Assembly (NCBI GenBank): GCA_017467565.1
Contig: JAFUSV010000105.1
Coordinates: 1 to 37,031, forward strand
Origin: Prevotella sp.
GTDB taxonomy: Bacteria; Bacteroidota; Bacteroidia; Bacteroidales; Bacteroidaceae
Length of the DNA stretch: 37,031 bases
Direction: 5' to 3'
A program made the position numbers and the translations under genes. The notes beneath the pieces were generated by a model. The model saw only the letters and a list, made by a program, of their open reading frames with translations. It did not search any database and was not told the DNA's origin. Of this stretch, positions 1-37,031 are shown piece by piece (the stretch's first letter is position 1; every line of letters starts with the position of its first letter).

Positions 1-462
1 CAAGGTACGGTTGCATCCATTGTAGGCGTATTTCTCAACACAAATGCTTTCCGTGAAGACCTGCCTCAATACTGGAACTTTCAGGAAATGCGTCTTCTTA
101 CCCCCTCCAGCTCGACTGTCACCATTGTCAAAGCAGCTAATGAAGTCCTTCAGAAGCTCTACCGTCAGGGTTATCACTACAAGAAAGCAGGTGTCATAGT
201 CATGGGAATTGGGCCTAACAGTCCTATTCAACAAGACTTATTCGATACCAATGCAGAACAGTTTGAGAAGATGAAGCGACTGGATGCAGTCATTGACCGC
301 ATCAACAAGGTCAATGGAACTGAAACCATTGTACTTGGCAGTCAGCAATACACACAAAAAGATGGCAAGGGAAAAGCAAATGTCTTTGCTAATGCCATCA
401 AGCATGATTTCAAGAGTAAAAATCCAACGACTCGTTGGAGTGATATTATTGTATTAAAGTAA
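1..462 (+). CDS. umuC: UmuC-type Y-family DNA polymerase, C-terminal part (5' truncated by window)
   Basis: The frame is open from base 1, so the gene begins upstream of the window; the first in-window ATG at 88 is internal. About 153 residues are visible, ending in LK and TAA at 460-462. The part seen matches the little-finger region and the C-terminal tail (DUF4113) of Y-family translesion polymerases, with a conserved-looking segment reading GYHYKKAGVIVMGI and an ending TRWSDIIVLK. UmuC-like enzymes copy damaged templates and usually pair with a UmuD-like protease encoded just upstream, which would lie outside the window. The catalytic palm cannot be checked. Chromosomal and mobile-element copies both exist and cannot be told apart here. 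Confidence 0.85.
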   Translation, partial: QGTVASIVGVFLNTNAFREDLPQYWNFQEMRLLTPSSSTVTIVKAANEVLQKLYRQGYHYKKAGVIVMGIGPNSPIQQDLFDTNAEQFEKMKRLDAVIDRINKVNGTETIVLGSQQYTQKDGKGKANVFANAIKHDFKSKNPTTRWSDIIVLK

Positions 463-518
463 GGTGATGACTGTCCTGTCTAAATAATCGTCTGGTCATG
501 AGAATAATCGTGGAAATA

Positions 519-550
519 TTTGGCAGATGTCAGAAAAATATATAATTTTG
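519..550 (+). promoter_or_regulatory. Bacteroidota-type promoter for the SDR gene
   Basis: TTTG at 519-522, 20 bp, then TAATTTTG at 543-550, which fits the Bacteroidota housekeeping consensus (-33 TTTG, -7 TAnnTTTG). Transcription should start near 554-558, so an ATG at 527 cannot be the start of the following gene. Confidence 0.8.
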
Positions 551-610
551 CAGCCGTCAATTAACACAATGACTAAACATACGATAATGGTAAATAATGG
601 TTACACGAAA

Positions 611-1318
611 ATGAAAGAAAAAATTGCTTTGATTACCGGCGCCAACAAGGGTATCGGTTTTGGAATAGCCAAGAACCTCGGTCTTACCGGCTGGAGTATT
701 GTTGTGGGTGCACGTCATCAGGAACGTGCTGAAAAAGCTATGGAAGAATTGAAAATGCAAGGCATTGACGTCTTGGGGTGGCTGAACATAGAACTTGGAA
801 ATATCGCCTCCATTGAACGTGCCTCAGTTGAAGCAGCCGAGAAATATCCAGGATTGTCGTTGCTTGTGAATAATGCCGGTATACCGGGCAACATGAATGT
901 TGATGCACAGCATACGGCTCTTGCTGAAATCAAGGAGTGCATCGATGTTAATTTCGTCGGTACCTTTGCGCTCACGAAATCACTTCTCCCTTTGCTTGAG
1001 GCAAACCATGGGCGGATTGTCAATATCACAGTACCTTCGGAGATAAGTCCATACTGGCATCCGCTGGCATACGTGGCAAGCAAAGCTGCACAGAACGCCA
1101 TGATGGGTGTGATGGCAATGGAATTTCAGCAAGGGGAAAGACCTATTGAGATATTCTCTGTGCATCCCGGCCCTACTACCACCGATTTGAACGGTAATAT
1201 GTGCCTGCCCGGCTTCCATGATATAGACACCGTAGGAAGGAAAACTGCTGAACTTATCAACGATGGTACACGTCATCAGGGAGAGTTTATCGAACTATAT
1301 CCAATTGTAAAAGAATGA
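611..1318 (+). CDS. Short-chain dehydrogenase/reductase (SDR) family oxidoreductase
   Basis: Classical SDR of 235 residues. The dinucleotide-binding motif TGANKGIG lies at about residues 9-16, NNAG near residue 85, and the catalytic Y-x3-K is seen in YVASKAA. The reading frame extends up to 527, but that ATG overlaps the promoter. I chose 611 because MKEKIALITG is the usual SDR beginning; 569 and 587 are also possible after the transcription start. Substrate unknown; such enzymes reduce or oxidise carbonyl or alcohol groups with NAD(P)H in the cytoplasm. It stands alone between a UmuC gene end and a repeat-rich intergenic region. Confidence 0.9.
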   Translation: MKEKIALITGANKGIGFGIAKNLGLTGWSIVVGARHQERAEKAMEELKMQGIDVLGWLNIELGNIASIERASVEAAEKYPGLSLLVNNAGIPGNMNVDAQHTALAEIKECIDVNFVGTFALTKSLLPLLEANHGRIVNITVPSEISPYWHPLAYVASKAAQNAMMGVMAMEFQQGERPIEIFSVHPGPTTTDLNGNMCLPGFHDIDTVGRKTAELINDGTRHQGEFIELYPIVKE

Positions 1319-1422
1319 TGAATCCAGGAGATACGCCCCCGCTGATTTCTTTTCAGGAATGAAAAAAACGCCACCGTCCCCCCATTTTCGTCCGAAATGC
1401 CTTTGTACACTGGGCATCCGCA

Positions 1423-1587
1423 TGGGGAGACCATGGCTGAAGGTCTCCCCACACGTCTCCCCAAAGGCCTCCCCATTCCAACGCGATGGGGAGTCCTTTG
1501 GGGAGACCATTGGGGAGACGTTACGGCAAGGACTCCCCATGACGAAACCCTTTGCCACAGGGCGTTTCCGCTATATGATGGGGAGAC
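1423..1587. repeat. Cluster of nine TGGGGAGAC-type units, partly on a 12-bp period
   Basis: Forward units (TGGGGAGAC or TGGGGAGTC) start at 1423, 1487, 1499, 1511 and 1579. Inverted units (GTCTCCCCA and variants) start at 1443, 1455, 1467 and 1531. Three inverted units (1443-1475) and three forward units (1487-1519) each have exact 12-bp spacing and face each other, so 1443-1476 can fold on 1486-1519 as a stem of about 34 bp with few mismatches and a loop near 1477-1485. Short open frames cross it in several phases; I regard them as by-products of the repeat. Confidence 0.85.
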
Positions 1588-1609
1588 GGTGAGTCATTTT
1601 TCGCATCAA

Positions 1610-1654
1610 ACCGTTTGGAGCCTCCATTCGACTTGAATGGAGGCTCCAAACGGT
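1610..1654. repeat. Perfect 20-bp inverted repeat with 5-nt loop
   Basis: Bases 1610-1629 and 1635-1654 are exact reverse complements, separated by GACTT. The stem is GC-rich and there is no clear T-run after it on either strand, so an ordinary intrinsic terminator is not obvious. It sits between the 12-bp and 22-bp repeat clusters, convergent to the SDR and AlkD-like genes. Confidence 0.85.
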
Positions 1655-1664
1655 GGGTAAACAG

Positions 1665-1790
1665 CGTGTTTACCATTAGTAAACCGCATACTTACGAGTG
1701 GTAAACCTAATACTATCGCATAGCAAATGTCATACTAACACATAGCAAATGGCATACTACAGCATGGCAAACATCATACTAAGAGGATGA
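1665..1790. repeat. Degenerate 22-bp tandem array
   Basis: Consecutive 22-bp units start at 1665, 1687, 1709, 1731 and 1753, with a partial unit from 1775. Each begins near CATACTA and ends near GCAAATG or GTAAACC. The first unit contains the dyad GTTTAC-n5-GTAAAC. The array ends at the 3' end of the AlkD-like gene (stop at 1795). Units have diverged, so this is an old array; it is too degenerate for CRISPR and has no spacers. Confidence 0.75.
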
Positions 1791-1794
1791 ATAG

Positions 1795-2553
1795 TCAGAT
1801 GTTCATCCAGTATTTCCGTTCCTCCTCGTCCATCTTCTCGATAGCGTAGCGCAGGGCCGTGCGGGGCATCTCGTGAACATGCCGGTGCAGGAAGTCTCTT
1901 AACAGGTCCATCGACACACGCTTGCCCATTTCGCGGAGCATCCAACCGACGGCCTTGTGCATCAGGTCGTGCGGATGGTGCAGGTGTATCTCTGCATAGC
2001 GCGAGCACCACGAGGCATCGCCCATCTGCGACGTTTTCCATGTGCAGACGATGCTCATGCGCTGTCGCCACAAGCAGGGGCTTGCAGCCAAATCATCGAG
2101 CACTCTCAGCTTGTAGTCTCTGTCTCCACGAGCCGACGGTAGCATCAGCCAATGTCCCAGAATCTTCGGTGCCGACATATCCACAAGGTCCCAGTTGTTG
2201 GCCTGCTCGGCATACTTCAAGTAGAGTTTCAGTATTTCGTCGCGCCGCTTGATGGCCTCCTGGTCATTGACGAGCCGTCGGGTTGCCTGTCGCTCAAAGT
2301 GCCAGACGAGTATCAGTAGTGCGCTAAGCCGCACTTCGTGCCAGCGGCACATCAGCAGTTTGGGAATCTCGCTCAGCGGCGTGTCCTTGGCTGCCATCTT
2401 GACAACCTCACGCGTCAGTGGTACTTTGATGCCGAGAAATTCGTCACCATAGCCGTACTCCCCTGGTGCCGTCTTGAAGAATCTCATCAGCACCTGTCGC
2501 TGCTCCTCGTCGTGCAGCGACTCCATGTACGTGATAATCTCACTTGCTGTCAT
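1795..2553 (-). CDS. DNA alkylation repeat (AlkD-like) protein
   Basis: 252 residues, alpha-helical, resembling the HEAT-like AlkC/AlkD DNA glycosylase family that removes alkylated bases such as 3- and 7-methylpurines. Family-like features are the N-terminal LGIKVPLTREVVKMAA, the central NNWDLVDMSAPKILG (the Asp of WDLVD matches the conserved position) and a late HDLMHKAVGWMLREMG. The start is ATG at 2551-2553, one base after the stop of the upstream desulfidase gene, so the two are probably co-transcribed. Lesion specificity cannot be inferred. Family confidence is good; the exact subfamily is uncertain. Confidence 0.85.
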   Translation of the reverse strand: MTASEIITYMESLHDEEQRQVLMRFFKTAPGEYGYGDEFLGIKVPLTREVVKMAAKDTPLSEIPKLLMCRWHEVRLSALLILVWHFERQATRRLVNDQEAIKRRDEILKLYLKYAEQANNWDLVDMSAPKILGHWLMLPSARGDRDYKLRVLDDLAASPCLWRQRMSIVCTWKTSQMGDASWCSRYAEIHLHHPHDLMHKAVGWMLREMGKRVSMDLLRDFLHRHVHEMPRTALRYAIEKMDEEERKYWMNI

Positions 2554-2554
2554 A

Positions 2555-3850
2555 CTATTTTTTCCCTGTCATGATGCTCAGTACGAGGTCGTCGGTCTGG
2601 CACATGGCGTCGGCACCTATGGCGGTGAGGTTGTGGATGGTCTTGTCCACGCAGTCGTCGACGATGCCCTCGGCCGACGTGACGCACTTACCCTCCATGG
2701 CGAGCAGGGCCGACATGAGGGCGGTGGACACGCCCGAAGCTATCTTCAGCGAGCATGATGGCTTGGCACCGTCGCAAAGCATGCCCGTCAGGTTGGCTAT
2801 CATGTTCTTCACGGCACGGCATACGGCGTCGTAGTCGCCGCCCATCAGGTAGGTGATGCCTACGCTGCTGCCTATGCCTGCCACGACGCAACCGCATAGT
2901 GCCGACAACTTGCCCAGCGACTGCTTGATGTAGATGGCCGTCAGGTGACTGAGCATCAGGGCGCGTGTCAGTTCCTCCTCGGTGTTCTCGTTCTCCTTGG
3001 CATAGACGCAGACGGGGTTGGTGGCGCAGATGCCCTGGTTGCCCGAGCCCGAATTGGACATGACGGGAATCATGGCGCCGCCCATGCGGGCATCGCAGGC
3101 CGAGGCTGTGCGCGAGATGATGTGCGAGAAGATGGTGTTGCCGAAGATGCCCTTGGACAGTGGCCGGTCGATGGTCTTGCCCAGGTTGTGGCCGTAGTTA
3201 CCCTTGAGTGCCTCGCGTGCGGCGTTCATATTATAAGTACGTGTTTCCTGTATGAAGCTGATCTCGTCGAGTGGGGCAGTGGTGGCGAAGTCATAGACCA
3301 GCCGCAGGTCGAGTGCCAGCTCGTCGTTGCTGCCTGCCTCGTCGCCTTTGCCTCGCTTCTGGGTGATGTCGGTGGGTGTCTCGGCTGTGGGGCCAGCAAA
3401 GAGGAATCGCGTATGGCTGCCCGCGATGATGGCGGTAGCGTATTTGTTGCCTGCCGAGGCGATAATCTCTACATAGAGTTTGTCGCACTGGCCCTCCTTC
3501 AGGTGGATGCCTATGCGGTTGTCGGCGATGTAGCGCTTGCCTTCGTCCAGTGCTTCGGGTGTCAGGTCCTTGAGCACCTCCAGCTGGTATTCGCTCTTGC
3601 CGATAAGTGCGCCCAGTGCGATGGCTATGGGCAGACCTATCATGCCTGTGCCGGGTATGCCCACGCCCATGGCATTTTTCAGGATGTTGGCGCTGAGGAA
3701 GGCTTCTATCCTCTCGGGGCGGCAGCCCAGCACCTCGGTGGCCTTGGCCGTGCAGAGTGCCACGCACATGGGCTCGGTACAGCCTATGGCTGGTACTACT
3801 TCTTGGTGTACGAGCGCGATGATCTGCTCGCGTGTTTCTTTGTTAATCAT
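2555..3850 (-). CDS. L-cysteine desulfidase / UPF0597 (serine dehydratase alpha-like) family protein
   Basis: 431 residues, full length for UPF0597. Family members studied in E. coli (CyuA/YhaM) and archaea split L-cysteine into pyruvate, ammonia and sulfide with an iron-sulfur cluster. A conserved Cys lies in AIGCTEP (Cys24), and further Cys-containing stretches lie in the C-terminal half (GNQGICATNPVCVYA, ALCGCVVAGIGSS, GMLCDGAKPSC), as expected for cluster ligands. The gene follows dsbD after an 81-bp spacer filled with 9-bp repeats and is followed one base later by the AlkD-like gene. Cysteine versus serine preference is inferred from the family only. Confidence 0.85.
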   Translation of the reverse strand: MINKETREQIIALVHQEVVPAIGCTEPMCVALCTAKATEVLGCRPERIEAFLSANILKNAMGVGIPGTGMIGLPIAIALGALIGKSEYQLEVLKDLTPEALDEGKRYIADNRIGIHLKEGQCDKLYVEIIASAGNKYATAIIAGSHTRFLFAGPTAETPTDITQKRGKGDEAGSNDELALDLRLVYDFATTAPLDEISFIQETRTYNMNAAREALKGNYGHNLGKTIDRPLSKGIFGNTIFSHIISRTASACDARMGGAMIPVMSNSGSGNQGICATNPVCVYAKENENTEEELTRALMLSHLTAIYIKQSLGKLSALCGCVVAGIGSSVGITYLMGGDYDAVCRAVKNMIANLTGMLCDGAKPSCSLKIASGVSTALMSALLAMEGKCVTSAEGIVDDCVDKTIHNLTAIGADAMCQTDDLVLSIMTGKK

Positions 3851-3873
3851 AGTCTTATTTTTTTAGGTTTTTA

Positions 3874-3940
3874 TGGGTCTAATGGGTCTAATGGGTCTAA
3901 TGGGTCTCATAGGACTTATGGGGCTCATAGGCTAATGGGA
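3874..3940. repeat. 9-bp tandem array (TGGGTCTAA) that includes the dsbD stop codon
   Basis: Plus-strand units are TGGGTCTAA at 3874, 3883 and 3892, TGGGTCTCA at 3901, TAGGACTTA at 3910 and TGGGGCTCA at 3919. On the minus strand the unit reads CCCATTAGA, and the dsbD stop (TAG, 3934-3932) is part of the first CCCATTAG copy. The array fills most of the dsbD-desulfidase spacer. Confidence 0.85.
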
Positions 3941-5998
3941 GCGGTAGTTCTTCAGTCCCTGCTGCAGGAAACGGATGTACTCGTCGATGTCCTCGTCGTA
4001 GGAGCGCAGGCCGTTGAGGGGGTGACCCTCATGGTCGAGCAGCACGTAGAAGGGCTGCGTGTTGGCTCCTATCTTCGTGCGCTCCAGGTAGCTCCACTTG
4101 TCACCTACGGTGCGCAGCTTCACACGCTTGCCGTTCTCGGTGACCTCTATGGGCTGGGGCAGTGATGTCTTGTCGTCAACGTAGAGCGATATGAGCACGT
4201 AGTCGTCATTGAGCAGTGACTGCACGCGTGGGTCGGTCCATACGGCAGCCTCCATCTTGCGGCAGTTGACGCAACCGAAGCCCGTGAAGTCTATCATCAC
4301 AGGCTTGCCCTCGGCCTTGGCAGCAGCCATGCCCTGCTCGTAGTCGGTGAAGCGTGCCTCTACGGAACCTTCGTAGAGGTTGAAGTCCTGCGTGTTCATG
4401 GGCGGGGCGAAGGCGCTGATGGCCTTGAGCGGAGCCCCCCAGAGACCGGGCACCATATAGATGGCGAAGGCCAGTGACAGCAGGGCAAGGAAGAATTGGG
4501 GCACGTTGGTGCGACGGCTCTCGTCGTCGTGGGGGAACTTCAGCCATCCTAACAGGTAGAAGCCAAGCAGGGCGAACAGCACAATCCACAGGGACACGAA
4601 GACCTCGCGGTCGAGCAGATGCCAGCCGTAGGCCAGGTCGGCCACGGAGAGGAACTTCAGGGCGAAGGCCAGCTCGATGAATCCCAGCACCACCTTCACC
4701 GTGTTCATCCATCCGCCCGACTTAGGTGCCGACTTCAGCAGCGACGGGAACAGGGCGAATATCGTGAAGGGGATGGCCAGTGCTATGGCGAAGCCCAGCA
4801 TGCCGATGGTGGGACCCAGTATGTCGTTCTGCGTGGAGACGGCCACCAGCAGGAATCCGATGATGGGACCTGTACACGAGAACGATACCAGCACCAGCGT
4901 GAAGGCCATGAGGAAGATGCTGAGATAGGATTTGAAGTGTGAAGTGTGAAGTGAGGAGTGTGAAGTGTGACTTTGTAATTCGTCTACCTTCCTGTCTACC
5001 TTGTTCGACCATGATGAGGGCAGGGTCAACTCGAATGCACCGAAGAATGAGGCTGCAAAGACAATGAGCATCAGGGCGAAGAAAATGTTGAAGACGGCAT
5101 TGGTGGACAGCGCGTTGAGGGCACTGGCACCGAAGAGCAGCGTCACGGCCAAGCCCAGCAAGACGTAGATGACGATGATGGAGAGTCCGTAGATGACGGC
5201 CTCGTTGATGGCCTTCTTGCGATCCTTGTTGCGCTTCAGGAAGAACGAGACGGTCATGGGGATAATGGGCCAGACGCACGGGGTCAGGATGGCCAGGAAA
5301 CCTCCCAGCAGACCGGAGAGGAAAATGAACCACAGTGAGGAGTTGCTCGTCACGTCGTCCTTGCCGTAAGCCTTCAGCTCGTCAGTGACAGGTGCCCAGA
5401 GGTCGGTCTGTCCCTCGGTGATGACAGCCTGACTGAGCGAATCGGTGCTGGCGCTGTCAGCTGTCAGGGGTTCCGGCATGTTGGCTTCCGTCGTCTCTTC
5501 GGTCACCGCCGCCACTTCTTCCTTGGCGTCGCTTTCCTTGACGGGCGACGTTCCGCTGTCCTTGAACTCTACCGTCGTCGGTGGCAGGCACATCTGGTCG
5601 TTGCATGCACCATATTCCAAATAGCAGTCTATGCTGTACTTGGGCTTGGTGAAGCGTATCTTCTGGACGAAGGCTCCCTGCTTCTCGAAGAAGCGCAGGT
5701 TGGTGCCAAACATCTCATCGAACTGTTCGGTCACGTGTCCCCTGGGCTTCAGCCCGCCTACCAGTTCTACGCCCTCCAGCTGTTCGGCATGGAAGGTGGC
5801 ACGGATGGGACCGTCCTCGGTGATGTCTGTTGAATACACGTGCCAGCCGGCATCGATGGTAGCTGAGAATACGATTTCGGCCTGATCGCCGTCGAGTGTG
5901 TTCAGGGTCGTACGGAAGTGTACCGGTTCAGCCATCTGAGCCTGTACACCGCTGATGGCAAGCAGCATCAGCAACAGTAGGGTAAGTTTCTTTGTCAT
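3932..5998 (-). CDS. dsbD: DsbD-like thiol:disulfide interchange protein
   Basis: 688 residues. A signal peptide (residues 1-20, ending VQAQ) is followed by a periplasmic DsbD-alpha-like domain with the pair CNDQMC near residue 135. The CcdA-type membrane region has conserved cysteines in TPCVWPIIP and VSFSCTGPI. The C-terminal thioredoxin-like domain carries CVNC near residue 576. The protein passes electrons from cytoplasmic thioredoxin to envelope partners such as isomerases or cytochrome c maturation proteins. Oddity: residues about 343-355 (SHTSHSSLHTSH), in the loop before the segment with the second CcdA cysteine, are encoded by a tandem heptad repeat. Confidence 0.92.
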   Translation of the reverse strand: MTKKLTLLLLMLLAISGVQAQMAEPVHFRTTLNTLDGDQAEIVFSATIDAGWHVYSTDITEDGPIRATFHAEQLEGVELVGGLKPRGHVTEQFDEMFGTNLRFFEKQGAFVQKIRFTKPKYSIDCYLEYGACNDQMCLPPTTVEFKDSGTSPVKESDAKEEVAAVTEETTEANMPEPLTADSASTDSLSQAVITEGQTDLWAPVTDELKAYGKDDVTSNSSLWFIFLSGLLGGFLAILTPCVWPIIPMTVSFFLKRNKDRKKAINEAVIYGLSIIVIYVLLGLAVTLLFGASALNALSTNAVFNIFFALMLIVFAASFFGAFELTLPSSWSNKVDRKVDELQSHTSHSSLHTSHFKSYLSIFLMAFTLVLVSFSCTGPIIGFLLVAVSTQNDILGPTIGMLGFAIALAIPFTIFALFPSLLKSAPKSGGWMNTVKVVLGFIELAFALKFLSVADLAYGWHLLDREVFVSLWIVLFALLGFYLLGWLKFPHDDESRRTNVPQFFLALLSLAFAIYMVPGLWGAPLKAISAFAPPMNTQDFNLYEGSVEARFTDYEQGMAAAKAEGKPVMIDFTGFGCVNCRKMEAAVWTDPRVQSLLNDDYVLISLYVDDKTSLPQPIEVTENGKRVKLRTVGDKWSYLERTKIGANTQPFYVLLDHEGHPLNGLRSYDEDIDEYIRFLQQGLKNYRSH
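4933..4967. repeat. Heptad repeat (TGAAGTG) inside dsbD
   Basis: Five 7-bp units: TGAAGTG at 4933, 4940, 4947 and 4961, with AGGAGTG at 4954. The same heptad makes up half of the 14-bp unit at 23253-23364. It is read through in the dsbD frame as a Ser/His/Thr-rich loop. Confidence 0.85.
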
Positions 5999-6021
5999 GT
6001 GTTATTTCCTTGTTTCTGCTG

Positions 6022-6029
6022 CAAAGGTA
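6022..6029 (-). promoter_or_regulatory. Possible -7 promoter element of dsbD
   Basis: TACCTTTG on the minus strand, 24 nt upstream of the dsbD start. No TTTG lies 20 bp further upstream, so only the -7 element supports it. Confidence 0.5.
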
Positions 6030-6084
6030 ATAAAAAAACGACAAACAGATAGCATCGGGCGCGAAAATATTCCGCTTGCCCCCC

Positions 6085-6813
6085 TTATTTTCCTAAAAAC
6101 TTCTGATTCAGGTACTCGTTGAACTGCTCCTTGTAGTTGTCGCTGATAGGCAGGTAGGTATCTTGATCGAGGATGACGCGGTTCTTGTTGACCTCCTGTA
6201 TCTTCTGCAGGTTGACGATATAAGAGCGGTGGATGCGCATGAACTGTCTTTTGGGCAGATAGTCCTCCATCTTCTTTAGTGCCATCAGGGTGATGACTGG
6301 CTTCTGACCTTCCAGATGGATGCGCAAATATTCGCTCATGCCCTCGACGTATCTGATGTCGTTGACAGAGATACGCACCACTCTGTAGTCGGTTTTTACA
6401 AAGATAGTGCCGTCATCCTGCAGGGGACTGCTCTCTCTGGGTGTGTCCTGATGGCGCAGGTTGTATTGCTCCTGCACCTTCATGGCAGCACGCAGGAAGT
6501 CATTCATGCCGTAAGGCTTCAGCAGATAGTCGACGGCATTGACCTTGTAGCCCTCAATGGCATATTCGGAATAGGCTGTCGTGAAGACAACCAGTGGCGC
6601 AACAGACAGCTGCTTGACGAAATCCATACCTGAGATGTCGGGCATGTTGATGTCGCAGAAGATAGCATCAATCATTTCCTTGTCCATCAGCTCGCGTGCT
6701 TCCAGCGCATTGCTGCAAGCACCTGCCAATGTCAGGAAAGGCACCTTATTTATATACGTGGTCAATTGGCGTAGTGCCAATGGCTCATCGTCGATGGCTA
6801 ATACTTTGATCAT
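6085..6813 (-). CDS. LytTR-family response regulator
   Basis: 242 residues. The N-terminal receiver domain (about 1-120) has the acidic pair DDE at 8-10, the predicted phospho-acceptor Asp54 in FCDINMPDISG, and a conserved Lys in VDYLLKPYG. The C-terminal LytTR DNA-binding domain spans roughly 133-238, with the typical YVEGMSEYLRIHL and MRIHRSYIVNL. Such regulators bind short direct repeats near promoters. It lies 12 bp after the sensor-kinase gene as the last gene of the run that starts at 13437. Targets are unknown; the co-transcribed surface proteins are the obvious candidates. A recognisable LytTR site was not found by eye. Confidence 0.95.
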   Translation of the reverse strand: MIKVLAIDDEPLALRQLTTYINKVPFLTLAGACSNALEARELMDKEMIDAIFCDINMPDISGMDFVKQLSVAPLVVFTTAYSEYAIEGYKVNAVDYLLKPYGMNDFLRAAMKVQEQYNLRHQDTPRESSPLQDDGTIFVKTDYRVVRISVNDIRYVEGMSEYLRIHLEGQKPVITLMALKKMEDYLPKRQFMRIHRSYIVNLQKIQEVNKNRVILDQDTYLPISDNYKEQFNEYLNQKFLGK

Positions 6814-6825
6814 AGGGTGGGGGCG

Positions 6826-7914
6826 TTATAACGGTATTTCCATGTTGACTTCGAAGGTCTCTTCCTGATCGTCGATTTGCAGCAGGTAGTCGTTGTCATA
6901 GATCAGTTCCAGGCGACGTTTGACGTTAGCCAGTCCGATGCCTCCCTGCTGAACTGTGCTTTGTGGCACCTTACTGTTCCTGCAGTTGAAGTGCAGCCGG
7001 TTGTCGCTGATGGAAACAGACAGCTCGATGAAGCAGGGCCGCTGGTAGGTGATGCCGTGTTTGAAGGCATTCTCCACGAACGTTATCAGGATAAGCGGAG
7101 GCATCTCCTTCTCAGGAATGGTGTCTGGCATCCTGACATCGATACGCACCTTCTCCGTCACGCGCTGACGCATCAGCCGGATATAGTCTTCCAGGAACAG
7201 CAGTTCTTTTCTGAGGGGCACTTTCTGTTTAGATCCCTCATACAGAACGAACCGCATGATTTTCGACAGTTCCACGATGCTCTCCTTGGCCTGTTCAGGG
7301 TCTATGTCCACCAGAGCGTGGATGTTGTTCAGCGTGTTCATCAGGAAGTGTGGGTTGATCTGGTATTTCAGGTATTCCAGTTGCTGTTCCAGATTCTGAT
7401 GTTCCAGGTCGGCCAGTCGCTGTTGGTCTTTCTGCTGACGGAAATAGAGCATCACGCCGATATCCATGCCGAGCATCAGCATCAGGATGATGGTGGCTAT
7501 GACATCGTGCTCGCCAGGCATGTGATGGGGCTTCATGTGCCGTCCGTGGTTGTTGGGCTCCATGTGCGGACGCTGTTCATACTGTTCTTGCCTGGGCTCA
7601 TGATGACGTGGTTCGTGGGGCATCTGCGGACGATGCATGCATTGTACCACAAAGAAAAGGGTGATGAGCGTAGCGACAGCCGCGAAATACAGCCAGCGTT
7701 TCCGTCGTTCTATCAGCATGGGAGCCAGAACGAGATGGTGAAACAGGAAGATGCCAAGATAGACGGCCAGCTGTTTCCAAATGAAGAACAGTCCTTTCCA
7801 GTCGAACGAACCTGTATGTGTGGTTTGCAGAAACCCCATGATAGCGGGCACTATGAACAGGAGTGTCCATAGTGCCACGTAGAGGATATTTGCCTTTGTC
7901 AGGAACCGCTTCAT
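6826..7914 (-). CDS. LytS/YehU-type membrane sensor histidine kinase with His-rich periplasmic loop
   Basis: 362 residues. Four hydrophobic segments at about 10-29, 46-66, 73-92 and 138-158 precede a coiled linker and a His_kinase domain with the phospho-acceptor His189 in YQINPHFLMN. The ATP-binding part shows NAFKHG and GGIGLANVKRRL. With RRKRW inside, the segment between TM3 and TM4 (about 93-137) would face the periplasm; it has ten His, five Met and many Pro. This resembles metal-binding loops, but the ligand is unknown. The gene follows the 722-residue beta-helix gene by 12 bp and precedes the LytTR gene by 12 bp. Confidence 0.93.
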   Translation of the reverse strand: MKRFLTKANILYVALWTLLFIVPAIMGFLQTTHTGSFDWKGLFFIWKQLAVYLGIFLFHHLVLAPMLIERRKRWLYFAAVATLITLFFVVQCMHRPQMPHEPRHHEPRQEQYEQRPHMEPNNHGRHMKPHHMPGEHDVIATIILMLMLGMDIGVMLYFRQQKDQQRLADLEHQNLEQQLEYLKYQINPHFLMNTLNNIHALVDIDPEQAKESIVELSKIMRFVLYEGSKQKVPLRKELLFLEDYIRLMRQRVTEKVRIDVRMPDTIPEKEMPPLILITFVENAFKHGITYQRPCFIELSVSISDNRLHFNCRNSKVPQSTVQQGGIGLANVKRRLELIYDNDYLLQIDDQEETFEVNMEIPL

Positions 7915-7926
7915 ACAGATTGTCGT

Positions 7927-10095
7927 TTATTTGGCAGTAAAGGAGGTAACATTAGTAGTGCCTTTGGCCGAACTGCCTAAGTAGAGACCGTGCCAGGCTG
8001 TGGTGGCATCGGTGGGTGCCGAGGTCGAATACTTGATGGTGTAGGTGCTGTTCTTGGTCATACCAGTGGCTGTCATGAGCGACAGCGAACTGCTGCACGA
8101 GCCGGCAAAGCTGTAGGTGACCAGGTTGTTGCCGCTGTTGTCGGCCAGCGTATAGTAGCGGCCGCTCTGGTAGCTGATGCTGCTGGTGACGAAGGCGTAG
8201 CCCTGCTGGGCGTTAGAAATGGTGCTACTGCTGCTGCCTCCCCAGCCACCGCCGCCACCTCCTTGGGCAGCGCCGGCGCTGATGCCGATGCCTGTGCCAG
8301 TAATGGCGATGTACGAGTTGTTGTCGCAGTCGAAGCCTTCCTCGGGTGCCCCTTTCGTCGTATAGGCGAAGACAACACCATTGCCGATGGTGATGGCACC
8401 TGTGGTACCGGCATTCGAGTCAATGGCATCATTGCCGAATCCGTAGCACACCGTCACACCGCCGTCGAAGGTGATCTTACCTTTAGAGTTGATGCAGTCG
8501 TCGTAGCATTGGAAATAGTGTTTGCCGCCTTTGACGGTGATAGAAGTTTTGGACTCCAGCCCTTCGGCACCACTGGTCTTTGTCGAGACTTCTGTTGTGC
8601 CGCCATAGAGGGTGATGGCACAGATAGCCTTGATAGCTTTGGCCGACGAGGAACTGTAGGCACTACCCGTCGTGTTTACAGTCAGCTTGGGGCCCGTACC
8701 GTCGCTCTTTCCCTGAGTGTAGGAACCTTGGATGTTGGTGTAGGTGGTGCCACCACCCATGCCGCCACCGCCACCGCCTGGGCGACCGCCACCCCAACCG
8801 CCGGTAGAGCCGCTGGAACTCGAAGTGCCGCTACCTGCCGAGATGCCTTTGCCTGCTTGGCCACTCATATTGATGGTGATGGTACCGCCGTTGAGGGCCA
8901 TGTTGAGGGCTTTCAGTCCCTTGGCACTCTTCACGTCGCTCGAGATGGTCGTGGGTGCACCGCTGTTGGTGATGTTCAGTTCACCGTCGTTGGTCTCTAT
9001 GTCCCAGGCCTTCACGCCGCGTCCTGCCGTACCCTTGATGGTCATCGTGATGGTGCCTCCGTTCTGGACGAACTTGCCACAGCTGATGCCCGCGACATAG
9101 GAAGGATCAGTTGAGTCGCTTGTATCAACGCCGCCGCTGGCATTGAGTGTCAGCGTGCCGCCATTGACGTATACGATGCTGTCGCCCTTGATACACTTGG
9201 TGCCGTTGGCTGTTGTCGTGATGTTGATGGTACCGCCGTTGATGTAGATGTTACCGCTGTCCTCATCCTCGTGGTCGGTGGTCTCACCGGTGCTCTCCGT
9301 GCCGTCGATGTCACATTGCAGACCGTCGTCGCCAACGCCACTGATATTCAGCGTACCGCTTTCCATGAAGAAGTACTCATCGCACGAGATGCCGTCCTTT
9401 ACGGCTTTCAGTACGTTGACGGTGCAGTTCTTCATCTCCATGTATTCGGCACTCTTGATGGCATGGGCCGTGTTGCCGTAGACGTTCAGCACGCCTTTGC
9501 CCTTCATCTCCAGGTGGCCCTTGCAGTAGATGGCAGCTTTCTGGTCGCCGTTGCTGCCGTCAGTAATGGTGTTCTCCGTGTCCTTCTTGATGCTGAGGTC
9601 AATACGCTTGCCGTTCATGATGTTGATGGCAGCACCGCTGGGGTTGGTCAGTGTCAGTCCGTCCAGCTCTACGGTGGCCTTGTAGGTGCCGTACGTGTAG
9701 AACTCACCGTCGGTCGAGGTGCCAGAGAGCGTGTAGATGATTTCTTCGGTCACGTCGTCACTCTGCGTGATGCTCACGTGAGCACCGTCGGTGGTGATGG
9801 TCAGGTACTTGGCTATGTTGCCGGCGACAACGATGCTGGCTGAAGTGCCGCTGTAATTGACGCTTACCGTATTGTCCACAACGGTGGTGTTGTCCGTGTA
9901 CATCTTGTCGATGTCGCTGACGCTGAATGCCTTACCGCATACGGTCAGCGTCTGGCCGCCGTCCGAGTAGGTCATCTCACCTGCATCGGCTGCAGCGACG
10001 GTAGTCTTGACGTTGCCGGTCTGTATGTTGAATGTCTGTGCTGTAGCTGTGATGGTTATGCATGCAACAGCTACCAATGTGAGAATCTTTTTCAT
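7927..10095 (-). CDS. Large secreted Cthe_2159-type (carbohydrate-binding) beta-helix protein
   Basis: 722 residues with a signal peptide (MKKILTLVAVACITITATAQ). The body repeats short beta-strand units rich in GG, T and N, typical of the Cthe_2159 family (PF14262), a right-handed beta-helix whose founding member binds acidic polysaccharide. Characteristic stretches are NGKRIDLSIKKDTENTITDG and KDGISCDEYFFMESGTLNI. Two glycine-rich loops (GGGRPGGGGGGMGGG and GGGGGGWGG) interrupt it. The start overlaps the stop of the 148-residue gene by ATGA, indicating translational coupling. It is paralogous to the 336- and 612-residue proteins upstream. Ligand and outer-membrane anchoring are not determined. 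Confidence 0.85.
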   Translation of the reverse strand: MKKILTLVAVACITITATAQTFNIQTGNVKTTVAAADAGEMTYSDGGQTLTVCGKAFSVSDIDKMYTDNTTVVDNTVSVNYSGTSASIVVAGNIAKYLTITTDGAHVSITQSDDVTEEIIYTLSGTSTDGEFYTYGTYKATVELDGLTLTNPSGAAINIMNGKRIDLSIKKDTENTITDGSNGDQKAAIYCKGHLEMKGKGVLNVYGNTAHAIKSAEYMEMKNCTVNVLKAVKDGISCDEYFFMESGTLNISGVGDDGLQCDIDGTESTGETTDHEDEDSGNIYINGGTINITTTANGTKCIKGDSIVYVNGGTLTLNASGGVDTSDSTDPSYVAGISCGKFVQNGGTITMTIKGTAGRGVKAWDIETNDGELNITNSGAPTTISSDVKSAKGLKALNMALNGGTITINMSGQAGKGISAGSGTSSSSGSTGGWGGGRPGGGGGGMGGGTTYTNIQGSYTQGKSDGTGPKLTVNTTGSAYSSSSAKAIKAICAITLYGGTTEVSTKTSGAEGLESKTSITVKGGKHYFQCYDDCINSKGKITFDGGVTVCYGFGNDAIDSNAGTTGAITIGNGVVFAYTTKGAPEEGFDCDNNSYIAITGTGIGISAGAAQGGGGGGWGGSSSSTISNAQQGYAFVTSSISYQSGRYYTLADNSGNNLVTYSFAGSCSSSLSLMTATGMTKNSTYTIKYSTSAPTDATTAWHGLYLGSSAKGTTNVTSFTAK

Positions 10096-10538
10096 CTGAC
10101 GTTGATTTTTGTTGCTTGGTTGTTGATTTTGATGATGTAGATGCCTGGGCGCAGTGGCGTCTGGATGGCATCGTTGCCTGCTATGTAGCGGTCTACGAGC
10201 ATGCCGTTCACGTTGGCGATGGTGACTTGTGCACCCTCAGGGGCCGACACCTCTACCATGCGGCCGTTCTGGCGGATGGTGGTCATGCTGGCGCTCTCGC
10301 TGATGCCGCTGGTGCCTCCCTCGTCGAAATACATGGCGTCGAGGGTGTTCAGGTCGAAGGTGGCTGTCGCCGAGCCGGTAGTCTTCAGCTGTGTGTCGCT
10401 GAATGTCAGCACCAGCCCGTCTACGGCCAGTTGCTGTATGGTGCCGTCTATCAGCCTCACATTCAGGAGGCTGTAGTTCTCCGCGTTGACAGTCAGAAAT
10501 GTGCCTGCTGCCAACAAGCTTACAATCATTTTTCTCAT
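10092..10538 (-). CDS. Small secreted protein with type IX-like C-terminal segment
   Basis: 148 residues with a signal peptide ending near TVNA. The middle (LLNVRLIDGTIQQLAVDGLVL) resembles short N-terminal beta domains seen in Bacteroidales extracellular proteins. The C-terminus (LRPGIYIIKINNQATKINVR) has the GIYIIK pattern of type IX secretion sorting-like domains. It is a complete gene, 16 bp after the 336-residue beta-helix gene and overlapping the 722-residue gene by 4 bp. One reading is that it supplies a sorting or adaptor domain to the next protein, which lacks such an end; that is inference. Confidence 0.7.
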   Translation of the reverse strand: MRKMIVSLLAAGTFLTVNAENYSLLNVRLIDGTIQQLAVDGLVLTFSDTQLKTTGSATATFDLNTLDAMYFDEGGTSGISESASMTTIRQNGRMVEVSAPEGAQVTIANVNGMLVDRYIAGNDAIQTPLRPGIYIIKINNQATKINVR

Positions 10539-10554
10539 AGTGTGTAGTTAGTTG

Positions 10555-11565
10555 TTATTTCACGAATATTTTTCTTGAAGCACCGTTGTGCTTGATGATA
10601 TAGATGCCTTTCGGCAAGTTGTTGCCCTCGGTCATCTGTCGTCCGTTCAGGTCGTAGACGGCCTCGGTACCAGTAGTCAGCAGGGTAGTGGCGTCAATAC
10701 CTGCTGTCAGGGCATCGGTCAGGGTGTTGGTCGTGTCGAAGTTGCGGGTGCCGCCGTCGTAGGTGATGCTGCCGTCGGCCTTGATGCAATAGCTGCCGGG
10801 CGAGGTGATGGTCAGTGTGCCTGCCTCCATGTAGAAGTTGCCGGTGTCCTCGTCGTCATAGCCATAGCCTGTGCCGGTGGTGGCGGTAGTGCCGTCCAAC
10901 TCTACCTGGATGCCGTCGTCCTGAGCACCAGCGATGTTGACCGTACCGCTCTTCATGAGGAAATACTGCTTGCAGTGTATGCCGTCCTTCACGGCCGACT
11001 TCACGTTGAGGGTCAGGTTCTTAATCTCGATGTACTCCTTACTGTAGACGGCATGCTTGCTGTTGCCGTAGACATTGAGCGTACCCTTGCCCTGAAACTC
11101 GGTGTGACCCTTGCAGTGGAAACAGCCGTTATAGGTATCGTTGGCACCGTCGGTTAGCGTGTTGGTAGTGCCGCTCAGGGCCGACAGCTTGATGCGCTTG
11201 CCGTTCTGGATGTTGATGGCAGGACCGCTGGGATTGGTCAGCGTCACACCGTTGAGCTGTACGATGCACTTGAACGAGCCTTCCACATAGAACTCACCGT
11301 CGGTCGAGGTGCCTGACAGCTTGTAGATGATCTCGCCGTTGCTGTTGGATGCCGTAGCGTCAACACCTGCGAAGGTAGCGGCCTGCACCAGGTTGACATG
11401 TGACGAGGTGCCACTGTTCACCGTGACATAACTCTTGATGTTGTCAGCCACGGTGACAGTTGCGGTCGATCCGTTGAAAACAATCTCTACGGTGTTAGCA
11501 TCGACAGCCTTAGCTTCGATGAAACAGCCCATGATGGCAATGATGCCTGCTAATACCTTTTTCAT
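10555..11565 (-). CDS. Secreted Cthe_2159-type beta-helix protein with type IX-like C-terminus
   Basis: 336 residues: signal peptide (ending near EAKA), one Cthe_2159-like domain with NGKRIKLSALSGTTNTLTDG, KDGIHCKQYFLMKSGTVNI and an acidic TGYGYDDEDTGN, then a C-terminal GRQMTEGNNLPKGIYIIK and KIFVK end resembling type IX sorting signals. It looks like a shortened paralogue of the 722-residue neighbour, since both share the FKCIVQLNGVTLTNPSG-like and DGEFY segments in the same order. It sits 33 bp downstream of the lipoprotein gene. Confidence 0.85.
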   Translation of the reverse strand: MKKVLAGIIAIMGCFIEAKAVDANTVEIVFNGSTATVTVADNIKSYVTVNSGTSSHVNLVQAATFAGVDATASNSNGEIIYKLSGTSTDGEFYVEGSFKCIVQLNGVTLTNPSGPAINIQNGKRIKLSALSGTTNTLTDGANDTYNGCFHCKGHTEFQGKGTLNVYGNSKHAVYSKEYIEIKNLTLNVKSAVKDGIHCKQYFLMKSGTVNIAGAQDDGIQVELDGTTATTGTGYGYDDEDTGNFYMEAGTLTITSPGSYCIKADGSITYDGGTRNFDTTNTLTDALTAGIDATTLLTTGTEAVYDLNGRQMTEGNNLPKGIYIIKHNGASRKIFVK

Positions 11566-11598
11566 AATTTCGTATGTAATTATTATAGTTGTTGTCGT

Positions 11599-13437
11599 TT
11601 ACCAGCCACCAGGACCGCGTCCGCCCATACCTTGGCCTCCGCCGTTCATGCCTCCGCCGCCCATACTCTGACCTACAGAAGCACTGGCTGTGAGCTCGCC
11701 CAGCTGTGAGCCGCCGCTGATGGTTCCCGTGGTGTTCATGCCGTTCCAGGTGGTTCCGCCTGAGACGCTGACACCGTAGTTGAGGGTATATTTCTGGTTG
11801 GCCGTCATTCCGTCAGCCGTCATGTAGACAGCCGTCTGGCTTGTGCTCGGCACTTCGAAGTACATCATGCTGTTGCCTTCGCTGTCCAGCAGTCCTATTT
11901 TCTGTCCGCTGACTGATGCGGAGTAGGCGATGCTGGCTTGCTTGGAGCTGCTGGCCGTCTGTGCCGTCGAGCCTCCCATGCCGATGACGTTGCCGCCGTT
12001 GACGTAGATGCTGTAGCCTTCAGCAGCGTCAAGTGGGTTCTCGGGTGCGCCTCCTCCCAGGGCAATGATGTTGCCGCCGTTGATGTAGAGGTTTTTGTTG
12101 GCATCGATGGCGTCGTTGTTGCTTGCCACTGCCAGCACATATCCGCCGTTGAGGTAGAGGTTGCCTTTCGAGTTGAGGGCATCGTCGTAGGTCTTCACCT
12201 GCACCTGTCCGCCCTCGATGGTCATCTCGCCCTTGCTCTCTATGCCTTCAGAGCCTTCGCCACCCTCGGTGCGCACCATGACGTCGCCGCCGCTGATGAT
12301 GATGTCGCCGTCGGCCTTGATGCCTTTCGCCTTCGAATCATCGCTGCCGTACGAGAAGGTCTTGCCTGTGGTGATGACTCTCACCGTGCCACCTTTTATA
12401 TATGTCTGCATGTCGGTGCTGATGCCCTTGCCACCGTTTCCTGTCGACTTGACGTACAGTTCGCCGCCGGTGATGGTCAGCGTGGAGTCAGCCTTGATGC
12501 CTGCCGAGCCTGTCAGCTCGTTGTCTTCCACGGTGGCGTTGCCTGTGGTGACTGCTGTGGTACGTCCTCCGCTGATGACCATGTGTCCGTCGGTAGAGAG
12601 TGCCTTGGCTGCCAGGGCGCTGGTCTCCACGTTGATGACGCCGCCGTAGATGTAGAGGGCATCGTTGCCCTTGATGCCGTTGCCAGCCGTCGCTTTGACG
12701 TAGATGTTCGTGTTAGGACGTATCATCACGTAGTCGTCGCTGCGTATGCCGGCCTTGCAGTTGGCGTAGACATTGAGCTTGCCGCTGCCGCTGAAGCACA
12801 ACTGACCTTCGCTGAAGAAACAGGCCTTCATATCCTCGCCGTCGGTCACGTCGGTATAGCTGGAGCCGTCGGTCAGCGTGTTGGTCGTGCCGTCAGCCAG
12901 TACGACGTATGCTCGCTTGCTGCTCTGTATGTTGATGGCCGCTGCCGTCGGGTTGGTGATGCTCACACCGTTGAGCACCAGCTGGAATTTCTTGCTGCTG
13001 TATATCTTCAGCGAGCCGTCGGTCGTAGTGCCGCTGATGGTGTAGCTGACTTTCTCGTCAGTCAGTGAGTTGATGGTAACGTCGGCTCCGTCCATGGTGA
13101 CGGTGACGTTGTCTATCGTCTTGTCACAGGTGGCTGTAGTGCCGTCGTAGACGATGCTGAGCGATTGGGTGAACGTGGTGTTCTCTACGTAGTCATCGTC
13201 GTCGGCCGGTATCTCGCCTTCGGTCTCAGCCAGGGTGCTGGTGTCTATGCTGACATCAAACGTGGCCACCTCGCCCGTATAGCTTGTCCCTGACGTCTGG
13301 CTGCTGCCGCCGTTGCCGCCTGTATCACTTGTCCAGTCGCTCCAGTCGCTGACCGGATCATCATTGCTGCATCCTATCATCAATGCGAATGAGGAGATGA
13401 GCGCTATCAAACTTAATATGTTCTTTGTCATAATCAT
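11599..13437 (-). CDS. Cthe_2159-type beta-helix lipoprotein
   Basis: 612 residues. A lipoprotein signal ends in FALMIGC (Cys23) followed by SNDD, which fits export and lipidation. The Cthe_2159-type body has repeated strand units (SSKRAYVVLADGTTNTLTDG, GIKADSTLTITGGELYVKS, GGNIIALGGGAPENPLDAAEG). A glycine/methionine-rich tail (MGGGGMNGGGQGMGGRG) ends the protein. It is the first gene of the six-gene run, about 30 nt behind a strong promoter. The start could be ATG 13437 or ATG 13431. Likely surface or periplasmic; binding of polysaccharide or calcium is suggested by the family only. Confidence 0.87.
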   Translation of the reverse strand: MIMTKNILSLIALISSFALMIGCSNDDPVSDWSDWTSDTGGNGGSSQTSGTSYTGEVATFDVSIDTSTLAETEGEIPADDDDYVENTTFTQSLSIVYDGTTATCDKTIDNVTVTMDGADVTINSLTDEKVSYTISGTTTDGSLKIYSSKKFQLVLNGVSITNPTAAAINIQSSKRAYVVLADGTTNTLTDGSSYTDVTDGEDMKACFFSEGQLCFSGSGKLNVYANCKAGIRSDDYVMIRPNTNIYVKATAGNGIKGNDALYIYGGVINVETSALAAKALSTDGHMVISGGRTTAVTTGNATVEDNELTGSAGIKADSTLTITGGELYVKSTGNGGKGISTDMQTYIKGGTVRVITTGKTFSYGSDDSKAKGIKADGDIIISGGDVMVRTEGGEGSEGIESKGEMTIEGGQVQVKTYDDALNSKGNLYLNGGYVLAVASNNDAIDANKNLYINGGNIIALGGGAPENPLDAAEGYSIYVNGGNVIGMGGSTAQTASSSKQASIAYSASVSGQKIGLLDSEGNSMMYFEVPSTSQTAVYMTADGMTANQKYTLNYGVSVSGGTTWNGMNTTGTISGGSQLGELTASASVGQSMGGGGMNGGGQGMGGRGPGGW

Positions 13438-13471
13438 AATGTTTTTTGAGATACAACACTAAAATCATGCA

Positions 13472-13503
13472 CAAAGATACGATGTTTGGGGCTGGCGCAC
13501 AAA
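13472..13503 (-). promoter_or_regulatory. Promoter of the beta-helix / two-component operon
   Basis: On the minus strand TTTG (13503-13500), 20 bp, TATCTTTG (13479-13472). Expected start near 13466-13468. It is the only clear promoter found upstream of the six-gene run; spacers within the run are 33 bp or less. Confidence 0.8.
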
Positions 13504-13537
13504 TCTTTTCAGCCAATGACACGAAATGTTCAGCGAA

Positions 13538-13945
13538 TCAGATGTCCATCAGCAGTTCGTCGACGGCAGCGCTGGCAAACCAGTCAATGAGCCCCATGCC
13601 CTCAATGTCGCTGTTGGGCAGTGCCTTGATGGCATCCATGTTGTCGTTGATGAAGGTCTGGGCCTGCTCTATGTAGGCTTTGGCCTCCTCGGTCTTGCCC
13701 TCCGTTGCCAGTTGCTTGGCTTTCTCTATCGTGGCACTGACCTGTGCTACCAGCTGCTCGGCATCGCCGGTGGCCAGTTGGGCCTGCAGGTCGGTCGACA
13801 CATCGTTGACGGTAGCCGACTGTTCTGTCTGTGCGGGAGCATCCTCCTGGTCGGTGTTGTGGTCGTTGCCACAGTTCATGTAGCAGATGAAACCGACGAC
13901 AGCCACCACGATGATGACGATGAGGGTCAATAGAATTTTCTTCAT
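13538..13945 (-). CDS. Small membrane-anchored hypothetical protein
   Basis: 135 residues. One N-terminal hydrophobic segment (about 4-22) ends in FICYMNC, either a transmembrane anchor or an atypical lipoprotein signal. An acidic, Gln-rich stretch follows (DQEDAPAQTEQSATV), then an amphipathic helical region (QLVAQVSATIEKAKQLATEGKTEEAKAYIEQAQ) that resembles a TPR-like or coiled-coil pair. I do not recognise the family. It has its own promoter, divergent from the thioesterase/men promoter, and is not part of the beta-helix operon, which has a separate promoter. Confidence 0.75.
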   Translation of the reverse strand: MKKILLTLIVIIVVAVVGFICYMNCGNDHNTDQEDAPAQTEQSATVNDVSTDLQAQLATGDAEQLVAQVSATIEKAKQLATEGKTEEAKAYIEQAQTFINDNMDAIKALPNSDIEGMGLIDWFASAAVDELLMDI

Positions 13946-13984
13946 AATCGCTTCTCTTGATTAAAATATTCTACTTTTTGGCGG

Positions 13985-14016
13985 CAAAATTAGTAAATAA
14001 AGTTGATATGAGCAAA
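13985..14016 (-). promoter_or_regulatory. Promoter of the 135-residue membrane protein gene
   Basis: Minus strand TTTG (14016-14013), 20 bp, TAATTTTG (13992-13985). It is divergent from the men promoter; the two -33 boxes are 16 bp apart, so one bound regulator could affect both. Confidence 0.8.
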
Positions 14017-14032
14017 AAAAATTGAAGATTCC

Positions 14033-14064
14033 TTTGGTAGATAATAATATATTTATTATTTTTG
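14033..14064 (+). promoter_or_regulatory. Promoter of the thioesterase-menF-menD genes
   Basis: TTTG at 14033-14036, 20 bp, TATTTTTG at 14057-14064. The start of transcription expected 4-8 nt after the G falls at about 14068-14072, almost on the ATG at 14072. Confidence 0.8.
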
Positions 14065-14071
14065 CAAAGCT

Positions 14072-14482
14072 ATGAACATAGAAAGAATCAATGACATCAT
14101 CAATGCGACGCCCAACCTGAGTACGGCACTCGGTATGGAATTCATCTCGACGCCCGAGGATGATACCTGCATGGCGCGTATGAGAGTGGACGAACGCAAC
14201 CGCCAGCCATTCGGATTTCTCAGTGGCGGTGCCTCGCTGGCTTTGGCCGAAAACGTGGCTGGCGTCGGCTCGTCGTCGCTCTGTCCTGGCTGTGCCTGCG
14301 TAGGTATTGAGGTCAGCGGCAGTCATGTGAAGGCCGTCATCGAGGGCGATACTGTGACTGCCTACGCCAAGTTGGTGCATAAGGGCACGACGCTCCATGT
14401 TTGGAATGTGGAGATACGCAACACGGCTGACGAGGTTATATCTTCCGTGCGTGTCACGAATTATGTGGTGAAGACGAAATGA
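14072..14482 (+). CDS. Hotdog-fold (PaaI/MenI-type) thioesterase, probably DHNA-CoA thioesterase
   Basis: 136 residues, the usual size for PaaI-type thioesterases. The signature NRQPFGFLSGGASLALAENVAG contains the family's Gly-rich helix and an expected acidic catalytic residue (Glu of LAEN). Position decides the likely role: it is first in a run with menF, whose ATG overlaps its stop by 4 bp, so it probably releases DHNA from DHNA-CoA. The start is set by the absence of another early Met; the predicted transcription start leaves only about 4 nt of leader. Confidence 0.87.
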   Translation: MNIERINDIINATPNLSTALGMEFISTPEDDTCMARMRVDERNRQPFGFLSGGASLALAENVAGVGSSSLCPGCACVGIEVSGSHVKAVIEGDTVTAYAKLVHKGTTLHVWNVEIRNTADEVISSVRVTNYVVKTK

Positions 14483-15585
14483 ACAGCTTTGCGCTATACC
14501 GACTACCGCATCAGAGCGTCTGCACACTGGTGGAACAAACCGAGGGACTGCCCCTCGAATGGCATTCGTGCGAGGAACTGACGGGACATACCGGTTTCGT
14601 CGTAGCTCCCTTTGCCGATAGTCCCCAGTATCCGGGACTGTTGATACGTGCTGATTTAGTGAGCGTCAACAGCATCGTTACCAATTGTTTCCAGTGCAGA
14701 AACAAGTTGTTTCCAGTGCAGAAACAAGTTGTTTCCAGTGCGGAAACAAACGTTAAAAAGTGTGATGATTCGCCGAAAAGGCCCGACTACACAGAGGATT
14801 TCAGTGTTTTTCATGATAGGTTGGAGGCTGGTGACTTCCGAAAGCTGGTCTTGAGCCGTTGTGAATGGGTGGAAAAGGGAGCCGACGACGACCCGCTGCT
14901 GCTCTTCCAGCGTGCCTGCGAACTGTACCCCCGACTGTTCATCTCACTGGTCTATACCCCTAAAAGCGGCCTGTGGCTCACAGCTACACCCGAGATTCTG
15001 CTGGAAGGTGAAGGTCAGCAGTGGCACACCATCGCCTTGGCAGGAACAATGAAGCTGGAGGGTGACCAACTGGCAGGCGAGGGCGAACGGATGTGCTGGT
15101 CGGCCAAGAATATCGAGGAACAGCGTTATGTCGCCACCTATATACACGACTGTCTGAAGTCTTTCTCCGACGATATCCGTGAGGAAGGTCCCCGTACCGT
15201 CAGGGCTGCCAATCTGGTGCATCTGCGCAGCGACTTCACTTTCACCTTATTAAATAATACGCGCGTAGGGCAGTTGCTTCAGGCGCTCCATCCTACGCCT
15301 GCTGTCTGCGGCCTGCCAAAGGAAGAGGCGTTCCGTTTCATACTGGAACATGAGCATTCGCCCCGACTGTACTATAGCGGATTCATGGGACCGCTGGGCC
15401 TGCTTGGTCAGACGCATCTCTACGTCTCGCTGCGTTGCATGCAGATTGACGACCAGTACTACCGCCTCTATGCCGGTGGCGGTCTGCTCAGGGAGAGTAC
15501 CGAGAGCCAGGAGTGGCAGGAGACAGAGGCTAAACTTGAAACAATGAAGAGATGTATAGCAACAAAGAAAACGTCAATATCCTGA
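14479..15585 (+). CDS. menF: Isochorismate synthase
   Basis: 368 residues of the chorismate-utilising enzyme fold, converting chorismate to isochorismate, the first committed menaquinone step. Family features are DFRKLVLSRCEWVE, the IALAGTMKLEG and IEEQRYVATYI block, PTPAVCGLPKEEAF, YYSGFMGPLG and the C-terminal RLYAGGGLLRESTE. The start overlaps the thioesterase stop (ATGA). Residues about 69-91 are encoded by three tandem 22-bp repeats, read in three different phases and replacing an interdomain stretch. The gene end overlaps menD by 34 bp. Confidence 0.93.
   Translation: MNSFALYRLPHQSVCTLVEQTEGLPLEWHSCEELTGHTGFVVAPFADSPQYPGLLIRADLVSVNSIVTNCFQCRNKLFPVQKQVVSSAETNVKKCDDSPKRPDYTEDFSVFHDRLEAGDFRKLVLSRCEWVEKGADDDPLLLFQRACELYPRLFISLVYTPKSGLWLTATPEILLEGEGQQWHTIALAGTMKLEGDQLAGEGERMCWSAKNIEEQRYVATYIHDCLKSFSDDIREEGPRTVRAANLVHLRSDFTFTLLNNTRVGQLLQALHPTPAVCGLPKEEAFRFILEHEHSPRLYYSGFMGPLGLLGQTHLYVSLRCMQIDDQYYRLYAGGGLLRESTESQEWQETEAKLETMKRCIATKKTSIS
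14685..14750. repeat. Three tandem 22-bp palindromic repeats inside menF
   Basis: Units at 14685-14706, 14707-14728 and 14729-14750; the first two are identical and the third differs by two bases. Each has TTGTTTC and GAAACAA arms around 7 nt. Together they are 66 bp, a multiple of three, so the menF frame continues. Confidence 0.93.
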
Positions 15586-17078
15586 CGGCACTGCTCGTGG
15601 AGCATGGTGTCCGTCATGCGGTGGTCTGTCCGGGCAGCCGCAATGCTCCCATCGTGCACAATCTGAACGAGTGCCCTGAGATAGCGTGTCATCCCGTGAC
15701 CGACGAGCGCAGTGCGGGGTTCTATGCGCTGGGCATGACCCAGTGTCTTCATGAGCCTGTTGCCGTGTGTGTCACATCGGGCACTGCTCTGCTCAACCTG
15801 CTGCCTGCCGTAGCCGAAGCCTACTATCAGCAACGGCGCCTGGTGGTCATCTCTGCCGACCGCCCTGCCGCATGGATTGACCAACTGGACGGACAGACGT
15901 TGCCGCAGCCCGATGCTCTCGGCCGCTTCGTCCGCAAAGCGGTATCACTGCCCGAAATACATACCGACGAGGACCGCTGGTATTGCAACCGCCTGGTCAA
16001 CGAGGCCCTGATACAACTGCATGGACCCGTACATATCAATGTACCCATCAGCGAACCCCTGTTTGATTTTACCGTTGATGAGTTGCCTGAGCAACGGAAG
16101 ATAGAATACCATGAGCCCGACATCTCTGCAACCATGCTCCGCCATATCGGGCAAATGTTTATGATAGCCAAACGTCCGATGCTCATCAGTGGCCAGCCGA
16201 TGAACCCGCTGATGGATGAGGCTGTGTTACAGATAGGTGACGATGAGCGCTATGTGCCCGACTTCGTGCTCTACACCGGCAGTGCTATCGTCAGCAAACG
16301 ATTGAAACGCTTCCTCAGAAAGGCCAAGGAGACATGGGTGGTCAATGCCTTTGGCGAGGTGACCGACACCTTTATGAATATGACTCATGTCTTTCAAGGC
16401 GATGCAGAGGTGGTGGCCGACTACATACGCTTCATGCAGGAAGAGCAACCTCATCCCTTTGTGCAGATGTGGGATGAACTTCTATCGGCTATTCGTCAGC
16501 GAGTGGATGCTTTCATGCCTGCCTATTCGCAGATGGCAGCCGTGAAATACCTGGAAGAACATGTCAGCCGCCAGGCGATGCACTATGCTAACAGCAGTGC
16601 CATCCGTTTGGCTAATACCTATGCGCATCACCCAGTTTTCTGTAACCGTGGTGTCAACGGCATCGAGGGTTCACTCTCTACGGCAGCAGGCTTCTCCGTC
16701 GTCACCGACGAACAGGTGGTCTGCGTCATCGGCGACCTCAGTTTCTTCTATGACCAGAATGCGCTGTGGAACCAGAACCTGCGGGGCAATCTGCGCATCC
16801 TTCTACTGAACAATGGCAAGGGCGGCATCTTCAACATGCTGCCAGGGCTGGAGAAGAGTCCGGCTCGCGATAGTCTTGTAGCTGCCCGCCACAGCACTAC
16901 TGCCGAGGGTATCTGCCAGCAGCACCACGTAGGTTACCGTCAGGCTCAGGATATGGATGCGATGCAGCAAGGCATCGGCTGGCTGCTGCAAAGCGACAGT
17001 GAGCACCCCCTGTTGCTGGAAGTGCTCACTGATGCCGACATTGATGCTGCAGTCCTGCATGATTTTCATTGCAGGTGA
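15552..17078 (+). CDS. menD: 2-succinyl-5-enolpyruvyl-6-hydroxy-3-cyclohexene-1-carboxylate synthase
   Basis: 508 residues, thiamine-diphosphate dependent, condensing isochorismate with 2-oxoglutarate. Visible motifs are CPGSRNAPIV near the start, DERSAGFYALGM, VTSGTALLNLLPAVAEAYY, the ISADRPAAWIDQ block, and the ThDP/Mg-binding region GDLSFFYDQNALWN followed by LLLNNGKGGIFNMLPG. It is slightly shorter than E. coli MenD (about 556). The start at 15552 lies inside the end of menF. menB does not follow directly; two oppositely oriented genes intervene. Confidence 0.95.
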   Translation: MYSNKENVNILTALLVEHGVRHAVVCPGSRNAPIVHNLNECPEIACHPVTDERSAGFYALGMTQCLHEPVAVCVTSGTALLNLLPAVAEAYYQQRRLVVISADRPAAWIDQLDGQTLPQPDALGRFVRKAVSLPEIHTDEDRWYCNRLVNEALIQLHGPVHINVPISEPLFDFTVDELPEQRKIEYHEPDISATMLRHIGQMFMIAKRPMLISGQPMNPLMDEAVLQIGDDERYVPDFVLYTGSAIVSKRLKRFLRKAKETWVVNAFGEVTDTFMNMTHVFQGDAEVVADYIRFMQEEQPHPFVQMWDELLSAIRQRVDAFMPAYSQMAAVKYLEEHVSRQAMHYANSSAIRLANTYAHHPVFCNRGVNGIEGSLSTAAGFSVVTDEQVVCVIGDLSFFYDQNALWNQNLRGNLRILLLNNGKGGIFNMLPGLEKSPARDSLVAARHSTTAEGICQQHHVGYRQAQDMDAMQQGIGWLLQSDSEHPLLLEVLTDADIDAAVLHDFHCR

Positions 17079-17082
17079 TGCC

Positions 17083-17112
17083 CCCTCTCCTTGGGAGAGG
17101 GCGGGGGAAGAG
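17083..17112. repeat. CCCCTC hairpin element between convergent menD and nucleoside-kinase genes
   Basis: CCCTCTCC (17083-17090) pairs with GGAGAGGG (17094-17101) across TTG, followed by GCGGGGGAAGAGGCTCTTT. The trailing part ending GAGGCTCTTT recurs in menE near 22031-22040. No long T-run follows. Confidence 0.75.
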
Positions 17113-17117
17113 GCTCT

Positions 17118-18797
17118 TTAGTATTTGAAACTCGATCCTCCCACGAACTCACGCATGATGCTGGTGGGGGGTATCTCCTTGTCGCTGACGGGGATGAAGT
17201 AGTGGATGAACTTCAGCAGACGGTGGGCCTCCTCGTATTCAGGGCAGTTCTTGGGTACTGACGAAAGGATGATTTCTGCATGTGGGCGCAGCACCGCAAA
17301 CTCAATGTTGAGTGCCGAGTTGAACATCACGTCGGCTGTCTCCTGATAGGGGAATATCCATTTGTCTTCTGCCTCGCACACGTTCTTCCACTGGCTGATA
17401 GTCTCGCGGGCTGTGAATGCTCCCTTGTTGTAGTCGCGGATGATGCGACGCAGCAGACGGTTGTCACGCACAGGAATCCAGTTATGGTCATCCAGCGAGA
17501 TGCTGGTCAGTGCCGAGATGTAAATCTTGAATTTAGCCGAGTCGTCTATTTCTTTGGTCAGCAGTGGGTTGAGGGCATGTATACCCTCTATGATGAGCAC
17601 GCTGTCGTTCGACAGCTTCACCTTCTTGCCGTTCCATTCGCGCTTACCTGTGACGAAGTTATATTCAGGTATTTCTACGCGCTCACCTTTCATCAATCGT
17701 GTCAGGTGTTCTTCCATCAGGTGGTAATCTACCGTCTCGATATTGTCGAAGTCATAGTCGCCGTTGGGCAGCTTCGGGGTGTCCACGCGGTTCACGAAAT
17801 AGTCGTCGGTAGAGAACGAGTAGGGACGTAGGCCGCAGGCCAGCAGCTGTACGCTGAGTCGCTTGCAGAATGTCGTCTTGCCCGAGGAGGAGGGTCCAGT
17901 GATGAGTATCAGGCGTAAGGGGTCTTTCTCCTGATGGTAGCGACGTTCTATCTCTTCAGCTATCTGCACAATCTTCTTTTCCTGCAAAGCCTCACTCACC
18001 TGTATCAGTTCCGAAGCGTGGCCTTTCAGCACGGCTTTGTTCACGTCGCCGGCATTCGACAGTCGCATGATGATGTCCCAGCGTGTCTTCTCTGAAAACA
18101 ATTCAAACGTCTTCGGCATGTCTACCTTCTCAGCCAGTTTCGTGGGGTCGTACCAGTCGGGCACACGCAGCAGCATTCCGTCGTGGAACGGTTCCAGTCC
18201 CCACACCTTCAGATAGCCGGCCGAGGGTACTAACGGTCCGTAGTAGTAATCGGCCGTGTCGCCCAGCATGTAGTAGTCGCTGTATATCTGACCGCTTGTC
18301 TCCAGCAGTTTCACCTTGTCGGCAAAGCCTCGCTCGGCAAATACGCGGATGGCTTCCTCCGTCGTTGCTTCATTGCGGCGGAACGGCATGTCGAGGTCGA
18401 TGATCTCCTGCATGCGCTGCTTGATGTTGTCTATGTCCTCGTTGGTCAGTGGCTCGTTGCTACGTTTCTTGAAATTACAGAAGTAGCCGCGCGAGATGGT
18501 GTGCTCGATGAAGAGCTTGCTGCCAGGGAAGAGATCCTGTGTAGCCTTGTAGAACACAAAGCATAGCGAACGGACATAGACGCGATGCCCCGATCCTTCG
18601 CGGGCATCCAGAAACTCTACGTCGCGGTTCTGGTACAGTCTGAATTTCAGACCCTGCGGGGTGTTGTTCACTTTGGCCGAGACCACGGGGTAGGGTAGAT
18701 GCAGCTCCTCTGCAAATTCCTGATAGACGTCCAGCAGGGAAGTTCCCTCTGGGAAACTCTTGGTGATGTTGTTGTTCTTGCAGCGTATCTGAAGCAT
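17118..18797 (-). CDS. Uridine kinase-like nucleoside kinase with N-terminal TGS/ThrRS-like region
   Basis: 559 residues from ATG 18797 (the frame extends to a TTG at 18806). Residues about 1-60 resemble a TGS domain (ITKSFPEGTSLLDVYQEFAE), followed by a threonyl-tRNA-synthetase-like second domain. The C-terminal half is a phosphoribulokinase/uridine kinase domain with Walker A GPSSSGKTTFCKRL near residue 300, and YSFSTDDYF and LIIEGIHALNP. It probably phosphorylates a nucleoside; the substrate is not known. It follows the endonuclease gene by about 28 bp on the same strand and converges on menD. Confidence 0.9.
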   Translation of the reverse strand: MLQIRCKNNNITKSFPEGTSLLDVYQEFAEELHLPYPVVSAKVNNTPQGLKFRLYQNRDVEFLDAREGSGHRVYVRSLCFVFYKATQDLFPGSKLFIEHTISRGYFCNFKKRSNEPLTNEDIDNIKQRMQEIIDLDMPFRRNEATTEEAIRVFAERGFADKVKLLETSGQIYSDYYMLGDTADYYYGPLVPSAGYLKVWGLEPFHDGMLLRVPDWYDPTKLAEKVDMPKTFELFSEKTRWDIIMRLSNAGDVNKAVLKGHASELIQVSEALQEKKIVQIAEEIERRYHQEKDPLRLILITGPSSSGKTTFCKRLSVQLLACGLRPYSFSTDDYFVNRVDTPKLPNGDYDFDNIETVDYHLMEEHLTRLMKGERVEIPEYNFVTGKREWNGKKVKLSNDSVLIIEGIHALNPLLTKEIDDSAKFKIYISALTSISLDDHNWIPVRDNRLLRRIIRDYNKGAFTARETISQWKNVCEAEDKWIFPYQETADVMFNSALNIEFAVLRPHAEIILSSVPKNCPEYEEAHRLLKFIHYFIPVSDKEIPPTSIMREFVGGSSFKY

Positions 18798-18825
18798 AAG
18801 ACGCAATATTTAGGTTCTTTGTTGT

Positions 18826-19656
18826 TTACCAGCCTTTGACAGACGTCAGGGTCTCTACCTCGTTTTCTATCTTGTCGGGCAGTTGTGGGAAGAAGTCTAT
18901 GCCGGTGCGGAGCTCAATCTCGTCGATGGAGCAGGCTGCCTTCCTCCAAGGCTGCCGCTTTCCCGTATTCTCGAAGAGGAAACCTACGGCGCGGGGCTGT
19001 GGCGAAGCGCGATAGACAATCTTGAAGAAACTGGTGGGCACCATCACCTTGTTCCTACCGATGTACCGGGGCTCGTCTTCATATTCGAAGATGGGGCCGC
19101 AGACGATGGTGATCTCACCGTAGTCACGGGCCCACTCACGACATTTCATCTCCAGGTCGTTCCAGTCTTCCTTGTTCAGCCCGTGGTTTTGCGGGCAGAT
19201 GTTGGTCATGAGGAATGATTCGGTCAGTGCCTCTTGGTCCCATTTGTTGTCGCCGGCGGGACACATGTGCCCACGGTCGTAGCGTGAGTTGTAGTAGTCC
19301 TGATAGGTGGCTCGTGGTTCGGGTACGCTGGGGTCTTCCTCGAAGCGTTCGTTGTCGCGCAGCAAATGTCCTTGGCTATGCTCTTTAGTCAGCGTCCATG
19401 CCACCCAGTTGGGAGTACGTGTACGTTTATTGTATGACACGGTGAAGGCTTTCTTCCTGAGAATGATGTCCGATGTACCTCTGGGCACGCGTTGTTTCAG
19501 CAGGTCGGGTAGGCTGTTTTCCTTCTCCTCGGCAGGCTGTTGGACGCTCTTTGCTTCTACTTTGGTCTGCGACAAAAATGTCTCCGGAGTCTCCTGTTTG
19601 TGTTTGCAGGCAGAAAGCATCAGGAGGGCTGACAGTAGGTATAAAGTATGTTTCAT
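18826..19656 (-). CDS. DNA/RNA non-specific endonuclease (NUC1/EndA family), predicted lipoprotein
   Basis: 276 residues from ATG 19656, chosen because [17 protein letters not shown] is a clean lipoprotein signal (Cys17); an upstream in-frame ATG at 19671 would add five residues. The beta-beta-alpha metal active site is clear: [13 protein letters not shown] with the catalytic His, followed by [18 protein letters not shown] with the metal-binding Asn and Glu. Likely an envelope nuclease degrading DNA and RNA, perhaps for nucleotide salvage, which suits the nucleoside kinase gene just downstream. Confidence 0.92.
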
Positions 19657-19674
19657 TACGTGGAATGGCATTTA

Positions 19675-19687
19675 CTAAACTGTTTAG
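19675..19687. promoter_or_regulatory. Short palindrome at the endonuclease transcription start
   Basis: CTAAAC-T-GTTTAG, 6-bp arms around one base, lying at the predicted start of the endonuclease transcript (about 19685-19689). It could be an operator, or chance in AT-rich DNA. Confidence 0.35.
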
Positions 19688-19692
19688 GGTTG

Positions 19693-19724
19693 CAAAGTTA
19701 ATCAATTTGTCATCAATCACCAAA
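19693..19724 (-). promoter_or_regulatory. Promoter of the endonuclease-nucleoside kinase pair
   Basis: Minus strand TTTG (19724-19721), 20 bp, TAACTTTG (19700-19693). Divergent from the menB promoter. Confidence 0.8.
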
Positions 19725-19740
19725 AGAATTGGCTGGAATT

Positions 19741-19772
19741 GTTGGTTTTTTGCTCAATTTCCACTACCTTTG
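19741..19772 (+). promoter_or_regulatory. Promoter of menB-menC-menE
   Basis: GTTG at 19741-19744 (one mismatch to TTTG), 20 bp, TACCTTTG at 19765-19772. Expected start near 19776-19780, about 20-24 nt before the menB ATG at 19800. This gives the second half of the men genes its own promoter. Confidence 0.7.
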
Positions 19773-19799
19773 CAGCAAAATCTAAAGAAAGTGAAAGAT

Positions 19800-20657
19800 A
19801 TGAACAATCGAGACTGGAAAGAAATCAAGAAGTTCGAGGAGATTATCTTCGAGGAGTATCATGGCATCGCTAAGATTACCATCAACCGCCCGCACTATCG
19901 TAATGCCTTCACGCCCAAGACGACGCTGGAGCTGTCGCAGGCCTTTGCCCTGTGTCGCGAGATGCAGCGCATCCGTGTGGTGCTGCTGACGGGTGCCATG
20001 TCGGAAGTGCCCGAGGGCAAGCAGCTTGGCGACGTGAAGCATGCTTTCTGCTCAGGTGGCGATATGCATGTGAAGGGACGTGGCGGCTATGTTGACGATG
20101 AGGGCGTGCCTCGTTTGAGTGTGCTCGACGTGCAGATGCAGATACGCCGTCTGCCGAAGCCAGTCATCGCCATGGTCAACGGCTATGCCATCGGTGGTGG
20201 TCATGTGCTCCATCTGGTGTGCGACCTGACGATAGCCAGTGAGAATGCTATCTTTGGACAGACGGGACCAAAGGTGGGTTCATTTGATGCTGGTTTTGGC
20301 AGTAGCTATCTGGCCCGTATCGTCGGTCAAAAGAAAGCCCGCGAGATATGGTTCCTGTGCCGGCAATACACAGCCGAGGAGGCTGAGCGTATGGGTATGG
20401 TGAACAAGGTGGTGCCCCTGGAGCGTCTTGAAGATGAGTGTGTGGAATGGGCAGAGACGATGATGGAACGTTCGCCGATGGCTCTCCGCATGATCAAGGC
20501 CGGACTAAATGCCGAACTCGACGGGCAGGCAGGTATCCAGCAGTTGGCCGGTGATGCTACCATGCTGTATTACTTCCTCGACGAAGCACAAGAGGGTGGT
20601 AAGGCTTTCTTGGAGAAGCGCAAGCCTAACTTCGACCAGTATCCGCAGATTCCGTGA
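19800..20657 (+). CDS. menB: 1,4-dihydroxy-2-naphthoyl-CoA synthase
   Basis: 285 residues of the crotonase fold; it closes the second ring of o-succinylbenzoyl-CoA to DHNA-CoA. Typical MenB motifs are [52 protein letters not shown] and the C-terminal [16 protein letters not shown]. The frame runs far upstream (to 19473), but the promoter at 19741-19772 and the family start [12 protein letters not shown] fix the start at 19800. The stop TGA is the first three bases of a 14-bp repeat array. Confidence 0.96.
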
Positions 20658-20703
20658 ATAGTTAATAGTGAATAGTTAATAGTGAATAGTTAATAGTGAA
20701 TAG
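20655..20703. repeat. 14-bp tandem array (TGAATAGTTAATAG) beginning at the menB stop
   Basis: Full units at 20655, 20669 and 20683 and a partial unit at 20697. The unit is two related heptads, TGAATAG and TTAATAG. It fills the 65-bp spacer between menB and menC and is rich in stop codons in all phases. Confidence 0.9.
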
Positions 20704-20722
20704 TTTGCTACCGCTATAGTTT

Positions 20723-21745
20723 ATGAAGATTGATATTGAGGAGCGGGTGCTCCACTTCAAACAACCCGCAGGGACCTCGCGGGGTGTATATACGGAACGA
20801 AGGTCGTGGTTCGTGGAAGTGCACGATGGTGACCGGGTAGGGGTAGGCGAGTGTGCCCCTCTGCCCGACCTGAGTTGCGATGCGATGGAGCCTTCTATAT
20901 ATAATAAGGTGTTGCGTAGCTTCTGTGACCAGGTGGAGCAGACAGGTACTATAGACTATGAAGCCATGCGCGACTATCCCTCCATGCTCTTCGGACTGGA
21001 GACGGCGCTGGCATCCATGGCTGATGCACAACTCTTTGACACCGCTTTTAGCCGAGGCGAGGTGGGCATACCTATCAACGGACTGGTATGGATGGGCACG
21101 TACGACGAGATGTTGCAACGGATGGAACAGAAGTTGGAACAGGGCTTCCGTTGCATCAAACTGAAAGTCGGCGCCATCGATTTCGACAGGGAACTCGACC
21201 TGGTAAGGCGTATCCGTGAGCGGTTCTCTTACCACGATGTGGAACTGCGACTGGATGCCAATGGCGGTTTCAGCTATGATGATGCCCTCTACAAGCTGGA
21301 ACTGTTGTCACAATATGCCATCCACTCTATAGAACAGCCCATCAAGGCAAAGCAGTGGGCCTACATGGCAGAACTCTGTCGCGACGCACCACTGCCCATA
21401 GCACTCGACGAGGAGCTGATAGGTGTGAATGACCCAGACCAGAAACGACAGATGCTGCGCATCATCAAACCTGCATATATCGTCCTGAAGCCATCGTTGC
21501 ATGGTGGTATGATGGGGTGCCGTGAATGGATAGACATAGCTAATGAGGAAGGTATAGGCTCCTGGATAACCTCTGCCCTGGAGAGCAATGTAGGTCTGAA
21601 TGCCATTGCACGGTTCTGTAGTGCAGTCTATGGTGACCATATCACGATGCCACAAGGTCTTGGAACTGGACAACTGTTCACTGATAATATACCTATATCC
21701 TTGGAAATCAGGGATAACATGCTATGGACCTCAAGCAATTCTTAG
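20723..21745 (+). CDS. menC: o-Succinylbenzoate synthase
   Basis: 340 residues of the enolase superfamily, dehydrating SHCHC to o-succinylbenzoate. The muconate-lactonising-type active site is visible: CIKLKVG (catalytic Lys pair), LRLDANGGF and SIEQPI and LDEEL (metal-binding Asp, Glu and Asp/Glu), and IVLKPSLHGG (second catalytic Lys). It starts 65 bp after menB, across the 14-bp repeat array, and its end overlaps menE by 22 bp. Confidence 0.94.
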   Translation: MKIDIEERVLHFKQPAGTSRGVYTERRSWFVEVHDGDRVGVGECAPLPDLSCDAMEPSIYNKVLRSFCDQVEQTGTIDYEAMRDYPSMLFGLETALASMADAQLFDTAFSRGEVGIPINGLVWMGTYDEMLQRMEQKLEQGFRCIKLKVGAIDFDRELDLVRRIRERFSYHDVELRLDANGGFSYDDALYKLELLSQYAIHSIEQPIKAKQWAYMAELCRDAPLPIALDEELIGVNDPDQKRQMLRIIKPAYIVLKPSLHGGMMGCREWIDIANEEGIGSWITSALESNVGLNAIARFCSAVYGDHITMPQGLGTGQLFTDNIPISLEIRDNMLWTSSNS

Positions 21746-22719
21746 ACGAATGGCATAACGACAGCGACCGTGTGTTAGTGCATACCAGTGGGTCGACAGG
21801 TCAGCCGAAACCACTGTGGGTGGAGAAGCGACGCATGGAGGCTTCGGCACGTGTCACCTGTCGTTTCCTGGGACTGCAGGCAGGCGATACTGCTTTGTTG
21901 TGCATGCCCCTCGACTATATTGCCGGCAAGATGATGGTGGTAAGGGCACTTACGTGCAACCTGCGATTGGTGACAGTAGAACCCAGCAGCCACCCGTTAA
22001 AGTCACCCCTCCCTTCGTGGGGGGATGGAAGGAGGCTCTTTTCCGCCATGGTCCCGATGCAGGTCTACAACAGCCTGCAGGTGCCGGAAGAGCGTGAACG
22101 CCTGATGGCTATTCATCATCTTATTATTGGTGGCGGGGCTATCGACGAGCGTCTGGCTAAGGAACTGAAAGCCTTTCCCCATGCCGTATGGAGTACCTAC
22201 GGCATGACGGAGACCTTGTCGCATATTGCGCTCAGACGGTTGAACGGCCCCGATGCCAGCGACTGGTACACACCTTTTGAGGGTGTCAAGGTGTCGCTTG
22301 CCGATGATGGTTGTCTGGTGATTGATGCGCCGTTGGTCTGTCCGCAAGTGCTGAAGACCAACGACAGGGCCGAACTGAAGGACGGACGCTTTCGTATCCT
22401 TGGACGTCTGGACAATGTCGTTTGTTCCGGAGGACTGAAAATTCAGATAGAAGAAGTGGAACGCCTGCTGCGCCAGCACACAGCGCAGCCTTTCATGATG
22501 ACTAAATGCAGGGATGAACAGTTTGGCGAAGCCCTTGTGTTGCTGGTGGAAGGATTGTCGGTAGAGGCGTTGCAGACGCTTTGCCGACAGGTGTTGCCCC
22601 GTTATTGGCAACCACGCTATTGCTATGCTGTAGCCCACCTTCCTATGACCGAGACCGGAAAACCCGCCCGCAAGGAAGCCGAGCTGGTGGTCAGTCGTCT
22701 TCGTGCCCAGGAGTCTTGA
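21724..22719 (+). CDS. menE: o-Succinylbenzoate-CoA ligase
   Basis: 331 residues, a compact adenylate-forming (ANL) enzyme activating o-succinylbenzoate with ATP and CoA. The P-loop-like VHTSGSTGQPKPLWV is near residue 20; YGMTETLSHIALR and the RFRILGRLDNVVCSGGLKI hinge follow, with a C-terminal Lys in TETGKPARKEAE. Much shorter than E. coli MenE (about 450), probably normal for the lineage. Residues about 91-104 (LKSPLPSWGDGRRL) come from an intergenic-type hairpin repeat. The 3' end overlaps the converging FHA gene by 29 bp. Confidence 0.92.
   Translation: MDLKQFLDEWHNDSDRVLVHTSGSTGQPKPLWVEKRRMEASARVTCRFLGLQAGDTALLCMPLDYIAGKMMVVRALTCNLRLVTVEPSSHPLKSPLPSWGDGRRLFSAMVPMQVYNSLQVPEERERLMAIHHLIIGGGAIDERLAKELKAFPHAVWSTYGMTETLSHIALRRLNGPDASDWYTPFEGVKVSLADDGCLVIDAPLVCPQVLKTNDRAELKDGRFRILGRLDNVVCSGGLKIQIEEVERLLRQHTAQPFMMTKCRDEQFGEALVLLVEGLSVEALQTLCRQVLPRYWQPRYCYAVAHLPMTETGKPARKEAELVVSRLRAQES
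21999..22040. repeat. CCCCTCCC hairpin element inside menE
   Basis: CACCCCTCCC followed by TTCG and TGGGGGGATG forms an imperfect hairpin, then GGAAGGAGGCTCTTT, resembling the element after menD (17083-17112) in layout and in the shared GAGGCTCTTT tail. It is translated in the menE frame without a stop. Confidence 0.7.
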
Positions 22720-23236
22720 GTATGATGCTGGTAGCACCGATGGTAAAGAGCGTACCATGTTCGATGACGCGTCGCTCCGGTGGCAGAATCTCTACATTAT
22801 CCACAAAAGTACCTGTGTTGCTGTTGTTATCGCGAAGGATATACTTCAGTTCGCCCCGCTTGTCACGACTCACGTTTAGGGTGCAGTGGTTGAGGTCGAC
22901 ACTGGGGTCAACCGTTTCTATAGGTGTGTTGATGGGATTGCCCTTCTGATAGCGGCCGATGACGTTGTCGCCCATCTGCAGGGGAATCACCTGTTTGTAG
23001 TGAAACACGTTCTCAATGACGACGATGCTGCCATACTCTGAGTCAATAGGTGCATCCTGAGAGTTGAGGTTCTTGGTCTCTTCCTTCTGGGTGTCACGTA
23101 GTTTGGAGACACCCATGCGGATGCCAAACTGCTTGCCACATTCAGGGCACTGAAACACCAGCGACTGTCCAGCCGCATATTTTGTTTCATCAAATGTAAT
23201 GTAGTTGTCGCACTTAGGGCAGCGTACTCGCTTCAT
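22691..23236 (-). CDS. Zinc-ribbon and FHA domain protein
   Basis: 181 residues. The N-terminal zinc ribbon of MJ0042 type has CPKC near residue 6 and CPEC near residue 31. The C-terminal half (about 85-178) is an FHA domain with NVIGR, NHCTL and NNSNTGTFVDN, which in this fold binds phosphothreonine; the usual SRxH is reduced to LNHC, so binding may differ. It follows the HU/SPOR gene on the same strand across a 14-bp repeat array and overlaps the end of menE by 29 bp. Confidence 0.88.
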   Translation of the reverse strand: MKRVRCPKCDNYITFDETKYAAGQSLVFQCPECGKQFGIRMGVSKLRDTQKEETKNLNSQDAPIDSEYGSIVVIENVFHYKQVIPLQMGDNVIGRYQKGNPINTPIETVDPSVDLNHCTLNVSRDKRGELKYILRDNNSNTGTFVDNVEILPPERRVIEHGTLFTIGATSIILKTPGHEDD

Positions 23237-23252
23237 AAGAACTTATCACTTA

Positions 23253-23364
23253 CTTAACACTTCACACTTAACACTTCACACTTAACACTTCACACTTAAC
23301 ACTTCACACTTAACACTTCACACTTAACACTTCACACTTCTCACTTCACACTTCTCACTTCACC
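23253..23364. repeat. 14-bp tandem array (CTTAACACTTCACA), eight units
   Basis: Exact or near-exact units start at 23253, 23267, 23281, 23295, 23309, 23323, 23337 and 23351; the last two read CTTCTCACTTCAC. On the minus strand the unit is heptads TGAAGTG and TTAAGTG. The unit nearest the HU/SPOR gene overlaps its stop codon (TGA at 23357-23355). Confidence 0.93.
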
Positions 23365-24362
23365 TTCATCACCCATGCTTCGCGGAAGTGGCGGCTTTGC
23401 GAACGCAGCTCGCGCAGGTCGCTGAGGGCGTCTTCTTCCGTAGCATACGTGCCATAGACGACACGCACCATTTTCTCATTCATGACTCTGGCGTTGGGGA
23501 AACCGCCATCGTGAAGTTGGTTGACGAAATTCTCTGCATTGCGCTGAGTAACGTGACTGGCCATCACCAGGGTGAAAGTTTCGGCTGGAGCGGTTTCGGC
23601 TACTTCTGCCGTGGCACTTTCCTCTGCCAGAGGCTCCTGCACTTCAGCGACAGCCTCACTGACGGGTTGCGTCGTGTTGCCAGCCACATGTCCGGAATCC
23701 TTGGCCACCTCCTGATGGCTGTTGGCAGCAATGCGGATGAATGAACTCTGCTGGACGTCACTGTTGGATACAGGTGTGCCTATCATGAAGAAGGCGACAA
23801 TGGCAGCAGCCACAGCCACCACGTTACGAAGCCACGACATGCGGATCGTGATGGCAGGTTCGTCGTCGTTGACCTGCTGCACCTCTTCTTCCTTTTTCTC
23901 ATCATGTGTATCGGCATCTTCCACAGGTTTCTCCACCTGTAGAGCCAGAGGCTTCATCTCAAACGAGCTGAGCCCGTAGAGGTCGGGTGTCAAGATGCCT
24001 GCCTCGCAAGGTTCAAACTCCAGGTTACCCTCCTCGTTCAGCTGCAGGATGCCCAGGTCATTCAATTCAAACTGACCATTGGTTTCCAAGTGCTGACGCA
24101 GTTCGTCGACTTCATTCTCTATGCGACGTAGGGCTTCAGGGTAACTGATGTCGTAAGCCTCTATGTATGACTGCACTAAGAGCGAATCGTTCATCTTCAA
24201 CTGAGGATTGAACCCCAGCGTACGCAGCGGTGGCAAGAAGGATGAGTCCTCCTCGTCGTACCGAGCGTCGACATGATGAGCCATGAATCCACCCAAGCCG
24301 GGCACAATGACGCAATCATTGCTCAGCAGCAGTATTTCTATATGTCTGTCTAATTCAATCAC
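23355..24362 (-). CDS. HU-CCDC81-type and SPOR domain membrane protein
   Basis: 335 residues from GTG 24362. The N-terminus (HIEILLLSNDCVIVPGLGGF) is the first of two CCDC81-like prokaryotic HU domains common in Bacteroidota, the second ending near ILTPDLYGLSSFEM. A transmembrane helix follows (WLRNVVAVAAAIVAFFMIG, about 190-208), then an Ala/Glu-rich linker and a C-terminal SPOR domain (about 258-335) that in other proteins binds denuded peptidoglycan. The start: the frame opens to 24398, but the promoter (24399-24368) overlaps that part; the GTG is the only start that keeps the HU domain. Role probably in cell division or envelope organisation. Confidence 0.85.
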   Translation of the reverse strand: MIELDRHIEILLLSNDCVIVPGLGGFMAHHVDARYDEEDSSFLPPLRTLGFNPQLKMNDSLLVQSYIEAYDISYPEALRRIENEVDELRQHLETNGQFELNDLGILQLNEEGNLEFEPCEAGILTPDLYGLSSFEMKPLALQVEKPVEDADTHDEKKEEEVQQVNDDEPAITIRMSWLRNVVAVAAAIVAFFMIGTPVSNSDVQQSSFIRIAANSHQEVAKDSGHVAGNTTQPVSEAVAEVQEPLAEESATAEVAETAPAETFTLVMASHVTQRNAENFVNQLHDGGFPNARVMNEKMVRVVYGTYATEEDALSDLRELRSQSRHFREAWVMKVK

Positions 24363-24367
24363 GACTG

Positions 24368-24399
24368 CAAAAGTACGACTTTTTTCTGAGACAAACAAA
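24368..24399 (-). promoter_or_regulatory. Promoter of the HU/SPOR gene
   Basis: Minus strand TTTG (24399-24396), 20 bp, TACTTTTG (24375-24368). Transcription should begin within a few bases of the GTG at 24362. Divergent from the rfbC promoter. Confidence 0.8.
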
Positions 24400-24417
24400 T
24401 AAAAAAGCGAAAAAACG

Positions 24418-24449
24418 TTTCCGAATTACAAATATATTTCTTACTTTTG
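24418..24449 (+). promoter_or_regulatory. Promoter of rfbC
   Basis: TTTC at 24418-24421 (one mismatch), 20 bp, TACTTTTG at 24442-24449. Expected leader about 25 nt to the ATG at 24479. Confidence 0.7.
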
Positions 24450-24478
24450 CACTCGAAAATAAGCACTAACTACGAGAA

Positions 24479-25027
24479 ATGAATTATAGGGAAACTGAAA
24501 TAAAAGGAGTGTATATTATTGAACCACGGGTATTTACAGATGCTCGCGGTTACTTTATGGAAGCCTTCAAACAGGCAGAATTCGATGATCACATCGGTCA
24601 CGTAGACTTTATTCAGGACAACGAGTCCATGTCGTCACGCAACGTGCTGCGTGGTCTTCACTATCAGAAAGGTGAATACTCGCAGGCCAAGTTGGTGAGG
24701 GTCATCAAAGGGAGCGTACTCGATGTGGCTGTCGACATCCGTAAGAGTTCGCCGACCTTCGGCCGCCATGTCGCTGTCGAGCTGAGCGAGACGAACAAGA
24801 AGCAGTTCTTCATCCCTCGTGGTTTTGCCCACGGTTTCTTGGTGCTCAGTGATGAGGCTATATTTACCTATAAAGTAGATAATGTATATGCCCCGCAGGC
24901 AGAAGCCGGCATTCGCTGGGATGACCCGCAGCTGGGCATAGAGTGGCCTGTCAGTGCCAGTGACGTGCTGACGAGTGAGAAGGATTTGAAGGCACCGTTC
25001 CTGCGTGACGCGGTGCTGTTCGACTAA
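24479..25027 (+). CDS. rfbC: dTDP-4-dehydrorhamnose 3,5-epimerase
   Basis: 182 residues, the normal length for RmlC/RfbC, a cupin-fold enzyme of dTDP-L-rhamnose synthesis for cell-surface polysaccharide. Conserved features include PRVFTDARGYFMEAF, the catalytic His in NVLRGLHYQ, IPRGFAHGFLVLSD and TYKVDNVYAPQAEAGIRWDDP. It has its own promoter. The other rhamnose genes (rfbA, rfbB, rfbD) are not in the window; the next gene is an unrelated lipoprotein. Confidence 0.95.
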   Translation: MNYRETEIKGVYIIEPRVFTDARGYFMEAFKQAEFDDHIGHVDFIQDNESMSSRNVLRGLHYQKGEYSQAKLVRVIKGSVLDVAVDIRKSSPTFGRHVAVELSETNKKQFFIPRGFAHGFLVLSDEAIFTYKVDNVYAPQAEAGIRWDDPQLGIEWPVSASDVLTSEKDLKAPFLRDAVLFD

Positions 25028-25041
25028 TACATGGTATGTGT

Positions 25042-25842
25042 ATGAAGTATGTTTGTACGATACTCTCAGTAGTGGGCTTGCTCCTCTTTGCTACGGCCTG
25101 TAAGCAGCAGCCTCAGCCTCAGGTTGCAGACACCTCCAAGGAAGACAAGGCTGCCAAGCAGATGCTGCAGGGTGTCTGGGTCGACGAGCTGACAGGCGAG
25201 GTATCGTTCAGGGCCAAGGGCGACACCATCTATTATGCTGATGCCACGTCGTTGCCTGCCTATTTCCGTGTCATAGGCGACACGCTGGAACTGGGCAGAC
25301 AGGGTTACCTGCTGGTGACGCTGACGGACGACTGTCTGGCATTCCTCAATCAGACGGGCGACGAAGTACGGCTGGTGAAGGGTGATGAAGAGATGCAGGC
25401 CGACACGCTGTCCTTGCCTCAGCCGCAGGTGCTGCAGGTGAACGAGGTCGTGCAGCGTGACTCTGTCGTGATGTATGGTGGAGAGCGCTATCACTGGTAT
25501 ATCTATGTCAACCCCACCAAGTACAGGGTGACGCGCACGGCCACCAATACCGATGGGGTGGAGATAGAAAAAGAATACTACGATAATATCATTCACGTCA
25601 GCCTGTTCCAGGGCAAGCGGAAACTGTTCTCGCAGAACTTCAGTAAGAAGATGTATGCCAACGACGTGCCGGAACAGTTCTTGACGCAGGCCATCTTAGG
25701 CAACATGCAGTACACCCATGTGGATGCAGAGGGTTTTCACTTCGATGCTACCATCTGCATACCCGACGAGGCCAGCTGCTATGTCGTAGAGACGCTGGTG
25801 GGTATTGACGGCAATGTCAGTATGAGGCTGTTGGACTATTGA
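25042..25842 (+). CDS. Hypothetical lipoprotein (DUF4738-like)
   Basis: 266 residues from ATG 25042 (an ATG at 25036 would add two). The signal peptide ends FATAC with Cys19 or so, then Gln/Pro-rich KQQPQPQ, typical of a lipoprotein. The first half reads like a small beta domain comparing states (GVWVDELTGEVSFRAKGDTIYY), and the second half (YVNPTKYRVTRTATN to CIPDEASCYVVETL) resembles DUF4738 from Bacteroidales; this is a memory-based match with moderate certainty. Function unknown. It follows rfbC closely and its end overlaps nudC by 26 bp in the opposite direction. Confidence 0.75.
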   Translation: MKYVCTILSVVGLLLFATACKQQPQPQVADTSKEDKAAKQMLQGVWVDELTGEVSFRAKGDTIYYADATSLPAYFRVIGDTLELGRQGYLLVTLTDDCLAFLNQTGDEVRLVKGDEEMQADTLSLPQPQVLQVNEVVQRDSVVMYGGERYHWYIYVNPTKYRVTRTATNTDGVEIEKEYYDNIIHVSLFQGKRKLFSQNFSKKMYANDVPEQFLTQAILGNMQYTHVDAEGFHFDATICIPDEASCYVVETLVGIDGNVSMRLLDY

Positions 25843-26641
25843 GCCAGTCGTCAATGAGACGGCGGGCTATAGAGAGTTTCTCAGGTAGGTTAGGCAGGTG
25901 GTCACGATGGAACCAACCTGCCTTTTTCAGTTCCTCGCGCTGCACATGCAACTCGCCGCTGTCATAGTCGGCGTGGAAACCCACCATCAGGCCGCTGGGG
26001 TAGGGCCAGGGCTGCGAGTCGTAGTAGCGCAGGTTCTTGATGCGCAGTCCCGTCTCCTCCATCACCTCGCGCTCTACAGCCTGTTCGAGCGTCTCGCCCG
26101 TCTCCACGAAACCGGCGATGAGTCCGTAGAAATCGCGCTTGAAGCTGCGGCCGCGAGCCAGCAGCACCTCGTCTTCTCCACGATGTATGAGCACGATGAC
26201 TGCCGTGGCCAGCTGTGGCCACACCTCCTTGCCACATTGTTCGCAGCGCTTGGAGATGTCGGTATGAAACTTCATGGTGCCTCCGCACACCCCGCAGAAC
26301 TTCGTGTTACGGTCCCAGTAGAGCAGTTCGGCACATTTGCCAGCCTTCAGGTAGAGCGCCTCGGGCAGCTTGTAGTAGCTTTGTCGCAGGGGGCACATCA
26401 CGAATGATTGACCATTTGGCCATTTGCCATCTGCCATTTGAATGTCGCTGGCAGAGGTGATGGGCGCATCGATGCTGTAGGCTTTCACCTCAATGCCGTC
26501 AAGAGGCGTGATATTGAGTACCGTCGTCCAGGGTTTCACTTCTGTCGGAGGCTCCTCCTGAAGCGGAACCGTATAGCACTCACCCTCAGCATGTTGCAGC
26601 AGCAGGTCGTCCTTGCAAAATACAAACCAATATTTCTTCAT
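25817..26641 (-). CDS. nudC: NAD+ diphosphatase (NADH pyrophosphatase)
   Basis: 274 residues. The zinc ribbon (FCGVCGG and RCEQCGKEVWP) near 115-140 precedes the Nudix domain, with the box seen in GFVETGETLEQAVEREVMEETGL, followed by the NudC-type SQPWPYPSGLM specific for NAD(H). It hydrolyses NAD(H) to NMN(H) and AMP and may also decap NAD-RNA. Residues about 67-77 come from short CCATTTG repeats. It follows the 5'-nucleotidase gene on the same strand by 48 bp; both act in nucleotide breakdown. Confidence 0.94.
   Translation of the reverse strand: MKKYWFVFCKDDLLLQHAEGECYTVPLQEEPPTEVKPWTTVLNITPLDGIEVKAYSIDAPITSASDIQMADGKWPNGQSFVMCPLRQSYYKLPEALYLKAGKCAELLYWDRNTKFCGVCGGTMKFHTDISKRCEQCGKEVWPQLATAVIVLIHRGEDEVLLARGRSFKRDFYGLIAGFVETGETLEQAVEREVMEETGLRIKNLRYYDSQPWPYPSGLMVGFHADYDSGELHVQREELKKAGWFHRDHLPNLPEKLSIARRLIDDWLNSPTASY
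26412..26440. repeat. CCATTTG heptads inside nudC
   Basis: CCATTTG at 26412, 26420 and 26434 and CCATCTG at 26427, near-perfect 7-bp spacing with one extra base. Read in the nudC frame on the minus strand as QMADGKWPNGQ. Confidence 0.7.
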
Positions 26642-26653
26642 TATCTATTAGTA

Positions 26654-26674
26654 TAGAGTTTAGGGTGTAGAGTA
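26654..26674. repeat. Short heptad run (TAGAGTT/TAGGGTG/TAGAGTA)
   Basis: Three 7-bp units in the 48-bp spacer between the 5'-nucleotidase and nudC genes. Small, but of the same heptad type as the other spacers. Confidence 0.5.
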
Positions 26675-26689
26675 GGCTACTGCCCTTGT

Positions 26690-28429
26690 TTATTCGTCGA
26701 ACAAAAGTTTTCGGTCGCGTTGGCCGGCAGGCACCGTCCATTCTTCGGGTACGAAGCGCCAGTTGTGGTTAGCCTGCGGGTGTACCGTCCCCATGCGTTC
26801 TATCTCCTTCATCAGGTAGTGTCGCAGATCCAGGTCCGACCGGTAGATGATGCGGCTGTCAATGTCGGCCTTGGCGATGCCGGCACCCTTGATTAGCAGT
26901 TCACCGCCCCCGTTGGCACGGTAGCTGTTCATCACCACCTTATATGTAGCCGTCTCGTCGAAAGGCTGTCCGTTGCTCATTTGCAGGATGTGCACCTTCT
27001 GTCCGTAGGGCTTGGTGACGTCCACCTCATAGTCGATGCCCGCGGCCGAATCGAAATTGAACGTATAGTTGACAAAGCCCATGCGCTGCTGGTCGCCATG
27101 CGTACGTTCGCTGAGCAGCAGCAGGTGGTCGTCGGCATTCTTCATCGTGTTGACCCACCGGTCGTAGCTCTCTTCGAGGTGGCACTTGATTTCGCGTCCG
27201 GTCATCTTCAGCACATAGAGCTGATTCTCAAAGCGATAGAGCTTGAACATATCGGCCACCGTGACGTCGCCGGCATCAATCTTGCTGTCGAACGACAGAG
27301 GCGCATTCAGCGAGATGTCGGCTTTGGAAATCTGCAGCTGCAGGTTGTGTATGAAGTCCGTGAAGGCAGAGTTGCCAAAGTAACTGTCGCGAGTGCGGGC
27401 TGCCGTCTCGAATCGGCCGATACGTCGGCCTGCATACTGCTTGATACGCTCTATCTGAGGCTGGAAGTGAGCCACCATCTCCTCGTCGATAGCCTCATCG
27501 CAGATGTTGACGATGTCGCCCTTGATGTCCTTCTTCGTCAGCCGTCCGTCGTCGAAGGTCAGTTCTATCTGTGCATCAGCCACGTTGCGTGCCCAGCACG
27601 AGGGGTCGAGTATCAGCACCTGCCGTCCTTCAGCGTTGGTTATCCAGTCGTTGTGCTGCGTATGGTCATGACCGAAGAAGATGATGTCAAAGCCGGGTAT
27701 CTCGCGGGCTACCCGTTCAGTAGCGTCTTCCTCGATGCCGCCCTCCATGGTGATGCCGCCGTTCTTGCCGCTGTGAAACAAGCCGACGATCAGGTCGGCA
27801 TGTTCCACCTCTTTTATATATGGTACCCATTGGCGGGCACAGGTCACCATGTCCTGAAATGTCAGTCCCTTCCACAGTGACTCGTTGAGCCAGCAGGGAA
27901 TGGTAGGCGTGAGCATGCCGAGGATGGCTATCCTGACGCCGTCACGTACGTACACCTGATAGGGCTTCACGTAGGGCATGCCCTTCTCGCGGTCAATGAT
28001 GTTGGCACCCAGCATGGGACATTTCACCTCGCGTATCCACTTGTCGTAGACCTGATGGCCTGTCTCCACGTCGTGGTTGCCGAAGGTCTCGGCGTCGTAC
28101 TTCATGTAGTTGACCACCGAGGCCGCTATGTTTTCCTCCTTGGTTTCCACATAGTTAGACCAGTAGCACGTAGGCTGACCTTGCAAGATGTCGCCGTTGT
28201 CGATAAGCAGCAGTCGGTCGCCATACTCTTCACGCAGGCGTTTCACGTAGGTGTTGACTCTCACCATCGTCCCCTGCAGCTCCTTGCCCTCCACGAAGTC
28301 GTAGGGGAAGAAGTGTCCGTGTACGTCGCTAGTCTCGATAATACGTAGCTTGATGGTCTTGGTCTGTGCCATAGTAATTAGTGAAATCATGCACATCAGT
28401 GCACTGGCAATGATAGCATTTTTGTTCAT
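26690..28429 (-). CDS. 5'-nucleotidase / 2',3'-cyclic phosphodiesterase family secreted enzyme
   Basis: 579 residues from ATG 28429, chosen because MNKNAIIASALMCMISLITMAQ is a signal peptide; the frame extends further upstream without one. The metallophosphatase domain carries IETSDVHGHFFPYD, DNGDILQG, FGNHDVETG, LFHSGKNGG and FGHDHTQHND. The C-terminal 5_nucleotid_C domain ends with VVMNSYRANGGG. It likely removes phosphate from nucleotides in the periplasm. nudC follows. A TACCTTTG element lies just upstream at 28456-28449. Confidence 0.92.
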   Translation of the reverse strand: MNKNAIIASALMCMISLITMAQTKTIKLRIIETSDVHGHFFPYDFVEGKELQGTMVRVNTYVKRLREEYGDRLLLIDNGDILQGQPTCYWSNYVETKEENIAASVVNYMKYDAETFGNHDVETGHQVYDKWIREVKCPMLGANIIDREKGMPYVKPYQVYVRDGVRIAILGMLTPTIPCWLNESLWKGLTFQDMVTCARQWVPYIKEVEHADLIVGLFHSGKNGGITMEGGIEEDATERVAREIPGFDIIFFGHDHTQHNDWITNAEGRQVLILDPSCWARNVADAQIELTFDDGRLTKKDIKGDIVNICDEAIDEEMVAHFQPQIERIKQYAGRRIGRFETAARTRDSYFGNSAFTDFIHNLQLQISKADISLNAPLSFDSKIDAGDVTVADMFKLYRFENQLYVLKMTGREIKCHLEESYDRWVNTMKNADDHLLLLSERTHGDQQRMGFVNYTFNFDSAAGIDYEVDVTKPYGQKVHILQMSNGQPFDETATYKVVMNSYRANGGGELLIKGAGIAKADIDSRIIYRSDLDLRHYLMKEIERMGTVHPQANHNWRFVPEEWTVPAGQRDRKLLFDE

Positions 28430-28448
28430 AATCTGTATATTTTGTGTG

Positions 28449-28456
28449 CAAAGGTA
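28449..28456 (-). promoter_or_regulatory. Possible -7 element of the 5'-nucleotidase gene
   Basis: TACCTTTG on the minus strand, 20 nt upstream of ATG 28429. The expected TTTG position reads AGTG, so the -33 box is weak. Confidence 0.5.
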
Positions 28457-28530
28457 CGAAAAAAAACTGTCATTCGCACTCTTCGGCACAAAAATTGCTG
28501 TCTTTTTATAAAGAAAGGAGACATAGGATT

Positions 28531-29199
28531 ATGGCATTTATAGATTATTACAAGATTTTAGGCGTCGACAAGACGATAGCGCAGAAGGATGTGAAGAAGG
28601 CATACCTGAAGCGAGCCAAGCAGTTTCACCCCGACCTTCACCCCGATGACCCGAAGGCGAAGGCGAAGTTCCAGGCTTTGAACGAAGCCTACGACGTCAT
28701 TGGTGACCCGGAGAAACGCAAGAAGTACGACCAGTATGGCGAGCAGTGGAAGGAGGCCGATGCCTTCGGTGCCGGAGGTGCCGGCTTCCGTGGCGGCGGC
28801 TCGCCGTTCGACGGCTTCGACTTCTCAGCCTTTAAGGGCGGTGGAGGTGGTGGCGGCTTCAGTTCGTTCTTCGAGGATTTGTTCGGCAACTTCTCTGGCG
28901 GCAAGTCTCAAGGCCAGGGCTTCAGCGGTTTCGGTGGTTCGCATGCCCCCGCTGAGTCTCAGGCCCAGATGGATCTCGACCTCTACACGGCCCTGTTAGG
29001 TGGCGAGGTGGTCGTCAGCATTGGTGGTGGTCAGAAGCTCAGGCTGAAAGTCAAGCCCTGCACGCAACCCGGCACCAAGGTCCGTCTGCGTGGGAAAGGG
29101 CAGGGTGGTACCGACCTCATCCTGACCTTCAACGTGAAGTTGCCCGCCAGCCTCACGCCTCGTCAGCAGGAGCTGTTACGCCAGATGCAGCTTTCGTAA
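28531..29199 (+). CDS. DnaJ/CbpA-like co-chaperone
   Basis: 222 residues from ATG 28531. The J domain (about 1-70) has the HPD motif in KQFHPDLHPDDP, which activates DnaK; a Gly/Phe-rich linker follows (FRGGGSPFDGF, FKGGGGGGGFSSFFEDLFGNF), then one beta-sandwich substrate domain (LGGEVVVSIGGGQKLRLKV). No zinc-finger Cys motifs are present, so it is CbpA-type, but shorter than E. coli CbpA (about 306). Upstream 28514-28520 reads AAAGGAG, a strong Shine-Dalgarno unusual for this phylum, and supports this start over an upstream in-frame one at 28444. Divergent from the 5'-nucleotidase gene. Confidence 0.9.
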   Translation: MAFIDYYKILGVDKTIAQKDVKKAYLKRAKQFHPDLHPDDPKAKAKFQALNEAYDVIGDPEKRKKYDQYGEQWKEADAFGAGGAGFRGGGSPFDGFDFSAFKGGGGGGGFSSFFEDLFGNFSGGKSQGQGFSGFGGSHAPAESQAQMDLDLYTALLGGEVVVSIGGGQKLRLKVKPCTQPGTKVRLRGKGQGGTDLILTFNVKLPASLTPRQQELLRQMQLS

Positions 29200-29218
29200 A
29201 GAGTGTCACTTTTGTGCT

Positions 29219-29311
29219 ATATCCTGCAGAAAAAATGGTGATTTGCAACTTCTTCTGACATATTTCTGCCAAATCCAGCGCCAAAGTCAACGGAAATTTG
29301 TAATTTTGCAG
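29219..29311. repeat. 93-bp direct repeat, copy A (promoter region of the nuclease gene)
   Basis: Matches 30051-30143 at a constant offset of 832 bp without indels, with about 80 of 93 positions identical by eye. It contains TAATTTTG (29301-29308). The sequences diverge immediately after the following GCA. Confidence 0.85.
29301..29308 (+). promoter_or_regulatory. Probable -7 element of the CdiA-C-like gene
   Basis: TAATTTTG 28 nt upstream of ATG 29336. The -33 position lacks TTTG, so strength is uncertain. The identical element recurs in copy B at 30133-30140, where no gene follows. Confidence 0.5.
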
Positions 29312-29335
29312 GTTGTAGACTATCAAGCGAAACTA

Positions 29336-29890
29336 ATGGGAGAACAGATATCCGACATAGCGCAAGAATTGGAACGGCTGAACACTTTGAAAGGAAAACC
29401 GTTCATTAGACAGTTGGAACTGATAACACGCTACAAGGGATTTCTACCCATTGAGAGCGAGCCGTCAGTTTTTCACGTTGGCATGGAGCAGGACAAGGAC
29501 TACAAGTTGCTGATTGATGCAGCCCGCAAGGCGGTTGAGCAAGGCTATACGGTATACCTGCTGCCCAATCCAAGAAACTGCCGCACGGCTGACTTCATTT
29601 TTGAGAAGAAGGGTTCCTATGCAATGTATGACCTGAAAACCGTATATGGAAAAGGCTCTGTTGGTACACAATTGCTGGACTCTATCGGACAGAGTAACCG
29701 CATATTACTCAACATCACGTCGGACTACAACGCTCGTCTGTTGGCTGCTGACATCAAGACTTACTTCGAGGTTAACCGCAAAGCCATAGAGGTACTCCTG
29801 TTCAAAGGCAAGAAAGCAATATCAGTAAACAGATATGCCACTCAAAGCCCTAAGTTCTATCGGCAGTTCCGCAAGAAATACGAGCAATAG
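29336..29890 (+). CDS. Small protein resembling CdiA C-terminal (tRNA nuclease-like) domains
   Basis: 184 residues from ATG 29336; the frame opens at 29243, but the promoter element lies after that. The C-terminal half has NCRTADFIFEKKGSYAMYDLKTVYG, resembling the D-x(n)-(D/E)xK-like core of nuclease toxins (CdiA-C type), followed by GTQLLDSIGQSNRILLNI, the Q-containing helix common to these domains. The N-terminal half (KGKPFIRQLELITRYKGFLP) is unknown. It lacks secretion or delivery domains and no immunity gene is adjacent on the same strand. It may be a mobile-element protein rather than a toxin. Confidence 0.55.
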   Translation: MGEQISDIAQELERLNTLKGKPFIRQLELITRYKGFLPIESEPSVFHVGMEQDKDYKLLIDAARKAVEQGYTVYLLPNPRNCRTADFIFEKKGSYAMYDLKTVYGKGSVGTQLLDSIGQSNRILLNITSDYNARLLAADIKTYFEVNRKAIEVLLFKGKKAISVNRYATQSPKFYRQFRKKYEQ

Positions 29891-29921
29891 AAAAAGCCGC
29901 ACCATACATGATGCAGCCTTT
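29891..29921. terminator. Bidirectional intrinsic terminator
   Basis: GCCGCACCAT at 29896-29905 pairs imperfectly with the ATGATGCAGC stretch; on the minus strand GCTGCATCAT pairs with ATGGTGCGGC using GU pairs and is followed by TTTTT (complement of 29891-29895). On the plus strand a TTTT follows the hairpin. It lies right behind the nuclease stop and at the end of the candidate minus-strand RNA. Confidence 0.7.
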
Positions 29922-29995
29922 TATTCAAATGGAGCAGTATCTGTAAAGCCTTACTCCCCGCACTCAGCGGCGTAGCCAGAACATTTCTTCTGACG
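29891..29995 (-). ncRNA. Candidate ~100-nt small RNA, minus strand
   Basis: It begins at a perfect promoter (30030-29999) and ends at the terminator at 29921-29891. The transcript contains CCGC-TGAGT-GCGG and GGAG/CTCC pairings. Its longest ATG-started peptide is only six codons (MFWLRR, ATG at 29977-29975). A longer frame without ATG continues into the nuclease gene; no protein family was recognised in it. I found no match to a known RNA class from memory. Confidence 0.5.
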
Positions 29996-29998
29996 GTG

Positions 29999-30030
29999 CA
30001 AAGATAGGAAGAATTCTCGAAATTTCCAAA
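29999..30030 (-). promoter_or_regulatory. Strong orphan promoter, minus strand
   Basis: TTTG (30030-30027), 20 bp, TATCTTTG (30006-29999) on the minus strand. It has no protein gene behind it before the terminator at 29921-29891. Confidence 0.75.
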
Positions 30031-30050
30031 TTTTCCCACCACTTTCTGAC

Positions 30051-30143
30051 ATATCCAGCAGAAAAATTGGGAATTTACAATTTCTTGTAACATATTTCTG
30101 CCAAATTCTGCGTCAAAGTCAACGAAAATTTGTAATTTTGCAT
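30051..30143. repeat. 93-bp direct repeat, copy B
   Basis: See copy A. It again contains TAATTTTG (30133-30140) facing right, but 30144-30305 shows only stop-interrupted short frames in the plus direction, so it is an orphan promoter copy. That stretch also contains no hairpin or RNA gene that I recognise. Confidence 0.85.
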
Positions 30144-30305
30144 CAGATTCCGTCCAAACGGCGGCTTCCAAGAGATAATGTGTAAACACTAAAGAAATGT
30201 GCGTATGATAAGATAAAGATATAAGGACATAAGACTGCGCTCGACCCATGGTCGCTTTGCCCAGCAAAGAACGTCCACTTTTGATCCTTGCTTCTGATTA
30301 AACTT

Positions 30306-30998
30306 TTATTTATTGTTTGGAATACCTTTCTTTATAAAATCAAATAATCCATCCCCCAGTTTTGTTCTTTTATATAGATATACATTCTCTGGGTTTCTTA
30401 CCATACGATTTCCTCCTCTCCAATGGCTGTCATAATAATCTTTGGCACTTAATTTCTCTGCTAAACCTAATGACTCTAAATCCCATAGTTGTGCCCTAAT
30501 ATCCTCATTGTCAGCATAAGTCTTATTTTCACTTATTTTTTTTACGATAGAATCTTCTCTGGAGTGTTTTTCCAAGATTTTGAGAATTCCGATTCCCAAA
30601 TAGTCGAGTTGCTCTATTTTTCGCAAATAGATTTGTTTTCGAGACCAATCTTTATTGCCTGGATGGCAACATGCGGTAACATATGATGCATATAAATCTC
30701 TTTTTTTTGAAATCATCTCGTCTTTTGCAAGCTGAATTGTTTGCATTAGGTCTTTCTTTATCACAGGTTCCTCCACAAATAACTTTCCAAGCACAATTTC
30801 ATTTAGCCATTCCAAATGTTCCAATAATTTCTGTAGAAAATCTACGACATTATTATATTGAAGAGCATTTTGATAGTCAAAATAAAGATTTGCCCCAATC
30901 CCCAAAACAGGATGCTGACCATTAGCGACAATTTTTACAATGCTTTCAAGCAAGAATTTTAGTTTTGATGTTTTCTCTAATTCGTTCTCCATATTCAT
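30306..30998 (-). CDS. Unrecognised protein, last gene of the defence operon
   Basis: 230 residues, mostly helical by composition, Lys/Glu-rich and AT-rich in codons. I do not recognise the family. The N-terminus (ENELEKTSKLKFLLESIVKI) and middle (KKDLMQTIQLAKDEMISKKRDLYASYVTACCHPGN) look like helical bundles. The C-terminal third (EDIRAQLWDLESLGLAEKL and RTKLGDGLFDFIKKG) resembles a winged-helix module, which would suit a sensor or DNA/RNA-binding partner. Start and upstream stop share one base (TAATG), so translation is coupled to the GIY-YIG gene. Inference: accessory subunit of the operon's system. Confidence 0.75.
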   Translation of the reverse strand: MNMENELEKTSKLKFLLESIVKIVANGQHPVLGIGANLYFDYQNALQYNNVVDFLQKLLEHLEWLNEIVLGKLFVEEPVIKKDLMQTIQLAKDEMISKKRDLYASYVTACCHPGNKDWSRKQIYLRKIEQLDYLGIGILKILEKHSREDSIVKKISENKTYADNEDIRAQLWDLESLGLAEKLSAKDYYDSHWRGGNRMVRNPENVYLYKRTKLGDGLFDFIKKGIPNNK

Positions 30999-31627
30999 TA
31001 TTCTTCAAACGGATATGTTTCGTCGTAAATGTCGCTTAGTAGTTTCTCTTTGTAGAGCCAGTGAGCACCAGGGGCAATGTGCTTGACCTTGTAGCCTTTC
31101 AACTTGGCAGAGAGTGAACTGATAGAAGTTTCCTCGCCCTCGTAGCTTATTCTCCGTTCCGATACAATCGTAACGGTTATCGTTGGGTCGTCTTTCCATT
31201 GCAGTACATCACCCTTTTGCATTCCCATTTCGTAGAAGTTGAGCGGTGGACGATGAATCTGAGCCTTTGCCGATGCAGCCTTATCGTCATCAGTCAAGTC
31301 ACTTTCTATTTCGTCGCTCACTTCTTCCGTTACGTCGGTATGGTGGAATAGTTCAAGAATGGCCTTGGCCTGTTCCACTTGTATGCGGAAAAATTCACGG
31401 TTGGTATTGATGCGCTGCGGTGCAAATGCCGTATGCAGGGCTTTCTCAATCTTGGCGCAGTCGCCTTTCTTTACCTTGCAAGCAAACTGGCACTCAAAGG
31501 GAACAGGAACGCCTGTTGTATAGAGTTCCTTCATCCTCTTGTCTATATCTTCCTGTGTCGTCATGCCAATCTTCACAAGGCCTGGCATTACAGGGTTAGT
31601 TAAAAGATAAACTATTCCGTATTCCAT
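30998..31627 (-). CDS. GIY-YIG (T5orf172-type) protein with DUF4357-like C-terminus
   Basis: 209 residues. Residues 1-95 match the T5orf172 subgroup of GIY-YIG nucleases: GIVYLLTNP, MPGLVKIGMT, then Arg in DKRMKEL, VPFECQFACKV, an EKALHTAFAPQR helix and NREFFRI. The first signature motif reads GIV and the second KIG, as is common in this subgroup, so activity is likely but not certain. Residues about 130-209 begin PPLNFYEMGMQKGDVLQW, like DUF4357, often next to restriction enzymes. It starts 2 bp after the ApeA-like gene. Confidence 0.85.
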   Translation of the reverse strand: MEYGIVYLLTNPVMPGLVKIGMTTQEDIDKRMKELYTTGVPVPFECQFACKVKKGDCAKIEKALHTAFAPQRINTNREFFRIQVEQAKAILELFHHTDVTEEVSDEIESDLTDDDKAASAKAQIHRPPLNFYEMGMQKGDVLQWKDDPTITVTIVSERRISYEGEETSISSLSAKLKGYKVKHIAPGAHWLYKEKLLSDIYDETYPFEE

Positions 31628-31629
31628 AA

Positions 31630-32982
31630 TTATTCTTTTATAGTTTCAAATAGATTGCTATTTTTAATAGTTTCAGAATTGCTGTTATTGAGAATCTCAT
31701 TAATTTGAGAATGCTCGAAACCAGAAAGGGACAATATACAACAAATAAGAAGAACTCTTAACTTGCATGTTATTTTATATAGTCCTACTCCATCTGCAGC
31801 TTTTGGCTTACTTGTTTTAGGCATAAGATGTGAGTAATATATTCGTGTATCAACAATAATGTCTAAATCATACTTAATCTGTGACAATAAAACAATATCC
31901 GAGAACTCCGTTATTAATTCTTGAAGAATGGGATACAAATCTGAACTTGATTTACCAGATAGATTATGCTTCTTTCTCCATTTATTATTTCTAAACCTTC
32001 TATAAAAACCTTCAACGGCTTGGATTACAATTAGAAAATCTACACTACTATATGTACCCTTTCTTTCTAGACTCTTTATCAGATGTAATCTAATCTGTTC
32101 TATATCTTTATTCTCATTATACCATTTTTTTATAATCTCTGAATATTGTTCTTTAACAGCCTGGTATGTGAAAAGGAAATCATATGATTGAATATCCATA
32201 AGATCATGACTCTTTCTGTCTGCCGTCAAAAAGATTAATTCAATAGGCGTGTAAATAGTGTGACCAAATAATTGCTCATATACTTTATTGTCGTACAGTG
32301 TTATTTTCGAATTATAAACGACTCCTAGAGTTGATAAAGACAAGAACTGCTCAAATAATATGATGTCAGATAACAAATCTTCAATTGATGATTCTTCTGT
32401 CTTATCAATTTCGAGATATGTGTATTGCCTTAATGCCTGCGTTAGTTGAATATCTGATTTATAGATAACATTCCTTTTGAGAACAATAGATGTATGAGGA
32501 TTGATAGATACTTTTGCAATTGTATTGAATTCGTCATTTAATTGAACATGATAGGAAATGTTTTTTTGTATTGGAATACCATTAATGATTTCATTTTTCT
32601 CTTCAATTGCATCAGGATAACACCAATGTGATAAAGCAGGAATTAGTATAGTTGCCTTATACTGACATTTTTCGTCTAATCCAGAGGAATGTTTGCCGAT
32701 TATGAATAATCGCGTTTCATATCGAATTATTGGGAATGTCGAATTTGAGGCATTCTCATAATTTGTCTGCATTGACTGAAATAATGTTATATCTTTTGCA
32801 TCCGAAGTTATTCCATATATTATTTCATATACTTTACCACATTTCTCTAACGCCTCATCTGATGATTCTTCAAAACTTCCTATTAACTCTAAAAAAGCAT
32901 CACGGCCTTTAGTATAAGTAAGTATTCCAGCCACCTTCTTTTGGGGATTCGATGGCAAAAACCAATATCCTTTATATTCCAT
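31630..32982 (-). CDS. ApeA-like HEPN-domain antiphage protein
   Basis: 450 residues from ATG 32982, 7 bp after the stop of the restriction-modification gene (the frame extends upstream to 33030, inside that gene, but MEYKGYWFLPSNPQKKVAG is the usual ApeA N-terminus). The N-terminal half is the ApeA N-terminal domain; the C-terminal half is an Apea-like HEPN domain with FLIVIQAVEGFYRR and the R-x4-H ribonuclease motif in DTRIYYSHLMP near residue 379. In E. coli, ApeA is an abortive-infection protein. The gene is strikingly AT-rich compared with its upstream neighbour, a sign of recent acquisition. Confidence 0.85.
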   Translation of the reverse strand: MEYKGYWFLPSNPQKKVAGILTYTKGRDAFLELIGSFEESSDEALEKCGKVYEIIYGITSDAKDITLFQSMQTNYENASNSTFPIIRYETRLFIIGKHSSGLDEKCQYKATILIPALSHWCYPDAIEEKNEIINGIPIQKNISYHVQLNDEFNTIAKVSINPHTSIVLKRNVIYKSDIQLTQALRQYTYLEIDKTEESSIEDLLSDIILFEQFLSLSTLGVVYNSKITLYDNKVYEQLFGHTIYTPIELIFLTADRKSHDLMDIQSYDFLFTYQAVKEQYSEIIKKWYNENKDIEQIRLHLIKSLERKGTYSSVDFLIVIQAVEGFYRRFRNNKWRKKHNLSGKSSSDLYPILQELITEFSDIVLLSQIKYDLDIIVDTRIYYSHLMPKTSKPKAADGVGLYKITCKLRVLLICCILSLSGFEHSQINEILNNSNSETIKNSNLFETIKE

Positions 32983-32989
32983 TATTTCA

Positions 32990-35758
32990 TTACTTTGTTT
33001 TTTCCTTATACAGTTTAAACAACTCAGCAACGCACTGGCTTTCTGTAAAGGTGGACTTAACAGGGAAACCGTAGGCCTGCATCACGGCACGGTCATTATT
33101 TTGATGTGCAGTTAACAGCTCGGGATAGAGATACATGTTTTCGCCATACATATCGGCAAGACTCTTGTCTGGATAGAGTTTTCTGGCCTCAATGATTGCT
33201 TTCGCCGTTTGCTCAATCCTTTGCTTCTGTTCTTCCGTAGGTGATGGCATTGGGAAGTTATAGTAAACAGATGGCGCATAACGATAACGGTTTTCTAATC
33301 GCCCCGCGACAACTCGCATCCATGCATTATGGACATTGGAACAGATAATGCCAAAGTCAACAAGTGAAGCATTATATACGAGAACAGCAGAATCACTAGC
33401 AATCACATTTGGTGGTAAGAATCCAACAGGGATATAGCGGCGATTCTCAGATGACACACGAGGAATAAGCAAATAGTCTGTTTCGGGCTGTCTGTTCTGT
33501 GTAAAGAGGTATGGCTTATTTGCAGTTTTTTGAATCCTATCTACAGGACTATTCATACGATACTCACTTATATAGCGGAATCGTTCTGTTAGCTCTGGAA
33601 TATGTGCATAGTCGGCTGGTCGTTTACCAACAAGCCATAGGCAATAGCGAGTATATTCAGTATCATTGATAAACTCACGACTGCCAACAAAGGGCAATAG
33701 TACATCTTCAAGTTCGGGATAACGTTTGATAAGTTCTTCACGTTCTGCCTTACTGAACAACAAACGGCCATCGTCTGCTGGGGGACTTCCTTGTACGACT
33801 TTTGCCAATCCCTCATTGATACTCTTACTCCTGTTCTTAATAAAGACATCTGGAGCTGCTTTTAGGTAACCGTTTATATGCTCAACTATTTCGTATTTAT
33901 CACCATTGAAAAGCTGTTTTTCTTTCCGTTCTTTAAACGAGAAGCCGACAATAACGCAAGAGACACCCGCCGTTGACTTTGCTTCACTCGTCCACTTAAA
34001 GGTATTATGTGCAAAGTTAATGTAAAGGCAGTTGCTAAGTAGTTTCTGCCAAAACAGGTTAACAGACTCACCCTGACAAATGGAATTTGAAGAAACGAAT
34101 GCGGCTTCGGCATCAGTACCTTCAATTAAGTCCGAGGCTTTCTTAAACCATCCAGCCACATAATCCAGTTTGCCATAGTCCTTAGATGGGGCAAAGACTT
34201 CTTTCAAATCTTCAGTTTGCTCTTTTGTTCGCATTGCTTGACCAACAAACGGAGGATTCCCTACGATGAAGTTTAGCTTCTCCTTCGGAACTACACTTTG
34301 CCAATCAACACGAAGGGCATTACCCTCCACAATGTTGGTATATGACTTCAATGGCAAGAAATCAATATCACGCTTGATTATCTTTTCTGTCTCACGAAGC
34401 ATTTGAGCCTCTGAAATCCATAGGGCCGTTGTGGCTACGGTGACAGCAAAGTCGTTGATCTCTATACCATAAAACTGCTGAATGTTTACTTTGACTGGGG
34501 TCACTTCCTCAAAGCCGAGGAATGCCTGGCCGTGATAACGCTCACGGATGCACTCATTCTTCAAACGACGGAGTGAAAGATAAGTCTCGGTAAGGAAGTT
34601 GCCAGAGCCACACGCTGGGTCGAGGAAAGTCAGCGAGGCCAGACGGTCTTGGAAAGCATCGAGTTTTTTCTGCCGTTGCCGCTCTACTTTTTCTTCCAGT
34701 ATCTCGTCCAATTCACGGCGCAAGTCATTCAAGAAAAGCGGGTCGATGACTTTATGTATGTTCTCGATTGAAGTGTAGTGCATACCACCGCTCCGACGTG
34801 TCTCAGGATTAAGCGTGCTCTCAAACACCGCTCCAAAGATAGTTGGCGATATTTCCGACCAATCAAAGTCAAGGCTGGCATTCTGTAAAAGAGCAGCCCT
34901 AAGTTCTTCGGTGAACTGAGGGATTTCTATTTCTTCTTCAAATAATCCGCCATTGGTATAAGGAAAAGCTTTCAAATCGTCTTTCAGGTATTTACTACGC
35001 TTCTCTGGCGGTGTGTTCAATACTTCAAAAAGGTCACGCAAAGCACGACGCATGTCCTCGGCCTCATAGCGAACAAGGAAATCGTGGAACTGTTCATGTG
35101 TAAAGATTCCTGCGTCCTCGGCATAAAGACAGAACACGATGCGGACACATAGGATATTGAGCCAACGAAGTGCTTCTGGGCTGTTATCATCATACTGCTC
35201 CAAAAGAGCTCCATAAATCTTGCCTACTATCTCACCAGCCTCCTTTGACACCTTTATTTCCTTGCTAAGATGTTCGTTCTTGGCATCAACAAGGAACATT
35301 AAGCGGTAATACTCTTTACCCAAATTCTCCAAAAGAATCTGCTCAGGTTCACTGTTGGGTTGCTCCATGTCATAAACCAGGAACTCGGAGAAGTTGCAAG
35401 TAACAATCCAACGAGGATGTTCAGAAACCGGAAGCGATACCACATAGCGGCGAGCCTGTTGGAACGGATTAAGCAATGAGCCGTCACTTTGACGGATGCC
35501 AGCACGCAAATCCTTTCCCAACGATTTCTGCTCTATCAGAACTTTGGTGGAACGGATGCGGCCATCTATAAAGTTGGAGGCATCTACCATTCGATGGTCT
35601 TCAAAAGTGATAAAGCCATCCGATGGTGTTTCAATGCCAAAGACATTTGTAAGCAAGTCAATCCAGAAGGGTTGTGACTCCCCCCTCTCATATCCTCTGC
35701 CTTTCCACCGCTCTGCAAATTCAGCTGCAGCCATAGCCATTTGTTTTTCTGTTTTCAT
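32990..35758 (-). CDS. MmeI-like (type IIL) fused restriction-modification enzyme
   Basis: 922 residues, the normal length for type IIL enzymes. Order: N-terminal nuclease domain with D65 and E76-x-K78 (VLIEQKS), matching the D...ExK of MmeI; a helical spacer (about 160-330); the methyltransferase with DPACGSGNFLTETY (SAM binding, about 385) and NPPF (catalytic, N6-adenine type, about 510); then a target-recognition region and a C-terminal helical end. One protein therefore both cleaves and methylates DNA. All key motifs are present. It leads a four-gene operon, with a -7 promoter element and a palindrome overlapping the promoter region. Confidence 0.92.
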   Translation of the reverse strand: MKTEKQMAMAAAEFAERWKGRGYERGESQPFWIDLLTNVFGIETPSDGFITFEDHRMVDASNFIDGRIRSTKVLIEQKSLGKDLRAGIRQSDGSLLNPFQQARRYVVSLPVSEHPRWIVTCNFSEFLVYDMEQPNSEPEQILLENLGKEYYRLMFLVDAKNEHLSKEIKVSKEAGEIVGKIYGALLEQYDDNSPEALRWLNILCVRIVFCLYAEDAGIFTHEQFHDFLVRYEAEDMRRALRDLFEVLNTPPEKRSKYLKDDLKAFPYTNGGLFEEEIEIPQFTEELRAALLQNASLDFDWSEISPTIFGAVFESTLNPETRRSGGMHYTSIENIHKVIDPLFLNDLRRELDEILEEKVERQRQKKLDAFQDRLASLTFLDPACGSGNFLTETYLSLRRLKNECIRERYHGQAFLGFEEVTPVKVNIQQFYGIEINDFAVTVATTALWISEAQMLRETEKIIKRDIDFLPLKSYTNIVEGNALRVDWQSVVPKEKLNFIVGNPPFVGQAMRTKEQTEDLKEVFAPSKDYGKLDYVAGWFKKASDLIEGTDAEAAFVSSNSICQGESVNLFWQKLLSNCLYINFAHNTFKWTSEAKSTAGVSCVIVGFSFKERKEKQLFNGDKYEIVEHINGYLKAAPDVFIKNRSKSINEGLAKVVQGSPPADDGRLLFSKAEREELIKRYPELEDVLLPFVGSREFINDTEYTRYCLWLVGKRPADYAHIPELTERFRYISEYRMNSPVDRIQKTANKPYLFTQNRQPETDYLLIPRVSSENRRYIPVGFLPPNVIASDSAVLVYNASLVDFGIICSNVHNAWMRVVAGRLENRYRYAPSVYYNFPMPSPTEEQKQRIEQTAKAIIEARKLYPDKSLADMYGENMYLYPELLTAHQNNDRAVMQAYGFPVKSTFTESQCVAELFKLYKEKTK

Positions 35759-35789
35759 ATCGCTTGCTTTCGATTTCCAAATATGGGTA

Positions 35790-35797
35790 CAAAGTTA
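35790..35797 (-). promoter_or_regulatory. -7 promoter element of the defence operon
   Basis: TAACTTTG on the minus strand (35797-35790), 32 nt upstream of the restriction-modification ATG. The -33 position reads GACC, not TTTG, so it may need an activator or be weak. Confidence 0.6.
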
Positions 35798-35814
35798 CTC
35801 AATTTTATTGAGTA
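35796..35814. promoter_or_regulatory. Palindromic operator candidate in the defence-operon promoter
   Basis: TACTCAAT-TTT-ATTGAGTA: perfect 8-bp arms around 3 bp, lying between the -33 and -7 positions and sharing TA with the -7 box. A regulator bound here would block polymerase. A second palindrome, TAAGTACTTA, is at 35871-35880. Confidence 0.6.
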
Positions 35815-35995
35815 TTTGGTCAGTAACATACAAAAAATGCTAATTTTTAGGGCAATTTAATGAAAATGTGTAAGTACTTATACATCGTTTCAAGATTATT
35901 TGCTTTATTTGCCCTCAGAATCATCAATGGAAGTATATAGGACTTAAAAACTAACTCATTTGGAGTTACCCACTAACTTTAAAATGGCATCTGCA

Positions 35996-36030
35996 TGAAA
36001 AATCCCGAAATCATTTGAGGTTTCGGGATT
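35996..36030 (-). terminator. Intrinsic terminator behind hicB
   Basis: AATCCCGAAA (36001-36010) and TTTCGGGATT (36021-36030) are perfect 10-bp complements with a 10-nt loop; on the minus strand a TTTTT run follows. It separates hicAB from the defence operon. Confidence 0.85.
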
Positions 36031-36038
36031 AATAGTGT

Positions 36039-36446
36039 CTATACTGTTACTACCCTCATTTCGTTTGCCAGTCGATGAAGACCTTGTGCAATCTTTTGGG
36101 CTTGCTTAGGTCGTGGCTTACTGATACCTGATGCGTAGTGAGCAAGCTGCTTTTGGTTGATGCCAGTAATGGTCTCCAAGGCCGAGAAGGAAAAAATGCC
36201 CCTGTAGAATTCGAGTAGTGACTGAACGTTAAACTTGTAGACGATTTCATATTCATCGTCAAAGACTGCTGGATACTCGTCCCCGTCTTCTTTTGCGCAG
36301 TCTACATAAAAATTAATACTATCTTCGACTTCCTTTTTGAACTGCTCAAAGTCGCCTGAGCATGCGACTACCCATCCAGGAAGAAGGTCGCAAGCGCAGC
36401 TATACCCGTTTTCGGTACGTGCGGTGTTCATAATTACAGTTTTCAT
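36039..36446 (-). CDS. hicB: HicB-type antitoxin with C-terminal helix-turn-helix
   Basis: 135 residues. The N-terminal half (GYSCACDLLPGWVVACSGDFEQFKKEVEDSINFYV in pattern) is the partly degraded RNase H-like fold of HicB that blocks HicA; the C-terminal half (LETITGINQKQLAHYASGISKP) is an XRE-type DNA-binding domain that would repress its own operon. It follows hicA by 52 bp on the same strand, the usual order. A strong terminator lies behind it. Confidence 0.88.
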   Translation of the reverse strand: MKTVIMNTARTENGYSCACDLLPGWVVACSGDFEQFKKEVEDSINFYVDCAKEDGDEYPAVFDDEYEIVYKFNVQSLLEFYRGIFSFSALETITGINQKQLAHYASGISKPRPKQAQKIAQGLHRLANEMRVVTV

Positions 36447-36498
36447 AAATGTAATATTGTGTGTAGCTTTTTTTCTTTTGTAGTAGCAAAGGAGTTCG

Positions 36499-36696
36499 TT
36501 AAAACTTCAACCCCGATTGCTCCTCAATGCTTTTCAGAAGATCGCCGTATACGTCGTCATTTCCAGTGCCATTGATTGTCACTTTTCCAGGTTTAGTGGG
36601 GTGAACAAACTGGGCGTGGCTTCCAACCTGATGCTTGAGGATCCATCCGTCATCTTTCAATGCCTTCAGAATCTTTCTTGCTTTAATTACTTTCAT
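36499..36696 (-). CDS. hicA: HicA-type mRNA interferase toxin
   Basis: 65 residues from ATG 36696, fixed by the promoter at 36757-36726 and the family start MKVIKARKILKAL; the upstream in-frame part up to 36756 overlaps the promoter. The dsRNA-binding-like fold has the catalytic His in QVGSHAQFVHPTK and the expected GKVTI strand. It stops translation by cutting mRNA when HicB is lost. Confidence 0.9.
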   Translation of the reverse strand: MKVIKARKILKALKDDGWILKHQVGSHAQFVHPTKPGKVTINGTGNDDVYGDLLKSIEEQSGLKF

Positions 36697-36725
36697 AATT
36701 AGAGTGTCATTTCTTATTTTTTTTG

Positions 36726-36757
36726 CAAAGGTAGTAAAATTACTATGAATTGCCAAA
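36726..36757 (-). promoter_or_regulatory. Promoter of hicAB
   Basis: Minus strand TTTG (36757-36754), 20 bp, TACCTTTG (36733-36726). A 6-bp-arm palindrome (TAGTAA-AA-TTACTA, 36732-36745) lies between and touching the boxes, a good place for HicB to bind; a further TTACTA is at 36781-36786. Confidence 0.8.
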
Positions 36758-36903
36758 TAATTTATAAAAAAATAACTATTTTACTATTACAGGGATTATC
36801 GGAGCTTTACCACCGTCGTGCGCTTGATGTGACGCTGGCTGCAAAGCTGACACTAACGTACGGAAAGTATTAGCTGATGATGCTGTACAGTGTAGTGTAC
36901 TGA

Positions 36904-36933
36904 ATAAGTTGACAAAATTAGAGTTCAACTTAT
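36904..36933 (+). promoter_or_regulatory. Hairpin overlapping the transposase start codon
   Basis: ATAAGTTGA (36904-36912) pairs perfectly with TCAACTTAT (36925-36933) around a 12-nt loop. The second arm includes the first two bases of the ATG at 36932, so a transcript entering from outside would have its start codon folded. Confidence 0.55.
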
Positions 36934-37031
36934 GAGTAGAAATGTAAAGAAATCGAAAGAAGAAAGTTTGGAGATACTTCGTGAGTATCTGACCAGTGAT
37001 CAGTCCAAAAGATCCATATGTCGAAAATATG
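36932..37031 (+). CDS. Transposase N-terminus (helix-turn-helix, IS3-like OrfA), partial
   Basis: 33 residues are visible (MSRNVKKSKEESLEILREYL onward, with SKRSICRKY as the second helix), matching the HTH beginning of Bacteroidota OrfA-type transposases that bind the IS ends. The gene runs past the window end. IS family is a judgement from the HTH style alone. Confidence 0.65.
   Translation, partial: MSRNVKKSKEESLEILREYLTSDQSKRSICRKY

Follow-up and report, generated by a model that had tools for sequence, protein, structure and literature searches.

Type IIL (MmeI) enzymes place m6A on one strand of the DNA and cut about 20 nt away, and MmeI-type enzymes can work alone. ApeA, an abortive anti-phage protein, can also work alone. 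In PrrC-type guarding, a restriction-modification (R-M) enzyme silences an RNase, and inhibition of the enzyme frees the RNase. PrrC-PrrI has its RNase gene within an R-M operon, and in 2013 it was proposed that HEPN RNases, ApeA included, back up the R-M systems whose operons house them (available part of PMC3710099). Experimental tests exist for a type I R-M operon that contains the toxin-antitoxin module DarTG2 (available part of PMC12255303). In B. subtilis, the DnmA-YeeB-YeeC cluster did not protect against phages in the tests described in the accessible text (PMC9973331). Published work already covers ApeA genes within R-M operons, the back-up of R-M by HEPN proteins, and clusters that join an MmeI-like enzyme with a T5orf172 gene.

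Here we describe four adjacent genes in a 37,031-nucleotide stretch of Prevotella sp. DNA (contig JAFUSV010000105.1), called the window below. The locus resembles PrrC-PrrI (PMC3710099) and DarTG2 (PMC12255303) in that an RNase or toxin gene is carried in an R-M operon. In those systems, however, the host R-M system is of type I and the toxins are different, and regulation or protection was tested there according to the accessible accounts. The operon follows a known pattern, that of restriction systems with exchangeable helper genes.

Results

The minus strand of the window carries four consecutive open reading frames (ORFs) between 35758 and 30306, P0001 to P0004, all of them open, with spacers of 7, 2 and -1 bp. 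These ORF coordinates agree with the layout given by a previous sequence-only reading, and the mixed base composition that it reported was found as well: the GC content of P0001, P0002, P0003 and P0004 is 44.2, 30.7, 46.0 and 33.0%, respectively, compared to 53.6% for positions 1-29890 of the window. The genes had been named as MmeI-like, ApeA-like HEPN, GIY-YIG/DUF4357 and an unknown protein. All four identities were retained apart from DUF4357, a label given by eye alone, as P0003 has no HMM match to it at E<=10, in a search where most matches weaker than about 0.1 are removed by the filters of HMMER. The spacing suggests that the four ORFs form one co-transcribed operon. The repeats flanking it include no convincing element ends, the window has no tRNA genes, and a terminator scan was uninformative (7 terminator-like sites in the window versus 4.4 in shuffles).

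P0001 (32990..35758, minus strand, 922 aa) contains five of the five Pfam MmeI domains over residues 9-921 (MmeI_Mtase, 9.8e-90) and matches the PDB structure of MmeI (5hr4) at 1.2e-184 across residues 8-921. Its D65/E76/K78, NPPF 501-504, H327 and W589 are the counterparts of MmeI D70/E80/K82 in the nuclease and of NPPF, H314 and W570 in the methylase (available part of PMC4833311). As nuclease, helical, methylase, TRD and C-terminal domains lie in one polypeptide, with the nuclease D/E/K and the methylase NPPF, H and W all present, P0001 can be considered an MmeI-type type IIL restriction-and-methylation enzyme. It differs from MmeI in having three further genes downstream. No homologue of P0002-P0004 turned up in the 14 MmeI-relative loci that were fetched, of which 12 show more than 2.6 kb of downstream sequence (L085 shows 663 bases and L078 none), or in locus L190.

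The second gene, P0002 (31630..32982, minus strand, 450 aa), encodes an ApeA-like protein with the ApeA N-terminal domain (ApeA_NTD1, 1.5e-34) and a HEPN domain (HEPN_Apea, 2.8e-13) whose Rx4-6H motif is of the Rx4H form (RIYYSH, residues 380-385). It also matches the PADLOC family PDC-S58 (3.1e-55). In having an ApeA_NTD1-HEPN gene inside a restriction operon, the locus is like the R-M-linked HEPN genes for which a second-line role was proposed; ApeA stands in epsilonproteobacterial R-M operons in the table of that paper (available part of PMC3710099), whereas P0002 belongs to a type IIL operon of the Prevotella lineage. R-M genes lie near four of nine loci with ApeA homologues and none were seen in the other five, a count that takes in L115, visible on one side only, and leaves out L081 (3.3-kb contig) and L114 (homologue below the threshold used). 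The nearest homologue of P0002 (L079) sits between hsdS and hsdR in a type I operon that also carries PIN_8, AAA_15 and a PD-T4-4_B-like gene.

P0003 (30998..31627, minus strand, 209 aa) is a GIY-YIG protein (Pfam T5orf172, 6e-19; MUG113, 6.7e-17). Residues Y7, K19, G21, R31, E61, H65, R77 and E78 are invariant across 22 aligned sequences, and these include the core Tyr, Arg and Glu (Y7, R31 and E78) of the GIY-YIG/T5orf172 family. The alignment also shows a C-terminal part that the family members have in common, and the profile search of P0003 gave no additional DNA-binding domain. P0003 matches the PADLOC family PDC-S57 (2.7e-79), which, like PDC-S58, is listed as a defence candidate without a mechanism; a literature text search did not find the name PDC-S57. 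The DnmA-YeeB-YeeC cluster is similar in that it is conserved and combines an MmeI-like enzyme with a T5orf172/GIY-YIG gene. However, DnmA has no nuclease motif and is followed by a helicase gene, and neither ApeA nor P0004 is named in the accessible text (PMC9973331). In our locus the ApeA-like gene, not the helicase YeeB, lies between the MmeI-like and T5orf172 genes. The T5orf172 domain is C-terminal in YeeC (available part of PMC9973331) and N-terminal in P0003.

Restriction genes were present within 3 kb of a GIY-YIG homologue in 18 of 30 loci, on the same strand in 17 of those 18, and none were detected in the other 12. This count was unblinded, its reference set came partly from proteins of the counted loci, and not all loci are independent, L123, L124 and L126 being related and the pairs L064/L065 and L110/L113 each coming from one genome; it leaves out L073 (a fragment, unrecognised), L128, L131, L095, L096 and the window itself. 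The types are diverse: type I, type III, ISP, Eco57I-like, EcoRI-type, GmrSD and BsuBI/PstI. In a second collection, from which L133 and L134 were dropped because they duplicate L102 and L103, restriction adjacency was seen in 5/12 loci with full-length GIY-YIG-family proteins compared to 3/43 loci matching the GIY-YIG part only (Fisher p 0.0087). In the other 7 of these 12 viral-contig loci (e.g., L137-L139), the 3 kb around the homologue showed no restriction gene. In L113 the GIY-YIG and HsdR genes are both broken.

The last gene, P0004 (30306..30998, minus strand, 230 aa), belongs to no known family. It has no Pfam, NCBIfam or PADLOC match, one weak PHROG match (E 0.003) and no solved relative, the best structural match being a mitochondrial PPR-type protein (E 0.016). 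It lies directly 3' of the GIY-YIG gene in all four loci known, and its counterparts in two other genomes share 92 and 88% identity with it. A search of 393 genomes of the order gave matches in two, its own genome and one at E 8e-4 that we take as chance, since it falls inside an ORF of more than 1100 aa with DUF4175. The species-genome collection, scanned in a pattern-limited way, yielded three close relatives, and none were found in plasmids, phages or viral contigs. A 230-aa gene behind GIY-YIG in L135 was rejected as a relative because it is not P0004-like. In L096 P0004 is broken.

Upstream of mmeI, the element TAACTTTG (35790..35797, minus strand), 39 bp before the ATG, fits the Bacteroidota -7 consensus TAnnTTTG. 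Because the window holds 32 such motifs, both strands counted, this match alone is weak. The element is abutted by an exact 17-bp palindrome, ACTCAAT-AAA-ATTGAGT (35797..35813, minus strand). Palindrome and -7 element together occur once in the genome, and they lie within a 31-bp block that is identical in a second genome (L094). For the palindrome pattern, which was picked after the palindrome had been seen, 0.17 matches at <=2 mismatches are expected per shuffled window, and at least one match was obtained in 15/100 shuffles. A sigma-70 promoter scan was uninformative (15 promoter-like sites versus 16.2 in shuffles). The palindrome is likely the operator that regulates the operon, so the single regulated promoter previously suggested is plausible, with both the operon and its regulation being predictions.

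Two genes further upstream are not counted in the operon. One encodes a HicA toxin (36499..36696, minus strand; HicA_toxin, 1.1e-15). The other (36039..36446, minus strand) encodes a candidate antitoxin with a weak HTH (HTH_3, 0.0032, below the cut-off) and is called HicB-like because the HicA gene adjoins it. A further mmeI 3' tail lies behind a hicAB-like pair elsewhere in the same genome (L104).

Locus L094 retains the promoter and the first 38 mmeI codons (100% at the amino acid level) at one end and GIY-YIG and P0004 (95% and 92% protein identity) at the other. In between, the core of the operon is replaced by genes for an AAA_15 ATPase, an unknown protein of 196 aa, an EcoRI_methylase, a GmrSD_N-HNH protein and a protein of 113 aa, and homology picks up again 2 bp before the GIY-YIG start. 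As read from the alignment, the two loci differ by exchange of the middle cassette, with promoter and tail kept.

With tblastn of P0001-P0004 against 190 loci, at least two of the four genes were found only in loci of the window's own genome, L094/L105 (the same place), L095 and L096, and no locus from outside the own genome had the full set or nearly so. The previous reading had named, as an outcome that would refute it, that the genes are found together only here, and this applies to the exact foursome, which is present in no other fetched locus; the four-gene operon as a recurring system is rejected for the data searched. P0002 was not found in the three genomes of the close P0004 relatives, and P0001 is represented there by the 38-codon stub and weak or partial matches only. 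P0001 (E<=1e-100) and P0003 (E<=1e-10) occur together in 4/393 genomes (G000, G078, G151 and G315), on different contigs in the last three. What does recur are parts: GIY-YIG with P0004 (4/4), the start of mmeI with its promoter ahead of that pair (L094), GIY-YIG with restriction genes (18/30) and ApeA near R-M (4/9). The two-layer idea has been published before (available parts of PMC3710099 and PMC12255303).

Discussion

Judging from sequence, we tentatively prefer, with slightly less than even confidence, to read the locus as a modular R-M operon, in which a self-contained restriction enzyme comes first, swappable defence cargo follows, and a portable GIY-YIG gene with its small partner P0004 comes last. 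The MmeI-type enzyme would methylate host sites and cut unmethylated incoming DNA. The ApeA-like HEPN RNase would remain silent until restriction is blocked or overwhelmed and would then cleave cellular RNA, halting phage growth; a role as back-up to the restriction step is likely for this protein. The GIY-YIG nuclease may attack DNA that the restriction enzyme leaves behind or that escapes it, and P0004 perhaps guides or restrains this nuclease. We consider it rather unlikely that GIY-YIG proteins of the PDC-S57 family serve restriction systems in general as a second, DNA-directed nuclease, working with enzymes as unrelated in architecture as types I, IIL, III, ISP and EcoRI-type, and that P0004 is a lineage-specific adaptor, with three coupled nucleases such that inhibiting one would expose the phage to the next. 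If the terminal GIY-YIG protein truly helps many restriction types, systems so far regarded as distinct would be connected through a single small protein, and its gene, at present no more than a listed defence candidate, would have a function.

It is also possible, if somewhat doubtful to us, that separate self-sufficient defence genes stand behind one promoter as a miniature defence island, without cooperation. This would fit the GC content, which varies from gene to gene, the relatives that P0001, P0002 and P0003 each have elsewhere without the others, and the ability of MmeI-type enzymes and ApeA to work alone. However, GIY-YIG and P0004 are kept together in all four loci, and the restriction adjacency of GIY-YIG exceeds that of the domain-only control. 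Another reading takes the T5orf172 GIY-YIG gene as selfish, coding for a homing-type endonuclease that causes adjacent defence cassettes to be exchanged, with P0004 as its passenger. Phage T5orf172 genes are described as homing endonucleases in the accessible part of a paper on nuclease genes at genetic-exchange boundaries (PMC10448857), the resumption of homology in L094 just before GIY-YIG, with the core replaced, agrees with this, and so do the homologues in viral contigs where no restriction genes were found. Phage homing genes nevertheless cluster near essential phage genes according to the same text (PMC10448857), whereas members of the P0003 subfamily frequently lie close to restriction genes and in the same orientation, and the shared C-terminal part and the profile search of P0003 likewise speak against homing, which we regard as improbable.

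The truncated mmeI of L094, the mmeI tail of L104 and the broken genes of L096 and L113 could point to a decaying relic, with selection left only on the methylation activity or on the addiction function of hicAB. This is very improbable in our view, as none of the four ORFs in the window is interrupted, MmeI, HEPN and GIY-YIG retain the catalytic residues named above, and P0004 is strongly conserved in the two other genomes. The lone foursome by itself is a modest finding. L094 is a concrete case of how a composite defence operon can originate, as the whole core has changed and promoter and tail were kept.

The ACTCAAT half-site does not occur in the 150 bp that precede the genes of the 14 MmeI relatives. 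In a comparison made without a chance control, the MmeI relatives in L075, L076 and L083 have other palindromes, with arms of 7-8 bp, near their own TAnnTTTG motifs.

Results and Discussion

The MmeI-type enzyme P0001 (35758-32990) is the first of four ORFs that run on the minus strand and is followed by the ApeA-like P0002 (32982-31630), the GIY-YIG protein P0003 (31627-30998) and P0004 (30998-30306). The gaps between them are 7, 2 and -1 bp, exactly the spacers given by the sequence-only reading. That reading had called the first gene an MmeI-like R-M enzyme, and the evidence agrees: P0001 is complete, with all five MmeI domains matched in Pfam, a PADLOC type IIG match at 1094 bits, a match to the solved MmeI structure over residues 8-921 (E 1.2e-184), and D65, E76, K78, NPPF 501-504, H327 and W589 as counterparts of the catalytic residues named in the accessible text of PMC4833311. 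P0002 was likewise correctly named an ApeA-like HEPN protein, as it combines the ApeA N-terminal domain with a HEPN domain and carries an Rx4H motif (RIYYSH, 380-385). For P0003, the HMM search recovered a T5orf172-type GIY-YIG protein and no match to DUF4357, so only the first half of the label GIY-YIG/DUF4357 holds. Domain and profile searches with P0004 gave nothing past one PHROG at E 0.003. The GC contents, in operon order, are 44.2, 30.7, 46.0 and 33.0%, compared to 53.6% in window positions 1-29890; this bears out the mixed base composition noticed before, and the differences among the four genes suggest different histories.

The arrangement fits a restriction operon whose cargo can be exchanged and whose tail is portable. 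A search for the four-gene order had been proposed, and no second foursome was found outside the window's own genome among 393 genomes of the order or 190 fetched loci. Counting the own genome, homologues occur in 52 of the 393 genomes for P0001 (E<=1e-100), 4 for P0002 (E<=1e-5), 22 for P0003 (E<=1e-10) and 2 for P0004 (E<=1e-3). Four genomes have both P0001 and P0003 matches, and only in the window's own are the two adjacent. No P0002-P0004 homologue is present in 14 fetched loci of MmeI relatives, among which L078 has no downstream sequence and L085 only 663 bases. Apart from own-genome loci, only L094 (the same place as L105), L095 and L096 among the 190 loci have at least two of the four proteins together. 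A genome-collection scan gave three close P0004 relatives, titled Prevotella or Prevotellaceae assemblies, in a collection that holds one genome per species (84,980 species by its description) and may omit records very close to the window's genome. A literature search reaching few subscription papers returned neither this foursome nor an account of PDC-S57, the PADLOC candidate matched by P0003, with many R-M types.

The most informative relative is L094, which keeps the promoter and the first 38 mmeI codons (protein identical; DNA 84.7% over 249 bp including the promoter). Homology resumes 2 bp upstream of the GIY-YIG start and runs to the end of P0004 (DNA 91.7% over 1325 bp; proteins 95% and 92%). 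In between, at 516-5109, lie genes for an AAA_15 ATPase (PD-T4-4_A-like), a 196-aa unknown protein, an EcoRI-type adenine methylase, a GmrSD_N-HNH nuclease (PADLOC REase_II) and a 113-aa unknown protein. We infer that mmeI was formerly present at this promoter and that the core has since been exchanged; the lost gene probably stood ahead of the same GIY-YIG-P0004 pair. P0004 immediately follows GIY-YIG in 4/4 loci (window, L094, L095 and L096). The L095 and L096 contigs start inside the GIY-YIG gene, with the upstream genes outside the sequence, and L096 has a broken copy of P0004. On another contig of the L094 genome (L104, 9402-10105), an mmeI stub comes right after two genes named by eye as a hicAB-like pair. 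The stub matches the last 37 residues of the enzyme at 65% and is a further scar left by the loss of mmeI. Downstream of P0004, L095 has an HNH-type gene (900-1439) and L094 a shortened relative recognized by eye (6451-6735); the window's ORF list has none at this position.

The GIY-YIG gene associates with restriction systems of several types. A restriction or modification gene lies within 3 kb in 18 of 30 loci with a recognized homologue, on the same strand in 17 of the 18, a count in which some loci are not independent of one another, neighbors for Pfam were picked with the loci in view and several references were drawn from these loci. The systems are type I (L063, L065, L066, L102, L110, L123, L124, L126 and the decayed L113), type III-like (L064, L068 and L112, the last a methylase with a ResIII-HNH protein), type ISP (L103), an Eco57I-like methylase (L122), EcoRI-type with GmrSD (L094), GmrSD (L062, L069) and BsuBI/PstI in divergent orientation (L129). 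Beyond 6 kb in these loci, such genes cover 6341 of 118538 gene bases; as background, 6 genomes gave 11 N6_Mtase matches. The viral contigs are a cleaner sample: a restriction gene lies within 3 kb of 5/12 full-length family members, versus 3/43 loci matching the GIY-YIG part only (Fisher p 0.0087, or 0.0041 if a duplicate is counted only once), the groups having been split by matched length ahead of the neighbor count. The 12 loci lacking such a gene within 3 kb include Schlafen-AlbA neighbors (L060, L127), a reverse transcriptase (L125) and an HsdR-related gene just past 3 kb (L072); the others have no recognizable partner.

Some of these loci have further features. In L068 (3184-10328), a type III operon, AAA_21 and DUF4276 (PADLOC HEC-01B) genes lie between Mod and Res, and GIY-YIG comes last. 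A diverged subfamily (L123, L124, L126), 27-28% identical to P0003, is located between HsdR and HsdM and not at the operon end. The Schlafen AlbA_2-GIY-YIG pair occurs in a genome of the same family (L060) and on a Phocaeicola plasmid record (L127); identity at 204/209 GIY-YIG positions and 90% between the Schlafen proteins suggests recent transfer.

ApeA homologues have R-M genes nearby in 4/9 loci. The closest relative of P0002, L079 (3852-15329), is in a type I operon with four genes inserted between hsdS and hsdR (PIN_8, ApeA-like, AAA_15 and a PD-T4-4_B-like gene). In L080 the homologue is flanked by hsdS- and hsdR-related genes of opposite strand, in L117 it is immediately 3' of a DNA methylase gene, and in L118 hsdM is three genes away on the opposite strand; no R-M gene was seen near it in L115 (one side seen), L116, L119, L120 or the plasmid locus L130.

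That DNA would be cut first and RNA next is a fair hypothesis. The two-layer idea has published precedent: the accessible text of PMC3710099 describes epsilonproteobacterial R-M operons with embedded ApeA and R-M systems linked to at least 16 HEPN clades, and proposes a second line of defense by analogy with PrrC-PrrI; a type I operon carrying DarTG2 inside was tested, according to the part of PMC12255303 available. In the present operon it is gene order alone that speaks for sequential action, and it is almost as likely that the four genes act independently. The available portion of PMC9973331 describes DnmA-YeeB-YeeC, a conserved cluster of an MmeI-like methylase, a helicase and a T5orf172/GIY-YIG gene, which differs in that DnmA has no nuclease motif; the tests reported for B. 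subtilis showed no protection by the cluster, and deletion of the Vibrio dnmA and yeeB homologues raised sensitivity to some phages. Another rival explanation is based on phage T5orf172 genes, described as homing endonucleases in the accessible text of PMC10448857.

The operon was also thought to start from one regulated promoter. At 35797-35813, a perfect palindrome (ACTCAAT-AAA-ATTGAGT) adjoins TAACTTTG, which stands 39 bp upstream of the mmeI ATG. TAACTTTG agrees with the Bacteroidota -7 consensus. Together, the two elements occur once in the genome, and they lie within a 31-bp block that is identical in L094, where the surrounding sequence is less conserved. The half-site is absent upstream of the 14 MmeI relatives. 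When up to 2 mismatches are allowed, 15 of 100 shuffled windows contain the palindrome pattern. These observations favor a shared regulated promoter without proving one. The window also has hicA and a hicB-like gene, the latter with a weak HTH, on the operon's strand (36039-36696), 280 bp upstream of mmeI; the pair may be the source of the operon's regulator or an addiction module.
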